Assembly: GCF_014931715.1 (NCBI RefSeq)
Contig: NZ_CP063164.1
Location: forward strand, 682,001 to 746,000
Direction of reading: 5' to 3'
DNA from: Sulfurovum indicum
GTDB lineage: Bacteria > Campylobacterota > Campylobacteria > Campylobacterales > Sulfurovaceae
DNA: 64,000 nt
The position numbers and the translations under genes are program-made. Below are positions 1 to 64,000 of this stretch, piece by piece. How positions within the stretch are numbered: position 1 is the first letter of the stretch; each line of letters starts with the position of its first letter. The notes beneath the pieces are model-generated. The model made no database searches and was not told where the DNA came from. It saw only the letters and a program-made list of their open reading frames with translations.

Positions 1-417
1 GGAAAGGAGCAGCTGCTTGATGAGATCACCAGGCATTTGCCTGAATCTCCCTGGCTATTTGATCCGGAGATCCTGACCACTGACAATATCCGTGATATCT
101 ACAAGGAGTTGATACGTGAATCGATCTTTGAAAACATGAGTGATGAAATCCCTTATGAAAGCGATGTGATCATCGATAAGATCTATGAGGAGGATCATAT
201 AGACAAAGTCTATGCAACGATCGTAGTGGAGAAGGAGACCCAAAAAGGTATGATCGTAGGGCAGAAAGGTGCGGGGATCAAGCGTGTCGGAAAGCTTGCA
301 CGTGAACAGATGGAGCGTTTCGCCGGCAAGAAGATATTTCTTGATCTTCATGTCTCTGTTAAAAAAGGCTGGAGCAAAAATAGAGAAAGCCTGGAAGAAT
401 TTGGTTATATTGTATAA
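1..417 (+). CDS. era: GTPase Era, C-terminal part (5' end outside window)
   Basis: This is the last 138 codons of Era, the GTPase that binds the 3' end of 16S rRNA and helps assemble the 30S subunit. The reading frame is open from base 1, so the GTPase domain lies upstream of the window. What remains is the end of the linker and the KH RNA-binding domain, recognised by the GxxG loop in VGQKGAGIKRVG and the typical ending KKGWSKNRESLEEFGY. The family assignment is firm. The gene is followed by an AT-rich gap of about 140 bp that leads into the msh operon. Confidence 0.95.
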   Translation, partial: GKEQLLDEITRHLPESPWLFDPEILTTDNIRDIYKELIRESIFENMSDEIPYESDVIIDKIYEEDHIDKVYATIVVEKETQKGMIVGQKGAGIKRVGKLAREQMERFAGKKIFLDLHVSVKKGWSKNRESLEEFGYIV

Positions 418-464
418 AGATATTGATTGCAAAAAAGTTGATCTAAACCCTTTGGGTCAAATAG

Positions 465-502
465 TTGACAATTAAGAATAGTTATAATTTTTTTACTATA
501 TT
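465..502 (+). promoter_or_regulatory. Possible msh operon promoter region
   Basis: The gap between era and the first msh gene is strongly AT-rich. It contains a TTGACA at 465-470 and -10-like boxes TATAAT at 483-488 and TATATT at 497-502. The TTGACA-to-TATAAT spacing is only 12 bp, so no single pair is a good sigma70 promoter. A promoter here is expected from the layout, but which box is used is uncertain. Confidence 0.35.
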
Positions 503-561
503 GTAAGATAGTTTTAATATTATAACATATATAATTGGTCAACAAAGAAGGAAGTTTAGAG

Positions 562-2103
562 ATGTTTTTGAAAAAGAATGGACTACCAGAATCAAAGTCG
601 GCTATAAAGAATTTTGTTACGCTGAACGCATATACGGGGAAGAACTACATATTCAAAGGGGACAAGTTCCAGCCTTTGAAAAAACTGACCTATAATACCG
701 CAAATTTTATCACCTCATATCTGAGTAATAAAGATTTTATTACCACCACAATAAGTGTGAGTCGAAGTATCCCTGAAGAGGATCTTCAAGATATTCTTGA
801 GATCAAAGCCTATGAAGAGTTGGGATTGGATCAGGCACAAGAGTATATCATCTCTTCTATAGAAGCTGAAAGCAGCAATGAAGAGAGAGAATTCCATCTC
901 TTTGTCGCGGAATCGGAAGTACTCAACCAGCTTTATCTGCCCATCAAAGAGGAAACGAAATATCTGGATCTTATTGTACCGGTTCCTCTTTTATATAAAG
1001 TCCTTTATGAAAAAGAGATCCTGAATGACAGTGGAACACACTGTTTTGTATACTTTACAAAGTATGATGCCTTCATCTGTTTTTACAAGAATGGCGAGTA
1101 TATTTATTCAAAGTCTATAGAGTTCTCTCTGGAACAGATCTACGAGAAGTTTTGTGAAATAGAGGGCGAGCAGGTCGATAAAAGTGAATTCTTTTCTATT
1201 TTGGAGACAGAGGGACTGAAAGCGACAGACAGTAAATACCAGCAGAACTTCATGAAAATTTTCGGTGAAGTCTTTATTACGATCAATGACATAATTATCT
1301 ATACAAAAAGAGCCTTTCAGCTTGAAACTGTTGACCATATGTATATCGGCAGCGCACAGGGACCGATTGTAGGGATAGATGAATACAGTCATAACTATCT
1401 TGGACTTCCTTCTGCAGATTTCAATTTTGATTACAATGTCAATAATGAAGAGTGGTATACTGATCAGCTTCAATACTTGATGCTGCTGACTTCAATGGAG
1501 TATATCGAAGACGAAAGCATCGTATTGAATCTCACAGTCTTCCCCAGACCGCCGGCATTTGTCAAGAGGGCAAGCGGTCAGTTCATTATTGCGACCTTCG
1601 CCGCTATTTCGATTGGGCTTGCGTATCCGCTTTATCACCTGATGAGTTCCTATGCAAATGATGCAAAGACATTTGCATTAAGTAAACAAAATGAGGTCTT
1701 GACAGCAGAGACAAACAAATATAAAAAGATCCTGAGTGAGAAAAAAAAGCAGATCAGTCAACTTGATAAAGAGTTGGCACGTCTGGCCAAACTCTATAGT
1801 GAAAAAACAAAAACACTGCAGTCTGTCTACAAGGAGAAAGTCGATTATCATCTTAAATCTGAACTTTTTTATACGATAGCCGAAGAGCTGAACAGATTTA
1901 ATGTACATGTTGACAGGATCTTTACCAAGGAAGATACCATCTGGATGTCGCTTGTCAGTTCTGATGACAGGAAGCTTACGGAGTTGATCAAGTATATCTC
2001 TGAGACACATTTTGATGAGATTAAAGAGATCAATATCGAATTGATCGAGAAAGAGCCGGGCAGTGAGCATTACAAAGGTTTGTTAAAGGTTGAATTAAGA
2101 TGA
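562..2103 (+). CDS. mshI: MshI/PilM-PilN-like pilus assembly protein
   Basis: This is the first gene of the MSHA-type pilus cluster. I place the start at ATG 562, not at the in-frame TTG 535, because AAGGAAG lies 8 bp before 562. The protein (513 aa) has a long cytoplasmic part resembling PilM-like actin-fold proteins, one membrane segment near two thirds of its length (IIATFAAISIGLAYPL), then a coiled coil and a small C-terminal domain like PilN. MshI proteins join these features, and they form the inner-membrane alignment complex that recruits the assembly ATPase. The assignment rests on architecture and gene order; direct sequence recognition is weak. Its stop overlaps the next start (ATGA). 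Confidence 0.7.
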   Translation: MFLKKNGLPESKSAIKNFVTLNAYTGKNYIFKGDKFQPLKKLTYNTANFITSYLSNKDFITTTISVSRSIPEEDLQDILEIKAYEELGLDQAQEYIISSIEAESSNEEREFHLFVAESEVLNQLYLPIKEETKYLDLIVPVPLLYKVLYEKEILNDSGTHCFVYFTKYDAFICFYKNGEYIYSKSIEFSLEQIYEKFCEIEGEQVDKSEFFSILETEGLKATDSKYQQNFMKIFGEVFITINDIIIYTKRAFQLETVDHMYIGSAQGPIVGIDEYSHNYLGLPSADFNFDYNVNNEEWYTDQLQYLMLLTSMEYIEDESIVLNLTVFPRPPAFVKRASGQFIIATFAAISIGLAYPLYHLMSSYANDAKTFALSKQNEVLTAETNKYKKILSEKKKQISQLDKELARLAKLYSEKTKTLQSVYKEKVDYHLKSELFYTIAEELNRFNVHVDRIFTKEDTIWMSLVSSDDRKLTELIKYISETHFDEIKEINIELIEKEPGSEHYKGLLKVELR

Positions 2104-2753
2104 AGTTTTTAGAGGATAAATTAGAAGAGCTGGATGCTTATTTTGCTCCGAAAAAAGAGAGTGAAAAGTGGTTGATCATTCTGGGGATCGCAGGTTTTAT
2201 TACCTATCTTGCCTATGATTATCTCCTGCCATATACCGAGCAGCTGCACAAAAAGAGTGAAGTGGCAAAAAAATCTGTTGAAAAAAGCATTAAAGATAAC
2301 AGGCTTTATATGCGCAGTATCACAGTCAATGGAGATAAAGACTATTATGTGAAAAAGTATACTCAGGATATTGCCAACAAGAAGAAACGTATTGCCAAAA
2401 CAAAAGAGAAGATCACCTTTATTGACTCAAACCTTAACAAGCTTTCAGATATGCTTTTTAACCAGAAGAACTGGTCTATCTTCCTGAACTCTATCACAGA
2501 TAAAGCGGAAGTGCAGAATGTAGACCTGGAATATATAAGCAACAAGTATGTGAACAGTTCCGGGAGTTTCGGACATGTACTTGAAGTAGGTATTGGCTGC
2601 AAAGGGGAGTACAAGAATATTGTCAAGTTCATGAATGAACTGGAACAGAATGTGCTGGTTACAGATATTTACGGTACAGAGTTGTATATGGATGAAAACT
2701 CATCCAAGATCGTAGCAGATATCAATATCTCAGTATGGGGGATCAATCGCTAA
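2100..2753 (+). CDS. mshJ: MshJ/PilO-like inner-membrane pilus protein
   Basis: A 217-aa protein with one N-terminal membrane segment (WLIILGIAGFITYLAYDYLL), a charged coiled coil, and a C-terminal periplasmic domain. This is the PilO/MshJ plan. It would sit in the inner-membrane platform with MshI and contact the secretin through the next gene product. Its start ATG overlaps the stop of mshI by 4 nt, so the two are probably translationally coupled. The call depends on architecture and on its place between mshI and mshK. Confidence 0.68.
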   Translation: MKFLEDKLEELDAYFAPKKESEKWLIILGIAGFITYLAYDYLLPYTEQLHKKSEVAKKSVEKSIKDNRLYMRSITVNGDKDYYVKKYTQDIANKKKRIAKTKEKITFIDSNLNKLSDMLFNQKNWSIFLNSITDKAEVQNVDLEYISNKYVNSSGSFGHVLEVGIGCKGEYKNIVKFMNELEQNVLVTDIYGTELYMDENSSKIVADINISVWGINR

Positions 2754-3166
2754 TGAAAAAGTTATTAACAATCATATTTTTTTGTCTGACCGCCGTCTAT
2801 GCTGATTTGTCTGTTCAAAAGATAGAAAATATGATCCAGAAAATACATCTGAAACGTGAAGGCATCAGTCTTGACAAGCTGGAACAGACAAAAGAGCCGT
2901 TCGTACGTATTGAACAGGAAGAGAATACTACAGTTGTGATTGTACCTGAGCCGAGAGAGGAAGATGTAAAGCTGTCACTGCACGCAATAATGGGAGGGAA
3001 AGCCTTTATCAATGACGGCTGGAAAAAAGTGGGTGATGTGATCCTTGGCTATACAGTAAAATATATCGGTAAAAAAGGTGTGGTATTGAGAAACAGAAAC
3101 ACCATAAAAAAGTTGTTTCTTGGCAAGCCAAAGAAAAAAATTATCATACTAGAAGAAAGGGAATAG
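2753..3166 (+). CDS. mshK: MshK/PilP-like periplasmic pilus protein
   Basis: A short exported protein (137 aa from ATG 2753). The in-frame ATG at 2735 is less likely, because 2753 gives a clean signal peptide (MKKLLTIIFFCLTAVYA) and overlaps the mshJ stop by 1 nt. The mature part has a PilP/GspC-like beta domain with the sequence INDGWKKVGDVILGYTVKYI. In PilP and MshK proteins this region links the inner-membrane complex to the secretin. The function is inferred from position directly before the secretin gene. Confidence 0.62.
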   Translation: MKKLLTIIFFCLTAVYADLSVQKIENMIQKIHLKREGISLDKLEQTKEPFVRIEQEENTTVVIVPEPREEDVKLSLHAIMGGKAFINDGWKKVGDVILGYTVKYIGKKGVVLRNRNTIKKLFLGKPKKKIIILEERE

Positions 3167-3167
3167 G

Positions 3168-4763
3168 ATGAAAAGAGTAAAAAACAAGGGGATACAGTTC
3201 GTTTTTGCCATAATGATGGCAATAGGGCTGACCAATACTGCCGTTGCAGATGAGTGTTCAAGCAAACTCTTCTCGGTTACCATTGACAGTCAACTGACAA
3301 TCGGAGATGTGATTGAAAATCTTGCAGATACATGTGCCATGACGGTGGTTGTCAAAGATGAGGCGGCACGGAAAAGAATGAAGAAGAAGCTTTACTATGT
3401 AAAGCTGAAGAACGCTACTCTGAAAGGTTTTCTGGATACGATTCTCAAGGATAATGACCTTCATTATACGCTTGCAGGGAATAAACTGAATATCTCCTAT
3501 CTCATTACAAGGACATTCCGTATCCATTATATTTCCGGTCAGAGAATTGGAAAGAGTAATGCAAATGTTACTATTGCCAGTCCACAGAGCTCTACAGGCG
3601 GAGTCAGAGGTTCAAATACAATAAATAGTGGCAGTACGCAAAATAGTCTTTCAAAGACCGGTATTTCAATTGAAAGTAGTGATGAATTCCAGTTCTGGAA
3701 AACAGTGGAGACGGAGATACAGCGTATCCTTATAGGTGCGGCAGACGGGAGTACACACTATACACGCACTGGTGATACCTGGACCGGTCCTGACGGCAGA
3801 GTATGGGAGTATAATCCTTTGGCTCCGATCGTAAATCCGGAAGCGGGTATGATCACAGTCACTGGTACAGCAAGGCAGATCAACAGAGTGGCAAGATATA
3901 TCCATACTTTAAGCAAGCAGATCAAGCAGCAGGTATTGATCGATGTACGTATTCTGTCAGTCACCTTTGATGACAGCCGTACGAGTGGGGTGGACTGGTC
4001 TCAACTCTACAGCCTGCAGAATTTTACGGTAGACTCGCTGCAAATGGCACAGAACAATGTGGCATCTTACACATTTGATGCTATTCAGGGGATTACTGAA
4101 GCAACTTTTGCACCGAATACTGATCCGACATCCGCCAGTGTTGTGAGTATTACCGGACATGCATCTGTGCAGGAGGTAGTCAAGTTCCTGGGAACACAGG
4201 GGGATGTAAAAGCGATCTCAAGTCCTCGTGTTATGACACTGAACAACCAGCCTGCATTGATCAGTGTGGGTAAAGAGTTGTTCTACAAGATCAAGTCAAC
4301 CAGTGCCCTTGGAACAGGCAATAATCAGAATACAGCCGAAGGAGAAACGGTCGATTCCGTTTTTGCCGGGATCCTGCTTGATATCACGCCTGAGATCGAT
4401 GCAAACGGAATGATCACACTGAAGATAAACCCTTCTATTTCGGAAACAGTAAATCCAGTTGGCAAGGATAATACAATAAGACAGATCCCGCCGGATCTTA
4501 TCAGAAGACAAATCGCATCAGTCGTAAAAGTAAAAGACGGGGAACATGCGATCCTTGGCGGTCTTATTACGTCAAAAACTGGATTTGAAGCAAACAAGGT
4601 GCCGATACTTGGAGATATCCCGGTTTTAGAGTATCTATTCAAACAAGAAACAAAAATTGAGACCGTAGAGGAGCTGGTACTGATTATTACGCCGCATATT
4701 GTTAAAAACAGCAAATCTGTTTCTCTTAAAGATTTAGGATATACAAAAGTTAATGAAAAGTAG
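3168..4763 (+). CDS. mshL: MSHA-type secretin MshL (outer-membrane pore)
   Basis: This is the outer-membrane secretin through which the pilus passes. The 531-aa protein has a signal peptide ending near TNTAVA, an N-terminal STN-type domain (about residues 35-110), a Ser/Gly/Asn-rich linker (about 125-160), and the secretin domain to the C-terminus. The secretin signature VPILGDIPVLEYLF followed by ELVLIITPHIV is plain. A start at ATG 3168 is supported by AGGAT upstream. It overlaps mshM by 11 nt. The MshL subtype is favoured over PilQ or GspD by length and by the neighbours mshM and mshN. Confidence 0.88.
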   Translation: MKRVKNKGIQFVFAIMMAIGLTNTAVADECSSKLFSVTIDSQLTIGDVIENLADTCAMTVVVKDEAARKRMKKKLYYVKLKNATLKGFLDTILKDNDLHYTLAGNKLNISYLITRTFRIHYISGQRIGKSNANVTIASPQSSTGGVRGSNTINSGSTQNSLSKTGISIESSDEFQFWKTVETEIQRILIGAADGSTHYTRTGDTWTGPDGRVWEYNPLAPIVNPEAGMITVTGTARQINRVARYIHTLSKQIKQQVLIDVRILSVTFDDSRTSGVDWSQLYSLQNFTVDSLQMAQNNVASYTFDAIQGITEATFAPNTDPTSASVVSITGHASVQEVVKFLGTQGDVKAISSPRVMTLNNQPALISVGKELFYKIKSTSALGTGNNQNTAEGETVDSVFAGILLDITPEIDANGMITLKINPSISETVNPVGKDNTIRQIPPDLIRRQIASVVKVKDGEHAILGGLITSKTGFEANKVPILGDIPVLEYLFKQETKIETVEELVLIITPHIVKNSKSVSLKDLGYTKVNEK

Positions 4764-5565
4764 GTATGAAGCTGCCAAGAACGTATTTATAGATTCAGTT
4801 GATCTTGATGATTATATTGAACTGGACTCTTCTCTGACTGCTTATCAACAGCTTGAACACAGCATTGATAAGCCTTTGAAGATGATCCTTCTCTTTGGCC
4901 GTCCCGGTACAGGGAAGAGTATTCTTCTCAATCGTCTCCATAATAAACTCAAACACAAACGAGAGATCCACTACTTTGATACACCGGCGACCAATGAAAA
5001 GGAGTTTTTTCATAAAGTCTTTAAAGTATTGACAAAAAAATCGTTACCGCAAAACACTGAAGTGAACTTCTCTGCGCTGGTAAACTACTGTAAGGACCTG
5101 CGGGGGGAAAGAGAGATCATTATTCTTCTGGATGAAGCACAGATGTATGGTTCGGAGATGATGGAGAAGATACGGCTTCTCTCAGACAGCAGGGCAGTAA
5201 AATTCATTGTCTCTTTACATAAGACAGATGATGAAGACCTTGTGGCAAAGGAGCATTTCCAGTCAAGAATATGGGAAGTGATCGAGCTTCAAAATGCAAC
5301 TCTGCCGGAGCAGGCAGCCTATATACATAAAAAGCTTTTGAAAAAAAATCTTTTTGAAACTGCCAACAGTATCAAAGAGAAGCATATGAAACTTATCCAT
5401 AAGTTTACACAGGGTAACTACAGGGAGTGTAACAAGATGATGTTCACCATTTTTGAGATTTGTGAATATTATGACAGGCATGAACCTTCAAAGATCAACT
5501 ACCAACAGGTACCCAAACGTATCATAGAGATGGCTGCGCTGAAACTGGGGTATATCAATGTATAA
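4753..5565 (+). CDS. mshM: MshM/ExeA-like AAA ATPase
   Basis: A cytoplasmic AAA ATPase of the ExeA/GspA/MshM group (270 aa). Walker A is FGRPGTGKSILL (about residue 43 on) and Walker B is IIILLDEAQM. ExeA proteins help place and assemble secretins across the peptidoglycan; MshM is the MSHA counterpart. It lacks the C-terminal transmembrane and peptidoglycan-binding part of ExeA, as is usual for MshM. It is embedded by overlaps at both ends (11 nt with mshL, 8 nt with the next gene), so co-expression is very likely. Confidence 0.78.
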   Translation: MKSRYEAAKNVFIDSVDLDDYIELDSSLTAYQQLEHSIDKPLKMILLFGRPGTGKSILLNRLHNKLKHKREIHYFDTPATNEKEFFHKVFKVLTKKSLPQNTEVNFSALVNYCKDLRGEREIIILLDEAQMYGSEMMEKIRLLSDSRAVKFIVSLHKTDDEDLVAKEHFQSRIWEVIELQNATLPEQAAYIHKKLLKKNLFETANSIKEKHMKLIHKFTQGNYRECNKMMFTIFEICEYYDRHEPSKINYQQVPKRIIEMAALKLGYINV

Positions 5566-6244
5566 CATCAAAGCACTTGAAGAGGATTGGAAACGGTATA
5601 ACCGTAAAAAAAAGATACCCTGGATCATACTTCTTCTGCTTATAACAGTTGTTTTGGCGCTTATCCTTGCAAGGAATAGCGGTATGTTAAAACTTCAGGA
5701 TACCAATATGAAAAATCAGGTTACTACCACACCATCCACGCTGCAGCAGAGTCAGCCTGTTTTCAGGGACAAAGCATTAACAAAGCTTGAAGAACAGGAT
5801 AGAGAAGAAACGGTAGATGCACCTATGGATACCGGTTCTGGTGAGAGTATCAATGAAACAGATATGCAAGAGCGTACTGCTTTGGTCTCTTCAAAACCCC
5901 CTCGCAAAAAACTGCATATTGAAGTGATTGAAACAGCTTCAAGCCCTGAAGCTTTTAAAGAGATTGAAAAAAGATTCCGACTCGGGCATGATACAGACGA
6001 TTCTCTTTTTCTTGCAAGAGCATATTACAGTAAGGGTAACTACAAGAAAGCGGAGTACTGGGCGCTTCAGACCAATAAGATCAATGAGAATATAGAAGAG
6101 AGTTGGCTGATCTTTGCAAAAGCGAAAGTGAGGCGGGGACAAAAAAATGAAGCAATAAGAATTTTGAACAGATATGTCAAGAAAACAAACTCGATCGAAG
6201 CTAAAGTACTTCTGGAGAAGATAAAAAAAGGTATGATCAGATAG
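5558..6244 (+). CDS. mshN: MshN-like TPR pilus biogenesis protein
   Basis: A 228-aa bitopic protein with one membrane segment near the N-terminus (IPWIILLLLITVVLALIL), a polar Ser/Thr/Glu-rich linker, and a C-terminal half with TPR-like helices (LARAYYSKGNYKKAEYWALQTNKIN). MshN proteins have this plan and follow mshM in MSHA clusters. Their biochemical role is poorly known; they are thought to act as scaffolds. The name rests on architecture and gene order. About 60 bp separate it from mshE, the widest gap in the operon. Confidence 0.62.
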   Translation: MYNIKALEEDWKRYNRKKKIPWIILLLLITVVLALILARNSGMLKLQDTNMKNQVTTTPSTLQQSQPVFRDKALTKLEEQDREETVDAPMDTGSGESINETDMQERTALVSSKPPRKKLHIEVIETASSPEAFKEIEKRFRLGHDTDDSLFLARAYYSKGNYKKAEYWALQTNKINENIEESWLIFAKAKVRRGQKNEAIRILNRYVKKTNSIEAKVLLEKIKKGMIR

Positions 6245-6303
6245 CATTTAGCCAAATTGCGATGATAGCGTGGTATACTAATTAGATAAAAGGAGGGCGG
6301 AGA

Positions 6304-8043
6304 ATGGTAAAACTGATCGAGATGATGTTGGATGAAGGTCTTATTACAAAAGAGGCTATTTCGACACTGGTAAAAAGCAGACCTCCTAAAAAAATCTCTT
6401 TTGCAAATCTTATTGCAGAGAAGATGATCGATCTGAGTGTAGTTGAGAATTTTCTTGTCAAGAAAATAAGACAAGGAGTGATCACACTCTCCCATCTCGA
6501 GAAGATAGAAGGTATTGATATTGTTCCGATCTTGAAAGAAGTTGCCAAAGAGCTGCATGTCGAGTATATTGACCTGGATGAACATGAGATCGATATGAGA
6601 CTCTTCTCCGAAATCCCCTACAAGCAGCTGATCAGATATAATGTAATACCTATCGAAGAGACAGATCTCAATATTTTGATTGCATTTGAAGACCCTCTGG
6701 ATATGGGAGCACATGATGCGATACAGCGTCTCTTTCCCAAAAAACCGATTAAAATGGCTATTGCAAAACCGAGTCAGATCCGTCAGCATCTGCAGCGTCT
6801 TGAGATAAATGAGAGTGTTAAAGGGCTTATTCAGGATATCAGACAGGATCTGAGTCAGGAAGGCAATATTGATGAAGATAATGAAAATTCATCTGCTGTA
6901 TTGAAGCTGATCGATATCATATTGAAGTCAGCGATCTATATAGGTGCAAGTGATATCCATATTGAAGCAACTGAGAAAAGCTGTGTCGTACGTGAACGTG
7001 TGGATGGCATGTTAAGACAGAGTTTTACTTTCGATAAGGATATTTTCAATCCACTCTCTTCAAGAATGAAACTGCTTTCAAATCTGGATATCGCTGAAAA
7101 ACGAAAACCGCAGGATGGAAGATTTTCCGCCTCTATAGCCAACAGGGATTTTGACTTCAGGGTATCTACGCTTCCAACGATCTATGGAGAGTCGATCGTA
7201 CTGAGAATTCTTGACAAAACAAAAGCAATGATCAGACTGGAAGATGCAGGAATGAGCAAATTCTGTTATGATCGTTTTTCACAGGCGATCAAAGTACCAT
7301 ACGGGATCGTTCTTGTCACCGGGCCTACAGGTTCAGGTAAAACAACGACACTTTACGGAGCCCTCAATGCGATCAAGGATGTAAAAGACAAGATCATTAC
7401 GGTTGAAGATCCTGTAGAGTATCAGATGAGCGGACTGCAGCAGGTACAGGTGCGGCCGCATGTCGGTTTGGGATTTGCAGATGCTCTGAGATCGATTTTG
7501 AGACAGGATCCGGATAAGATCATGATCGGTGAGATCAGAGACAAGGAGACACTGCGTATTGCTATCCAGGCAGCATTGACAGGGCACCTGGTTCTTTCAA
7601 CCCTTCACACAAACGATGCGATCTCTGCAGTAACGAGGATCCTTGATATGGGGATCGAAGAGTACCTTGTCAGCGGGGCATTGGTGGCTATCCAGGCACA
7701 AAGACTTGTCCGAAAGATATGTACACATTGTAAAAGAGAGACGGTATTGCCGGAAAAACTTTTACAGGATGTCAGACAGTATCTTCCGGAGAACCCTGTT
7801 TTCTTTAAAGGAGAGGGGTGTAAAGAGTGTGGCCACAGTGGTTACAAAGGACGGGAGATGATTTCGGAAGTTTTGACTATCAGTGAGACATTCTCTCGAA
7901 TGATCGCGCGTAATGCTTCAAAAGAAGAGATGACGAAGCAGGCAGTAGAAGAGGGGTTTATCAGTATGTTTGAAGATGGTGTCCATAAGGCATTGGCAGG
8001 CAAAACAACGATTGAAGAAATTTACAGAGTAGCGAGACTATAG
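6304..8043 (+). CDS. mshE: MshE/GspE-type pilus extension ATPase
   Basis: The hexameric ATPase that drives pilus polymerisation (579 aa). An N-terminal MshEN/GspE-N-like region (residues 1-150) is followed by the ATPase core with Walker A GPTGSGKTTTLYGAL, Walker B-type IMIGEIRD, the His-box STLHTNDA, and a zinc-binding CxxC...CxxC pair (CTHC and CKEC). MshEN domains of this family can bind c-di-GMP, but the RLGxxL start of the binding motif is not clear here. A strong Shine-Dalgarno (AAAGGAGGG) precedes ATG 6304. It may have its own promoter in the gap after mshN. Confidence 0.9.
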   Translation: MVKLIEMMLDEGLITKEAISTLVKSRPPKKISFANLIAEKMIDLSVVENFLVKKIRQGVITLSHLEKIEGIDIVPILKEVAKELHVEYIDLDEHEIDMRLFSEIPYKQLIRYNVIPIEETDLNILIAFEDPLDMGAHDAIQRLFPKKPIKMAIAKPSQIRQHLQRLEINESVKGLIQDIRQDLSQEGNIDEDNENSSAVLKLIDIILKSAIYIGASDIHIEATEKSCVVRERVDGMLRQSFTFDKDIFNPLSSRMKLLSNLDIAEKRKPQDGRFSASIANRDFDFRVSTLPTIYGESIVLRILDKTKAMIRLEDAGMSKFCYDRFSQAIKVPYGIVLVTGPTGSGKTTTLYGALNAIKDVKDKIITVEDPVEYQMSGLQQVQVRPHVGLGFADALRSILRQDPDKIMIGEIRDKETLRIAIQAALTGHLVLSTLHTNDAISAVTRILDMGIEEYLVSGALVAIQAQRLVRKICTHCKRETVLPEKLLQDVRQYLPENPVFFKGEGCKECGHSGYKGREMISEVLTISETFSRMIARNASKEEMTKQAVEEGFISMFEDGVHKALAGKTTIEEIYRVARL

Positions 8044-8045
8044 TG

Positions 8046-9296
8046 ATGAAATATTTTAATGTAACAGTCATGGAGCGTGGAAAGAGACGTCAGGAGCTTT
8101 TGAAAGCAGACTCAAAGATGGCTGCAATAAAACAGGCAAAATATAAATTTCCGACAAATGTTGTGGTTGTAAAAGCAGAAGAGACCTCTGCCCCTCTGGG
8201 AGAGACTTTTTCAGCCCTCTTTGCAGGTTTGAAAAAGCTCTTTAGAACAAAGGTACCTATCAATGACAAGATCTCTACGATCCGACAGATCGCTGTTATG
8301 ACGGATGCAGGTATTGCTATCAATGATACTCTGGAGGATGTGGCTGACAATACGCATAATGAAAGGCTTAAAGAGATCTACACGAAGATCAATAACGATA
8401 TCAATGCCGGACACAGTATGTCAGATGCAATGGAGCCTTATACGAATGAGTTCGGGCATGTGGCATTGGCCATGACAAAACTGGGTGAGCGTACCGGTAA
8501 TATTTCCGAATCATACCATAAGCTTGCCGACATACTTGAAAATATTCGTGACAATACAGCAAAGTTCAAAAAAGCGATCAGGACCCCACTGATCACTTTG
8601 GTGGCAATGGCTATAGCTTTTACGATACTTATTATGGTAGTCGTACCGAAATTCAAAGATATTTTTGACAAATTCAAAACAGAACTGCCTCTGCCGACAC
8701 AGATACTTTTGAAACTGGAGTGGGCATTCAGCAACTATGGTGGATATATTCTTATAGCGATCATAGCATCCCTTGTCATGTTGAAGTTTTTATATCAAAA
8801 TAATGAGGAGTTCAAATACCAGATAGATAAAATTCTGATACATCCCAGGTTCTATCTGATCAATAAAGCGATCTTTCTTTCGACGATGCATAAATACAAT
8901 CTTGTCTTCGGAGAGCTGGTTAAATCGGGTGTTCCTGTTTCCGAAGCTTTGGAAACAGCAGTCGGTATGGTCGATAACCTGGCGATCAAAGAGCAGCTTT
9001 TGACGGTCAATGCCAATATCGGACGGGGTATGAACCTTGCAGATGCATTTGCCATCACCGGTTTATATGAGAATATGCTTCTGCAGATGATCAAAGCGGG
9101 TGAAGCAGGAGGTCAGCTGGATGCCATGCTGGAAAAAGTTACCCAATATTATGATATGCAGTTCCAGGATCTGATAGACAACCTGGCTGCCTATATTGAG
9201 CCGATCATGCTGTTTTTTATTGCAGGTTTGGTACTTTTGATGGCACTGGGTATCTTTATGCCGATGTGGGATCTCGGGAAAGCTGTTAAAGGATAG
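8046..9296 (+). CDS. mshG: MshG/GspF-type inner-membrane platform protein
   Basis: A polytopic protein of the T2SS-F/PilC/MshG family with two copies of the T2SF domain (about residues 65-190 and 275-395). Hydrophobic segments follow each copy (for example LITLVAMAIAFTILIMVVVPKF and PIMLFFIAGLVLLMALGIFM). It forms the platform on which MshE acts. I prefer ATG 8046 over GTG 8043; it follows the mshE stop directly. The operon ends here: the next gene is kdsB on the other strand, so pilins and minor pilins must be encoded elsewhere. Confidence 0.88.
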   Translation: MKYFNVTVMERGKRRQELLKADSKMAAIKQAKYKFPTNVVVVKAEETSAPLGETFSALFAGLKKLFRTKVPINDKISTIRQIAVMTDAGIAINDTLEDVADNTHNERLKEIYTKINNDINAGHSMSDAMEPYTNEFGHVALAMTKLGERTGNISESYHKLADILENIRDNTAKFKKAIRTPLITLVAMAIAFTILIMVVVPKFKDIFDKFKTELPLPTQILLKLEWAFSNYGGYILIAIIASLVMLKFLYQNNEEFKYQIDKILIHPRFYLINKAIFLSTMHKYNLVFGELVKSGVPVSEALETAVGMVDNLAIKEQLLTVNANIGRGMNLADAFAITGLYENMLLQMIKAGEAGGQLDAMLEKVTQYYDMQFQDLIDNLAAYIEPIMLFFIAGLVLLMALGIFMPMWDLGKAVKG

Positions 9297-9310
9297 CATG
9301 CAGCGTGTGT

Positions 9311-9332
9311 GACAGAAAAACCTCTTTCTGTC
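9311..9332. terminator. Hairpin between convergent mshG and kdsB
   Basis: GACAGAAA at 9311-9318 and TTTCTGTC at 9325-9332 form a perfect 8-bp stem with a 6-nt loop in the 70-bp gap between two convergent genes. A clear T-run is missing, so it may act as a bidirectional terminator or simply as an mRNA 3' end structure. Confidence 0.5.
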
Positions 9333-9366
9333 TGCACTCGGGTTTATTGTGTTTTATGTTTGATCT

Positions 9367-10086
9367 TCAGAGTCTGTGGTGCCTGATCGCCTTCTCCAGA
9401 TCCTCTGGTGTATCTATGCCAAAACTCTCCGTACGGACCTCTGTCATAGCAACCTCATAGCCATGGTAGAGCGCACGTAACTGCTCCAGTTTTTCAATCT
9501 CTTCCAGTGGTGCAGGAGAGAGTGCACAGAATTTTTGCAGTGACCTGACTGTAAATCCGTAAATTCCCAAATGTCCTTTGTATCTGTCAAAGTGGTGATC
9601 TCTTGGATAGGGTACCTTTGCACGTGAAAAGTAGAGTGCGATATCCTTACTGTCTGTAACGACCTTGACGATATTTGGATCGTCTGCTTCGGGATTGCTG
9701 ATGAACTTGTAACAGGAGTTCATCATGATCTGTTCCTTCTCTTTGTTCTTTTCGGTCAGATCATAGATAGCCTGTACAACCTCCGACTCTATAAAGGGTT
9801 CATCTCCCTGAACGTTGATGATGATCTCATCTTCTTTAAGAGAAAGTTTGACTGCTGCTTCATAGATACGATCTGTACCGCTTTGATGGGAAGAGGAGGT
9901 CATTACAGCCTGAATATCATGTTCTGCTGCAATCTCGATGACCTCTTGGGAGTCTGTGGCAATGATGACACTGTCAATATCCTGTACAGTCATAGCTGTT
10001 CTTACAACCATCGGTACGCCGCCTATATCTGCGAGTACTTTATTTGGAAAGCGGCTTGAACCGATACGTGCGGGGATAATGATCAT
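9367..10086 (-). CDS. kdsB: CMP-Kdo synthetase KdsB
   Basis: 3-deoxy-manno-octulosonate cytidylyltransferase activates Kdo with CTP for lipopolysaccharide inner-core synthesis. At 239 aa it is close to the usual length. Family marks are the N-terminal nucleotide-binding motif MIIIPARIGSSRFPNKVL, INVQGDEPFI and the RAKVPYPRD region. It stands alone between the msh operon (convergent) and hemH (divergent, 80 bp away). Confidence 0.94.
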   Translation of the reverse strand: MIIIPARIGSSRFPNKVLADIGGVPMVVRTAMTVQDIDSVIIATDSQEVIEIAAEHDIQAVMTSSSHQSGTDRIYEAAVKLSLKEDEIIINVQGDEPFIESEVVQAIYDLTEKNKEKEQIMMNSCYKFISNPEADDPNIVKVVTDSKDIALYFSRAKVPYPRDHHFDRYKGHLGIYGFTVRSLQKFCALSPAPLEEIEKLEQLRALYHGYEVAMTEVRTESFGIDTPEDLEKAIRHHRL

Positions 10087-10169
10087 AATAAAACCTTTTA
10101 TGTTGAATTAGGTATGATTTTACACTCTCTATGCTAAAATACAAGACTTTAATCAAGAATGGAACAGGT

Positions 10170-11111
10170 ATGAACAAGGCACTGCTGCTACTTAATATGG
10201 GCGGACCCAACAATATCGGAGAGGTAGAGCTTTTTCTTCGTAATATGTTTGCTGACAGGAATATCCTGCCTATGAACCCGTATATGCGAAAGTTTATTGC
10301 CAATATTATTATCTCCAAGCGTCTGGAGGATGTAAAAGAGAACTATCGTCTTTTGGGAGGAAAGTCTCCGCTTCCGGATTTGACGGCACAACTCGTTACA
10401 AAGCTTAGAGAGAGACTCTCTCTGCCTGTCTACGCAGCAATGCGTTACGTACCGCCTTTTGCAGATGAAGCACTCTACCGGTGTCAAAGAGAAGGGGTAG
10501 AAGAGCTGATACTTTTTCCTATGTATCCGCAATACTCTACAACAACAACACTCTCATCCGTAGAAGATATAGAACAGCGTTGTGCTGCAATGGGATATGC
10601 ACCGAAGATCACAGTGATAGATCCCTACTATGATGATTATGATTACATCGAAATATGTTGTGAAAAGATCATGGAGGCAATGAAAGGCAGAGAGACAAGA
10701 GAGTATGATCTGCTTCTTTCTGCCCATGGCCTGCCTATGAGTATCATTAAAGCCGGTGATCCCTATCAGAACCAGATAGAGGGAAATGTTTCTGCGATCA
10801 AGACCTATCTTGCTTCCAAAGAGATTGTATTTCATGATATTAAACTGGTCTATCAGTCCAAAGTAGGATCTTCTGCCTGGCTGGAGCCGAATCTGGCAGA
10901 TGTACTGCGAAACCCGACACATCGGAAAGTACTTATCTATCCATTGGCGTTTACCATTGACAATTCAGAAACGGTGTTTGAACTTGATATAGAACATAGA
11001 GAGATTGCAGAGAAGTTGAAGTATGAGGATTTTGTGGTTGCCAAATGTATGAATGATGATGAAAAATTTGTTCAGCTGATCGTGGACAGAGTTGATGCCT
11101 GCACAGTATAG
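10170..11111 (+). CDS. hemH: Ferrochelatase HemH
   Basis: Inserts ferrous iron into protoporphyrin IX in the last step of haem synthesis. The family start MNKALLLLNMGGP points to ATG 10170; a longer in-frame ORF reaches back to 10131, but those codons are not family sequence. The conserved catalytic His is in LLLSAHGLP, and the acidic metal-binding side is in NSETVFELDIEH. The protein is 313 aa. It overlaps the following VanZ-like gene by 17 nt. hemE of the same pathway lies at 54064. Confidence 0.94.
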   Translation: MNKALLLLNMGGPNNIGEVELFLRNMFADRNILPMNPYMRKFIANIIISKRLEDVKENYRLLGGKSPLPDLTAQLVTKLRERLSLPVYAAMRYVPPFADEALYRCQREGVEELILFPMYPQYSTTTTLSSVEDIEQRCAAMGYAPKITVIDPYYDDYDYIEICCEKIMEAMKGRETREYDLLLSAHGLPMSIIKAGDPYQNQIEGNVSAIKTYLASKEIVFHDIKLVYQSKVGSSAWLEPNLADVLRNPTHRKVLIYPLAFTIDNSETVFELDIEHREIAEKLKYEDFVVAKCMNDDEKFVQLIVDRVDACTV

Positions 11112-11457
11112 GCTCCTGATAAAGTGTAGTTTCTGGGGTGCTCTGATCTTTAGCTATATTGCTGCGATCGTACCGCAGGATACGGCGCCTGCTGTTGGTG
11201 AACTGTCGGATAAAATATTGCATTTTATGGCTTTTTCTCTTTTGAGCCTGCTGCTGATGCTCTCCTATCGTATACAATGGTGGAAAAGTGTTGTCTACCT
11301 GTCAGGGTATGCGGTATTCATAGAACTCTCCCAGTCTTTTACTCCCAACCGTTGTGCCGACTGGATGGATGTTGCAGCAGATATGATCGGTATCGCTGCA
11401 GGACTGATAGTGTACAGCGTTTACCGAAAACTGGAGGCTCTCCGTGCAGACAGTTGA
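11095..11457 (+). CDS. VanZ-like small membrane protein
   Basis: A 120-aa protein with about four hydrophobic segments, matching the compact VanZ-like family (motifs DKILHFMAFSLLSLLL and RCADWMDVAADMIGIAAG). The biochemical role of these stand-alone VanZ-like proteins is not known, and the name implies no antibiotic resistance. ATG 11095 is used rather than the adjacent TTG at 11092. It overlaps hemH by 17 nt and the next gene by 14 nt, so the three genes form one transcription unit. Confidence 0.75.
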   Translation: MPAQYRLLIKCSFWGALIFSYIAAIVPQDTAPAVGELSDKILHFMAFSLLSLLLMLSYRIQWWKSVVYLSGYAVFIELSQSFTPNRCADWMDVAADMIGIAAGLIVYSVYRKLEALRADS

Positions 11458-11990
11458 ACGGACCGTTGAGACGGTCACAGAAGTGAACCGTTCCAAATTC
11501 ATAGCCTATCTTCTTCCCTATACAGAATTTGAAGGGATGCAGGAGGAGTTAAAGGCTCGGCATCCCAAAGCCAACCATGTGGTCTATGCGCTTCGATACC
11601 TGAATACATTTGAGCAGGTCGTGGAGAACAGTTCAGATGACGGAGAGCCGAAAGGCTGCGCGGGTGTCCCCGCACTTAATGTGCTTCGCGGTGAAGCGAT
11701 GATCAACTGTGCCGTACTTATTGTGCGTTACTTTGGCGGTATCAAACTGGGAACGGGGGGTATGGCAAGAGCTTATGCCAAAGCAGTTAAAGATGCCTTG
11801 AAAGCAGCCAGCACGACTCCTTATGAGAGAGAGATCATATATGAGTTTACCACAGATTACAGCAGCATAGACAAAATCCTGCATAGATTGAAACAGCTTG
11901 GTATTACTCAAATAGAACGGGATTTTGGAGTAGGTGAAGTAGTGTGGAAAATAAAAGCCTGTGAAGAAAAAATAAAGGCGTTCAGAGAAC

Positions 11991-11995
<5 letters not shown>
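11444..11995 (+). CDS. YigZ/IMPACT family protein
   Basis: A 183-aa protein of the YigZ/IMPACT (UPF0029) family. Typical motifs are RSKFIAYLLP near the N-terminus, DDGEPKGCAGVPALNVL and IVRYFGGIKLGTGGMARAYAKAV. The start is GTG 11444, which gives the family's usual N-terminus and overlaps the VanZ-like gene. Members fold like elongation-factor domains and are thought to act near translation; the function is not settled. Its stop lies in the left arm of a short palindrome. Confidence 0.85.
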
Positions 11996-13538
<1,543 letters not shown>

Positions 13539-13609
13539 AAGAGACTCCTGATATTAATATTATAATAATATAAGTGTATCAGTTCCTGAGAGTAAAAAGT
13601 AGTAAAGAT

Positions 13610-13626
13610 TGATGAATAAGTCATCA
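13610..13626 (-). promoter_or_regulatory. Variant Fis-like operator upstream of amtB copy 1
   Basis: TGATGAATAAGTCATCA is an inverted repeat (TGATGA-N5-TCATCA) that resembles the 17-bp palindrome found upstream of amtB copy 2, nirA and the nitrate transporter. Its centre is 40 bp from a weak -10-like TACACT (13578-13573, minus strand), the same geometry as at the better sites. It is a degenerate member of the set and may be weaker or chance. Confidence 0.5.
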
Positions 13627-13716
13627 GTAAGGAGAGAAATTATTTTGTTTAATCGTTAATATTGATTATTTTTTAGGCAATTATGAGAAAAGCATACTTT
13701 TGCAGTATACAGAGAG

Positions 13717-13737
13717 TAAAAGAGATTTGGTTTCTCT
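13717..13737 (-). terminator. Weak hairpin after glnK copy 2
   Basis: Read on the minus strand, AGAGA and TCTCT form a 5-bp stem followed by TTTTA, 25 bp beyond the stop of glnK copy 2. It could end the amtB2-glnK2 transcript before the amtB1 promoter region, but the stem is short. The rest of the 220-bp gap shows only AT-rich sequence and the variant operator. Confidence 0.35.
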
Positions 13738-13761
13738 CTCCTCTCTTGCCGCATATCTGAA

Positions 13762-14142
<381 letters not shown>

Positions 14143-15450
14143 TTAAAGGTTCATTCCTTTTTCTCCATGTACCGATTCGTCAAGACCCATCTCTTCACTC
14201 TCAGCAGTTACTCTTGCACCGCCTGTCAGAGCACTTGCAATATAGTAGACCACGACTGTACCGATAAGTGTCCAGATACCGACTACGAGAACGGATTCTA
14301 TCTGTACCATGAACTGTCCCATTCTGTCTCCGCTCTCTTTCAGCGGACCGTCCCAGAGAAGATCTTTGTCATTAAGAGCAAGAAGACCTGTTGCCAGTGC
14401 ACCCCAGAGACCTGCAAGGAAGTGGATACCAAAGGCATCAAGCGAGTCATCGTAGCCCAGTTTTTTCTTGAGTGTTACAACACCGAAGAAGGCAATGACC
14501 GATCCGAAGATCCCGATGATGAATGCCCCGCCGACACTTACAAAACCTGCTGCCGGTGTAATAGCAACCAGTCCCGCAATGATTCCTGATGCAATACCAA
14601 GCAGTGTCGGTTTTTTGAATACCACCCACTCGATCAGCAACCATGTTACACCTGCAGCAGCAGTTGCAACCGTAGTTGTCAGTACAGCAAGACCCGCAAT
14701 AGCATTTGCACCAAATGCAGAACCGCCGTTAAATCCGTACCACCCGAACCAAAGCAGTGCTGCACCTGCAGCAGTGAAGATAATACTGAAAGGCTTCATA
14801 GCGACCTTTGGATAACCGGCTCTTTTGCCTACAAGGATTGCAAGTACCAGACCGGCCAGACCACCGTTCATGTGTACAACTGTACCACCCGCAAAGTCAA
14901 GAGCACCTGCATCAAAAAGAAGGGCACCGTCTCCACCCCATACCATATGTGTGATAGGCGCATATACAACCAGACCCCAGAGAGCAACAATGACCATCCA
15001 TGTCGAGAACTTCATACGGCCGATCACTGAACCCGAAGCGATCGCTACAGTGATCGCAGCAAAAGTACCCTGGAACGCAACAAATACATAAGTCGGGTAT
15101 GTACCGCTCAGGTCAGTCCACTTGGTTTCACTTAGAAGTACATTGCCAAGACCGCCGATAAATTTCTGAATACCGGCACTTTCAGCCGTACCGAATGCAA
15201 TAGAGTATCCTGCAATGATCCATACTACAAAAGCGAGTACGAATGCCCCCATCACCATAGCATAGGTGTTGAGTGCGTTTTTGCTTCGTGTCATACCTGC
15301 ATAGAAGAGGGCAAGTCCCGCAGGTGTCATGAGGAGTACGAGCGCTGTGGAGATCATCATCCAGGCTGTATCCCCGGTATCAAGTTTGTCTTCTGCAAAA
15401 GCAGCAATAGGCAGCAGTGCTGCCATAAGAGCGAAAAGTTTCAACTTCAT
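14143..15450 (-). CDS. amtB: Ammonium transporter AmtB (copy 2)
   Basis: A 435-aa ammonium transporter with an N-terminal signal-peptide-like segment (MKLKLFALMAALLPIAAFA), as in E. coli AmtB, and family motifs such as GLALFYAGMTRSKN, VVHMNGGLAGLVLAI and WFGWYGFNGGSAFGANAIAG. It heads an amtB-glnK unit. Its 5' region has a Shine-Dalgarno AAAGGAAA, a -10-like TATGAT (15488-15483) and a perfect 17-bp operator palindrome at 15520-15536. Confidence 0.94.
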   Translation of the reverse strand: MKLKLFALMAALLPIAAFAEDKLDTGDTAWMMISTALVLLMTPAGLALFYAGMTRSKNALNTYAMVMGAFVLAFVVWIIAGYSIAFGTAESAGIQKFIGGLGNVLLSETKWTDLSGTYPTYVFVAFQGTFAAITVAIASGSVIGRMKFSTWMVIVALWGLVVYAPITHMVWGGDGALLFDAGALDFAGGTVVHMNGGLAGLVLAILVGKRAGYPKVAMKPFSIIFTAAGAALLWFGWYGFNGGSAFGANAIAGLAVLTTTVATAAAGVTWLLIEWVVFKKPTLLGIASGIIAGLVAITPAAGFVSVGGAFIIGIFGSVIAFFGVVTLKKKLGYDDSLDAFGIHFLAGLWGALATGLLALNDKDLLWDGPLKESGDRMGQFMVQIESVLVVGIWTLIGTVVVYYIASALTGGARVTAESEEMGLDESVHGEKGMNL

Positions 15451-15519
15451 GTTATTTCCTTTTAATATGTTAATACCAGAGTATCATAACATGTGGGAAA
15501 AAACTTTTGCACAGGTTTA

Positions 15520-15536
15520 TGATTAATTTTTAATCA
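15520..15536 (-). promoter_or_regulatory. 17-bp Fis-like operator upstream of amtB copy 2
   Basis: The site reads TGATTAAAAATTAATCA on the minus strand. Its centre is 40 bp upstream of the -10-like box TATGAT (15488-15483) and near -52 from the predicted transcription start. No good -35 box is present, which suits an activator. It sits just past the stop of the PAS gene. The same palindrome occurs at 16972, 26570 and 26648. Confidence 0.72.
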
Positions 15537-15538
15537 AT

Positions 15539-16240
15539 CTATTGAATAAGAGGGATCTCAAGTTTGACAATGAACTCTTGCAGGTTACAGCTGATGTTGC
15601 ACTGTTCGGAGAGGGATACGATCTCCTTGTCTGCATCTGTATAACGTCCGTTGGCACTGACGGAGAGTTGTGCTATCGCTGTTTTTTGGTTGTCGATGAT
15701 CACATGTTCCCCCACAAGCAGTTTGAGCGCGATCTGGATGGAGTCTGATGAGCGGAAAGACTCGAGTACTTTTCTCAAGAGCTTGGAGAAGCGGTTCTGG
15801 TCAATTTTAAGCTGTGGCAGGTCAGGATCTGTCAGAAGCTGAAGTTGATTGGGATTTTTCGTCTTGAAAAGAGCAATGTTGGCTTCAAGCAGCAGGTTGA
15901 TATCTGTCATTGAAAGCTTCTCTTTCTCCACTGGTATACTGTTCCGGATGCGTGGTGCATTGTAAAAACGTATGGAGAGCTGTTCCTCATTCTCATAGCC
16001 GACAGTTATGGAATAGAAGTTGAATACTTCATATCTTAGGGAAAGCGCGGTAGTTTTGTAGCCGAAGTTTTGCGGTGCATAGGCCAGTGCCAGATCAAAG
16101 AGCTCCTTTTTGGAGACATATCCCAAAAGGATCTCCGCACTGTTGTTGAGATAGAGTATCTTACCTTTGGGATCGAAGAGAATAAAAGGGTTGTTGTCCC
16201 ACTCTACAAAAGGACGAAAATCAATCGATAGCGTGTTCAT
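15539..16240 (-). CDS. Degenerate NtrB-like PAS / pseudo-kinase protein
   Basis: A 233-aa soluble protein. The N-terminal 100 residues read as a PAS domain (FVEWDNNPFILFDPKGKILYLNNSAEILLGY). The remainder looks like a worn histidine-kinase ATPase region: an N-box-like stretch (KIDQNRFSKLLRKVLESF) can be seen, but there is no phospho-acceptor His motif and no recognisable G boxes. It overlaps the upstream regulator gene by 20 nt and is surely co-expressed with it. I infer a sensor or partner that has lost kinase activity and acts by binding. Family recognition is by architecture only. Confidence 0.62.
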   Translation of the reverse strand: MNTLSIDFRPFVEWDNNPFILFDPKGKILYLNNSAEILLGYVSKKELFDLALAYAPQNFGYKTTALSLRYEVFNFYSITVGYENEEQLSIRFYNAPRIRNSIPVEKEKLSMTDINLLLEANIALFKTKNPNQLQLLTDPDLPQLKIDQNRFSKLLRKVLESFRSSDSIQIALKLLVGEHVIIDNQKTAIAQLSVSANGRYTDADKEIVSLSEQCNISCNLQEFIVKLEIPLIQ

Positions 16241-16955
16241 GGATCTTTTTTCTCAATGTATTGCGATTAATTCCAAGAATCTGTGAGAGCTTGAGTTGGG
16301 ATCCGTACTTCTTCAGCCCGGATCTGATCAGTGGTACTTCATACAGATCGAGATGTTCTTTGTATCCGTTGTTACCTTCCAGGTGTTGCAGCAGATAGTT
16401 GTAGATCGCTTCCTGTATCTCCGCTTTTCCCATGGTCCGGCTTATAAGGTAGTGGAAGATCGACCTTTTGAGGGTTTTACTGTTGCCTGTCAGGTCAGTA
16501 GGAAGCTGCGCTGCAGTAAATTGAGAGATATCGGTCATAAGGATATTGCATGCCTCTTTTAAAAACGCTTTTTTAAGAAAAAGAACATCTTCGGGGCGTT
16601 CTTTTAATGACGGCATCATATAGATGAAGGCAAAGAGAGCGTCAATAGTCTGCTGGTTGCCGATGTAATTGGCAGTTGCAATAATACGCTTGTTGTCAAA
16701 GTCGAGGGATTCTTTGTTCGGAAGTTTTTCAAAATCGGTAATGATCAGTTCATCAGAAGCGGCCATCATCGATTCGACTGCCTCCTGATCTGCACCGGAA
16801 ACGACGGGAGTATCGGGAAAGAGATGGGTAACCAGTCTCTTTTTCCCGATATGAGGCTGGCCGATAATGATGGAAGAGACATAAAGCGTCTTGGTCAGGT
16901 TCAATCCTTTGATGATCTGCTGTACCTGCTCTGATTTTGTATAAAATGATTCCAT
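16221..16955 (-). CDS. Degenerate NtrC-like regulator with Fis-type HTH
   Basis: A 244-aa protein. The middle resembles the AAA+ domain of NtrC-type activators, with a defective Walker A (GQPHIGKKRL) and the tail motif PSLKERPEDVLFLKKAFL, but the sigma54-contacting GAFTGA motif is absent. The C-terminus carries a helix-turn-helix, LSQILGINRNTLRKKIHEH, that closely resembles the DNA-binding end of E. coli Fis (GINRGTLRKKL). No receiver domain is present. It is inferred to be a DNA-binding nitrogen regulator that works without sigma54. It is followed by the PAS gene and preceded by one of the palindromes. Confidence 0.72.
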   Translation of the reverse strand: MESFYTKSEQVQQIIKGLNLTKTLYVSSIIIGQPHIGKKRLVTHLFPDTPVVSGADQEAVESMMAASDELIITDFEKLPNKESLDFDNKRIIATANYIGNQQTIDALFAFIYMMPSLKERPEDVLFLKKAFLKEACNILMTDISQFTAAQLPTDLTGNSKTLKRSIFHYLISRTMGKAEIQEAIYNYLLQHLEGNNGYKEHLDLYEVPLIRSGLKKYGSQLKLSQILGINRNTLRKKIHEHAID

Positions 16956-16971
16956 AGGATATTCCAGCTTT

Positions 16972-16988
16972 TGATTAAAAAATAATCA
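16972..16988 (-). promoter_or_regulatory. 17-bp Fis-like operator in the regulator's leader
   Basis: The site reads TGATTAAAAAATAATCA on the plus strand. A good -10 (TATAAT, minus strand, 17010-17005) lies upstream of it, so the operator would fall at about +18 of the transcript, between promoter and start codon. That position fits autorepression, in contrast with the upstream sites at the nitrogen genes. Confidence 0.68.
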
Positions 16989-17038
16989 GTTGAGTATTAA
17001 AAGTATTATATCAAACTTATGTTAAACTATGGATGCAT

Positions 17039-17160
17039 GGAAGTTCATCTGACAATACTCCTGCGCGACACAAATCCAGTAAAAACTGCTCTGCTCTTGC
17101 AGCGGTGGAGGATGCCATTTGGGTTGAGTGTATTGTTGATGCATTGTCAGATGAGCTTCC
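17039..17160. repeat. 122-bp element with 18-bp terminal inverted repeats
   Basis: The segment begins GGAAGTTCATCTGACAAT and ends with its reverse complement with one mismatch (ATTGTCAGATGAGCTTCC). Shorter matches continue inward (AATACTC against GAGTGTATT), so one strand can fold into a long imperfect hairpin. It holds no ORF and abuts the 265-bp MITE at 17165. It may be a small non-autonomous element or a structured RNA. Only one copy is seen in this window. Confidence 0.5.
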
Positions 17161-17164
17161 TTAT

Positions 17165-17429
17165 GGGCACCTCTAATAACCCCATACGCCCATAATGGGT
17201 TTTGCAGATGTGAGATTTTGCAAGAGGCTTTCAAGTCCTAGCCAAAGCTAAGACGATGGAAGCATCTTGTGAAAGATCGCGTCTGCAAAGCCCACCCTTT
17301 GGGCAATGCCGGCTTTGCCCTATGCGGCGTTACACTTTTTCGACTTAGCTACGGCTAGGTCTGTAAAGTGTGCCTTGCCTAGAACAAAGCCGGCAATGTT
17401 ATGAGCATATGGGGTTATTAGAGGTACCC
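17165..17429 (+). mobile_element. 265-bp MITE-like element, copy 1
   Basis: A non-coding element whose ends are inverted repeats of about 25 bp (GGGCACCTCTAATAACCCC at the left; GGGGTTATTAGAGGTACCC at the right). It is flanked by the direct repeat TTAT on both sides, which suggests a target duplication. An almost identical copy of the same length lies at 46696-46960, and a 95-bp end fragment at 29866-29960. Internally TGGGTTTTGCAGATG pairs imperfectly with CGTCTGCAAAGCCCA, so the element is highly structured. No transposase is encoded. Confidence 0.85.
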
Positions 17430-17564
17430 TTATATTTTTAAAGATGCAAGGTAAGAACCATAAAAGAGGCATTTAACAGGTTTTGCAATTGTCACCCCTA
17501 CCTGCCGCTGGAGTGTGCGATCGAATACTTTTCTATTCTGGGTGGGATAGAGGAGCATATCGAA

Positions 17565-18353
17565 TTGGATTTTTTTGAGAGTGTAACGGCGATGGTGGAA
17601 TCCAACTTCGTACATAACTTCACGGCTTTTCAGCAGATGGTCTCCCCATCCTATCTGTTGGAGTCTCCCTATCGTGAAGTATTAACGGCGGTTGCCAGAG
17701 GGGACGGAAAGTACTACTCCGTACTGCGTAAAGCAAGACTCAGTGAAGGAGTGGGAGAACGTATTATTGATGAGCTGGTCTCTTTGGGGGTACTTCGTAT
17801 AGAACTGAGCCGTGAGCAGCCGCTTAAAACACATCCAAAACACAAGCTCAAAAAAGAACTGCGGCACTACCGCATACAGGACAAACTGCGTTTTGTAATG
17901 CCGTTCCTGCGTTTCTGGTTTGGTTTTGTGACCTACTATAAAGAAGATCTTCTCCAGGGAAAAGGTAATACATTTCTTGAAAATTTTAAAAGTAATTATG
18001 AACGTTTGCGAACACTTGTCTATGAGCAGTTGTGTGATGATCTTCTGGTAGAATATTATGCCGCTACAACACCGCTTTTAAGTCATGGAAGCTATTGGAA
18101 TCAGTATAGTGAGTTTGACATTCTGGCAGTCACAAGCAACAAAAAACTGATACTGGGAGAGTGCAAGTATAAAGATAGAAAAGTGTGTAAAAACGAATTG
18201 AACAAGCTTAGAGCCAAAGCCGAACAGTCAGGCATACGTGCAGATATCTATGCCTTGTTTTCAAAAGACGGTTTTTCCAATGAACTGCTTGGTATGCAGG
18301 ATGAAAACCTTCTGCTTTTTGACCTCAATGATCTGCAGAGGTTTTGTGTCTAA
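17565..18353 (+). CDS. DUF234-type protein, uncertain start
   Basis: A 262-aa protein matching the C-terminal DUF234 region of archaeal-type AAA ATPases, here without the ATPase part. The last third looks nuclease-like (EFDILAVTSNKKLILGECKYKDR, a D...ExK pattern of PD-(D/E)XK enzymes). The first standard start is TTG 17565, but the frame continues upstream with coding-like sequence (KEAFNRFCN...LECAIEYFSILGG) to an ATA codon at 17460, only 30 bp from a MITE end. The true start may be non-standard or lost. It overlaps thiI tail to tail by 4 bp. The function is unknown. Confidence 0.68.
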   Translation: MDFFESVTAMVESNFVHNFTAFQQMVSPSYLLESPYREVLTAVARGDGKYYSVLRKARLSEGVGERIIDELVSLGVLRIELSREQPLKTHPKHKLKKELRHYRIQDKLRFVMPFLRFWFGFVTYYKEDLLQGKGNTFLENFKSNYERLRTLVYEQLCDDLLVEYYAATTPLLSHGSYWNQYSEFDILAVTSNKKLILGECKYKDRKVCKNELNKLRAKAEQSGIRADIYALFSKDGFSNELLGMQDENLLLFDLNDLQRFCV

Positions 18354-19813
18354 TCTGGTCTGTATACCTTCAGGTTCTCTACACCCTCGGCATCTTTGAG
18401 ATACTGTGCATGCAGCTGGCTCATAACCCCTTTGTCACAGTAGAGCAGGTACTCTTTCTCTTTTGGCAGTTTTTTGAATTCGCTCTTTAGCCGGTAGAAG
18501 GGGATCTTGAGTGTTTCACACTCCGTCTCAATAGAGTTCTCTTCGGCACGGATATCGATGACAATATGTCTGTCCGGATCAAGTTCCTTAACGATCTCTA
18601 TGGGAGCATGCTCGGTAATATCTTCTACAATCTCATCGACATAAATGCTCTTTGATACTTCAACTGCCCGGTTCAGCACTTCATAGTCAAAGCGTTTGGC
18701 TTCTTTTTCCATTCTCCTGAATGAACCGTGTGTGATCGGATTTTTGGAGATCACACCGCAGTACTCGGGCATATTCTCGGCAAAACGGCGTGTTCCGATC
18801 TGTGTTGCAATACGAATGATCTCCGGCTTGTTCACAGTAGCCAGAGGGCGTAGTACCAGCTTATCGGTTGACTGGTCGATAAGGGCAAGGTTGCGCAGTG
18901 TCTGGCTGGATACCTGGGCAACGCTCTCACCGGTAACAAGCGCATCTATCTCCATCTCATCTGCGATCTTCTCTGCAGCCATCAGCATCAGGCGTTTGAG
19001 CGTCACACCCATGTAGCTCTCATGGGTGGAGCGGAAGATCTCAGCAACAACATCCTCAAAAGGTACCGAGACGAACTTGACACGGTGTGAAGCACCGAAT
19101 TTGTTCCATAGGTACCATGCTACCTGCTTAACCCCGATTTCATGAGCGATCCCGCCGAGATTGAAGAATATGAAGTGGGTTTTGATACCACGTTTCATCG
19201 TCAGGTAGCTGGCTACGGTCGAGTCAAACCCTCCCGACATAAGCGAAAGGATTGCACCCTGTGTTCCTATGGGAAAACCACTCAGCCCCTCATGTCTCTG
19301 GGTAATGATATTCAGCTGGTTGTTGATGAGTTCAATACGGACGGTCACTTCAGGATTATGAAGGTCTACCCCTTTGGCATCTGTATGTGCCAGCGTATAA
19401 CCACCGATGACACGTTCCATCTCCGAGGAGTTGAAAGGGTGGCTTCCGGTACGTTTGGCGCGTACGACAAACGTTTTGTCTGTGATCTCATCTGCAACAG
19501 TTTCGGCTACTTTTGCCTTGATCTCCTCAAGGGTCTCCATTTTGTCAAACTGTAACGCTTCAAGTACCTGTTCAATACCCGGTGTGTTCAATAGTACTTC
19601 TCTGACTTTATCAACAGTTTCAATGGGAGTGACCACTTCGATTTTGTCAGAGAACTTTTTGATCGCAAGTCTCTCATTCAGCGGTTTGAGCAGTGTCTGA
19701 AGGTTCTGGTAGAGCTGTGCTACCATCTGCTTTTTGGCTGAAGATCCTTTGACCATGATCTCAGGAAAGAGTTTTAGGATGAATTTTTGTGTTTTAACAG
19801 TTGTCTCTTGCAC
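18350..19813 (-). CDS. thiI: tRNA 4-thiouridine synthase ThiI with rhodanese domain
   Basis: Transfers sulfur to U8 of tRNAs and, in many bacteria, to the ThiS carrier for thiamine synthesis. The 487-aa protein has a THUMP domain (about residues 60-165), the PP-loop ATP-pyrophosphatase with SGGFDST, the YCGVISK motif, and a C-terminal rhodanese domain with the active Cys in LLYCDKG. The start is GTG 19813. It lies 32 bp after the MOSC gene and may share a transcript with the nitrate reductase genes. Confidence 0.93.
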   Translation of the reverse strand: MQETTVKTQKFILKLFPEIMVKGSSAKKQMVAQLYQNLQTLLKPLNERLAIKKFSDKIEVVTPIETVDKVREVLLNTPGIEQVLEALQFDKMETLEEIKAKVAETVADEITDKTFVVRAKRTGSHPFNSSEMERVIGGYTLAHTDAKGVDLHNPEVTVRIELINNQLNIITQRHEGLSGFPIGTQGAILSLMSGGFDSTVASYLTMKRGIKTHFIFFNLGGIAHEIGVKQVAWYLWNKFGASHRVKFVSVPFEDVVAEIFRSTHESYMGVTLKRLMLMAAEKIADEMEIDALVTGESVAQVSSQTLRNLALIDQSTDKLVLRPLATVNKPEIIRIATQIGTRRFAENMPEYCGVISKNPITHGSFRRMEKEAKRFDYEVLNRAVEVSKSIYVDEIVEDITEHAPIEIVKELDPDRHIVIDIRAEENSIETECETLKIPFYRLKSEFKKLPKEKEYLLYCDKGVMSQLHAQYLKDAEGVENLKVYRPD

Positions 19814-19845
19814 GTTTGGAAGCCTTCAGGTTTAAATGAGTGCAA

Positions 19846-20307
19846 TTATAGCACAACAAGATTATCTCCCACCGTGAGTCTGCCGGACCTTATGATTGTT
19901 GCCCTGTATCCGCCGATATATTTGAGCCCATCCATCATATCTTGGCCCAAAAGTCTTGAGAGATAACGGCATGGCGGGCAGGTACGCACGATCCTGAAGG
20001 TAGCACTGCCGATGTTGAACTCCCGTTCTTTCACCGCTTCATAATCAAAATTGCCAATGACAAGATTACGCCGTAGATCCAAAAAATCAAGCTTTGCATC
20101 TACGCGTTCATTGCATTGGCTCAGTGAGTCGTAGGGGAGTATAGAGACCTCCCGCACACTCTGGGAGAGTTGTGGCTTGTTGAATGTCCCCCTGCCGTAA
20201 AAGTAGCGGTCCCCCTCAAGTCCTCTGCCTGCAACTGCCTGAACACTCTTAACATAGTGCAGGGGTTTCCGGGCTTCCTTCCCGATAATGATAGCATGAA
20301 GGTACAT
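19846..20307 (-). CDS. MOSC domain protein
   Basis: A small (153 aa) single-domain MOSC protein, with GRGLEGDRYFYGRGTF near the N-terminus and the Cys-containing RTCPPCRYLSRLLG. MOSC domains handle sulfur or molybdenum cofactor. The start codon shares a base with the stop of the nitrate reductase gene (TAATG), so the two are translationally coupled. A role in maturation or protection of the molybdenum cofactor of that enzyme is a reasonable inference. Confidence 0.88.
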   Translation of the reverse strand: MYLHAIIIGKEARKPLHYVKSVQAVAGRGLEGDRYFYGRGTFNKPQLSQSVREVSILPYDSLSQCNERVDAKLDFLDLRRNLVIGNFDYEAVKEREFNIGSATFRIVRTCPPCRYLSRLLGQDMMDGLKYIGGYRATIIRSGRLTVGDNLVVL

Positions 20308-22625
20308 TATTGTTCAGAAGCTGCTTTTACTTTGTTCTCTTCAGGTATCTCTTCTTGATAGACTTTGACTCCTTCAAGATAGCCGGATATCTCCATCTCC
20401 TCATAGACGATACCTTCGGGTACTGCTTCCGAGTGAAGCTGCACGGCACACTGTTTATAGTTCGGCTCGAAGGACTTCGGGTCAAACTCCGGAATGGTAA
20501 TATTGTTAATAAGCTGCTCATTGAAGTGGAACGGTACAAAGATATTGCCCTCCCTGACAGTTGCACTTACCTTGACAATAACATTCTCTACACGTCCTCG
20601 GTTACCTGAAAGGGCGATGCGGTCGCCGCTTTTGACCTTCAGCCTGGCAGCATCTTTTGGATTCAGGTCGACCCAGGCTTCAGGAGCCAGGTTATCCAGG
20701 ATACCGATAGTACCGGTTTTGGTACGGGTATGGAACTGCTCAACGGTTCTTCCTGTATTGAGGATCAGAGGAAGCTCTCTACAGCTCATTTCACTCAGAG
20801 GTACCCACTCTACAGGCAGCAGCTGTGCTTTACCGTCAGGTGTGGGACATGGCATATCTTCACCGTAGAGACGTTTGGTACCTTTAGGCGCTTTTTCATT
20901 ACACGGCCACTGGATACCTCCAAGTTCTTCCATGAGTTCATAGCTCATACCGCTGTAGTCACAAAGCCTTCCTTTACTGACACGTTGGATCTCTTCAAAA
21001 GCGTCACGCGGTGTGTGCAGCTCTTTAAAGAGCAGGTCATGTTTTCCTTCAAAATAGGTAGAGAACTCTTTGACGATGTAGAAGTCCGCTTTGCTCTCTC
21101 CCAGCGGTTCGATTGCTTTTTTGGCATAGTTGCAGCGTCTCTCAGAGTTGGTATAACACCCCTCTTTTTCACTCCATGTCGCTGCGGCAAAGACCACATC
21201 GGCAATTTGTGCCGTATCGGACATGAAGGCATCCTGAACGACCAGCAGATCAAGCTTTTTAAGTGCTTCACGCAATCCGTTCTGATCCGGATAGCTTACC
21301 AGCGGGTTGGTTGCAACGACCCAAAGAGCTTTGATCTCCCCGCGGTTGATCGCATCGATGATCTGCGGATAGGCGTAGCCGCGTTTGGTCGGGATGAGCT
21401 CTTCGGGTACACCGATGATGTTCGCGAACTCTCTGCGGTCACTCTCTGAGGCATAATTACGGTAGCCAGGGATCGATGAGGTAAAGCCAAACTCTCTTGT
21501 ACCCATTGCATTACACTGTCCGGTGATCGACATCGGTGCGGCACCTTCCCTGCCGAGGTTGCCGGTAATGAGTGCGAGGTTGCAGATAGCTGAGACGGTA
21601 TCGGTACCGATGGAGCTCTGGTTGACTCCCATCGTCCATGCACTCATGGCTGCATCGGCATTGGCATAGATACGTGCAAGGTTGTAGAGCTCCTTGACAT
21701 CGATCCCTGTAATATTGGCGACCTCCTGGGGAGGATAGTTCGCCATGATATGTTTTCTAAACGCTTTGTAGCCGTTGGTACGTTCCCTGATGAACTTCTC
21801 ATCCTCCCACCCCTGTTCCATGATGATATAGCACAGCCCGTTGATAAGGGCCAGGTCCGAACGCGGCTTGAGCGGTACGAAGATATCTGCCATCTGGGAG
21901 GTTTTGGACTTTCGGGGGTCAATGACGATAATGGTCGGTTTTCTGCCCCGTGTTTTTTTGTTTTTTGCAATATGAAGCTTGAGGATAGGGTGGTTGTCTG
22001 CAATGTTGGCACCGATGAGCATAATGACATCGGCTTTTTCAAAGTCCTCATAGCAGCCGACCGGTCCGTCACTTCCGAAGCTCTGCTTGTACCCCATGAC
22101 GGCACTGGCCATACAGAGTGTGGTATTGCCGTCATAATTGTTGGTCCCGAGTCCAAGCTGTACGAATTTCCCCAATGCATAGAACTCCTCTGTCAGCAGC
22201 TGTCCGGTAGAGACTACGGCAACAGCACCTTTGCCATGCTGTTCCTGGATACGCTTGAATGTGTTGCTTGTATGGGTAAAGACCTCATTCCATGATGCAG
22301 GCTGCAGCTCTCCATCCCTGCGAAGCAGTGGCGTTGCCACACGGTTGTCCGCACGTACCATCTGGTGTTCGCTCAGTCCTTTGGGGCAGAGTGTACCCAT
22401 ATTGACCGGGTGAAGCGGATCCCCTTTGGAGTAGACCGCTTCACCGTTTTTGACACCGATGTACATACCGCATCCCACACCACAGTAGCCGCAGGTGGAG
22501 CGTACCCATTTGTCCGGAGCTTTGGCTTTGGCGACCTTGCCGAAGATGGGGTCGTCTACGAGGGCGTATTTCTCCTCTTTGATGTCTAGGCCTAAAAAGT
22601 TTTTTGCTTTGTCTATTAAACTCAT
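20307..22625 (-). CDS. nasC: Assimilatory nitrate reductase, molybdopterin subunit
   Basis: The catalytic subunit that reduces nitrate to nitrite for assimilation (772 aa, cytoplasmic). The N-terminal [4Fe-4S] ligands are C45, C48, C52 and C80 (STCGYCGVGC...TLCPKG), followed by the molybdopterin-guanine-dinucleotide domains of the NasC/NarB/FdhF class (TLCMASAVMGYKQSFGSDGP, NTGRTVEQFHTRT). No Tat signal is present. It lacks the C-terminal [2Fe-2S] part of some NasC enzymes. The gene lies between its likely electron donor (22719-24326) and a MOSC gene. Confidence 0.9.
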   Translation of the reverse strand: MSLIDKAKNFLGLDIKEEKYALVDDPIFGKVAKAKAPDKWVRSTCGYCGVGCGMYIGVKNGEAVYSKGDPLHPVNMGTLCPKGLSEHQMVRADNRVATPLLRRDGELQPASWNEVFTHTSNTFKRIQEQHGKGAVAVVSTGQLLTEEFYALGKFVQLGLGTNNYDGNTTLCMASAVMGYKQSFGSDGPVGCYEDFEKADVIMLIGANIADNHPILKLHIAKNKKTRGRKPTIIVIDPRKSKTSQMADIFVPLKPRSDLALINGLCYIIMEQGWEDEKFIRERTNGYKAFRKHIMANYPPQEVANITGIDVKELYNLARIYANADAAMSAWTMGVNQSSIGTDTVSAICNLALITGNLGREGAAPMSITGQCNAMGTREFGFTSSIPGYRNYASESDRREFANIIGVPEELIPTKRGYAYPQIIDAINRGEIKALWVVATNPLVSYPDQNGLREALKKLDLLVVQDAFMSDTAQIADVVFAAATWSEKEGCYTNSERRCNYAKKAIEPLGESKADFYIVKEFSTYFEGKHDLLFKELHTPRDAFEEIQRVSKGRLCDYSGMSYELMEELGGIQWPCNEKAPKGTKRLYGEDMPCPTPDGKAQLLPVEWVPLSEMSCRELPLILNTGRTVEQFHTRTKTGTIGILDNLAPEAWVDLNPKDAARLKVKSGDRIALSGNRGRVENVIVKVSATVREGNIFVPFHFNEQLINNITIPEFDPKSFEPNYKQCAVQLHSEAVPEGIVYEEMEISGYLEGVKVYQEEIPEENKVKAASEQ

Positions 22626-22645
22626 TTGTTTTCCTTGGTATTGAG

Positions 22646-22671
22646 GGCAGCCACAAGGGTTGCCCCTGCAT
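22646..22671. repeat. REP-like hairpin between nitrate reductase genes
   Basis: GGGCAGCC and GGGTTGCCC pair across an ACAA loop. The word CACAAGGG-NN-GCCCCTGCA also appears in the repeats at 46968-47073, so this is probably a dispersed REP-type sequence. It sits in the 93-bp gap between the FeS/anchor gene and nasC. Confidence 0.5.
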
Positions 22672-22718
22672 TAAAGTTTATATGTTGCTTAACCTTGCGG
22701 GTACCCAATATCTGTGCA

Positions 22719-24326
22719 TCAATGTCTCTGATTTCCTGCAAAGAAATTCCCAGCCAATCCAAGCGGTACCACTGTCCTGTAGAAGAGGTACCGTCCTGCA
22801 AGTTCACTGGTGAATGCGCCTATGGCTGCGATGATCAGTGTTGCTACTGCCGGTCCGGTCATTCCGCTGGCCGTAAAGAGGATGGCAAACAGAGGCATGG
22901 CCAGTGCGAACAGGGCCAACGAGTAAACCCGGTACTTCTTTACTTTACCGAAATGTTCCTGAAGCAGGATTCGGCTTCGGTTGTACTGGTAGTAGAGCGG
23001 ATCTTCTTTATCCAGATGTCTGTAGAACATTACCTCTTCAAGGATGACCAGTGCCTGCCCCATACCTGCAAGCAGTGTAATGGCAAGCAGTACCATGGCA
23101 CCCTGGGAACCGTTGCTGAGAAGCAGCACCGAAGCGATGAGCAAAAAGCCGACATAGCCGGAACCGAAGAAACGCTTGGTAGTGCTTTTACGGTTCCAGC
23201 TTGGACGCGCTTTGATACGGTAGATCATCGACTGGGCATAGATGCCGTAGATACCCACAGCAAGTGTGAGTGCCTCAAGCAGCAGCAGTCCGAAGCCTTC
23301 TGCATCGAGAAAGTAGAAGAGGGCTACCAGTGTTGCCAGGCCGGTGAAGGCTCCCAGTGCGATCGCTTCACGGCTGAGCCATGAGGTTCTCCAGTTCTTC
23401 ATAGCCATGATCGCCATACCGGGTCGTCCAAGATGCAGTGCAGAAAGAGGCAGTCCTATCATTGAGGGTATGACTGCCAGGAGAGCCATTGCTGTATTCG
23501 GCTTGGGAAGGTTGAACCCGAAAGTATAGAGCAGTTGTCCGAAAAAGAGTGCAAGGAACGCTCCCAGAGAGACTTGTGTCAATACGGTCATAAATACCAG
23601 CGGCAACTCCGCATGTGCCGGTTTGAGCAGATGCTCATCAGCCGGACGTATCTCTGCTCCCTTGGGGATATCCGGCAGTGTATAGCGAGTGGTAGGTTTG
23701 GTTATCTCAATATCAGGTAGATGGGGAGCAACGCCCTCTTTTGCCATATCTTCGGCAAGCCACTTCTCAACATTGACAGCCTCTATCTCGATGGCACCGC
23801 CCGGACATGCCTGAACACAGGCAGGAGTCTGTCCTGCTTCAAGCTTGTCCACACACATATGACATTTGGTAACGATACCTCTGTCGGGATTGAATACCGG
23901 TACTTCATAGGGGCAGTTCCAGGTACAGTACTGACATCCGATACAGCTCGGATCGTCATGCCATACGATCCCGTTATCCAGTTTGATGTAACTTTCTGTA
24001 GGACAGCCGCGCAGACATTCGGGGTCGATACAGTGGTTGCAGCTCATAGAGTTGAAGAGCTGGAGAGTATCGGGGAAGGTTCCCGTCTCCATTTCACCCA
24101 CACGCCGCCACTTGATATCTGCATCATTTCCGTTCTGTTCGTTACAGGCCACTTCACAGCAGTGACATCCTACACAGGCGGTAGCATCGAAGTGGAAGCG
24201 GTACTGCTCTCCGGGCTTGAGTTCGGGGATGTCGATGGTGTAGTTGCCGCACTGCATGCCGGTTTCGTTCTTGTGGTTGATGAAGCTCTCTAATGGTGTG
24301 TGTTTGCTTAATGGTTCAACAGCCAT
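22719..24326 (-). CDS. Fused DmsB-like FeS / DmsC-like membrane anchor protein
   Basis: A 535-aa fusion. Residues 1-180 form a four-cluster ferredoxin subunit of the DmsB/NrfC type: sixteen Cys in four groups (51/54/57/61, 96/99/104/108, 128/131/134/138, 155/158/170/174). From about residue 235 it becomes a DmsC-like anchor with about eight membrane segments. Next to a cytoplasmic nitrate reductase this suggests electrons pass from membrane quinol through the FeS part to NasC, in place of the usual ferredoxin or NADH route. A -10-like TATAAT lies at 24361-24356 (minus). Confidence 0.85.
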   Translation of the reverse strand: MAVEPLSKHTPLESFINHKNETGMQCGNYTIDIPELKPGEQYRFHFDATACVGCHCCEVACNEQNGNDADIKWRRVGEMETGTFPDTLQLFNSMSCNHCIDPECLRGCPTESYIKLDNGIVWHDDPSCIGCQYCTWNCPYEVPVFNPDRGIVTKCHMCVDKLEAGQTPACVQACPGGAIEIEAVNVEKWLAEDMAKEGVAPHLPDIEITKPTTRYTLPDIPKGAEIRPADEHLLKPAHAELPLVFMTVLTQVSLGAFLALFFGQLLYTFGFNLPKPNTAMALLAVIPSMIGLPLSALHLGRPGMAIMAMKNWRTSWLSREAIALGAFTGLATLVALFYFLDAEGFGLLLLEALTLAVGIYGIYAQSMIYRIKARPSWNRKSTTKRFFGSGYVGFLLIASVLLLSNGSQGAMVLLAITLLAGMGQALVILEEVMFYRHLDKEDPLYYQYNRSRILLQEHFGKVKKYRVYSLALFALAMPLFAILFTASGMTGPAVATLIIAAIGAFTSELAGRYLFYRTVVPLGLAGNFFAGNQRH

Positions 24327-24433
24327 TTGGTTTGTTTCCTTTCTTCATATCTCTCATTATAGTCTTGCAATATAAACTTTTTTTGAAGGTTGGTGGTTTC
24401 TTCCTGCTTTTTTAGAAAAAGTAGGCAAAAATC

Positions 24434-24525
24434 GTTACTTTTGCAATCGTGCGGGCGGTTATTCCGGCACCTTGCTTTGCAAATGCGGGTGTCTGCACAA
24501 CCTGCACGAAAAGTGCAAAAGTAAC
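24434..24525. repeat. 92-bp imperfect hairpin upstream of the FeS/anchor gene
   Basis: GTTACTTTTGCA at the left end and TGCAAAAGTAAC at the right end are perfect 12-bp inverted repeats, and the match continues inward (TCGTGC with GCACGA). The segment lies in the 252-bp gap between nirA and the FeS/anchor gene. It could be an attenuator-like leader or a small MITE; no second copy is seen in the window. Confidence 0.5.
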
Positions 24526-24540
24526 ACAAAAACATTATGA

Positions 24541-24600
24541 ACGCTCAGCGCTGAACGCTGAACGCTTCAAAGAGGTGTTCACACCTCTTTGAGTGCCACC
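24541..24600. repeat. GAACGCT word array and hairpin at the nirA 3' end
   Basis: GAACGCT-type heptamers (24541-24567) are followed by a palindrome, CAAAGAGGTG with CACCTCTTTG (24569-24592), that encloses the nirA stop codon. The palindrome may shape the 3' end of the nirA mRNA. The heptamer is the same word seen in the arrays at 55745 and 57070. Confidence 0.55.
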
Positions 24601-26498
24601 AGCAGTTCGGAGAATACCTGTGCACGTTCACTCTTGTTCTCGTGGGTCATATTGTAGATCACTTCCGAGAGTTTTGGCGGTACATCAGGGTTGAGTCTGC
24701 TTACTTCATCACGCTTGATCTTTCTTGGACGTGCCAGTGTAGGCGCCAGTCCGTTTACTGCCTCAAAACGTTTCTCACCTGTCAGAAGTTTGAAGAGTTT
24801 CAATCCGAAAGTAAAGAGCTCATACTCCTCCCTTCTTCCGCTTGCAGGCTCTTTGTCAAGTTCGAACATGACATCCAGTCCCAGCCTGTCACGCATAATA
24901 TAGTTGATCTTGGTAAAGAACGAGATAGCCTGATAACTGTAGTTTTTGTTGAAAAAACGTGTCTCGAACGCTTCGAAAGTCTCACCGCGCATTTTATGGT
25001 CGGCATAGGTTTTGAGCAGATACTTTACATGGTATTTCGCCTCTTCTATGGGAAGTGCTTTGTGTAAAATGTGTGCCTCTTTGGCCCCACGGGTGATCTT
25101 TCCTCCCAGGAAGAGGTGTACACCGTCCACTCTGTTGCCTTCTGCATCCTTGGCCTTGCATCCTTCAAACCCGATATCGGCAATGCCGTGTACCCCGCAT
25201 CCTTTGGGACAGGCTGACCAGTTCATACGTACCTGTGCACCGTCAATGGGTACTTCGCTGTTGAGAAAGTGTGCCATTTCGATCGCATCGGGTTTGTTGG
25301 GAATGACGCCGTAACTACAGGTCTGCGTCCCGGCACAGGCGATCATATCCTGAAAATAGAGGTTGTTGTATACGGCATATTTCCCGATCAGTTCGCTTTT
25401 TTCAAAAGCATCAAGGTTCTCTGTTCCGATATTGATAATATAGAGGTTCTGATCGTAAGTCAGGCGGATGTCGCCGCTGCCGTATCTCTTTGCCGTTTCT
25501 GCAGCTGCGATCATATCGGTACCGCTGAATATCCCTGAAGGTACTATGATTTTGTAGGCATAGGCACCGTTCTTAAGCAGCACCTTGTTGGCGCCAAGGG
25601 CGATGTTCTGCGACTGCACCAGGGTTCTGCCGCCCTGGGAGAACTCCATTCCCGCTTCCTTTTTGACCGCTTCAACGAACGCAGGAATACCTACATCCTG
25701 AAGCAGGAAGTGGAGGCGGTTCTTGTTGCGGTTGTCACGGTAGCCATACTTTTTAAAGACGCTAAGCAGTGCAGTAAAAAAGGCAGGTACCTCTTCGGGC
25801 ATTACGAAAAGATCGGCATCTTTGGCCTGTATGCCGACACGGGCACCCAGGTAGACATTGAATCCAAAGTTCCCCTCACTGTTCGCCAGCACGAAGTTGC
25901 AGTCGTGTCCGAAGATGTTACAGGAGTTGCTCATACTTCCGAGAATACCGGTATTGAATTTACGCGGCAGTACGGAGATCCACTCCGGGTTTTCACCGAT
26001 GATCTCCTGCAGCTGTTTCAGAATAGGCATCGATTCGATAATATTGTCATAGGCGATCCCGTCAAGCGGGTCAGTGACGATATTGCGGGGGTTGTCTACT
26101 CCTGTCTGGAAAGTGGAGATCCCTACCTCTTTGAGCGCTCTGAGAACTTTGGCAATATCTTCGATCCTAAGATAACGCAGTTCGACCTGCATACGTGTTG
26201 TAATATCGATATAATCGTTCCCGAACTCTTTTGCTACTTCCCCGATACGTACAGCCTGCTCGAAGCTGAGCTGCCCTCCGGGAATACGTACACGCAGCAT
26301 AAAGTCTTCACCTTTGTCAAAAAGACCGAAACACTTTAAAAAATAGGAAGAGTCCTCTTTGCTCAGCTCTGCATACCCTGCCTGTGCGATCTCATCGAGT
26401 CTTTCATAGACCTCCATGGGATCTTTGAGGGCTTTTATGGTTTCAACCTTATTGATCTTTTTGCTTCTGGCTTCATACGCCTTTGCTAATGCTTCCAT
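24579..26498 (-). CDS. nirA: Ferredoxin-type nitrite reductase (nitrite/sulfite reductase family)
   Basis: Reduces nitrite to ammonium with six electrons, using siroheme and a [4Fe-4S] cluster. The cluster and siroheme ligands are visible as CAGTQTC (C-x5-C) and CPKGC (C-x3-C). I use ATG 26498 (MEALAKAYEARS), not the in-frame ATG 26525, because the predicted transcription start falls at about 26525; AGGAG lies 13 bp before 26498. Nitrite rather than sulfite as substrate is inferred from the nitrate genes around it. A perfect operator lies at 26570-26586. Confidence 0.87.
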   Translation of the reverse strand: MEALAKAYEARSKKINKVETIKALKDPMEVYERLDEIAQAGYAELSKEDSSYFLKCFGLFDKGEDFMLRVRIPGGQLSFEQAVRIGEVAKEFGNDYIDITTRMQVELRYLRIEDIAKVLRALKEVGISTFQTGVDNPRNIVTDPLDGIAYDNIIESMPILKQLQEIIGENPEWISVLPRKFNTGILGSMSNSCNIFGHDCNFVLANSEGNFGFNVYLGARVGIQAKDADLFVMPEEVPAFFTALLSVFKKYGYRDNRNKNRLHFLLQDVGIPAFVEAVKKEAGMEFSQGGRTLVQSQNIALGANKVLLKNGAYAYKIIVPSGIFSGTDMIAAAETAKRYGSGDIRLTYDQNLYIINIGTENLDAFEKSELIGKYAVYNNLYFQDMIACAGTQTCSYGVIPNKPDAIEMAHFLNSEVPIDGAQVRMNWSACPKGCGVHGIADIGFEGCKAKDAEGNRVDGVHLFLGGKITRGAKEAHILHKALPIEEAKYHVKYLLKTYADHKMRGETFEAFETRFFNKNYSYQAISFFTKINYIMRDRLGLDVMFELDKEPASGRREEYELFTFGLKLFKLLTGEKRFEAVNGLAPTLARPRKIKRDEVSRLNPDVPPKLSEVIYNMTHENKSERAQVFSELLVALKEV

Positions 26499-26531
26499 TG
26501 TATTTACTCTGCTCCTGTGATTCATTGTTTT

Positions 26532-26537
26532 ATTATA
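26532..26537 (-). promoter_or_regulatory. -10 box of the nirA promoter
   Basis: TATAAT on the minus strand, with no convincing -35 box at the normal distance. The operator centre at 26578 is 41 bp upstream of the first base of this box, the same spacing as at the nitrate transporter gene. Confidence 0.6.
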
Positions 26538-26569
26538 TCAAAAGTGTAAAAAGATAGAGTCACAGTATG

Positions 26570-26586
26570 TGATTAAAAAATAATCA
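26570..26586 (-). promoter_or_regulatory. 17-bp Fis-like operator upstream of nirA
   Basis: TGATTAAAAAATAATCA (plus-strand reading), identical to the site in the regulator's leader. It is centred at about -53 from the predicted nirA transcription start, a position suited to an activator that contacts polymerase from just upstream of -35. Confidence 0.72.
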
Positions 26587-26647
26587 ATTGAATATGCCGT
26601 TTATACATATAGTATCGCTAGTACTCCTTTTAAAGCACTATACCTAT

Positions 26648-26664
26648 TGATTAAAAATTAATCA
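26648..26664 (+). promoter_or_regulatory. 17-bp Fis-like operator upstream of the nitrate transporter
   Basis: TGATTAAAAATTAATCA, the same sequence as the amtB copy 2 site. Its centre (26656) is 41 bp before the TATAAT at 26697-26702. It shares the divergent nirA/transporter gap with the nirA site, each operator facing its own gene. Confidence 0.72.
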
Positions 26665-26696
26665 CTGTTCTGATAATCATAGAGATAACTTTCCTG

Positions 26697-26702
26697 TATA
26701 AT
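26697..26702 (+). promoter_or_regulatory. -10 box of the nitrate transporter promoter
   Basis: A perfect TATAAT preceded directly by TG. No -35 consensus stands 17 bp upstream (the sequence there is near TGATAA), so activation from the operator at 26648-26664 seems needed. Confidence 0.62.
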
Positions 26703-26732
26703 TCTTTTATCATTTATTTTAAAGGAGAAAAG

Positions 26733-28013
26733 ATGGCAGGGTTTAAAGCACTTAAAGGGGAGGGGCACTTTCCGACTCTCTTTATGGCTTTTTTGTATTT
26801 CGATATGAGTTTTATGGTCTGGACGATGCTCGGACCACTCTCAACGGAGATCACCGAAGCATTGGCTGCACACGGAGAGATCATCACGGCAGGACAGAAG
26901 GCGACGCTCCTTTCTCTTCCTATCCTCTCTGGAGCGATTTTGCGTATTGTGCTTGGCTTTGGAGTAGATAAACTGGGACCGAAACTGACTGCACTGATCG
27001 CTCAGGCTATTGTGATCGCTTCACTGCTTTTGGCCTATATGCAGGGTGAGTCCATTACCTATAACCAGTTGCTTGTTGTTGCTCTCGGACTTGGTTTTGC
27101 CGGGGCATCGTTTGCCGTAGCACTGCCACAGGCAGGACAATGGTATCCGCCAAAACTCCAGGGGGTTGTGCTTGGTATTGCAGGAGCAGGGAATATAGGT
27201 GTCGTACTCGACTTCCTCTTTGCACCAAAGATCGCAGAGAAGTGGGGATGGGAAGCTGTGTTCGGTGTAGGTGCCGCTATGGCGATCGTCGTCTTCATTG
27301 CCTATCTTTTCCTGGCCAAGAATGCCCCTGAGACTGTTTACAAGGCAAGACCGAAAAAGGTTTCTGACTACTTTAAACTGCTTCGTGACAAAGATACATG
27401 GTGGTTCAATCTTTTCTATGCCATCTCATTCGGCGGTTTTGTAGGATTTGCAGGATATATGAAAGTCTATCTGATGAATACCTATCAGGCAGATATGGCA
27501 GCCTTCGGTCTTGATGTGCTTGATGAGCCGAACGTCAAGGTCATTGCCGGATACTTTGGTGCCTTGACTATTTTTGCAGGTGCGGTACTCAGGCCTGTGG
27601 GCGGTAACATTGCCGACAGGATCGGAGGTGTGAAAGCCCTCTATTTCTTCTACGGGTCCGTGGCGGTGCTGGCAGCGATACTTGCACTGATAGAACTGCC
27701 GTTCTTTGTGGCCATTGCAGTGCTCTTTTTCATTATGGCAAGTCTCGGTATGGCGAACGGTGCGGTCTTCCAGCTGGTTCCTCAGCGTTTCGGCAAAGAT
27801 ATCGGTATTATGACAGGTATTGTTGGATGTGCCGGTGGACTCGGTGGTACAGCACTCATCAAAACACTCGGATGGTCAAAGGGTGCCTTTGACGGCTACA
27901 TGGCAGGATTCCTCATCTTTGCAGGGGTTGTACTTGTTGCCATCGCCGGACTCAGTTTCGTCAAGACACGATGGAGAACCACATGGGGTGCGAGTGCCGG
28001 GGGAATGATATAG
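26733..28013 (+). CDS. NarK/NasA-type nitrate/nitrite MFS transporter
   Basis: A 12-segment major facilitator protein (426 aa) of the nitrate/nitrite porter family. The nitrate signature is recognisable in GFAGASFAVALPQAGQWYPPKLQGVVLGIAGAGNIG and again in the C-terminal half (FGKDIGIMTGIVGCAGGLGG). It would import nitrate for NasC. It is divergent from nirA, and both have the same operator. The start ATG 26733 has a good AAAGGAGAAA Shine-Dalgarno. Confidence 0.92.
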   Translation: MAGFKALKGEGHFPTLFMAFLYFDMSFMVWTMLGPLSTEITEALAAHGEIITAGQKATLLSLPILSGAILRIVLGFGVDKLGPKLTALIAQAIVIASLLLAYMQGESITYNQLLVVALGLGFAGASFAVALPQAGQWYPPKLQGVVLGIAGAGNIGVVLDFLFAPKIAEKWGWEAVFGVGAAMAIVVFIAYLFLAKNAPETVYKARPKKVSDYFKLLRDKDTWWFNLFYAISFGGFVGFAGYMKVYLMNTYQADMAAFGLDVLDEPNVKVIAGYFGALTIFAGAVLRPVGGNIADRIGGVKALYFFYGSVAVLAAILALIELPFFVAIAVLFFIMASLGMANGAVFQLVPQRFGKDIGIMTGIVGCAGGLGGTALIKTLGWSKGAFDGYMAGFLIFAGVVLVAIAGLSFVKTRWRTTWGASAGGMI

Positions 28014-28033
28014 TCGAAATGATTTCCCGATTC

Positions 28034-28058
28034 TCCTGCGTATGTCGGATACGCAGGA
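28034..28058 (+). terminator. Hairpin after the nitrate transporter
   Basis: TCCTGCGTAT and ATACGCAGGA form a perfect 10-bp stem with a 5-nt loop, 20 bp after the stop codon. A T-run is missing, so it may stabilise the 3' end more than terminate. The remaining 160 bp before the next gene hold a -10-like TATAAT at 28192-28197. Confidence 0.55.
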
Positions 28059-28225
28059 TTGACCTTTGTGGTTACATTGCCCACCACTTCACGTTTGGTA
28101 AGTAAAATCAAGCCGTAAGGAGTTGCCCCCTGCGGTCTGTTTTTTATCTTTTTACAATGTCTGTATGTCAACCACTTCAAAAAGCAAATGCTATAATAGA
28201 TCCAGTAAAATAGAAGGCAGTATCC

Positions 28226-29860
28226 ATGTCCAAGCAAAATATTGAAACGTCAGGCTTGACCCTTGCCAAGGGTACGCAGCTGAAGGGAGATGATTTCTTT
28301 GAAGTGAAGGTGATGGAGAATATCACCGTAGCGGTAGTGTGTGACGGGGTAGGTTCTGCCACGCATGGAGCCGAAGCAGCCAAACGTACGACACAGTTCC
28401 TGGTACAGTCACTCAAGAACCGTCCTCGAAGCTGGAGTATGGAAAAGTCCATCCGCCACTTTATCGGGAATATCAATCGCATACTTTACCTTGAGTCGAT
28501 GGAACAGTATGAACGCGAGGAGCTGGTAACGACACTGACACTGGTGGTTATCGAAGGTGACAGACTCTATGGTGCCAATGTAGGCGACAGCCGTATCTAT
28601 CTTTTACGTGAAGATGATCTTACCCAGCTCTCATCTGATCATGCAATGGACGAGGAGGGAATGGAAAATGTGCTTACCTCCGCCATCGGACTTGAAGAGC
28701 AGGTAGAAGCATACTACTTTGAGAACAACCTTCGGGCAGGAGATCGTATACTGCTCTGCACTGACGGGCTCTATAATGAACTCACTGATCGGGAGATCTC
28801 CGAGGGGATCAAGGTAGGAGCGTCATTCCTTGTCAAAAAAGCGAGTAAAAAACATCATGATGATCTGCCGGACGATACGACAGCAGTTGTTATCGAGATC
28901 AAAGAACTCGACCCGAGACTCAAGCTTAAACAGACATCATTGATCATACAGGAAGAGTATCAAAAAGGTGAAGAGATCGACGGCTACAGACTTCTCAGGC
29001 CGCTGATACAAAACAACCGTACATGGCTGTGTGAGAAAAAAGGGGTGGAGTATGTCATCAAGTTTGCTCCGCCTGAAGCAGTCGAAGATGAGGTAATGCT
29101 CGATCTTTTTGTTAAAGAGGTCTGGATGGCAAATCGTCTGAAAGCGGGCTTTTTCCCTAAAGCAGTTGTGCCAAAAAAGAGGACACACCGCTATTATATT
29201 ATGAATTTTATTGAGGGGGTATCACTCAAGGAGTATATTGCCAAAAAGCCTTTGACGGTCGATCTAAGTGTGGAGCTGGCACATTTTCTGCTGAAGATGT
29301 CGCAGTTTCTTATCAAGCATAACCTCGTACACGGAGATATCAAGCCTGAAAACATCATTGTCACCAGGCGTAAATCGAAGACTGTTTTCAAGATGGTCGA
29401 CTTTGGCAGCATTACCGAGGCATACTCCGGGATAACACGTGCCGGGACCCCCTCTTATCTGGCACCGGAACGTTTCATGCAGGCACCGGTGACCGAACAG
29501 ACCGAGATATTTGCCATTGGAGTAACACTGTATGAAGCATTGACACGAAAGTTTCCCTATGGCGAGATAGAACCGTTTCAGACACCGGGGTTCGATAAAA
29601 CCCCAAAACATCCGACCAGGCTCAATCCCAAGATACCGCACTGGCTTGAGAGCGTGATACTGCGTGCTGTTGAGACCGATACGGATAAACGCTACCGTAA
29701 CTATTCCGAAATGCTCTATGAGATAGAGAATCCGGAGAAGGTTCAGCCATACTTTGACAAGCGTATGTCATTTATCGAACGTCATGAAATGATGGTCTAC
29801 AAAGCAGGGTTCATTCTCATGTTCATTCTGAACATTGTACAGTTGCTCTTTTGGCACTGA
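28226..29860 (+). CDS. PP2C phosphatase / Ser-Thr kinase fusion protein
   Basis: A 544-aa fusion. Residues 1-235 are a PP2C-type phosphatase (VVCDGVGS, YGANVGDSRIYLL, LCTDGLYNELTDREI, DDLPDDTTAVVI). Residues 250-510 are a Hanks-type kinase with catalytic loop HGDIKPENIIV and DFGS. A membrane anchor closes the protein (FILMFILNIVQLLFW). Such bifunctional proteins are often found next to nitrate assimilation genes in Proteobacteria, and here it follows the nitrate transporter. A role in setting nitrate uptake or reduction by protein phosphorylation is inferred. Confidence 0.88.
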   Translation: MSKQNIETSGLTLAKGTQLKGDDFFEVKVMENITVAVVCDGVGSATHGAEAAKRTTQFLVQSLKNRPRSWSMEKSIRHFIGNINRILYLESMEQYEREELVTTLTLVVIEGDRLYGANVGDSRIYLLREDDLTQLSSDHAMDEEGMENVLTSAIGLEEQVEAYYFENNLRAGDRILLCTDGLYNELTDREISEGIKVGASFLVKKASKKHHDDLPDDTTAVVIEIKELDPRLKLKQTSLIIQEEYQKGEEIDGYRLLRPLIQNNRTWLCEKKGVEYVIKFAPPEAVEDEVMLDLFVKEVWMANRLKAGFFPKAVVPKKRTHRYYIMNFIEGVSLKEYIAKKPLTVDLSVELAHFLLKMSQFLIKHNLVHGDIKPENIIVTRRKSKTVFKMVDFGSITEAYSGITRAGTPSYLAPERFMQAPVTEQTEIFAIGVTLYEALTRKFPYGEIEPFQTPGFDKTPKHPTRLNPKIPHWLESVILRAVETDTDKRYRNYSEMLYEIENPEKVQPYFDKRMSFIERHEMMVYKAGFILMFILNIVQLLFWH

Positions 29861-29865
29861 GTTTA

Positions 29866-29960
29866 GGGCACCTCTAATAACCCCATATGCTCATAACATT
29901 GCCGGCTTTGTTCTAGGCAAGGCACACTTTACAGACCTAGCCGTAGCTAAGTCGAAAAAG
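29866..29960 (-). mobile_element. MITE fragment, copy 3 (95 bp)
   Basis: This segment starts with the terminal repeat GGGCACCTCTAATAACCCC and matches the right-hand 95 bp of the 265-bp MITE in reverse orientation, up to GTCGAAAAAG. The rest of the element is missing, and the sequence breaks off a few bases before the stop codon of mltG. It is a truncated relic between two convergent genes. Confidence 0.82.
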
Positions 29961-29964
29961 CCCT

Positions 29965-30924
29965 TTATTTTTTCTTTGATCTGTTGATATTTTTACGGTG
30001 TGCCTTGAAATTGGTGGAAAAGTCGTGTGTTCCCTTTTTGTTCTTCATGAAGTAGAGGTACTTTGTCTTTGCCGGTGCGACAGCCGCTTTGATGGCTGCA
30101 AAACTGACTGCACCGATCGGTGAGGGCGGAAGTCCTTTGAATTTGTAGGTATTGAAAGTACTTTTATCGCCCCTGATACGTTCCGGAGTGACTTTGATAT
30201 GGGAGAATTTCCCGTAGTTGAGCGTTCCGTCCATTTGCAGACGCATCCCTTTTTTCAGACGGTTGTAGATCACTGATGCGACCAGCGGCATCTCTTTTTC
30301 GTTGGCAGCCTCTTTTTGGATGATAGAGGCAACAGTCAGTATCTTTTCCCACTGCTTTTTGTCATACACCCCGTAGATCTTCTCAGCCAGCCTTTCATAT
30401 CTTTTCTCAGACTCCCTGACAAGAAAGTGTATAAGGTGTTTCTCTCTGATCCCCACCGGGACATAGTAGGTGTCGGCAAAGATACCCGCTTCGGGGTAAG
30501 TGGAGTACTCTTTGTAGTATTGGAACAGTTTCTCCTTATCCAGTTTAAATGTTTTTGCAAGATTCCCGAAGAAGATATCAAGAGTCTCTCCGGGAATAAG
30601 CGTGACCTTATGGATCATTGCTTTTGCATTGGTAAGTTTATAGAGAAAATCAATACGGTTGAGGCTCTTCTTCCCAATGAAGATCCACCCCTGCTGCGGT
30701 TGTCCTATGAGCCTCAGGATATAGCTGTCGATCACAGAGACATTGTACCCCTTTTTAGCCAGCTGTGATATAATACCTCCGATAGAGCCTTGTGGAATAT
30801 AGAGTGTTTGTGTCGATTTCACGGGCAGTGTAATATAAAAGGCGAGTGAAATGATCAAGACTATGGCAATATTCTCTGCCCATGCTATCCATGTTCTCCA
30901 TGAGGTGGTACGTGATTTTTTCAT
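29965..30924 (-). CDS. mltG: Endolytic murein transglycosylase MltG (YceG-like)
   Basis: Cuts nascent glycan strands and so helps set peptidoglycan chain length. The 319-aa protein has one N-terminal membrane segment (IAIVLIISLAFYITL), a LysM-like region and the YceG domain with the catalytic Glu in TVASIIQKEA, plus VIYNRLKKGMRLQMDGTLNY and PPSPIGAVS. The start ATG 30924 lies 73 bp inside the 5' end of the divergent AsmA-like gene. Confidence 0.92.
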   Translation of the reverse strand: MKKSRTTSWRTWIAWAENIAIVLIISLAFYITLPVKSTQTLYIPQGSIGGIISQLAKKGYNVSVIDSYILRLIGQPQQGWIFIGKKSLNRIDFLYKLTNAKAMIHKVTLIPGETLDIFFGNLAKTFKLDKEKLFQYYKEYSTYPEAGIFADTYYVPVGIREKHLIHFLVRESEKRYERLAEKIYGVYDKKQWEKILTVASIIQKEAANEKEMPLVASVIYNRLKKGMRLQMDGTLNYGKFSHIKVTPERIRGDKSTFNTYKFKGLPPSPIGAVSFAAIKAAVAPAKTKYLYFMKNKKGTHDFSTNFKAHRKNINRSKKK

Positions 30925-33634
30925 TGCGCTGATCGTCCTTTTGGCTGCACTCTTCTTTTGGCTTATCTACGGTATACAGGTCGACAAGCTGGATATTGGA
31001 AGCTACAAGATAGATGGATTATACATCAAACTCGATAAAAAACTGATACTTAAAGCCAGAGAGATCACTCTGCCAAAGAAGAAGGCCAACCCTTCCTTTG
31101 ACAGAGTTGATACGACCTTTGACCGGATCAAACACCTTTTGACCTTCTTTGATACGATCATGCTTGAAAAGGTGAATTTCAAGAACAACCATCTTACCCT
31201 TCTTTATGCTGATGATGTACTCTATATTACCAGTGATATCTATGAGATCGCAGGAAAGATAGAACGTAAAGGGCAGAAACTGGTCGCAGATGTCCCGATG
31301 CTCTATCTGAAAAAAGAGAAGGTAACAATATCGGGAAAGCTGAGTTACGATCTTCTTACAGAAGCACTGGAGACAGAAGGAAAGTTCAATGCGTTTGGTA
31401 TCAGAGGACACTTCAGGGCAGTAAAGAAGGATCAGAACATTATCTATGCGCTCAATACCAGAATATTTACCGACCCTAAACCTCTGATCAGGCGTTTCAA
31501 GATGCATCCGGTGATCGAGTCATGGATCATTGAGAAGGTACAGGCCAAACAGTATAAGATCGAATACATTAAAGGGAAAATGGCTGTCAAAGACCAGGAT
31601 ATAAAAATCGATCTTGGTGCATTGAAAGGGAAAATACGTTTTGATGATGTAGAGATATTCTATAAAGAGAAGATCCCTCCTGCACATGCAGAAAGCATGG
31701 TATTGAGCTATGAAAAAGGAGATCTTGATTTTGTACTGAAGGATCCGGTCTATCAAGGACGGGACCTTTCCGGTACCGGTGTTGTCATCAAGCATATAAT
31801 TGGCCCGCAATCACCGGTTCTGATACTCGACCTCCATGCCCTCTCACCGCTTGATGAAACGGTGCAGAAGATCCTTCGCGCCTATCATTTGAACATACCG
31901 GTCACACATACCGGCAAAAATAACAAAGCGGTAGTCCTGCTTAAGATCCCTCTTGGCAAAAAAAGAGAGAGAAAGATCAAGGCAGAAGTCGATGTCATTC
32001 TTGACAAGGGAGTACTGACGATCGACAGGCTTCCTCTCTCTGTACGAAGCGGGAAGATACACTACCGGGAGGGTCTGCTCTCACTCAACGATATCAAGAT
32101 CGAAGAGAAGTGGTATGAAGGCAGTGTCAGCGGAAAGGTCAAGGTTAAAGAGAAAGCGGCAGACCTGATACTCAATGCCGAAAAGATCACCCTTGGAGAA
32201 GGAAAAAGACCGTTCTTGCAGATAAAAAGAAAAAAAATACCGTTAAAACTCTCTTACAAAGAGCCCCTGACACTGACCCTTCCCACACTGGAGACCAGAG
32301 TTGTCAAAAAGAACGAGGAGTTGAAAATTGAGCTGACGGACATAGGCAGGATCGTACCTTTCCTGCAGCAAAACAGTCTGGGATGGGAAGGAGGAGAGCT
32401 CGATATTGTCACTAAAGATCTTAAAACCTACCGTTTTAACGGTAAATTGAAGAAAGAGCTCTGTTTTTTCTATGAGAAGGGAGATCTCTGCTACACCTCT
32501 ATCCCTGTAGAGGGAACAGTCAATACAGGGAGCGGAGAGATCGATCTCTATGCTTTCAATAAACGTTTTCATATCAATGTAGCAAAAGGCAAAGTTGAAC
32601 TCAAAAATATCAATATTGATCTGGAACTTCTACTCAAAGAACGAAAGAGGTTTCACGAGGATAAAACAGCAACATTCCTATCCAGGAAAAAAATAGTGAT
32701 CATCGGGGAGAACAGTCAGCTGCGTTACGGGGACTATACTCTTGTGACTGACAGTTATGATATAGAGATACTTCCCAGCGGAGATATCAAAGCGATGGGA
32801 ATTATTGACAAAGATGTTGTAAAGTTTTCACGAAAAGGGAAGAATTTTTTTATGCAGGCACTGCGTGTCAAAGACAAGATGCTGCATCCGCTTATCAACT
32901 TCAAGGGCTTGAAGAGCGGCCGCTACTCCATAAAAGTAGAGGGGGATCCTGACAAAGAGATGAAAGGACGTATTATTATTGAGGGGGGTATTTTGAGTGA
33001 TTTCAAAGCCTACAGCAACATACTCGCCTTCATCAATACTGTACCCGCATTGGCCACTCTGAACAGTCCGGGTTTCTCTGACAGAGGTTTCAAGATCAGG
33101 GAAGGGGTGATAGAATACAGGATGACACCAGAGAAGATCATTTTTGATTCGATCTATCTGAAAGGAAATACTGCTACAGTGGCAGGAAAGGGTGCGATAG
33201 ATCTTAAGACAAAGAAGATTGATGTAAAGCTTGCTATCATGACAGTGAGGGAGCTTGGCAAGATCGTGGGAAAGATACCGCTTTTGGGTTATATTCTCAT
33301 GGGAGAAAACAACAGTATGACAGTAGGGCTTGAAGTTGCGGGTACACTGGAGAACCCTAAAGTGAGTACTTCCGTTGCAAAAGATATCCTTACGCTTCCG
33401 CTGCAGATCATTAAACGGACCATTACCGCACCGGTGCAGCTTGGAGAAGGCAGCAAAGAGGAAGAGGTCTCCGGCCCTCAGTCAGAGACAGTACCTGCAA
33501 AGAGACAAAAGCATATCAGGCCGGTTCAGTCTGAAGAGAAGAAGGAAGAAGAAACTGCACCCGCCACCCCTTCCGTTACAGAACCTATTCGTTCCGAAGT
33601 ACCGTCAGAGGGTCTGTCTGAGCAGCTTTTTTAG
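30851..33634 (+). CDS. AsmA/YhdP-like large periplasmic protein
   Basis: A 927-aa protein with an N-terminal membrane anchor (FFIALIVLLAALFFWLIYGI) and a long beta-rich periplasmic body. The C-terminal part (ILSDFKAYSNILAFINTVPALATL...VAGKGAIDLKTKKIDVKLAI) matches AsmA-like C-terminal domains. Members of this superfamily are bridge-like proteins linked to phospholipid transport to the outer membrane. The last 60 residues are low-complexity Pro/Glu-rich. ATG 30851 has AAGG 8 bp upstream but overlaps mltG head to head; GTG 30905 is another possible start. The 3' end overlaps lolC by 50 bp. Confidence 0.78.
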   Translation: MIKTMAIFSAHAIHVLHEVVRDFFIALIVLLAALFFWLIYGIQVDKLDIGSYKIDGLYIKLDKKLILKAREITLPKKKANPSFDRVDTTFDRIKHLLTFFDTIMLEKVNFKNNHLTLLYADDVLYITSDIYEIAGKIERKGQKLVADVPMLYLKKEKVTISGKLSYDLLTEALETEGKFNAFGIRGHFRAVKKDQNIIYALNTRIFTDPKPLIRRFKMHPVIESWIIEKVQAKQYKIEYIKGKMAVKDQDIKIDLGALKGKIRFDDVEIFYKEKIPPAHAESMVLSYEKGDLDFVLKDPVYQGRDLSGTGVVIKHIIGPQSPVLILDLHALSPLDETVQKILRAYHLNIPVTHTGKNNKAVVLLKIPLGKKRERKIKAEVDVILDKGVLTIDRLPLSVRSGKIHYREGLLSLNDIKIEEKWYEGSVSGKVKVKEKAADLILNAEKITLGEGKRPFLQIKRKKIPLKLSYKEPLTLTLPTLETRVVKKNEELKIELTDIGRIVPFLQQNSLGWEGGELDIVTKDLKTYRFNGKLKKELCFFYEKGDLCYTSIPVEGTVNTGSGEIDLYAFNKRFHINVAKGKVELKNINIDLELLLKERKRFHEDKTATFLSRKKIVIIGENSQLRYGDYTLVTDSYDIEILPSGDIKAMGIIDKDVVKFSRKGKNFFMQALRVKDKMLHPLINFKGLKSGRYSIKVEGDPDKEMKGRIIIEGGILSDFKAYSNILAFINTVPALATLNSPGFSDRGFKIREGVIEYRMTPEKIIFDSIYLKGNTATVAGKGAIDLKTKKIDVKLAIMTVRELGKIVGKIPLLGYILMGENNSMTVGLEVAGTLENPKVSTSVAKDILTLPLQIIKRTITAPVQLGEGSKEEEVSGPQSETVPAKRQKHIRPVQSEEKKEEETAPATPSVTEPIRSEVPSEGLSEQLF

Positions 33635-34805
33635 CCGGATAGAGAGCGGAGAGAAGGATAATGACAGAGGTTCCCAAAATAATGAATCCGAAATCACTCA
33701 TGGTAAGGTCTACGGGCAGTTTACTGGTACCGTAGACATCTGCAGGCATGGAGATAATGTCGAAAGTCTTCAAAAGCCAGATACCAAATCCGCCGAGCAG
33801 TGTTCCCGTCACGATACCTGCAACCCCGATGATCAGCCCGAGATTGAAGAAGATACTGCGTATCTCCTCCTGTGCGGCACCGAGTGTCCGCATGAGGGCT
33901 ATTTCACTGCGTCTGCTCATAACTGTCATGAGCAAAGAAGAGATGATATTGAGTGAAGCGACAAGTATGATGAGCAGCAGCACAAGAAACAGCGCCTTCT
34001 TCTCCATCTCCATAGCAGAGAAGAAGTTGCCGTTCTGCTGCCACCATCCTTCAATGACCACATTCTCCGGCAGTACTTTCCGTATTGCTTCTATATCTTT
34101 TTCAGGGTTCTTTGTGAAGATATGCAGACCGTCATAATAGCCTCTTTTTCGTTTGAGCAGTTTTTCGAATGCTTCGAGTGTGGTATACATGATCGCCTTG
34201 TCGTAGGCTTTGAGCCCCGAGTCAAAAACACCGTCTACAATGAAGCGTTTCTGGAGCGGCATTGTACCAAAACCGATCGCCTGCTGTTCAGAGAAGTAGA
34301 GTGTTACCTTGTTGCCTTTGGGAGCATCCATCTCATATGAGAGTGAATCACCGATAACCACTCTGAATTTGTTGCTGCCTGAGCTTTTTGCCTCTCTGAA
34401 GACGGGGTTGATCTCACTTTCTTTTTCAAAATCCACTCCGTAAAGCAGTGAACCCTGCACGGCACCGGCATTTTTTGTAATGACCTGGGTAGTATAGTAG
34501 GGGCTGAATTTCAAATGGGGAAATTCTCTGGAAAGGGAGTTGATGAGCGTATCACTGATAGCATCCTCCATCACAGGGAGTATGGTAAGCGGGTAGTTCA
34601 TGACAAAGAGCCGTTTCTTGAACTCCTTCTGGGTACCGTTCATGATCCCCATAGCGATCATCAGCACCATGACACCTGCTGCGATACCGAGAAATGCCAA
34701 AACAGCAGAGATGAAGATAAAAGGGTTTTCTTTATCGTATTTGAGGTAATGTCTGATGATCCGCCGGACAAAGGTCTTGTTCAGCGGGGTGAGTGGTTTG
34801 GACAT
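33585..34805 (-). CDS. lolC: LolC/LolE-type ABC transporter permease
   Basis: The inner-membrane permease that releases lipoproteins toward LolA (406 aa). It has one N-terminal membrane helix, a large periplasmic domain and three C-terminal helices with the FtsX-like motif SRRSEIALMRTLGAAQEEIRSIFF. The end AKKAAQTDPLTVLRNE is typical of the family. The start codon overlaps the secA stop (TAATG). With lolA at 37621 this gives two Lol genes around secA. LolC and LolE cannot be told apart here; many Campylobacterota have a single LolCE-type (LolF) permease. Confidence 0.87.
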   Translation of the reverse strand: MSKPLTPLNKTFVRRIIRHYLKYDKENPFIFISAVLAFLGIAAGVMVLMIAMGIMNGTQKEFKKRLFVMNYPLTILPVMEDAISDTLINSLSREFPHLKFSPYYTTQVITKNAGAVQGSLLYGVDFEKESEINPVFREAKSSGSNKFRVVIGDSLSYEMDAPKGNKVTLYFSEQQAIGFGTMPLQKRFIVDGVFDSGLKAYDKAIMYTTLEAFEKLLKRKRGYYDGLHIFTKNPEKDIEAIRKVLPENVVIEGWWQQNGNFFSAMEMEKKALFLVLLLIILVASLNIISSLLMTVMSRRSEIALMRTLGAAQEEIRSIFFNLGLIIGVAGIVTGTLLGGFGIWLLKTFDIISMPADVYGTSKLPVDLTMSDFGFIILGTSVIILLSALYPAKKAAQTDPLTVLRNE

Positions 34806-37444
34806 TATGCCAACAGTCCTTTTTTGGGGCCGCTCTTCCCACAGCAGTTCTTGTATTTTTTACCCGATCCGCAAGGACAGGGGTCATTTCTTTTGGGTTT
34901 CTTCGTAGCAGTGATAGGCTGTCGTCGGGGAGAGTCCTCCGCGATCACGCCTTCCTCGTAAGACTGGTTAAGCACTGTGTCGGCTACTTCACTCTCCAGC
35001 TCTTCACGGATCTGCTCGATGGCCGCCTCTTCCTCTTCCGGGGTAGTGAAGTCAAACTGTACCAGATGCAGTGTCTTGACAGCTTCGTACTTGATGCGTT
35101 GTACAAGGTCGGTAAAGAGTTTATAGCTGTCCTGTTTGTATTCGGTCAGAGGGTCTTTCTGGTTGTAGCCTCTGAGACCGATACCGGTCTTGAGCACATC
35201 CATCTCATAGAGGTGGTCTCTCCACTGGGGATCGAGTACCTGGAGATAGAGGATACGTTCGATCTCTTGACGCTGTTCAGGCTCAAGCGGGCTCATCTTC
35301 TCTTCATAGAGGTTCTCCATCATACTCAGGAGCATCTCTCCGATCTCTTCCGCTTCCTTCTCTTTGAAGTGTTCAGGATCGACATTGACCAGCAGTTCCT
35401 CTTTGATAAGGGCTGCCAGTTTTTCAAGGTTATAGTCCTCTTTTGGCATACCGTCAATGATATCCGCTTCTTCAAGCAGGTGCTGTACATACTCTGCACG
35501 GTTCTCTTTGATCTTCGCACCGATATCGAACTCAGGGTCAAGCAGCTGGTTCCTGAAAGTATAGATCGCTTTACGCTGGTGGTTGGCAACGTCATCATAC
35601 TCCAGAATATGCTTACGTGCTTCGTAGTGCTGGTTCTCTACTTTTTTCTGTGCTTTCTCGACAGAACGCGTCACGATCTTGGAGTCTATATACTCTCCCT
35701 CTTCCACACCGAGACGGTTCATAATGTTCCTGATCTTCTCTCCTCCGAAGATGCGCAGCAGGTTGTCATCGAGACTGAGGAAGAACTGACTCTCACCCGG
35801 GTCTCCCTGACGGCCGGAACGTCCTCTGAGCTGGTTGTCGATACGGCGTGATTCATGTCTCTCTGTACCCAGAATGGCAAGACCGCCGAGTGCCCGTACT
35901 TCATCATCGATCTTGATGTCGACCCCGCGTCCGGCCATGTTGGTCGCAACGGTCACTGCACCTTTCTGTCCGGCATTTTTGATGATCTCTGCTTCCTGGA
36001 AGTGGTTCTTTGCATTGAGAACGTTATGCGGGATCTTCTCTTTTTTGAGTCTCTCATGGATCATTTCCGACTTCTCGATCGATGCGGTACCGATAAGGAC
36101 CGGTTGCCCTTTGGCATGGTACTCTCTGACCTTGCGTACCACTGCATCAAGTTTCTCTTTTTCCGTATTATAGATCAGGTCGTTCTTGTCGATACGCTGA
36201 ACAGGTACGTTGGTGGGGATGGAGATGACATCAAGACCGTAGATCTGTGCAAACTCGGTTGCTTCGGTCTGTGCCGTACCAGTCATACCGGCCAGCTTCT
36301 CATAGAGTCTGAAGTAGTTCTGGTAGGTGATCTCGGCAAGTGTCTGTGACTCTTCCTGTATCTCTACACCCTCTTTTGCCTCAAGCGCCTGGTGCAGTCC
36401 TTCGGAGTAACGTCTCCCCTCACTGAGCCTTCCTGTGAATTCATCAACAATGATGATCTCACCGTTCTGTACCACATAGTCTACATCTTTTTCGAAAAGA
36501 TGGTGTGCTTTGAGTGCCTGGTCAAGGTGGTGTGAAAGGGCTGCATTTTCAAGAGAGTAGAGGTTCTCCACTTCGAAGAGGTCCTGTGCTTTCTGCAGCC
36601 CCTGTTCTGTCATTATGATCGTTCTGTTCTTCTCATCTACGATAAAGTCACCGGTTGTCTTCTCATCTTCACCCGGCTTCGTCTCTATCTTCTCACCGCG
36701 TATCATCTGCTTGGCGATCTCATTGGCTTTGGCATAATGGTTGTGGTCACGCTGGGTAGGACCGGAGATGATCAGAGGTGTTCTTGCCTCATCAATAAGA
36801 ATGGAGTCGACTTCATCGACGATGGCATAGTTGTGTTCGCGTTGTACCTTCTCTTCGGCTCGCACCTTCATATTGTCGCGCAGGTAATCAAAGCCGTACT
36901 CGTTGTTGGTCCCGTAGGTGATGTCCGCATCGTATTGTGCTTTACGCTCCGTCTCATCATGGATATCAGTTGTAATGCATCCTACAGAGTAGCCGAGAAA
37001 TTCGTAAAGTACTCCCATCTCTTCGGAGTCACGTTTGGCAAGGTAGTCGTTGACCGTAACAACATGCACCCCTTTCCCTGTCATGGCATTGAGTACTACA
37101 GCAAGGGTGGCTACAAGGGTCTTCCCTTCACCGGTCTTCATCTCTGCGATGTTCCCGTCATGCAGTACCATACCTCCTACCATCTGCACATCATAGTGCC
37201 TCATGCCCAGAGTACGTCTGCTCGCTTCACGTGTAATGGCGAAGGAGTCGTAAAGTACGTCATCCAGACTCTTGTCACCGCTGTTGACCGCAGCTTTGAG
37301 GAGATTGAATGCCTCTTTGAGCTCATCATCGCTCATAGATTCATATTTACTTTCGAGGGCATTGATGTTTTTTACTTTTTTGAGGTAGTTTTTGACGATC
37401 CTGTCATTCTGTGTGCCAAAAACTTTGAGTAGACTTTTTATCAT
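34805..37444 (-). CDS. secA: Preprotein translocase ATPase SecA
   Basis: The motor of Sec-dependent export (879 aa). Visible are Walker A ([14 protein letters not shown]), the DEAD-like [20 protein letters not shown], the [12 protein letters not shown] and [14 protein letters not shown] motifs, and the C-terminal SecB/zinc-binding [14 protein letters not shown]. Length and motif order are normal. It is translationally coupled to the downstream lolC, joining export and lipoprotein sorting. Confidence 0.97.
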
Positions 37445-37620
37445 TGTTGTCTTGCCTTGCTGAATAAATTGGGATTATTTTATCTAAAAAGTGATTAATA
37501 AACCGTTATGCCTGCAGACTTCACATCCTGTCCACTTTTTTATTATATTGTTATGGAGCCTCTAAACCCCTTTCAAGTGGCTTTAGGGTATATTTATAAT
37601 ATGTATATAAGGAAAAAAGT

Positions 37621-38142
37621 ATGAGATTATTAACAGGACTGATGATCATCAGTGGTCTGTTCGCAGGAGACATCATCCTCCCCGAACACTTTACGGCCGG
37701 GTTTGCCCAGACCATTACCAATCCGAAGAACAAAGTGATACGCTACAGCGGGAAAGTGGCATTTTCCCATGAGAACTTTTTGAAATGGACCTATCTGAAA
37801 CCGACAAAAAAAGAGGTCTGTACAGACGGTAAAGAGGTTCTTGTGGTAGACCATGATCTGGAACAGACATCAGCATACCGTATCAACAAAGGATTTGACC
37901 TGACACAGATCATCAAAGAGGCAAAACCCTATAAAGATGATATCTATGTCACAGAGTATGCAGGAAAAAGATATACGATCAGGCTGGACAGCAAAGGCCG
38001 CCTGCAGAGTGTGGCGTACTATGATGACCTCGATAACAAAGTGCAGATACTTTTTACAGGGATGCGTTACGGAAAAGGCGTACTCCCTGCAGAGGTGATG
38101 AAATGTAACTATCCCGCAAGTTACGATGTCATAAGAGGATAA
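37621..38142 (+). CDS. lolA: Outer-membrane lipoprotein carrier LolA
   Basis: A 173-aa periplasmic chaperone that carries lipoproteins across the periplasm. It has a short signal sequence (LLTGLMIISGLFA), then the LolA fold with FAQTITNPKNKVIRYSGKVAF and VLVVDHDLEQTSAYRI. It is divergent from secA, with a -10-like TATAAT about 30 bp before the start. The pairing with lolC across secA supports the call. Confidence 0.88.
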   Translation: MRLLTGLMIISGLFAGDIILPEHFTAGFAQTITNPKNKVIRYSGKVAFSHENFLKWTYLKPTKKEVCTDGKEVLVVDHDLEQTSAYRINKGFDLTQIIKEAKPYKDDIYVTEYAGKRYTIRLDSKGRLQSVAYYDDLDNKVQILFTGMRYGKGVLPAEVMKCNYPASYDVIRG

Positions 38143-38145
38143 CGT

Positions 38146-38697
38146 GTGAATGAGATCATAGAGAAGATAAACAGTGATCCGATGTTGATGCTCAGCAGCG
38201 CTATTGCTGTGGTTGTGCTGCTTTTTGTAGTACTTGTGGTGCTTGTGGCAAGTATGAGGGTAAAGACCTACCGGGACCGCTTTATAAACATACGGATAGA
38301 CAACATGGATAAAGAGAAGCGTATAGTGCAGCTGGAAGAGGAGCTGCAGGAGCTCAAGATCAAAAATGCCCAGAATGAACAGGCGCTTCAGCAGTTTGGC
38401 GAAACGAAAAAACGGCTCTCTGAGAGGGAAGAGATACTGGCCCGGACACAAAAAGAGCTTGCGCAGACGCAAAGCAGGCTGAGCCAGACGAAGACACAGC
38501 TGGAAAATGCAGAAAATATATATGAGAGACTGCTTGCCGAGCACAAGAGTCTCAAAGAGCGTTTTGATACACTCAACGACGAGAATAACAAGCTGCATAT
38601 CAGCAATGCCAGACTTCTTATGAAGCTGGAAACAGAGGAGCGGTTCTCATCGCAGCTGCAGCAGCGCAATCCAAAAGAGAAGGGAGGAGGCGAATGA
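38146..38697 (+). CDS. Membrane-anchored coiled-coil protein, function unknown
   Basis: A 183-aa protein with one N-terminal membrane segment (AVVVLLFVVLVVLVASM) and an almost continuous charged coiled coil (KRIVQLEEELQELKIKNAQNEQALQQFGETKKRL...). The start is GTG 38146, 4 bp after lolA, with AGAGGAT before it. It overlaps the PPK2 gene by 4 nt. No family is recognised; similar RmuC-like or YhcB-like scaffolds are possible but not supported by motifs. Confidence 0.72.
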   Translation: MNEIIEKINSDPMLMLSSAIAVVVLLFVVLVVLVASMRVKTYRDRFINIRIDNMDKEKRIVQLEEELQELKIKNAQNEQALQQFGETKKRLSEREEILARTQKELAQTQSRLSQTKTQLENAENIYERLLAEHKSLKERFDTLNDENNKLHISNARLLMKLETEERFSSQLQQRNPKEKGGGE

Positions 38698-39548
38698 AAG
38701 GACAGCAGGCCTGTTTTACGACAGATCTTCCCGAGTATCAAAAGAAATACTCCAAAGTTTTCAAAAAAAACGGAGAGCTTAAAAAAGACTTTTATGAAAA
38801 GGAGAGTCACAGACTTCAGTACGAACTGGTCAAACTCCAAAAGTGGGTCATTGACAATAAAAAGCGCCTGCTGGTGATCTTCGAAGGGATGGATACTGCA
38901 GGCAAGAGTTCGACGATCAAGGTATTCAACTCCTATCTGAATCCCCGAAAGGCCCGTTCTGTTGCACTTCCAAAGCCAAACTCAAAAGAGACGGGGCAGT
39001 GGTATTTTCAACGGCATATCAAGCAGATACCCAATGCCGGCGAGATCGTTTTCTTTGACCGTTCATGGTATAACCGTGCCGGGATCGAACAGGTTTTCGG
39101 TTTTTGTACACAGGAGCAGCATGAGCACTTCTACCGGCAGGTCAACGGAGTAGAGGAGATGCTTACCGATGACGGGATCCTCTTTTTCAAGTTCTATCTG
39201 AACATTACCTTTGAGACACAGGCAGGCAGGCTTGAACAGAGAGAGAAAGATCCGCTGAAAAGCTGGAAACTTTCCGAACTGGACTACAGATCACATGAAG
39301 CCTACCCCCTTTATGAAAAACTGAGAGACAAGATGTTCAGGCTCACAGGAACCGAACATGCACCCTGGTGTGAACTTGATGCCAACGATAAAAAACGCGC
39401 AAGGCTCAATGCCATACGCTATCTGCTCTTCAATATCGATTATGATGATAAAAATACCGAGCTGGTCACCGGTGTTGACAGAAAGATCGTTACCCAGCAT
39501 AAGAGAGGTGACTATCGGGGCAAATGCAGTATGAACCTATACCTGTAA
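38694..39548 (+). CDS. ppk2: Polyphosphate kinase 2 (PPK2)
   Basis: Uses polyphosphate to phosphorylate nucleoside di- or monophosphates (284 aa). Walker A is FEGMDTAGKSSTIKVF and the lid/Walker B region is VFFDRSWYNRAGIEQVFGF; both are typical of class I PPK2. The family's PKPNSKETGQWYFQRHI stretch is present. ATG 38694 overlaps the preceding gene (ATGA) and has GGGAGGAGG just upstream. Confidence 0.92.
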   Translation: MKGQQACFTTDLPEYQKKYSKVFKKNGELKKDFYEKESHRLQYELVKLQKWVIDNKKRLLVIFEGMDTAGKSSTIKVFNSYLNPRKARSVALPKPNSKETGQWYFQRHIKQIPNAGEIVFFDRSWYNRAGIEQVFGFCTQEQHEHFYRQVNGVEEMLTDDGILFFKFYLNITFETQAGRLEQREKDPLKSWKLSELDYRSHEAYPLYEKLRDKMFRLTGTEHAPWCELDANDKKRARLNAIRYLLFNIDYDDKNTELVTGVDRKIVTQHKRGDYRGKCSMNLYL

Positions 39549-39612
39549 GAAGGGTCTGACCAGGGATCCTTTTCCTCTCCTGCAGCGTATGTTATATTAA
39601 TTTTTATGAATA

Positions 39613-39700
39613 TGATATAATGGAAGCTGATCTCTGCTGTGAATATTAAAAGTTATCTGTGCAGCCCGTAGACGATCAGGCTGGATGAGAGCTTCCGTAA
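39613..39700 (+). promoter_or_regulatory. Extended -10 promoter and structured leader of the GGDEF/EAL gene
   Basis: TGATATAAT at 39613-39621 is an extended -10 box. Downstream, GGAAGCT (39622-39628) can pair with AGCTTCC (39690-39696), and CAGCC with GGCTG inside. If transcription starts at the earlier TATATT near 39594 the leader would hold the whole fold. It does not match the c-di-GMP riboswitch consensus I know. The role is uncertain. Confidence 0.4.
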
Positions 39701-39716
39701 AAAAGGGAGGGATAAA

Positions 39717-42017
39717 ATGGATGATACCTCCATTACATTAAAAGAGCGGGTCGAGTATGATAAATTAAGCTTTTACTATATCTCTCTACCTGTACTGCTT
39801 ATAGGTCACCTGCTGGGAGCACTGCTTCTGTGTGCCATGCAGCTGACCGTTGTCGATATGTACTCTATTGCTGTCTGGCTTCTTCTGAATATTGTTATGT
39901 TCTTTTACCGCTTTTACCACTACACCCTGTTTAAAAAAGAGAATGAGAAGAATAAGTTGAGAGATATACGTCTCTGGCGTGACCGTTACTATACGAACGT
40001 ACTGCTCAGCGGGATCATCTGGGGGAGCAGTGCATTTTTACTCTTTCCTGAAACAAGTCTGATCAATCAGATGATACTGGTCCTCTTTCTGTTTGCGATC
40101 GGCTTTTCGGCTCTGGGAGTACTCGCGACAAAAAGCGATCTGCTCCTGAGCTACGTCCTTGTAATGTACGGACCGCTCCTGTGGCGTCTTTTTTCCCCGG
40201 AAGGAGATATCTATCTTGCCTACAGTGTAATGTCTCTGGTACTTATCCTTATACCGGTAGCGAACTATTACGGAAAAGTGATCAACAAATCTCTGGAGGA
40301 GAAGCAGCACTTCATCGATATCAAAGCATCTCATGACAAACTCAAAGAACGTTTTTTCTCCCTTTTTGAACGTGCACCGATAGGGATCTACTACTACAAT
40401 GATGCATTGAGACTTCAGGATGTCAATGTCGAGTTCGTGAAAATGAATGAAGTAGAGAACAAAAAGGATCTCACGGGGGTCACGCTTTACGGGAATCTCG
40501 ATGAGAGCAAGATCATTACGGCACATGAGAGTGTCTTTTCGGGAAGAACAGGAAGATATCGCGGTCCTTTCAAGATAAACTCTGCAAATAGGGAGAATCT
40601 CTATGTCGATCTTTCAACGGTACCGATGCTCAACCGTGACGGAGAGGTGGCAGGAGGGATAGCGATCGTCAATGATATCACCGGTGAAGTAGCGGCACAG
40701 GAGAAGATGATGCGCAATGCCTATTATGACATGTTGACGAATATTCCAAACCGTACACTGCTTATGGACAAACTAAAAAATCTGATCGAAGCAAAGAGAA
40801 TGGTAAAAAACTACGGTGCACTGCTCTTTCTTGATGTGGACAATTTCAAGAAGACCAATACTATGTTCGGTCATGAAACAGGGGACAAAGTGATCAAGCA
40901 GATCGCATATACCTTGGAAGAGGTACTGGAGGGGCATGAAACACTGGCTCGGGTTACCGGTGACAAATTCGTTCTTCTGATCCCGCTGGCAGGAAACAGC
41001 AAGGCAGAGGCGGAAAAAACGGTGCAGAAGTATGCCTCGAAGATAGACCGGCGTTTTTCCCAGGCGCTGAAGGTCTCAGGGAACGAGCATCATCTGAGTT
41101 TCTCCATAGGAGCGATCCTCTTTGCGGATACCAAGAAAACCGCCTTTGATCTGTTAAAACAGGTTGAAACAGCAATGTATGAAGCCAAAAAGACAAAAGG
41201 CGGCAGTCTGCAGTTCTATGAAGAGAGTATGGGGGTGGAGGTCGAAGAGCAGCTGATGCTCGAGAATGATATTCATAGTGCTATCAGGAACGATGAGTTC
41301 GTCATGTATTATCAGCCGCAGCTGGATGTAGAGAGCAATGAGATCATAGGTGCAGAGGCGCTTATACGCTGGAATCATCCTCAAAAAGGTTTCGTGATGC
41401 CGGATGCATTCATACCGTTGGCAGAGGAGAGCGGTATCATCATAAAGCTTGAAGAGTGGATATTCGACCGTATTTTCAGTGATATCAGGTCAATGATCCG
41501 AAAGATGGGAAGATTTCCTTTGAAGCATGTCTCCATCAATATCAGTACAGTGCACTTTCTCGAACCCCGTTTTGTTGAAAAATTGATGATGGCCGTCAAA
41601 AAACACGATGTGAAGCCGGAGTGGTTCGAGCTTGAGATCACAGAGAGCGGTATCATGAGAAATATCGATGATGCCATACGAAAGATCCGTGAACTGAAAA
41701 GTTTCGGATTTACGTTCTCTATAGATGATTTTGGAACAGGACACTCTTCGCTGTCCCATCTTAAGGAGCTTCCGGTAGATGTGATCAAGATAGACCAGTC
41801 TTTTGTCCGGGATATGAACGATGATGATGAGATGATCATTGAAGCGGTTGTGGCGATAGGACAGAAGTTCAACCTTGAAGTCCTCGCAGAGGGGGTGGAA
41901 AGCAGTGAGATATTGGCATATCTGCAGGATATACACTGTAACACCTATCAGGGATTCCTGGCATATACAGCGGTCGATCTTGAAGTGTTTGAAGCACTTT
42001 TGGATGCCAAAAAGTGA
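39717..42017 (+). CDS. Membrane PAS-GGDEF-EAL c-di-GMP protein, degenerate GGDEF
   Basis: A 766-aa protein with about six N-terminal membrane segments (residues 15-195), a PAS domain (about 210-330), a GGDEF domain and an EAL domain. The GGDEF signature has become TGDKF (ARVTGDKFVLLIPL), so cyclase activity is probably lost. The EAL domain keeps EALIRWNHP, NISTVHF, ELEITESG, DDFGTGHSS and KIDQSFV, so it should degrade c-di-GMP. It may influence attachment through the MSHA-type pilus, whose ATPase family is c-di-GMP-responsive; that link is inferred. Confidence 0.9.
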   Translation: MDDTSITLKERVEYDKLSFYYISLPVLLIGHLLGALLLCAMQLTVVDMYSIAVWLLLNIVMFFYRFYHYTLFKKENEKNKLRDIRLWRDRYYTNVLLSGIIWGSSAFLLFPETSLINQMILVLFLFAIGFSALGVLATKSDLLLSYVLVMYGPLLWRLFSPEGDIYLAYSVMSLVLILIPVANYYGKVINKSLEEKQHFIDIKASHDKLKERFFSLFERAPIGIYYYNDALRLQDVNVEFVKMNEVENKKDLTGVTLYGNLDESKIITAHESVFSGRTGRYRGPFKINSANRENLYVDLSTVPMLNRDGEVAGGIAIVNDITGEVAAQEKMMRNAYYDMLTNIPNRTLLMDKLKNLIEAKRMVKNYGALLFLDVDNFKKTNTMFGHETGDKVIKQIAYTLEEVLEGHETLARVTGDKFVLLIPLAGNSKAEAEKTVQKYASKIDRRFSQALKVSGNEHHLSFSIGAILFADTKKTAFDLLKQVETAMYEAKKTKGGSLQFYEESMGVEVEEQLMLENDIHSAIRNDEFVMYYQPQLDVESNEIIGAEALIRWNHPQKGFVMPDAFIPLAEESGIIIKLEEWIFDRIFSDIRSMIRKMGRFPLKHVSINISTVHFLEPRFVEKLMMAVKKHDVKPEWFELEITESGIMRNIDDAIRKIRELKSFGFTFSIDDFGTGHSSLSHLKELPVDVIKIDQSFVRDMNDDDEMIIEAVVAIGQKFNLEVLAEGVESSEILAYLQDIHCNTYQGFLAYTAVDLEVFEALLDAKK

Positions 42018-42090
42018 CACTTCCCCGGTTTTTGGCACTATATTAAAGTAACAGTAATGTAAACTTCGAAAAAAAATGAAGGATAATACA

Positions 42091-42444
42091 ATGAGCAAAG
42101 TAACCATCTGGCACAATCCGAGATGTTCCAAGTCGAGAAATGCGGCAAATCTGCTGGAAGAAAAAGGCATAGAGGCAGAAGTGGTCAGATACCTTGATAC
42201 ACCGCCGGGCAAAGAGGAGATCAAAGAGGTCCTGAAAATGCTCGGTATTCCGGCGCGCGGACTGATGCGTACCAAAGAGGCGCTCTATAAAGAGTTGGGA
42301 CTGCAGGATGTGGAAGATGAAGAGAAGCTCATCGAAGCGATGGCGGAAAATCCAAAGCTCATAGAGAGACCGGTCGTCATCAAAGACGGAAAAGCTGCGA
42401 TCGGGCGACCGATCGAGAAGGTTATCGAACTTTTGGATAGTTGA
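42091..42444 (+). CDS. arsC: ArsC/Spx-family arsenate reductase
   Basis: A 117-aa thioredoxin-fold protein of the glutaredoxin-dependent ArsC family. The active Cys is in WHNPRCSKSRNA, and the anion-binding Arg side is in RPVVIKDGKAAIGRP. The start ATG 42091 has AAGGATAA upstream; an in-frame ATG at 42076 overlaps that Shine-Dalgarno and is less likely. No other ars genes are near, so the physiological substrate is not certain (YfgD-like proteins are close relatives). Confidence 0.86.
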   Translation: MSKVTIWHNPRCSKSRNAANLLEEKGIEAEVVRYLDTPPGKEEIKEVLKMLGIPARGLMRTKEALYKELGLQDVEDEEKLIEAMAENPKLIERPVVIKDGKAAIGRPIEKVIELLDS

Positions 42445-42454
42445 TCTCTTCTTG

Positions 42455-42510
42455 TTTCCATGCTTTGCGTGGGAATGCATAGATTCCGTCAACATTCAAC
42501 ATGCAACGTT
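42455..42510. repeat. Hairpin and CAACATT word repeat after arsC
   Basis: TTTCCATGC and GCGTGGGAA pair (with G-T wobbles) at 42455-42475 and could terminate arsC. At 42489-42509 three heptamers follow, CAACATT, CAACATG and CAACGTT, reaching the stop codon of the convergent sorB. These belong to the same class of short-word repeats as the large arrays further right. Confidence 0.5.
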
Positions 42511-42832
42511 ATTCTTCCTTCCCGTTCCCATAATTCTCATACAGATACTCTACCACTTCATCGATATCTTCAGGTTTGATCGGTGCATGGAAAACTGTGA
42601 TCATCTTGATCACCTTTTCATGCCAGAACTTTTTGGATTGCGGACCCTGGTTGATCGTGTATCCCCAGGAGTGGCACATATTGCACTTCCCTTTGGTGGA
42701 GTACATTCCCTTTCCCTCTTTCATAGGAAAGGCCACATAAGGGATGGAAATACCTCTGTTCTCTGTCGCTGCGAAAAGTGCTGTACCTGTCAGACACAGT
42801 ATGAGCAGGGCTCTTTTGAATCTCTGTATCAT
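42509..42832 (-). CDS. sorB: SorB-like monohaem cytochrome c
   Basis: A 107-aa exported cytochrome c with a signal peptide (LLILCLTGTALFA) and one haem-binding motif, CNMCH, with a distal Met candidate in HEKVIKMI. It follows the molybdenum subunit gene with a 4-nt overlap. In SorAB enzymes this subunit passes electrons from sulfite to the respiratory chain. Length and context fit well. Confidence 0.86.
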   Translation of the reverse strand: MIQRFKRALLILCLTGTALFAATENRGISIPYVAFPMKEGKGMYSTKGKCNMCHSWGYTINQGPQSKKFWHEKVIKMITVFHAPIKPEDIDEVVEYLYENYGNGKEE

Positions 42833-44037
42833 GCCAGCACCTCCACGTGCACTTCATCGATGCCGTTGTATTTGTAGCCGCCCCGGTTCCATTTGATCTC
42901 ATGGGCAAAGGGCTGCTTCTCACCTTTGGTGTTGGTTGCCCTGCAGAGGATGGTCAGCGTGCCGCTTTGTGCAGGTTTCAGCGGATGGGAGAATGCACGG
43001 TAGGCGTACCTTCCCTCTTTACCGTCATCCAGCGCTGCTTCCTGCCATGATGTACCGCCGTCGACGGAGATCTCCACTTTACTGATACCGTGGCCGCCGT
43101 CAAACGCCACACCTCTTACGATGAGTTCCGCATCTTTTCTGACCTTTGTGCCGCTTGTCGGGTAGCCGATGACAGAGTTGACATTCATCTCTTCGATAGG
43201 TTTGGTTTTGGGTGCAAGATCGTCCGGTGTTTCACATTCGCATGCATTGTCTGCAATACGGTAGGCATGGTCCATAAAATGTAACCTGGGTTTCTCTCTG
43301 CTGACCGTGATATTGCAGAGCATCTTGATCCAGCTGTCCGAGTAGAACCCCGGAAGGATCAGCCTTACGGGAAAACCGTTGAGATAGGGAAGGTCCTCTC
43401 CGTTCATCTCATAGGCTATGATGATCTCATCATGCAGATCTTTAAGCTCCAGCGCCCTGATGAAACCGTCTGTCTTGTTGTAGACAGGTTTCTCCAGTCC
43501 GTTGAAGCTGATCCATTCGGCCTCTTTTCCCAGACCTGCTCTATGCAGCACATCTTTGAGTCTGGCACCTTTCCATCTGGCACACCCCATCGCACCGATC
43601 CCCCACTGTATACCGCCTGTAGTCGGTTTGAAAGCGCTGCGGCTGTTGCCGCCGCACTGAAGCACAGCGGTCAGTTCTACCGGTTCAAACTCTGTTTTCA
43701 GGGCTTTGAGCGAGAGCTTCAGCTCTTTATCCACCAGACCGTTGACGGAGATAGAGAAGGCATTGGGGTTGATATAGGTGGGGATCATCGGCATATGCCA
43801 TCGTACGAAGAAGAGATCGTTGGGAGTGATGGAGGAAGCGAAAGCCTCTCTGGGAGTTTCAAGGAGCGGCGGTCTGTCCGAGTAGGTGATCAGCGGCCGT
43901 TTCTGAGGAAAGGCAATATCTGATACACTCCGGTTCTCAGCAGGATGTACGGTTTGCGCAGCCTCGGTCGCTGTTCCGCCTATAGCGGCACTTCCGGCAA
44001 TGGTGACAGCTTTTTTGAAAAAATCTCTTCTTTTCAT
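42829..44037 (-). CDS. sorA: Sulfite dehydrogenase SorA, molybdopterin subunit
   Basis: Periplasmic sulfite:cytochrome c oxidoreductase (402 aa). It begins with a Tat signal (MKRRDFFKKAVTIAGSAAIGG). The Mo-ligand Cys stands in AVLQCGGNSRS, and the C-terminal dimerisation domain follows (GVAFDGGHGISKVEISVDGGTSW). With SorB it oxidises sulfite to sulfate, in keeping with a sulfur-oxidising lifestyle. Confidence 0.9.
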   Translation of the reverse strand: MKRRDFFKKAVTIAGSAAIGGTATEAAQTVHPAENRSVSDIAFPQKRPLITYSDRPPLLETPREAFASSITPNDLFFVRWHMPMIPTYINPNAFSISVNGLVDKELKLSLKALKTEFEPVELTAVLQCGGNSRSAFKPTTGGIQWGIGAMGCARWKGARLKDVLHRAGLGKEAEWISFNGLEKPVYNKTDGFIRALELKDLHDEIIIAYEMNGEDLPYLNGFPVRLILPGFYSDSWIKMLCNITVSREKPRLHFMDHAYRIADNACECETPDDLAPKTKPIEEMNVNSVIGYPTSGTKVRKDAELIVRGVAFDGGHGISKVEISVDGGTSWQEAALDDGKEGRYAYRAFSHPLKPAQSGTLTILCRATNTKGEKQPFAHEIKWNRGGYKYNGIDEVHVEVLA

Positions 44038-44178
44038 TATAGATCATGCTCCCTTTTCTGATTTTATGGAATTATACATAAAATAGCTAATTTTTTCGTC
44101 ATTTCAGCACTTTCAACACATTATGCTAAAATGCCGTTATTATTTAACGGATAGATATTTACAACCTAAGGATAGAAT

Positions 44179-45777
44179 GTGCTAAGTACAGTCAATTTAA
44201 CACAACGTTACGGAAAGAGAGTGCTTTTCGACAAGATCAATGTTACGCTTGATGCAGGAAAACGCTATGGACTTATAGGTGCCAACGGAGCGGGGAAGTC
44301 AACTTTTATGAAGATCCTGGCCGGAGAGATCGAACCGAGTGACGGTGAAGTACAGCTTCAGCCCGGACTCAAGCTTGGAATGCTCAGCCAGAACCAGTAT
44401 GCTTTTGAGGACTTTACGCTCAAAGATGCCGTGCTTTACGGGAACAAGAAGCTTTACGATGCCCAAAAGGAGAAGGAGAAGCTCTATATGGAGGGAGACT
44501 TCGAGAGTGATGAGGTCAACAATCGTCTGGCAGAACTTGAGATGATCTGTGCCGATGAGGACCCGACCTATGAGAGTGATGTCAAAATAGAAAAGCTGCT
44601 GACTACTCTGGGATTCCCGGTAGAGCAGCATAATGATCTGATGAGCTCACTCACCGGTGGGGACAAGTTCAAGATCCTGCTTGCTCAGGTACTCTTTCTC
44701 AAACCTGATGTACTGCTGCTGGACGAGCCTACCAACAACCTCGACATGGAGACCATTGCATGGCTTGAGCAAGAGCTCAAGCGTCATGAGGGGACACTGG
44801 TCGTTATCTCCCACGACAGACACTTCCTTAACGGGGTGGTGACACATATTCTCGATCTTGATTTTCAGACCATCCGTGAGTTCACGGGCAATTACGATGA
44901 GTGGTACATCGCAGCCAATCTTATGGCAAAGCAGGCGGAGGCAGATAGAAGCAAAGCGCTCAAAGAGAAAGAGGAGCTTGAGAAATTCATCGCTAGGTTC
45001 TCCGCCAATGCTTCCAAAGCCAAACAGGCGACTTCCAGACAGAAGCAGCTTGAGAAGCTTGATGTAGGGGAGATCAAGCTCTCCTCACGCCGAGATCCTT
45101 CCATTATGTTCAGACCGCACCGTGAGATAGGGAATGAAGTGCTTGAGGTCGAAGATCTCTCCAAGAGCTACGGTGAGGAGAAGGTGCTGGAGAATATCAC
45201 ATTCAAGGTCAACAAAGGAGACAAGATCGCGCTTATCGGGGCTAACGGTGTAGGAAAGACCACACTGCTTGAGATACTTATGGGAAGTTTGGAGCCTGAC
45301 AGTGGAAAGTTCAACTGGGGACAGACCATTACCACCAGTTACTTCCCGCAGAACACCACTGATGTGGTCAACGGCGATATTGAACTTCCGCAGTGGATCC
45401 AGGGTTTTGATCCCAAATGGCATATCGATGACATTAGAAAGACACTGGGACGTATGCTCTTCTCCGGGGAAGAGCAGAAGAAGAAGGTCGATGCCTGTTC
45501 AGGAGGAGAGAAGCACCGTGTCATGATGAGCAAGATGATGATGGACAGTGCCAACTTCCTGGTCATGGATGAACCCAACAACCACCTGGACCTTGAAGCG
45601 ATCGTCGCTCTCGGTGAAGCGCTGCACCGTTATGAAGGCGGTGTCATCTGTGTCTCCCATGACCGTGAACTCATTGATGCCTTTGCCAACCGTATTATTA
45701 AACTCAACGAAGACGGCAGTATGATCGACTTTGAAGGGAATTACGAAGATTTTGTAGAGAAGTACGGGAAAAACTAA
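44179..45777 (+). CDS. ABC-F family ATPase (YbiT-like)
   Basis: A 532-aa soluble protein with two ABC domains and no membrane part, as in translation-associated ABC-F proteins. The two Walker A motifs are GANGAGKST and GANGVGKTT, the signatures LTGGDKFK and CSGGEKHR, and the inter-domain linker is charged (about residues 240-300). It acts on the ribosome, probably as a stall-relief factor. The start is GTG 44179: an overlapping ATG two bases upstream hits a stop at once, and AAGGAT sits 7 bp before. Confidence 0.9.
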   Translation: MLSTVNLTQRYGKRVLFDKINVTLDAGKRYGLIGANGAGKSTFMKILAGEIEPSDGEVQLQPGLKLGMLSQNQYAFEDFTLKDAVLYGNKKLYDAQKEKEKLYMEGDFESDEVNNRLAELEMICADEDPTYESDVKIEKLLTTLGFPVEQHNDLMSSLTGGDKFKILLAQVLFLKPDVLLLDEPTNNLDMETIAWLEQELKRHEGTLVVISHDRHFLNGVVTHILDLDFQTIREFTGNYDEWYIAANLMAKQAEADRSKALKEKEELEKFIARFSANASKAKQATSRQKQLEKLDVGEIKLSSRRDPSIMFRPHREIGNEVLEVEDLSKSYGEEKVLENITFKVNKGDKIALIGANGVGKTTLLEILMGSLEPDSGKFNWGQTITTSYFPQNTTDVVNGDIELPQWIQGFDPKWHIDDIRKTLGRMLFSGEEQKKKVDACSGGEKHRVMMSKMMMDSANFLVMDEPNNHLDLEAIVALGEALHRYEGGVICVSHDRELIDAFANRIIKLNEDGSMIDFEGNYEDFVEKYGKN

Positions 45778-45843
45778 AACAGGCCGGAGCCTGTTTTAGA
45801 GGAGTAAGTGCCAAGGATCAAGGCTTGAGAAAGTAAGACAAAG

Positions 45844-46584
45844 TTAATTGATATTTGTATAGACCGTCTGCACATCATCATCCTCTTCAAGCTTGTCAAT
45901 GAGCGCCTCTATCTCTTCGAGTTGTTCATCATTGAGCTCTATCGGGGTATTGGCAATGTACTCCAGTGTTGATTTCTTGGGTTCGATGCCTCTCTCTTCG
46001 AATGCTTTGCTCAGTTCACCGAATGAGGTGAAGTCACCGTAGATCCTCAGGATCGCTTTGTCCTCACCGTTCTCCTGCGGTTCAACATCCTCTTCTACCT
46101 CCTCAAGACCATAGTCGATCAGTTCAAGTTCCAGCTCTTCCACATCCATATCTTCTGTTTTGTCGATCACAAAAACCGCTTTGCGTGTGAACATGAAGTT
46201 GAGAGAGCCTGAAGTGAGCATCTCTGCCTTGTTACGGTTGAGGATCGCTTTGACATTGGCGACCGTTCTGGTATTGTTGTCGGTTGCGCACTCTACGATC
46301 ATCTGTACTCCGTAAGGTGCCTTGACATCATATGTGATCTCTTTGATGTCCGCCGCATCCTTGCTGAAAGCCCTTTTGATGGCTGCCTCGATGTTGTCTT
46401 TGGGCATGTTCTGCGCTTTGGCATTCAGGATCGCAGTACGGAGCTTGGAGTTCATCTCCGGATCAGGGCTCCCGCCCTCTTTGGCTGCCATTGTGATCAC
46501 CTTTCCCAGTTTTGGGAACAGACGGGACATAGTCCCCCATCGTTTCATTTTTGCTGCTTTTCGGTATTCGAATGCTCTACCCAT
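45844..46584 (-). CDS. yebC: YebC/PmpR-family protein
   Basis: A 246-aa three-domain protein of the YebC/TACO1 family ([54 protein letters not shown]). Family members have been described as transcription regulators and, more recently, as factors that ease translation of proline stretches. The length and start are normal. It stands alone and convergent to the ABC-F gene. Confidence 0.92.
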
Positions 46585-46695
46585 AAGTTATCCTTGGTTG
46601 GTTTTATTGTGCGTATTATACTCCGAAATCAATTAATAATGCATAGTAAATGATGAATCATCTCGGTATGCTTTTTGACAAAAGATTTTGTTTAT

Positions 46696-46960
46696 GGGCA
46701 CCTCTAATAACCCCATACGCCCATAATGGGTTTTGCAGATGTGAGATTTTGCAAGAGGCTTTCAAGTCCTAGCCAAAGCTAAGAGGATGGAAGCATCTTG
46801 TGAAAGATCGCGTCTGCAAAGCCCACCCTTTGGGCAATGCCGGCTTTGCCCTATGCGGCGTTACACTTTTTCGACTTAGCTACGGCTAGGTCTGTAAAGT
46901 GTGCCTTGCCTAGAACAAAGCCGGCAATGTTATGAGCATATGGGGTTATTAGAGGTGCCC
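46696..46960 (+). mobile_element. 265-bp MITE-like element, copy 2
   Basis: Nearly identical in sequence and length to the element at 17165-17429, with the terminal repeat GGGCACCTCTAATAACCCC at the left and GGGGTTATTAGAGGTGCCC at the right, again flanked by TTAT on both sides. It fills half of the 536-bp gap between yebC and selO. The first 110 bp of that gap show only AT-rich sequence. Confidence 0.85.
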
Positions 46961-46967
46961 TTATGTA

Positions 46968-47073
46968 AAGCGCAGGATGCCTCTTGTGAGTACAATTTTC
47001 TTCTGTTAAAGCGTAGGGGTGCCCCTTGTGGGTACCCTTCCCGTCCGGGTAACAACAAGGGATCGCCCCTGCA
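46968..47073. repeat. REP-like repeats, two direct and one inverted
   Basis: Two direct copies of about 25 bp (AGCGCAGGATGCCTCTTGTG at 46968 and AGCGTAGGGGTGCCCCTTGTG-like at 47010) are followed by an inverted copy, GGGTAACAACAAGGGATCGC, ending at about 47073. The second and third copies can pair as a hairpin. The word ACAAGGG-N-GCCCCTGC also occurs at 22651. These resemble dispersed REP sequences and lie in the leader of selO. Confidence 0.55.
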
Positions 47074-47120
47074 TTTTCTACCTGCAGGAACTTTTAAGAA
47101 AGAGAAGATAGTATCATCAC

Positions 47121-48557
47121 ATGAAACTGAAAGAACTGAAACTGACCAATCCCTATCTCGATCTGCCAGCCGAATGTCATGACCGGGTAAAGCCTGCACC
47201 GCTGAACGCGCCATTTCTTATTCATGCCAATGAGGCTGTAGCCAAACTGCTCGATATCGATAAAGATGAGCTCTACACCGATGATTTTACAGCATTCGTC
47301 AATGGCGAGTACCATCCGGAGGGGAGTGATACCTTTGCCATGTGTTATGCCGGACACCAGTTCGGGCATTTTGTACCGCGCCTGGGGGATGGCCGTGCCA
47401 TCAATATCGGAACACTGAAGGGCTGGCATCTTCAGCTGAAGGGTGCAGGGCCGACGAAGTACTCCCGTTCGGGTGACGGACGTGCCGTAGTGCGTTCCTC
47501 CATCCGCGAGTACCTCATGAGCGAAGCGATGCACGGACTGGGTATCGAAACGACAAGAGCGCTTGCCGTGATCGGTTCGGAGCATTCGGTATACAGAGAA
47601 GAGTGGGAAAAAGGTGCCATCGTACTGCGTGTCAGTCCCAGCTGGGTACGTTTTGGTACATTCGAGTATTTTGCCCACAAGAAGAAGTTCAAAGAGCTTG
47701 AGGCGCTGGTGGAGTATACTATTGCCGAGAGTTACCCGCATTTGCAAGAGAAAGCTGACAGATACATTCTCTTCTTTGCCGAAGTGGTAGAGAGGACTGC
47801 AAAGCTTTTGGCACAGTGGCAGTCGGTCGGTTTCAACCACGGGGTAATGAACACCGACAATATGTCCATTGCCGGACTCACCATTGACTATGGTCCCTAT
47901 GCTTTTCTCGATGATTATGATTTCGGATATATCTGTAACCATACCGATACCTATGGACGCTACAGTTTCGGTTCACAGCCCGATGTTGCCGAGTGGAACC
48001 TCCGTGCCCTGATGGCTGCACTCTCTCCGATGATCCCTATGGAGAAGATGGAAGAGGTCATAGCCGGTTACGGCAGACTCTATAGTGAACATTATCTCCG
48101 TCTGATGGGAAGAAAACTGGGCCTGGACAGACAGGAAGAGAACGACCTTGAGCTGGTCCGGCATCTGCTGGGTACGCTTCAGGGACTGCATATCGACTAT
48201 ACGCTTTTCTTCAGAACCCTAAGCCGCTATAACGGAGAGAGAAAAAGCGTGTTGGAGCTGGGACTCTACCATACACCGATGAATGACTGGCTCGACCTGT
48301 ATGATGAGAGGCTCAAGAGCAATACCTCTTCACAGGTGGAGAGAGAGCGCCAAATGCTCAGAACAAATCCTAAGTACGTGCTCAAGAACTATATGCTTCA
48401 GGAGGCGATCGATGCGGCAAAAGAGGGCAGTTTCTCTCTGGTGGACGCACTTTTCAAAATAGCACAGGAGCCGTTTGCCGAGCATCCGGAGTTCGAACGC
48501 TGGGCAGGAGCCACGCCAGAGCAGTTCAAGAACAACAAGCTGAGCTGCTCCTCCTAA
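47121..48557 (+). CDS. selO: SelO-family protein adenylyltransferase (YdiU)
   Basis: A pseudokinase-fold enzyme that transfers AMP to protein hydroxyl groups (478 aa). Family motifs are FAMCYAGHQFGHFVPRLGDGRAI, GAGPTKYSRSGDGRAVVRSSIREYL and NHGVMNTDNMSIAGLTIDYGPYAFLDDY. Many SelO proteins end in a Cys or selenocysteine; here the end is LSCSS, with Cys third from the end. The start ATG 47121 gives the standard N-terminus (LTNPYLDLPAE). Confidence 0.92.
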   Translation: MKLKELKLTNPYLDLPAECHDRVKPAPLNAPFLIHANEAVAKLLDIDKDELYTDDFTAFVNGEYHPEGSDTFAMCYAGHQFGHFVPRLGDGRAINIGTLKGWHLQLKGAGPTKYSRSGDGRAVVRSSIREYLMSEAMHGLGIETTRALAVIGSEHSVYREEWEKGAIVLRVSPSWVRFGTFEYFAHKKKFKELEALVEYTIAESYPHLQEKADRYILFFAEVVERTAKLLAQWQSVGFNHGVMNTDNMSIAGLTIDYGPYAFLDDYDFGYICNHTDTYGRYSFGSQPDVAEWNLRALMAALSPMIPMEKMEEVIAGYGRLYSEHYLRLMGRKLGLDRQEENDLELVRHLLGTLQGLHIDYTLFFRTLSRYNGERKSVLELGLYHTPMNDWLDLYDERLKSNTSSQVERERQMLRTNPKYVLKNYMLQEAIDAAKEGSFSLVDALFKIAQEPFAEHPEFERWAGATPEQFKNNKLSCSS

Positions 48558-48622
48558 AGATTTTCTTTTAAGTTTTCTCTCTTTATAATGAGAGAGAACT
48601 TTTGTACTGAAAGGAGTCTGCC

Positions 48623-48952
48623 ATGTACTATCTCTCATCTATCGATATGTGCAGTGACTATGAACTGGAAAATGAGCTGAAACAGTTTTTTGTACGTTTA
48701 CACCATATTAAACAGAGACTCTCACAGGAACGTGCCACGCTGACACTTAACCGTACCCAAAGAAAGCGATGCAGGCAGAACATTTTAGACCTCGAGAAGC
48801 TCGAGCGGGACTTCTATGCACTCTCTTATAAGGAAGATATCAAACATCTGTACCGAAAGATCCACCGTTATGTCAAACTTGACCATGAGAGGCTGATGGA
48901 GACTTTTGGGCGTGAAACGATGGGGCGCTGTTCTTTGTTTATAGCATTGTGA
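48623..48952 (+). CDS. Small helical protein, function unknown
   Basis: A 109-aa, basic, mostly helical protein (MYYLSSIDMCSDYELENELKQFFVRLHHIKQRL...). AAAGGAG stands just before the ATG, which supports translation, and the codon pattern is like that of its neighbours. No family or motif is recognised. It stands alone between selO and a thioredoxin-like gene, after a palindrome (TTCTCTC...GAGAGAA at 48575-48598) whose loop holds a TATAAT. Confidence 0.6.
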   Translation: MYYLSSIDMCSDYELENELKQFFVRLHHIKQRLSQERATLTLNRTQRKRCRQNILDLEKLERDFYALSYKEDIKHLYRKIHRYVKLDHERLMETFGRETMGRCSLFIAL

Positions 48953-49052
48953 TTTAAGAGGAAGAGCCCCCCCGTTTGGGATGCGATGCTTCTATTTTTC
49001 TGTAGACCCTGGAGAAAGTCTATTGGGTAAACTTATTATTGAGGAATAAATT

Positions 49053-49370
49053 ATGACATTGGAACAACTGCAACAAACCATTAGAGAAGAGGTAGGCGTA
49101 CTCCTCTACTTCTCAGGAGAGAGCTGCAACGTCTGCCATGCCCTCAGACCCAAGTTCAAAGAGCTTTTTGACAAAGAGTTCCCTCTCATCAGACAGATCT
49201 ATCTTGATGCACACGAAAACCCGGAGATCTCGGCACACTTTCAGGTCTTCTCTGTACCGACGATGATCGTCTTTCTTGACGGCCGTGAGTTCGTACGTGA
49301 AGGCAGGGCGGTAAGCCTGCACAAAATGACCGAGCAGCTCAAACGCCCCTACACGATGATGACAGAGTGA
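49053..49370 (+). CDS. Thioredoxin-like protein
   Basis: A 105-aa thioredoxin fold with the active site CNVCH (FSGESCNVCHALRPKF) and the cis-Pro loop VFSVPTMIVF. It has no signal peptide, so it acts in the cytoplasm. The CNVC site departs from the CGPC of classical thioredoxin, and the partner is unknown. The ATG has GAGGAATAAA before it. It is followed directly by a large word-repeat array. Confidence 0.85.
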   Translation: MTLEQLQQTIREEVGVLLYFSGESCNVCHALRPKFKELFDKEFPLIRQIYLDAHENPEISAHFQVFSVPTMIVFLDGREFVREGRAVSLHKMTEQLKRPYTMMTE

Positions 49371-49710
49371 CGCTACGCTACGCTTTGCTTAGTGATAGTG
49401 ATAGTGATAGTTTTTAGTGATAGTGATAGTGATAGGGGGGGGAGAGCGCTTCGCGCTTAGGGAATGGCGCTTAGGGAATGGAGAATGGATAATTGAGAAT
49501 GGTGAATGGTCCTCGTTCCTGCGGGATTGTCGCTATGCTCGGATGAGAATTGAGAATGGTGAATGGTGAATGGTGAATTGATAATGGTGAATTGAGAATG
49601 CTGAATTCTATGAGCGCGAAGCGCTTCCTATCACTATCACTCCCCACTCCCACTGCGCAAAGCGCCCACTATCACTATCACTCCCCACTATCACTGAGCG
49701 CAAAGCGCTC
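49371..49710. repeat. Short-word repeat array with inverted arms
   Basis: A 340-bp non-coding array. The left arm is built of AGTGAT hexamers (49389-49440), ends in a G8 tract (49435-49442) and continues with AGCGCTTCGCGCTT. The centre (about 49460-49610) is made of GAATGGT/GAATTGA heptamers broken by a GC-richer module (49509-49547) that recurs inverted inside gmd. The right arm repeats the left in reverse (GAGCGCGAAGCGCTT, ATCACT hexamers, GAGCGCAAAGCGCTC). The whole is a large imperfect palindrome with no gene inside. Confidence 0.85.
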
Positions 49711-49766
49711 TTCCCTCCAAAATATTATGTTAACCAAAAATAGCGAAAAATCAAAAATATCCATTT

Positions 49767-49799
49767 AAACGGCTTTAAATGCCGATTTAAGCCGTTTTT
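49767..49799 (+). terminator. Rho-independent terminator before gyrA
   Basis: AAACGGCT-TTAAAT pairs with ATTTA-AGCCGTTT in a 13-bp stem with one bulge, followed by TTTTT. It would stop transcripts coming from the array region. A weak -10 (TAAAAT, near 49824) for gyrA follows. Confidence 0.65.
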
Positions 49800-49860
49800 A
49801 CCCTTTTATTAACACAAATTTGGATAAAATCTATCAATTTTTAATTTAAAAAGGAAAAGA

Positions 49861-52401
49861 ATGGCTGATTTGTTTGAAGATGGTCAGAATACCGAAGAGG
49901 TATTGATAGAGGACAGTATCAAGACTAGCTACCTTGACTACTCCATGAGTGTCATCATCGGTAGGGCGCTTCCCGATGCACGTGACGGGCTCAAACCGGT
50001 TCACAGACGTATCCTGTACGCAATGAACGATCTGAACCTTTCGCATCGTGCACCCTACAAGAAATCCGCGCGTATCGTCGGGGATGTGATCGGTAAGTAT
50101 CACCCACACGGTGACAATGCCGTGTATGATGCTTTGGTGCGTATGGCGCAGGATTTCTCCATGCAGGCACCGCTGATAGACGGACAGGGGAACTTCGGTT
50201 CTATCGACGGTGACAATGCCGCAGCAATGCGTTATACCGAAGCGCGTATGACTAGAATAGCAGAAGAGCTCCTGAGCGATATCGAGAAAGATACGGTCGA
50301 CTATGTACCCAACTACGATGACTCGATGGTAGAACCCGATGTGCTACCCTCCCGTGTACCCAATCTTCTGCTGAACGGTTCAAGCGGTATCGCCGTCGGT
50401 ATGGCGACAAATATTCCGCCTCATCGTCTGGATGAACTGGTCGAGGCACTGGTAATGCGCATCGACAACCCTGAAGTAACGGTCGAAGATCTCATGAAGG
50501 TCGTACATGGACCGGACTTCCCTACCGGCGGTATCATCTTCGGCCGCAAGGGGATCACCGATGCCTATACTACCGGACGCGGGCGTATCAAAGTACGTGC
50601 CAAAACACACATCGAACAGAAGGGGAACAAAGAGGTCATCATCATTGATGAACTTCCCTTCCAGGTGAACAAAGCAAGACTTATTGAGAATATCGCACAG
50701 CTGGTACGTGACAAGCACATCGAGGGGATCAGTGAGATCCGTGATGAATCGGACCGTGAAGGTATCAGGGTCGTACTCGAGCTCAAGCGTGATGCGATGA
50801 GCGAGATCGTACTCAACAATCTCTTTAAGTCCACGCAGATGCAGGTGACCTTCGGTATCATCATGCTTGCGATTAACAACAAAGAGCCCAAAGTCTTCAA
50901 CCTGATGGAGCTTTTCGATCTTTTCCTCAATCATAGAAAAACGGTGGTCATCAGACGTACCATCTTCGACCTTGAGAAAGCCAGGGCCAGAGCGCATATT
51001 CTGGAAGGTCTCAAGATCGCGGTCGACAATATCGATGAGGTCATCAGGATCATCCGTGCTTCAGAAGATGACGAAGATGCCAGAAACAACCTCATGGAGC
51101 GTTTCAAACTCTCCGAGATCCAGGCAAAAGCGATCCTGGAGATGCGTCTGAGACGTCTGACAGGTCTTGAGATCGAAAAGATCGAAAATGAACTTGCCCA
51201 GCTGTTGAAGACGATCGCCGAGCTCGAAAGTATTCTCAAGTCCGAATCAAAGATCAATGCCATTATCCGCGAAGAGCTGGTCGAGATCGGTGAGAAGTAC
51301 ACAACGCCAAGACGTACTGAAATTGTTGATGACTATGACGATATCGACATTGAAGACCTTATTCCAAATGAGCCGATGGTCGTCACCATTACCCATAGAG
51401 GCTATATCAAGCGTGTACCTGTGAAGATGTACGAAAAGCAGCATAGAGGCGGCAAGGGGAAAACAGCTGTCACGACATACGATGACGATTTCATAGAGAG
51501 CTTCTTTACATCCAATACACACGATACACTGATGTTCGTCACTGACAGAGGACAGCTCTACTGGCTCAAAGTCTACCGCATTCCGGAAGGGTCCCGTACG
51601 GCCAAGGGGAAAGCAGTGGTCAACCTGATCAATCTCCAGCCCAATGAGAAGATCATGGCGATTATTCCGACAACGGACTTCTCTGATGAGAAGAGTCTGG
51701 TCTTCTTCACCAAAAACGGTATCGTCAAGCGTACGAACCTCTCTGAGTACTCCAATATCAGAAGCAGCGGTGTCAGGGCGATCAACCTCGATGAGGATGA
51801 TGCGATCGTCGGAACGGAGATAGTCACACCTCAGACCAAGTGGCTCTTTGTGGCGACGAAAAAGGGTCTGTGTATTCGTTTCAAAGTGGAGGATGCCAGA
51901 GAGATCGGGCGTGTTTCACGCGGTGTGACAGCCATCAAGTTCAAGATCGACGGTGACTATGTCTGCGGTGCAACGACCATTGAAAGTGAAGATGAAGAGC
52001 TGCTCATGCTCTCCGAAAAAGGTCTGGGAAAACGTACCACTGCCAGTGAATACCGTGAGCAGAACCGTGCGGGCAAAGGGGTCATTTCCATGAAACTGAC
52101 ATCGAAGACCGGTGATGTGGTCGGTGTCGTAAAGGTCGAAGAGGACAAAGACCTGATGTGTCTGACCTCTGTAGGCAAAATGATCCGTGTGGATATGGAG
52201 CAGATACGAAAAGCCGGACGTAACACCTCAGGTGTCAAGATAGTCTCGGTTGACAAAAAGGATACTGTAGTAAGTATGGCAAAATGCCAGAAAGAAGAGA
52301 AGCCTGAAGCAACAAGCGAAGCGCAGAGCGAAGGTGGAGAGGAAGCTGCCAAGAGCAGTAGTGAAAACAACAATAATGACAACAGTTTAGGATTGCTATA
52401 A
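49861..52401 (+). CDS. gyrA: DNA gyrase subunit A
   Basis: The breakage-reunion subunit of gyrase (846 aa). The catalytic Tyr is in [11 protein letters not shown], the quinolone region reads [19 protein letters not shown], and the C-terminal beta-pinwheel carries a GyrA-box-like RGGKGK. Asn at the position of E. coli Ser83 is natural in Helicobacter and is not by itself a sign of a resistance mutation. The last 50 residues are acidic and Asn/Ser-rich. AAAAAGGAAAAGA precedes the ATG, and the stop overlaps the asd start. Confidence 0.97.
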
Positions 52402-53438
52402 TGAAGAAATACAATATTGCAGTAGTCGGTGCCTCAGGTGCCGTAGGGGAAGAACTTTTCAGAGTCCTTGAAGAGGTGAAGTTCCCCATCAATGATCTTT
52501 TGCCTCTGGCAAGTGCCAACAGTGCAGGGATAGAGGTGGAGTGCCAGGGAAATACCTATAAGATCGAAGAGCTGACCGAAAGTGTGTTCGAAGGACGCGA
52601 TATCGATATCGCTTTTTTCAGTGCCGGCGGGAGTATCTCTGCGCACTATGCCAAATATGCGGTAGAAGCGGGGGCTGTGGTCATCGACAACACCTCCCAC
52701 TTCAGAATGGACCCGGATGTCCCTCTTGTCGTACCGGAAGTGAACCCTGAGGACATTGAGCTGTGGGAAGATACCGGTATCATTGCAAACCCAAACTGTT
52801 CGACCATTCAGATGGTACAGCTGCTCAAGCCTCTGCATGACCTTTACGGTATCAAACGTGTAGATGTCAGTACCTATCAGGCGGTCTCGGGAGCCGGGAA
52901 AGCAGGTATGGAAGAGCTTGTCAGACAGATGCAGGACTTTTTTGCCTTCAAACTGGATGAGAGTGAGGTAAAGGCCTTTGCGCACAAGATTGCGCTCAAT
53001 GTCATTCCCCAAATCGATACGCCGCAGCCGAACGGCTACACCAAAGAGGAGATGAAGATGGTCAACGAGACCAACAAGATCATGCATACCGATTTTGCCG
53101 TAAGTGCGACCTGTGTGCGTGTGCCTGTACTCAGATCCCACTCCGAGTCCATCACCGTTACCTTTAAAGAGGGAGTCGATGTGAGTGTTGCAGAAGCGAG
53201 AGAAGCGCTGGATAACTTTGAGAATGTCAAGGTCGTCGATGACCTTGAGACGCATCAATACCCTATGCCGATCATCTCCACCGATACGGACTATACCTAT
53301 GTCGGACGTATCAGAAAAGATATCTTTGCGGAGAACATCCTTCATATGTGGGGTGTGGCAGACCAGGTTAGAGTAGGTGCGGCGACCAATGCCGTACGTA
53401 TCGCACAGAAGTGGATCAAACTGCAGGAGAATATCTGA
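52401..53438 (+). CDS. asd: Aspartate-semialdehyde dehydrogenase
   Basis: Reduces aspartyl phosphate to the semialdehyde, the branch point to lysine, diaminopimelate, threonine and methionine (345 aa). The NADP-binding start is YNIAVVGASGAVGEEL, and the active Cys lies in GIIANPNCSTIQMV. The length is normal. Its ATG shares a base with the gyrA stop (TAATG), so the two are likely coupled. Confidence 0.96.
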   Translation: MKKYNIAVVGASGAVGEELFRVLEEVKFPINDLLPLASANSAGIEVECQGNTYKIEELTESVFEGRDIDIAFFSAGGSISAHYAKYAVEAGAVVIDNTSHFRMDPDVPLVVPEVNPEDIELWEDTGIIANPNCSTIQMVQLLKPLHDLYGIKRVDVSTYQAVSGAGKAGMEELVRQMQDFFAFKLDESEVKAFAHKIALNVIPQIDTPQPNGYTKEEMKMVNETNKIMHTDFAVSATCVRVPVLRSHSESITVTFKEGVDVSVAEAREALDNFENVKVVDDLETHQYPMPIISTDTDYTYVGRIRKDIFAENILHMWGVADQVRVGAATNAVRIAQKWIKLQENI

Positions 53439-53956
53439 TGAAGTGGTTGGAAGAGTCATTTGAGGGAAGCCTCTGGGCAACACGTTTTATGGTCATATCC
53501 GCTGTGGTATTCGGTCTGATCGGAGCCACTGTGCTCTTTATCGTGGCAAGTTTTGATATCTACAATATTGCCGCCTATGTCATCGATGTCTATGCGAACC
53601 ATCTTCATCCTGACAAGTTTCACGAGAAGGTCGTAGGAGAGGTGATCGGTGCGGTCGACCTCTATCTGATCGGTGTGGTGATGCTGCTCTTCTCATTCGG
53701 TATCTATGAGCTCTTCATCTCTGAGATCGATGTAGCCAAAATGGAAGAGAGAAAGAACAAGATTCTTGCCATCCATTCGCTCGATCAGCTCAAAGACAAG
53801 ATCTCCAAGGTCATTGTAATGGTACTGGTGGTCGGTTTTTTCAAAAAAGTAGGTTTGGCAGAGTACACGCAGCCGCTGGAGCTGCTCTATCTGGCACTTT
53901 CGATCACAGCGGTCTCGGTAGGACTCTATTTCCTCGGTAAAGTTGGAAAGCACTGA
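53438..53956 (+). CDS. YqhA/UPF0114-family membrane protein
   Basis: A 172-aa membrane protein with three to four hydrophobic segments (FMVISAVVFGLIGATVLFIVAS, LYLIGVVMLLFSFGIYELF, LLYLALSITAVSVGLYFLG). FGIYELFISEID matches the UPF0114 family. The start ATG 53438 shares a base with the asd stop (TGATG); a longer ORF from 53411 runs inside asd and is unlikely. The function is unknown. Confidence 0.8.
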   Translation: MKWLEESFEGSLWATRFMVISAVVFGLIGATVLFIVASFDIYNIAAYVIDVYANHLHPDKFHEKVVGEVIGAVDLYLIGVVMLLFSFGIYELFISEIDVAKMEERKNKILAIHSLDQLKDKISKVIVMVLVVGFFKKVGLAEYTQPLELLYLALSITAVSVGLYFLGKVGKH

Positions 53957-54063
53957 TCGGATCTTTTGAAACATATACCAGGCTCCCTGCCAGGTCTGTG
54001 AATAAGCGGGAGTCAGAGCTTTGATCTCCAAAATGATATTATTTGTGAAAATGAAGGAAAATA

Positions 54064-55113
54064 ATGAGTAAAATATTTGTAGATGCCTGTTTGGGCAAAG
54101 AGACCCCCTATACACCGGTATGGATGATGAGACAGGCAGGACGCTATCTGCCCGAGTATATGGCAGTAAGAGCAGATGCAGGTGATTTCCTCTCTCTCTG
54201 TCACGATCCAGAGAAAGCAGCAGAGGTGACCATACAGCCGCTCGATATTGTCGGAGTGGATGCTGCGATCCTCTTCAGCGACATCCTTGTCATTCCCGAT
54301 GAGATGGGAATGGATCTGAGCTTTGTCAAAGGTGAAGGACCGAAGTTCTCCGATCCTATTGCCACACAGGAAGATCTGGACAGGCTCATCGGCGGAGAAG
54401 AAGCGGCAGATAGGCTGACCTATGTCTATGACACTATCAAACTGCTTAGAAAGCAGCTTGATGAAAGAGGTGATGAAAAAGCCCTTATCGGATTTACCGG
54501 CGCACCGTGGACTCTGGCGACCTATATGATCGAAGGCCAGGGGACAAAGACCTACAACATCTGTAAAAAGATGATGTACTCCAACCCGGAACTCCTGCAC
54601 AACATCCTTGAAAAAGTGACCGAAGTGGTCAAGTACTATATGGAGAAGCAGATCCTCTCCGGTGTCGATGTCGTACAGATCTTCGACAGCTGGGCAGCAG
54701 CGATCGAACCGGGCAAATACGATGAGTTCAGCTGGAAGTACATGGTGGAGATTGCAGAGTATCTCAAAGAGAAGTACCCGCATATCCCGGTCATCATGTT
54801 CCCCAAAGGCATTGCAGCGTTCATCGAACGCGGCGGAATCTACGGTAACTTCGATGTGCTCGGCATCGACTGGGGGACACCGATGGCAATGGCAAAAGAG
54901 AAGCTCGGAGAGAAGTATGTTCTCCAGGGCAACATGGAGCCATGCCGCCTCTATTCCAAAGAAGCTACCACGGAGTGCGTAGAAGCCATTCAGAATATCA
55001 TGGGAGGCAAAAGACACATCTTCAACCTCGGACACGGCATACTCCCCGATGTACCGGTAGAGAATGCGATACATTTCGTTAAGGAATGCCAGAGAGTAAG
55101 TGCAAAGAGCTAA
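54064..55113 (+). CDS. hemE: Uroporphyrinogen decarboxylase
   Basis: Converts uroporphyrinogen III to coproporphyrinogen III in haem synthesis (349 aa). Signature motifs are [37 protein letters not shown] and [23 protein letters not shown] precedes the ATG. The end of the gene is a palindrome, AAGAGCTAAGCTCTT, that contains the stop codon, and a hexamer array starts 10 bp later. Confidence 0.95.
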
Positions 55114-55123
55114 GCTCTTGCAC

Positions 55124-55230
55124 AGTGATAGAGACGCTACGCTTAGTGATAGTGATAGTGATAGTGATAGAGACGCTACGCTTAGTGATAGTTTTTAGTG
55201 ATAGAAGGAAGTGATAGTGGTGGTGGGGTT
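55124..55230. repeat. AGTGAT hexamer array, left arm of four-helix-bundle unit 1
   Basis: Tandem AGTGAT words broken by AGACGCTACGCTT modules, reaching to 5 bp before the start of the four-helix-bundle gene. The matching right arm, in ATCACT orientation, follows that gene. The GTGGTGGTGGGG at the end of the array probably serves as the ribosome-binding stretch of the gene. Confidence 0.85.
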
Positions 55231-55234
55231 ATAG

Positions 55235-55591
55235 ATGGACTATAAAGAGTTGGTTGTTTGGCAGCGATCTATTGAACTTGTGACTGATATTTATCAACTG
55301 GTAAAATGTTTGCCAAAAGAAGAGCTTTTTGCGCTATCTGATCAAATCAAAAGGTGTGCTGTTTCTATTCCCTCTAATATTGCAGAAGGAAGTGGAAGGA
55401 ATACAACTAAAGAATTTATTCAGTTTCTTTATATATCATTAGGCTCAGCTTCAGAACTTGAGACACAATTGATCATTGGTAAAAACGTTGGCTTTTTTAA
55501 TGATTTAGATGTGTATTTCAAAGAGATCAATGAAATAAGAAGAATGTTAAACGGACTTATCAATTCATTAAAAAATAAAGAAAACCGATGA
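55235..55591 (+). CDS. Four-helix-bundle protein (23S IVS / S23 family), copy 1
   Basis: A 118-aa protein of the family first met in the intervening sequences of Leptospira and Coxiella 23S rRNA genes and related to the Avd accessory protein of diversity-generating retroelements. Marks are ELVVWQRSIELVTDIYQLV, the core CAVSIPSNIAEGSGRNTTKEF and YISLGSASELETQL. It forms small ring-shaped oligomers in known relatives and probably binds nucleic acid. It lies between inverted hexamer arrays. Its codons are more AT-rich than those of its neighbours, which suggests foreign origin. Confidence 0.9.
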   Translation: MDYKELVVWQRSIELVTDIYQLVKCLPKEELFALSDQIKRCAVSIPSNIAEGSGRNTTKEFIQFLYISLGSASELETQLIIGKNVGFFNDLDVYFKEINEIRRMLNGLINSLKNKENR

Positions 55592-55596
55592 ATACC

Positions 55597-55671
55597 TCTA
55601 TCAATAATTATCACCACAACTATCACTATCACCATCACTCCCACCATCCACTATCACTATCACTATCACTC
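55597..55671. repeat. ATCACT hexamer array, right arm of unit 1
   Basis: ATCACT words, with variants (ATCACC, ATCCACT), in the orientation opposite to the array before the four-helix-bundle gene. The arms could pair and place the gene in the loop of a long imperfect hairpin. The array runs straight into the remnant of another four-helix-bundle gene. Confidence 0.85.
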
Positions 55672-55740
55672 TTCCGGATAAAAGAACTCAATGAGATTCT
55701 ACGAATGTTAAATACATTAAAGAGAAGTTATGCCAAATAA
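55672..55740 (+). pseudogene. C-terminal remnant of a four-helix-bundle gene
   Basis: The frame ending at TAA 55740 reads IKELNEILRMLNTLKRSYAK, which aligns with the C-terminal helix of copy 1 (FKEINEIRRMLNGLINSLK). The N-terminal part is gone and has been replaced by the hexamer array. The stop codon lies within the sequence ATGCCAAATAA, whose ATG is the start of the next gene. Confidence 0.75.
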
Positions 55741-56686
55741 TTCTGAACGCCTAACGCTTAACGCTGAACCCTCACCTCCGGTGATCTTCGGACCAATCTC
55801 CTCCCGCCGTTTCGGCAAATCACTCGGGATCGACCTGAGTCCTTCCAAAAAGCAGTGCAACTTTGACTGTCTCTACTGTGAGCTTGATGCGGCAAAGACG
55901 ATGGCAGGGCAGGATGAAGTCCTGCCTGTTTCGCAGATCGTTAATGCCGTCAAAGAGGGCTTGAGGGAGCATCAGGATATCGACGTACTGACCATCACAG
56001 CAAACGGTGAGCCGACACTCTATCCGCATCTGAATGAACTTATTGACGAGATCAACAAGATCAAGGGTACTACCAAAACCCTCATTCTCTCCAATGCTTC
56101 GACCATCGATGACCCTGACGTGCAGGAAGCGCTTTTGAAGCTTGACGAGGTGAAGCTCTCGCTTGACTGTGCAACACAGAAGTGTCTGAAAAAACTTGAC
56201 CGTTCCCACAGCGGTATCGATGTGGAGAAGATCAAAGCGGGGATGCTGCTGTTCAAAGAGCGTTACAAAGGGCCTCTTGTTATCGAGATCCTGATGGTCA
56301 AGGGGCTTAACGATTCCAAAGAGGAGACAGCGCAGCTTAATGACTATCTGCTCAAACTCCAGCCTGCACGCATCGACATCGGTACCATTGACCGTCCGCC
56401 TGCTTTTGATGTCAAGCCGCTAAGCTATGGGGAGCTTCTTGCCGTCAGCCGTCAGTTCGATGCCTCGCTTCCAGTCTACATCGCTTCACGCAAAAAGGCA
56501 GAGGCGGCCCCTTCAGACTATGGCAGCGATGAGATACTCCAGACCCTCTCCAAGCGTCCATTGACGCAGGAAGATGTAGAAGTTCTGCTGGATGATGCAA
56601 GCCGAGAAAGGTTTGAAACATTGAAAAATGAAGGGAAAATCATACCGGTTGATTCAAATGGCGTGATTTTTTACAAAAAAGCCTGA
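55730..56686 (+). CDS. Radical SAM protein (COG0731-like) with repeat-derived N-terminus
   Basis: A 318-aa radical SAM enzyme with the cluster motif CNFDCLYCE (C-x3-C-x2-C) and FGPISSRRFGKSLGIDLSP, as in the COG0731 group related to wyosine-type tRNA enzymes. The substrate is unknown. The family core starts at about residue 17. The first 16 residues (MPNNSERLTLNAEPSP) are coded by four heptamers, GAACGCC, TAACGCT, TAACGCT, GAACCCT (55745-55772), and the ATG overlaps the stop of the preceding gene remnant. Confidence 0.82.
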   Translation: MPNNSERLTLNAEPSPPVIFGPISSRRFGKSLGIDLSPSKKQCNFDCLYCELDAAKTMAGQDEVLPVSQIVNAVKEGLREHQDIDVLTITANGEPTLYPHLNELIDEINKIKGTTKTLILSNASTIDDPDVQEALLKLDEVKLSLDCATQKCLKKLDRSHSGIDVEKIKAGMLLFKERYKGPLVIEILMVKGLNDSKEETAQLNDYLLKLQPARIDIGTIDRPPAFDVKPLSYGELLAVSRQFDASLPVYIASRKKAEAAPSDYGSDEILQTLSKRPLTQEDVEVLLDDASRERFETLKNEGKIIPVDSNGVIFYKKA

Positions 56687-56693
56687 AAAATCC

Positions 56694-56722
56694 TTGACTT
56701 TAAAGGACTTTTTCTCTATAAT
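56694..56722 (+). promoter_or_regulatory. Sigma70 promoter of the tRNA-Asn pair
   Basis: TTGACT (56694-56699) and TATAAT (56717-56722) are separated by exactly 17 bp, about 32 bp before the first tRNA. It is the best sigma70 promoter in the window. Confidence 0.8.
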
Positions 56723-56753
56723 CTCACTCCACAAAACTTGTGCATTTGACTGA

Positions 56754-56828
56754 TCCGGCATAGCTCAGCGGTAGAGTAGATGACTGTTAATCATTTGGTC
56801 CCAGGTTCGAATCCTGGTGCCGGAGCCA
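56754..56828 (+). tRNA. tRNA-Asn (GTT), copy 1
   Basis: A 75-nt cloverleaf with encoded CCA. The acceptor stem is TCCGGCA/TGCCGGA, the anticodon loop CTGTTAA gives anticodon GTT (Asn), and the T arm contains GGTTCGAATCC. It follows a 17-bp-spaced sigma70 promoter. Confidence 0.96.
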
Positions 56829-56858
56829 CAAATTCAGGTTTTGTTCTTTTTTAACCAT

Positions 56859-56933
56859 TCCGGCATAGCTCAGCGGTAGAGTAGATGACTGTTAATCATT
56901 TGGTCCCAGGTTCGAATCCTGGTGCCGGAGCCA
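56859..56933 (+). tRNA. tRNA-Asn (GTT), copy 2
   Basis: Identical over its whole length to the first tRNA-Asn, 30 bp downstream and surely co-transcribed. The tandem copy is a recent duplication. Copy 2 is followed within 10 bp by the large ATCACT array. Confidence 0.95.
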
Positions 56934-56939
56934 CTTCCA

Positions 56940-57307
56940 AAAAAAACACTAAAAACTATCACTAAGCGAAACGTCTCTATCACTAAAAACTATCACTAAA
57001 AACTATCACTATCACTATCACTATCACTAAAAACCCCCACTATCACTATCACTGCACCACACACATCCTGAACGCTGAACGCTTAACCCTGCGCAAAGCG
57101 CCTCTATCACTATCACTATCACTATCACTAAGCGAAGCGTCTCTATCACTATCACTGCGCCACACACATCCTGAACGCTGAACGCTTAACGCTGAACTCT
57201 GCGCAAAGCGCCTCTATCACTATCACTAAGCGAAGCGTCTCTATCACTATCACTATCAACTATCACTATCACTATCACTAACCCCCCCTCTATCACTAAA
57301 CACTAAA
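56940..57307. repeat. ATCACT/GAACGCT repeat array with a 103-bp duplication
   Basis: About 370 bp without a gene. It is composed of ATCACT hexamers, GAACGCT/TAACGCT heptamers, and the palindromic words GCGCAAAGCGC and AAGCGAAGCGT. A unit of about 103 bp, starting ACTGCACCACACACATCC at 57051, is repeated from 57154. Almost all words are in one orientation. A C7 tract lies at 57282-57288. A -10-like TATAAT (57312-57317) for galE follows. Confidence 0.85.
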
Positions 57308-57359
57308 ATGCTATAATATTAACCAGAGAGATAATTTCTAAAAAGGGGGGGATTGCGTA

Positions 57360-58385
57360 TTGAAAGTTCTGGTAACGGGCGGAGCAGGGTACATCGGGTC
57401 ACACACCTGTGTGGAACTGCTTGAGGAGGGGTATGAGGTTGTGGTCTTTGACAACTTCTGCAACGCTTCTCCCGAGAGCATAAGAAGGGTAGAGGAGATC
57501 ACGGGAAAAGAGCTTGTCACGGTAGAGGGCGACATCCGCAGCCGTGATGATCTGGCGCGCGTATTTGCAGAGCATACGATCGATACGGTCATTCATTTCG
57601 CAGGACTCAAGGCGGTAGGGGAGTCGGTAGAAGATCCGCTTCGCTACTATGAGAACAATGTCTGCGGTACTGTCGTTCTGTGCGAGGCCATGGCAGAGCA
57701 TGGCTGCAAGTCCATTGTCTTCAGCTCTTCGGCCACGGTCTACGGCGACCCGCAGACGACGCCTATCAGAGAAGACTTTCCCCTTTCGGCGACCAACCCT
57801 TACGGCCGAAGCAAACTCTTTGTAGAAGAGATCCTCAGAGACCTCTATATTTCTGATCCTGAATGGAAGATCGTACTGCTTCGCTACTTCAACCCGGTAG
57901 GCGCACATACCTCCGGCCGCATCGGTGAAGACCCCAACGGCATCCCCAACAATCTTATGCCCTTCATCTCCCAGACGGCGGTAGGCAAACGGGAGAAACT
58001 GAGTGTCTTCGGAGATGACTACGATACCCATGACGGTACAGGGGTCAGAGACTACATCCATGTGGTCGATCTTGCCGCAGGACATGTGAAAGCACTGGAG
58101 AAGCTCCCGCAGACCGATGGTGTGCTCACCGTCAATCTCGGTACCGGGCAGGGGTACTCCGTACTCGACATGGTCAAAGCGTTTGAAAAGGTTTCCGGCA
58201 GAAAGATCCCCTATGTCATTGCCCCGAGAAGAAGCGGTGACATCGCCAAATGTTATGCCGATCCGACTTATGCAAAAGAGGTCCTAGGGTGGGAGGCCAA
58301 AAAGGGCATCGAAGAGATGTGCCGGGACAGCTGGCGGTGGCAGAGCCAAAATCCGGACGGCTATTGCAGTGACAGATTGAAGTGA
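57360..58385 (+). CDS. galE: UDP-glucose 4-epimerase
   Basis: Interconverts UDP-Glc and UDP-Gal (or the GlcNAc forms) for surface polysaccharide (341 aa). The NAD-binding start is [21 protein letters not shown]; the catalytic Ser and Tyr-Lys are in [10 protein letters not shown] and NPYGRSK. The start is TTG 57360, and the Shine-Dalgarno region is a G7 tract (57345-57351), so slippage there could change translation. It heads the polysaccharide locus. Confidence 0.95.
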
Positions 58386-58393
58386 CAGCAGAA

Positions 58394-58410
58394 TGCTCTT
58401 TTTTTGAGCA
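58394..58410 (+). terminator. Possible short hairpin after galE
   Basis: TGCTC and GAGCA enclose seven T residues, about 10 bp after the galE stop. The T-run is in the loop, so this is at best a weak terminator. A -10 box TATAAT (58442-58447) follows. Confidence 0.3.
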
Positions 58411-58503
58411 CTATATAATGTTGTACAGTTGATCGGTATGGTATAATACAATATTAGCCAAGATCGCAATTGGTTTTATTTATCCTGGGGGGGGAAAGAG
58501 TTT

Positions 58504-59508
58504 ATGTATATAGAGTTTGTATTGATCTTTCTCCTCTCCCTTGTACTGATAAGAGTGGTCAGACACTATGCGCCAAAGGTAGGGCTGATCGATGTTCCAA
58601 ACGGCAGGAGCAGCCATGTCAGCCATACTCCCTGTGGTGCGGGTATAGGGTTTTACCTGGCGGTTGCCGTTGTACTGCCGCTCTTTCATTTTGAGAGTCT
58701 GGCCGCGCATACTTGGAGTCTGCTGGCTGTTTTTCTTGTTTTTCTCATCGGTATACTCGATGACCACCGCGACGCCTCTCCCCGCACCAAGTTCATTGTC
58801 CTTATTGTCAGTACGCTTTTTCTCTCTTTTGACGGTCTGGTGATTGATGATATCGGTACTTTTTTCGGTCAGCCTGTTGCTTTTGGCTGGTTTTCCCTCT
58901 CTTTCACACTGTTCGCCGTTGCGGGTTTCACCAATGCGCTTAACCTTATAGACGGTCTGGACGGTCTGGCAGCGACAGTGAGCATCGTGATACTGGGAAC
59001 ATTCTTTATCGTGGGGTATCAGCACGATGACACCTTCATGATGATCCTTTCAATGGCATTCATCGCTGCACTTTTGGCATTTCTGGTTTTCAACTGGCAT
59101 CCTGCCTCCATTTTCATGGGAGACAGCGGTTCTCTGACCCTGGGATTTGTCATCTCTCTGCTGGCGATCAGGTCGCTGGAGTATCTGCCCACGGTCAGCG
59201 TCCTCTTCATCGCGGCACTGCCCATTCTCGATACGCTCATCGTTATGATCCGCCGCAAGCTCAGCGGACGTCCGGTCTTCTCTGCGGACAGATGTCATAT
59301 GCACCATATACTGAGACACTTTTTTGCCGAAGATACACGAAGAACAGTACTCTTCCTGGGCATACTCCAGGCCATCTACTCCATCACAGGACTGCAGCTT
59401 GACAAAGAGATGGACGAAGGCTATCTCCTGATCCTCTTCATTCTTAATCTCGTACTGCTTTACCTTTCACTCGGAGCCATGATCAGACGCCAGAAGAGGA
59501 AGTGCTGA
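58504..59508 (+). CDS. WecA/WbpL-like polyprenyl-phosphate sugar-1-P transferase
   Basis: A polytopic enzyme (334 aa, about ten membrane segments) of the MraY/WecA family. It starts polysaccharide synthesis by placing a sugar-1-phosphate on undecaprenyl phosphate. Motifs are NALNLIDGLDGLA, FNWHPASIFMGDSGSLTLGF and DRCHMHHILRHF (the HxHH-type cytoplasmic loop of GlcNAc-type enzymes). A G8 tract (58487-58494) lies 9 bp before the ATG, in place of a normal Shine-Dalgarno. Confidence 0.88.
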   Translation: MYIEFVLIFLLSLVLIRVVRHYAPKVGLIDVPNGRSSHVSHTPCGAGIGFYLAVAVVLPLFHFESLAAHTWSLLAVFLVFLIGILDDHRDASPRTKFIVLIVSTLFLSFDGLVIDDIGTFFGQPVAFGWFSLSFTLFAVAGFTNALNLIDGLDGLAATVSIVILGTFFIVGYQHDDTFMMILSMAFIAALLAFLVFNWHPASIFMGDSGSLTLGFVISLLAIRSLEYLPTVSVLFIAALPILDTLIVMIRRKLSGRPVFSADRCHMHHILRHFFAEDTRRTVLFLGILQAIYSITGLQLDKEMDEGYLLILFILNLVLLYLSLGAMIRRQKRKC

Positions 59509-59516
59509 AGTGGGTA

Positions 59517-59563
59517 AATGGGAAGATGAGTGAATGTGTGGATGTGTGGATGTATGAATAAGG
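59517..59563. repeat. Octamer array, left arm of four-helix-bundle unit 2
   Basis: Six octamers in a row, AATGGGAA, GATGAGTG, AATGTGTG, GATGTGTG, GATGTATG, AATAAGG(A), ending in the AAGGAGGAG Shine-Dalgarno of the next gene. The right arm with the same period, inverted, begins inside the following dehydrogenase gene. Confidence 0.8.
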
Positions 59564-59575
59564 AGGAGATATTGA

Positions 59576-59950
59576 ATGGTGACGCATAAAGATCTTGATG
59601 TTTGGAAACTTTCTATTGCCCTTGTGAAAGATATATATATGTTAACTGAGATGTTCCCACCGCAGGAACAGTATGGTTTGACAAATCAGTTAAGACGGGC
59701 TTCCGTTTCAGTTCCAAGTAATATAGCAGAGGGGTCAGCACGAAACAGTTTAAAAGAGTTTATCCAGTTCTGTTATATCTCTTTGGGTTCTCTTTCAGAA
59801 ATCGAAACACAAACGATTATTGCCTGTGAATTAGATTTTGTAAACAGAGAACATTCCGATAAAATACTAAAACAAATTGAAATAATAAGAAAAAAACTTT
59901 TGAACTTTATCAAACATCTCAAAATAAAAGGTACAAACAATGCCAGATAA
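59576..59950 (+). CDS. Four-helix-bundle protein (23S IVS / S23 family), copy 2
   Basis: A 124-aa paralogue of copy 1, with KDLDVWKLSIALVKDIYMLTEMFP, ASVSVPSNIAEGSARNSLKEFIQF and YISLGSLSEIETQTII. AAGGAGGAG stands about 10 bp before the ATG. The stop codon is inside ATGCCAGATAA, whose ATG opens the next gene, the same junction as at 55730. It is AT-richer than the sugar genes around it. It is flanked by octamer arrays in opposite orientation. Confidence 0.9.
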   Translation: MVTHKDLDVWKLSIALVKDIYMLTEMFPPQEQYGLTNQLRRASVSVPSNIAEGSARNSLKEFIQFCYISLGSLSEIETQTIIACELDFVNREHSDKILKQIEIIRKKLLNFIKHLKIKGTNNAR

Positions 59951-61298
59951 CCCATTGACACATTCTTCCATCCACTCATCTACCGATCACAAGATCGCTA
60001 TCATCGGCCTTGGCTATGTCGGTCTGCCGTTGGCGCATGCATTCAGTGAAAAGTATGAGGTTGTTGGTTTTGATATTAACGGGGAACGGATTGAAGAACT
60101 GAACAGAGGGTATGATCGTACGCTGGAGCTTGATGACACTCAGATGAAAGAAGCATTGGAAAATGGTATGAAGTTCACTACCGATCTGGATGAGATAGCA
60201 GACTGCAACATCTACATCGTGACGGTTCCCACTCCTATAGACAGTTCCAATCGTCCCGACCTTACACCGCTTATCAAAGCTTCCGAAAGTGTAGGAAAGG
60301 TGCTAAAAAAAGACGATATCGTCATCTATGAATCGACGGTCTATCCAGGCGTAACAGAAGAGGTTTGTGTTCCTGTACTCGAAAAGGTCTCCGGCCTCAA
60401 ATATATCAGTACCGAAACACTATCCACTATCCACTATCCACTATCTACTGAACTCAAAGGGTTCTACTGTGGATACAGTCCTGAACGTATCAACCCGGGT
60501 GACAAGGAGCATACGGTTACAAAGATCCTCAAAGTCACTGCTGGTTCTACGCCTGAGATCGCCAAGGTAGTGGATGATCTTTATGCAAGCATTATTACGG
60601 CAGGAACCCATCTTGCTTCCTCCATCAAGGTGGCAGAGGCGTCAAAGGTCATTGAAAACACCCAGAGAGATGTCAACATCGCCCTGATCAACGAACTGGC
60701 ACTCATTTTCGATACGATGGGCATCGATACCATGGAGGTCATAGAGGCGGCAGCGACCAAATGGAATTTCATCAAACTCACTCCCGGTCTGGTAGGCGGT
60801 CACTGCATCGGTGTGGATCCTTACTACCTGACACACAAAGCACAGGAGCTTGGCTACAAGCCAAACCTTATTTTGGGGGCGAGACAGATCAACAACGGCA
60901 TGAGCAAATATATTGCTGAGCGTACCATCAAAGAGATGATAAGTCATGACAAGAAGATCAAAAATGCCAATGTACTGGTCATGGGTCTCACCTTTAAAGA
61001 GGATTGTCCGGATATCAGAAACTCCAAAGTTTTTGACATTATCGATGAGTTGCACGACTATGGCTGCCGCATCGATGCTTACGATCCGTGGATCGAAGAG
61101 AAAGAGGTAGATCAGAAGAATTTCACGTTCATCACAGATCCGTTTAAAAGAGATAAAAAGTATGATGCAGTCATTGTCGCTGTAGGACATAAAGTGTTTA
61201 AAGAGCTCGATAGAAGCCAGTATGAGACTGTCAGTACAGGTGAACCGGTGCTCATAGACATCAAGGGGATCATTAAAGATCCTACGTGGAGATTGTAG
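59940..61298 (+). CDS. UDP-sugar (UDP-GlcNAc/ManNAc-type) 6-dehydrogenase
   Basis: An NAD-dependent nucleotide-sugar dehydrogenase (452 aa) of the TviB/WecC group. It has the Rossmann start KIAIIGLGYVGLPLA, GYSPERINPGDKEH, and the active Cys in GGHCIGVDPYYL. Two parts are repeat-derived. Residues 1-17 (MPDNPLTHSSIHSSTDH) come from octamers at 59958-59989. A loop after VSGLKY (about residues 158-176, STETLSTIHYPLSTELKG) is coded by four CACTATC heptamers (60418-60445). The exact sugar is not certain. Confidence 0.88.
   Translation: MPDNPLTHSSIHSSTDHKIAIIGLGYVGLPLAHAFSEKYEVVGFDINGERIEELNRGYDRTLELDDTQMKEALENGMKFTTDLDEIADCNIYIVTVPTPIDSSNRPDLTPLIKASESVGKVLKKDDIVIYESTVYPGVTEEVCVPVLEKVSGLKYISTETLSTIHYPLSTELKGFYCGYSPERINPGDKEHTVTKILKVTAGSTPEIAKVVDDLYASIITAGTHLASSIKVAEASKVIENTQRDVNIALINELALIFDTMGIDTMEVIEAAATKWNFIKLTPGLVGGHCIGVDPYYLTHKAQELGYKPNLILGARQINNGMSKYIAERTIKEMISHDKKIKNANVLVMGLTFKEDCPDIRNSKVFDIIDELHDYGCRIDAYDPWIEEKEVDQKNFTFITDPFKRDKKYDAVIVAVGHKVFKELDRSQYETVSTGEPVLIDIKGIIKDPTWRL
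59958..59989. repeat. Octamer array, right arm of unit 2, in frame
   Basis: ACACATTC, TTCCATCC, ACTCATCT and ACCGATCA: four octamers whose reverse complements match the words of the left arm (GATGAGTG, GGATG, AATGTGT). They code for the N-terminal extension of the dehydrogenase. Confidence 0.75.
60418..60450. repeat. CACTATC heptamer array inside the dehydrogenase gene
   Basis: Four exact CACTATC heptamers followed by TACTG. They encode STIHYPLST in a loop just before the conserved GYSPERINPGDKEH motif, where family members normally have only a few residues. Confidence 0.8.
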
Positions 61299-61301
61299 CA
61301 G

Positions 61302-62798
61302 ATGACCAATATCATTCTATGCGGAGGAAACGGTACACGTTTGTGGCCGCTCAGTCGTACGCTGATGCCGAAGCAGTTTGTTAAACTTTTTGAGGAAGAG
61401 TCTCTTTTCCAAAAGACTGTTATTCGTAACGAGAAAGTCTGCGACAGTCAATTCATCGTATCCAATGCTGAGCAGTATTTTTTAGCAGTAGACCAACTTG
61501 AAGAGCTTACTCATAACTCAACATCCAATACTCGGCATTCAACACAATATCTTTTGGAGCCCGTCGGGCGCAATACAGCTCCTGCCATCGCATTGGCCTG
61601 TTTGGCACTTGATCCTGAAGAGACACTCCTTGTCACTCCGTCAGATCATCTCATCAAAGATGAAAAAGCCTATCTTGAAGCTGTAGAAAAAGCAAAGTAT
61701 CTTGCAGAAAAGGACAACCTTGTAACATTCGGTATTACTCCGCAATATCCGGAAACAGGGTTTGGGTATATTGAGGCGATTGCTTCAGTGATAGTTGAGA
61801 GTGATAGTGATAGTGGGATGGATGTTATTCATTTTCATGAAAAACCGGATCAACAAACGGCACAGCAATATATTAATAAGAACCAAGAGGATCAATCACT
61901 ATCACAATCCACTATCACTAAATTCTTCTGGAACAGCGGAATGTTCTGCTTCAAAGCAGGTATCTTTTTGGAAGAGCTGGAAAAATACGCCCCGGAGATC
62001 TATACAGCATCATTAAAAGCATTCCAAAATGCTAAACAAGAGGCCGTAATACGTATTCATCATGAAGAGATGATGAATATTCCATCCGAGTCGATCGATT
62101 ATGCTGTCATGGAAAAAAGCGACAGGGTAAAGGTCGTTCCCGCAGACATTGACTGGAGCGATCTTGGAAGCTTCGATGCACTTTACGAAGAATTGCCGAA
62201 AGATGAAAATAGTAATTCGTCATTAGTGCTTAGTGATTCGAAAAAAGAACATAAGGCTAATGACCAATTACCAATTACCAATCATGCAACAGGTAATTTG
62301 ATCATTTCGGAGAAACAAGTTGCCGTTGTCGATGTAGATGACCTTATCATCATCGACACTGCAGATGCCTTGCTCATCTCAAAAAAAGGATCTTCCCAAA
62401 AGGTCAAGGAGGTTGTTAAAACGCTTAAAGAGAGAAACTCTGAACTGCCAAACATTCATGTGACTGCACACAGACCATGGGGTACCTATACCATACTCGA
62501 TGAATCAAATGGCTACAAGGTCAAACGTATCGTTGTTAAACCCGGGAAACGTCTCTCTTTGCAAAAACACTATCACCGTTCAGAACACTGGGTTGTTGTA
62601 AGTGGTACGGCCATAGTAACCCAGGGAACGGAAACGTATGCCGTCAGGGCCAACGAATCCACCTATATTCCCATCGGAGAGATACACCGCCTTGAGAATG
62701 TCGGGAAGATTCCGCTGGTAATGATAGAGGCACAGGTAGGTGAGTATGTGGGGGAAGATGACATCGTTCGGATGGAGGATGACTTTAAGAGAGCATAG
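61302..62798 (+). CDS. manC: Mannose-1-P guanylyltransferase / mannose-6-P isomerase
   Basis: A bifunctional enzyme that makes GDP-mannose, the substrate of Gmd (498 aa). The pyrophosphorylase part has LCGGNGTRLWPLSRTLMPKQF, EPVGRNTAPAIALA and YWNSGMF-type FFWNSGMF; the C-terminal cupin has YHRSEHWVVVSGTA. Compared with other ManC proteins, four loops carry extra residues coded by short-word repeats: 61516-61543, 61787-61817, 61895-61920 and 62211-62284. None touches a catalytic motif. It lies 3 bp after the dehydrogenase gene. Confidence 0.93.
   Translation: MTNIILCGGNGTRLWPLSRTLMPKQFVKLFEEESLFQKTVIRNEKVCDSQFIVSNAEQYFLAVDQLEELTHNSTSNTRHSTQYLLEPVGRNTAPAIALACLALDPEETLLVTPSDHLIKDEKAYLEAVEKAKYLAEKDNLVTFGITPQYPETGFGYIEAIASVIVESDSDSGMDVIHFHEKPDQQTAQQYINKNQEDQSLSQSTITKFFWNSGMFCFKAGIFLEELEKYAPEIYTASLKAFQNAKQEAVIRIHHEEMMNIPSESIDYAVMEKSDRVKVVPADIDWSDLGSFDALYEELPKDENSNSSLVLSDSKKEHKANDQLPITNHATGNLIISEKQVAVVDVDDLIIIDTADALLISKKGSSQKVKEVVKTLKERNSELPNIHVTAHRPWGTYTILDESNGYKVKRIVVKPGKRLSLQKHYHRSEHWVVVSGTAIVTQGTETYAVRANESTYIPIGEIHRLENVGKIPLVMIEAQVGEYVGEDDIVRMEDDFKRA
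61516..61543. repeat. Heptamer array inside manC (first insert)
   Basis: ACTCAAC, ATCCAAT, ACTCGGC and ATTCAAC: four related heptamers, 28 bp. They code for THNSTSNTRHSTQY just before the conserved LLEPVGRNTAPA motif. Confidence 0.65.
61787..61920. repeat. Inverted hexamer arms inside manC (second and third inserts)
   Basis: AGTGAT words at 61787-61817 (coding VIVESDSDSG) and ATCACT words at 61895-61920 (coding QSLSQSTITK) face each other about 77 bp apart. The arms are the same hexamer as in the array around 55-57 kb, in opposite orientation, so the mRNA can form a hairpin within the coding sequence. Confidence 0.78.
62211..62284. repeat. Inverted heptamer arms inside manC (fourth insert)
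   Basis: The left arm is AGTAATT, CGTCATT, AGTGCTT, AGTGATT. The right arm is TAATGACC, AATTACC, AATTACC, whose complement (GGTAATT, GGTCATTA) mirrors the left. They code for NSSLVLSDSKKEHKANDQLPITNH in a variable loop between the transferase and the downstream beta part. Confidence 0.68.
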
Positions 62799-62834
62799 TG
62801 TTAAGGGGTATGAGCTAAGGGCTGCGTGTTACGA
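62799..62834. repeat. Heptamer array, left arm of four-helix-bundle unit 3
   Basis: GTTAAGG, GGTATGA, GCTAAGG, GCTGCGT, GTTACGA: five heptamers between manC and the next gene. The word GTGTTACG recurs in inverted form (CGTAACAC) after that gene. Confidence 0.7.
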
Positions 62835-62848
62835 CAAAGGAATGAAAG

Positions 62849-63208
62849 ATGAAATGTGAGAAATTGGATGTTTGGAAGAAGAGTGCTAGATTTTCTTCTG
62901 ATGTCTATAAAGCTTTTAAGGAGTGTAAATATTTTGGCTTTAAAGACCAGATCACGCGTACCGGGCTTTCTATTCCAAATAATATTGCTAAAGGCATGAA
63001 GAAAGAGTCTCCAAAGGAACAGGTCAGGCTTCTCGATATAGCAAAAGGTTCAGCAGCAGAATTTGCAACACAAACGTATATCGATAGATCAGAAGGCAGA
63101 AAATGGATAGAAGAGTCAGAAACTATGCTCTCAATGCTATCTAGCCTTCAAAAAGTACGAAGAGAAAAAATCGTCACACGTAGTTCTTTGCACGTAACAC
63201 GTAATTAA
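62849..63208 (+). CDS. Four-helix-bundle protein (23S IVS / S23 family), copy 3
   Basis: A 119-aa, more diverged member ([59 protein letters not shown]). AAAGG precedes the ATG by 8 bp. Its last residues ([12 protein letters not shown]) are coded by the right-hand heptamer array, so the repeat has been taken into the C-terminus. It differs from copies 1 and 2 enough to be an independent acquisition. Confidence 0.87.
63170..63208. repeat. Heptamer array, right arm of unit 3, in frame
   Basis: GTCACAC, GTAGTTC, TTTGCAC, GTAACAC and GTAATTA: five heptamers that mirror the left arm at 62799-62834 (GTGTTAC against GTAACAC). They end at the stop region of the four-helix-bundle gene. Confidence 0.72.
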
Positions 63209-63230
63209 TACAAATACAGGAAAACAGTCA

Positions 63231-64000
63231 ATGAATAAAGAAACTCAAAATTCAACATCCAAAACCCATCCTAGCGAAGCGACAATCCCGCAGGAACGAG
63301 GACAAAACCCAAATGAACCAAAGGTGGCATTGATCACCGGAATTACTGGCCAGGACGGATCCTATCTGTCAGAGTTTCTACTTAAAAAAGGATACATTGT
63401 CCACGGTATCAAAAGAAGGGCATCACTCTTTAATACCGACCGTATCGACCATCTCTATGAAGATCCTCATGTTGAGAACCGCCATCTTATTTTGCACTAT
63501 GGAGATATGACCGACTCCATGAACCTGACGCGTATCATACAGGAGGTGCAGCCTGATGAGATCTACAACCTTGCCGCCATGAGCCATGTTGCCGTTTCAT
63601 TTGAGACACCGGAGTATGTCGCCAATGCCGACGGTACGGGAACCCTTCGTATTCTCGAAGCGGTCAGACTGTTGGGGCTTGAAGAAAAGACACGTATCTA
63701 CCAGGCTTCTACTTCCGAGCTTTACGGAAAGGTGCAGGAGGTACCACAAAGTGAGACTACACCCTTCTATCCGCGTTCCCCTTATGCTGTAGCCAAGATG
63801 TATGCCTACTGGATCACTGTGAATTACCGTGAAGCCTACAACATGTTCGCCTGTAACGGTATTTTATTCAATCATGAGTCTCCGGTACGGGGTGAGACCT
63901 TCGTGACCAGAAAGATCACCAGGGCAGCTTCAAAGATCGCTTTGGGACTCCAGGACAAACTCTATCTGGGCAACCTCGACGCCAAACGTGACTGGGGCCA
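63231..64000 (+). CDS. gmd: GDP-mannose 4,6-dehydratase, N-terminal part (cut by window end)
   Basis: Converts GDP-mannose to GDP-4-keto-6-deoxymannose, the route to GDP-fucose, rhamnose or perosamine. The family core begins at about residue 31 with [21 protein letters not shown]; the catalytic Thr-Ser/Glu and Tyr-x3-Lys are in STSELYGK and SPYAVAKMY. The first 30 residues are a repeat-derived extension: heptamers AAACTCA, AAATTCA, ACATCCA, AAACCCA, then a 26-bp module (63278-63303) found inverted at 49509-49534. The 3' end lies outside the window. Confidence 0.93.

Follow-up and report, generated by a model that had tools for sequence, protein, structure and literature searches.

To our knowledge, S23/IVP genes, which encode four-helix-bundle (FHB) proteins, have been recognized for decades, mainly from inserts in rRNA, with neither their function nor their route of movement known. 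Heptamer tandem repeats occur in cyanobacteria as STRRs. The IVS of Coxiella burnetii carries a terminal stem of 28 bp, shows heptamer repeats ahead of the S23p ORF, and is excised by RNase III (PMC4990558). In Beggiatoaceae, the heptamer TAACTGA is repeated ahead of start codons (PMC4679880). Among open-licence papers, we found none on FHB genes outside rRNA that have heptamer arms. Here, we analysed a stretch of 64,000 nucleotides from Sulfurovum indicum (the window; NZ_CP063164.1, positions 682,001 to 746,000) together with FHB loci from other genomes. The comparison makes it probable that FHB genes of the window are parts of IVS-type mobile units, in which the gene lies between inverted arms of 7-bp words, stands at a gene junction and donates start or stop codons to its neighbours.

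The genome has nine FHB genes, and the window holds three intact ones and the relic tail of one more. Copies 1 (118 aa, 55235-55591), 2 (124 aa, 59576-59950) and 3 (119 aa, 62849-63208) match the TIGR02436 and PF05635 (23S_rRNA_IVP) profiles, with PF05635 E-values in the window of 4.6e-38, 3.2e-37 and 2.5e-23, and thus code for S23p/23S_rRNA_IVP proteins. These genes, their arms, the relic and the downstream genes described with them are all on the + strand. Copy 2 has a left arm of GATGTGTG-type repeats (59525-59559) and a right arm (59951-59980; CATTCTTCCATCCACTCATC) that, judged from sequence and orthologues, codes for the N-terminus of a tviB-type nucleotide-sugar dehydrogenase. The copy-3 unit is bounded by a left arm at 62822-62834 (GCTGCGTGTTACG) and a right arm at 63175-63207 (CACACGTAG...CACGTAACACGTAATTA), into which the last codons of the gene extend. 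Copy 1 is atypical among units in that its arms mostly have a period of 6: the left arm, (AGTGAT)n, spans 55124-55221, the right arm, (CTATCA)n, spans 55612-55671, and both pair in the predicted fold with a z of -4.6. Directly after copy 3, at 63231-63330, the gmd gene has a low-complexity N-terminal extension of ~28 residues. The units are like the 23S rRNA IVS in protein family, terminal inverted repeats, heptamers before the ORF (as in Coxiella) and a length of ~430-440 bp. In contrast to that IVS, they stand between protein genes, have locus-specific arms and appear to supply start and stop codons to their neighbours. No rRNA match was found in the window, where the FHB copies stand between protein genes; as they do not lie inside 23S rRNA, we class the units as an IVS variant and not as IVS.

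Across loci, a unit consists of an FHB gene between inverted terminal arrays of tandem 7-bp words, with arms that match each other, a word that differs from locus to locus and a median length of 442 bp. For the 116 loci of the genus, the flank arrays showed a periodicity peak at lag 7 only, and the inverted-repeat score was 35.2 with a gene's own flanks, compared with 17.7 for swapped flanks, 15.5 for shuffled flanks and 16.0 in direct orientation. Scores of at least 24 were reached by 77% of 181 Campylobacterota loci (the 116 genus loci plus 65 mostly from other Campylobacterota genera), whereas random windows with that spacing did so in only 1% of cases (n=1325). The 65 loci outside the genus scored 33.3 with own flanks versus 16.4. 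Within the same insertion site, an arm scored 36.2 against its own partner and 27.4 against the partner from another genome, and 0 of 10,000 permutations were as high; same-site loci are kin and not independent, which the within-site permutation handles in part. As the own-partner fit exceeds that with the same-site partner of another genome, the words of both arms seem to change together. Short mobile units with terminal inverted repeats are reminiscent of MITEs and TIR transposons. However, the arm sequence is not common to sites here (16.9 between sites versus 35.4 within a locus), and the unit is without a transposase. Right arrays were stop-free in all three frames in 62/91 cases, and left arrays had stops in all three frames in 39/68. 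We rejected the idea that a period of 7 (1 mod 3) is selected to make left arrays stop translation, and right arrays let it pass, in every frame, because base composition explains most of this pattern (distinct words with a stop: 22 in right arrays, against 20.7 expected; 59 in left arrays, against 50.5).

Matched arms could also reflect selection on RNA: the arms might form a stem that is cut by RNase III to separate the FHB message, with start donation as a side effect where the stem is translated. Complementary termini able to form a stem are indeed present, as seen in the inverted-repeat scores, the pairing in the predicted fold and compensatory pairs at ispG (8/23), uvrB (5/10) and tilS (7/12), although the alignment of the arrays is uncertain. 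Here and below, genes outside the window (tilS, rimO, ispG, uvrB, murD and others) carry the names of what we take them to be from their sequence, with no family search. The Coxiella IVS, with its heptamers, 28-bp stem and RNase III excision (PMC4990558), provides a precedent. On the other hand, A.C-type mismatches in the arms outnumber G.U-type mismatches (171 versus 81 in the genus; 91 versus 64 outside it), so that selection for a sense-strand RNA stem, which should tolerate G.U, is not supported, and cutting would strip the donated start from the downstream message. We therefore regard RNase III processing as a possibility that falls short of an even chance; the arms may instead be matched at the DNA level.

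Movement of the unit together with its arms is seen in one pair of loci. Over ~500 bp that reach from the left array to where the right array ends, L007, a murD-linked unit of the window's genome, and the ispG-linked L216 have 81% identity; their flanks beyond the arrays are unrelated and not alignable. Comparison of the two shows a candidate unit that moves with its arms and occurs at unrelated junctions. The FHB tree is clustered by site and requires 39 site changes (minimum 22), an exact count that is soft because the protein is short. Neither recent identical copies nor a target-site duplication were established; the junction sequence was replaced by the unit, with possible short repeats at L045 (no statistics). 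The analysis identified no enzyme for movement, and FHB genes had 0 matches in 50,697 phage records. Our guess would be that FHB oligomers bind the arms and that host repair or replication enzymes copy the unit. A role of the FHB protein alongside a reverse transcriptase in a retroelement cycle, as for Avd, was suggested by the weak sequence relation of copy 1 to Avd models (NF033474, 1.8e-5, 25 bits versus a cut-off of 80; PF22296 bAvd, 3.3e-5, 24.8 bits versus a cut-off of 40). However, unlike for Avd of diversity-generating retroelements, these scores are below the curated cut-offs, and RVT_1 (PF00078) had no match at E<=1e-8 in the genome of the window (G000) and none in 57 of the 78 genus genomes, including the FHB-rich G047 and G063. 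We rejected this route, as the genome is without a reverse transcriptase match, and give it hardly any credence.

The junction between hemE and a radical SAM gene, where copy 1 lies, carries traces of more than one FHB gene. The first-pass annotation had read a frame at 55672-55740 as the tail of a decayed fourth copy that matches the last helix of copy 1. Scored against the FHB set, the frame indeed represents the end of an older FHB gene, with its final 20 codons and its stop (IKELNEILRMLNTLKRSYAK, followed by the stop), but it starts six bases later, at 55678, and ends at 55740. At the DNA level, the relic scored 30-32 against the FHB genes L132, L046 and L043, with a best score of 23 for shuffled relics (n=300) against the whole FHB set. 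Its score against copy 1 was 18, which lies within the shuffle null, and descent from the copy-1 tail was thus rejected. As it reaches 30-32 with L132, L046 and L043 and only the null-level 18 with copy 1, the relic is the tail of a different FHB lineage. Consistent with a decayed copy, relatives have an intact FHB gene at the identical hemE/radical-SAM position (L043, L046, L027/L132) or internally deleted FHB forms there (L012/L041, L011/L040, L015/L044). The nearest kin of copy 1, L045 and L057, stand at the same junction and retain the native radical SAM start. Downstream of the relic, the right 7-bp array of the older unit (55744-55769; TGAACGCCTAACGCTTAACGCTGAAC) now codes for the radical SAM N-terminal residues RLTLNAEP. 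Upstream of copy 1, a palindrome at 55100-55123 (GTGCAAAGAGC-TAA-GCTCTTGCAC) has the 3' end of hemE as its 5' arm and an inverted copy thereof as its 3' arm. Genome-specific palindromes of this kind are often present at FHB-bearing junctions (L012, L014, L045, L046) and were absent from the FHB-free junctions L042, L049, L055 and L059; they could have been left behind by the insertion mechanism. Taken with the overall reading, the site is probably a nest of two IVS-type mobile units. The older unit would have supplied the radical SAM start, with an ATG overlapping the FHB stop and an N-terminus from the right array. In the lineage of the window, the second unit (copy 1) would then have displaced most of the older one, and the part that survived would be the tail bearing the radical SAM start codon.

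The relic tail contains a word, ATGCCARATAA, that the first-pass annotation had noticed at two junctions. The window contains this word at two positions only, 55730 and 59940 (0.11 sites expected; two sites in 0 of 100 shuffles), so the shared junction is confirmed. The first position is the start of the radical SAM ORF (55730-56686), and the second that of the tviB-type ORF (59940-61298). The proposal that both genes take their start codon from the tail of an FHB gene finds support in orthologues of radical SAM, tviB and tilS alike. In the FHB-free L042, L049, L055 and L059, ATGTCNAAYATCATCTT directly follows the hemE stop and gives a protein that begins MSNIIFGP; the native start of FHB-free relatives is thus ATG-TCN-AAY-ATC immediately after hemE. 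In the group with the extended start, the radical SAM ATG is overlapped by the FHB tail, the proteins begin MPTDTSQRSTLNAQRSPKVIFGP or similar, and a 7-bp array, (CAACGCT)n, encodes the residues that come after MPxx. The gene of the window, with the FHB- and array-derived N-terminus MPNNSERLTLNAEPSPP, has its putatively donated ATG at 55730-55732, within the relic; a GTG at codon 19 is still possible as a start. In L012 and L040, an ATC codon stands at the native start, and no other ATG, GTG or TTG is usable. In L028/L050, an HD-domain-like gene lies between the FHB and radical SAM genes and has its ATG from the FHB tail, with the array-coded N-terminus retained on the radical SAM gene. According to the first-pass annotation, donation would be contradicted by orthologues that share the new start yet have no FHB neighbour. 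Such orthologues, lacking an intact FHB gene, do exist, and the near ones (L012/L041, L011/L040, L015/L044 and L276) retain parts of an FHB gene that was deleted. The distant L086 begins MPNN without an FHB gene and formally counts against donation. Its ATG sits in TTGATAAAAAAATATGCCCAATAA, a stretch that can be read as LIKKYAQ followed by a stop and so resembles an FHB tail; we take it to be a last FHB remnant, which is too short for proof.

At the second junction, the donated tviB ATG (59940-59942) lies in the stop region of copy 2, as indicated by orthologues. Without an FHB gene, TviB begins at a native start with MxHKIAVIGLGYVGL, and the gene of the window adds MPDNPLTHSSIHSST before DHKIAIIGLGYVGL. 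L126/L168 provide an independent case: there, ATGCAAAAAAATAA overlaps the stop of the FHB gene, and (TCAATTC)n comes next. For tilS, the N-terminus in FHB-free genomes is MLTLDxSHLKGKKNLLAFSAG, whereas in 16/16 FHB-bearing genus loci the gene starts in or at the FHB tail and its frame runs on across the array, as in MKPKLLTAHCSLLTEKKNLLAFSAG. For the majority of these tilS loci, the next possible start would delete the SAGxDSS motif. Together, radical SAM, tviB and tilS support start-codon donation, as judged from sequence comparison, in three gene families. The rimO/tilS unit also acts on its upstream neighbour, with the rimO tail and stop codon coded by the left array: RimO ends in LLATLIKAL without an FHB gene and in LLATLISEQVAVSK, LINEEVGSRK and similar with one. 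An array-coded N-terminus without an FHB gene was found in L150 for tviB and in L261 for tilS, suggesting that arrays may spread alone or outlive the FHB gene. Within the tviB gene of the window, a (CACTATC)n array at 60418-60449 codes for ~12 residues inserted between GLKY and FYCGYSPER. Of the other genomes compared, three carry an insert at this place, coded by different words, and 14 carry none.

Comparison of the loci shows that the units occupy gene junctions, mostly between co-directional genes (97/113 upstream and 110/113 downstream neighbours), and that at several sites the native stop codon, start codon or both have been replaced by unit sequence. In 53 loci, about half of 113, the ATG of the next gene overlaps the FHB stop or adjoins it, most often at -4 (19 loci), -11 (15) or -8 (8) relative to the end of the stop. 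SD-like motifs were found in only 24 of these 53 starts. That the donated ATG is where translation of the next gene begins is supported indirectly, with start sites inferred from open frames, absent alternative starts and orthologues. It probably occurs by stop-start coupling to FHB translation, given the clustering of the ATG at these distances and the few SD-like motifs. The first-pass annotation had further suggested that the unit inserts at or near start codons and donates a new one. Donation stands, but start codons as the target are too narrow: in 44/116 loci a start remains after the array, FHB genes also lie inside 23S rRNA and antisense to an operon, and stops of upstream genes are supplied as well. 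As a needed gene would lose its start if the whole unit were deleted, a unit would be hard to lose once the native start is gone, and decay would leave the tail.

ATGA-type overlaps are frequent in bacterial operons. Together with the co-directional neighbours, this would fit an ordinary operon in which the FHB gene is a host gene, the overlap of ATG and stop is normal coupling and the altered N-termini are lineage-specific extensions. Such an operon would not account for the empty junctions of relatives, where the native start comes immediately behind hemE, nor for the same unit with its arms at unrelated junctions and the matching inverted arrays. In addition, the N-terminal extensions coded by right arrays are missing from FHB-free orthologues in three families, with relic-bearing genomes, L086 and L150 as the exceptions. 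We thus consider an ordinary operon very improbable. Another reading takes the 7-bp arrays as the mobile or expanding agent, with FHB genes as passengers between two inverted arrays. Arrays without an FHB gene do occur in the window, in tviB, where words vary by genome, and as an inverted cluster at 49390-49708, and start codons are preceded by TAACTGA heptamers in Beggiatoaceae (PMC4679880). With these repeats and STRRs, the arms share tandem 7-bp words that are often near start codons. However, TAACTGA repeats have one fixed word in direct orientation with no FHB gene mentioned (PMC4679880), whereas here words vary and are inverted around an FHB gene. Inverted arrays are present in just 1% of random windows of the same loci, the arms of one FHB unit match specifically and move together with the gene, and FHB-free arrays can be decay products, all of which makes arrays as the agent rather unlikely and favours the FHB gene and its arms as one mobile unit.

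Armed FHB genes were found in Campylobacterota, cyanobacteria, Bacteroidota and Azospirillum. Arms scored 35.7 versus 16.6 in 22 loci on plasmids (cyanobacterial, Riemerella, Azospirillum) and contigs from a metagenomic viral collection. In L349/L350 (Campylobacterota) and L361 (Azospirillum), the FHB gene lies inside 23S rRNA, with arms alike. In L361, the frame at 901-1230 lies in a 23S rRNA gene of an Azospirillum lipoferum plasmid, and the PLSDB gene table lists no feature there. As 23S-borne FHB genes have the same arms, the junction units appear to be mRNA-side relatives of the 23S rRNA IVS. Whether FHB/S23 genes form a widespread class of mobile units, with the IVS as one special case, is in our judgement an evenly balanced question; such units would have matched, locus-specific arms, occupy junctions, replace the stop or start of their neighbours and hold needed genes hostage. 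In the loci compared here, FHB genes appear as a common mobile unit with a recognizable anatomy at protein-gene junctions in several phyla. Their persistence would have a simple reason, in that the next gene depends on the unit for its start codon. By altering N- and C-termini of the housekeeping proteins TilS, RimO, radical SAM and TviB, the units would matter for start-site annotation, and their arms and boundaries make movement and protein-DNA or protein-RNA binding directly testable. Among the cyanobacterial plasmids L351, L353, L359 and L360, the FHB gene is antisense between nrdB and nrdA in one, between cas6 and cas4 in two and between cas10 and cmr3 in one.

Further arrays are present elsewhere in the window. 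The cluster at 49390-49708, between a thioredoxin-like gene and a putative gyrA-like gene at 49861, consists of FHB-free inverted AGTGATAG and CTATCACT arrays around GAATGGTGAATTGA heptamers and is perhaps a decayed unit. Two identical tRNA-Asn genes in tandem are separated from galE by arrays (56977-57281) that show a higher-order repeat of ~103 bp. The mannose-1-phosphate guanylyltransferase gene contains in-frame arrays of 6-8 bp at 61787-61815, 61893-61918 and 62259-62282, two of which are inverted and ~80 bp apart.
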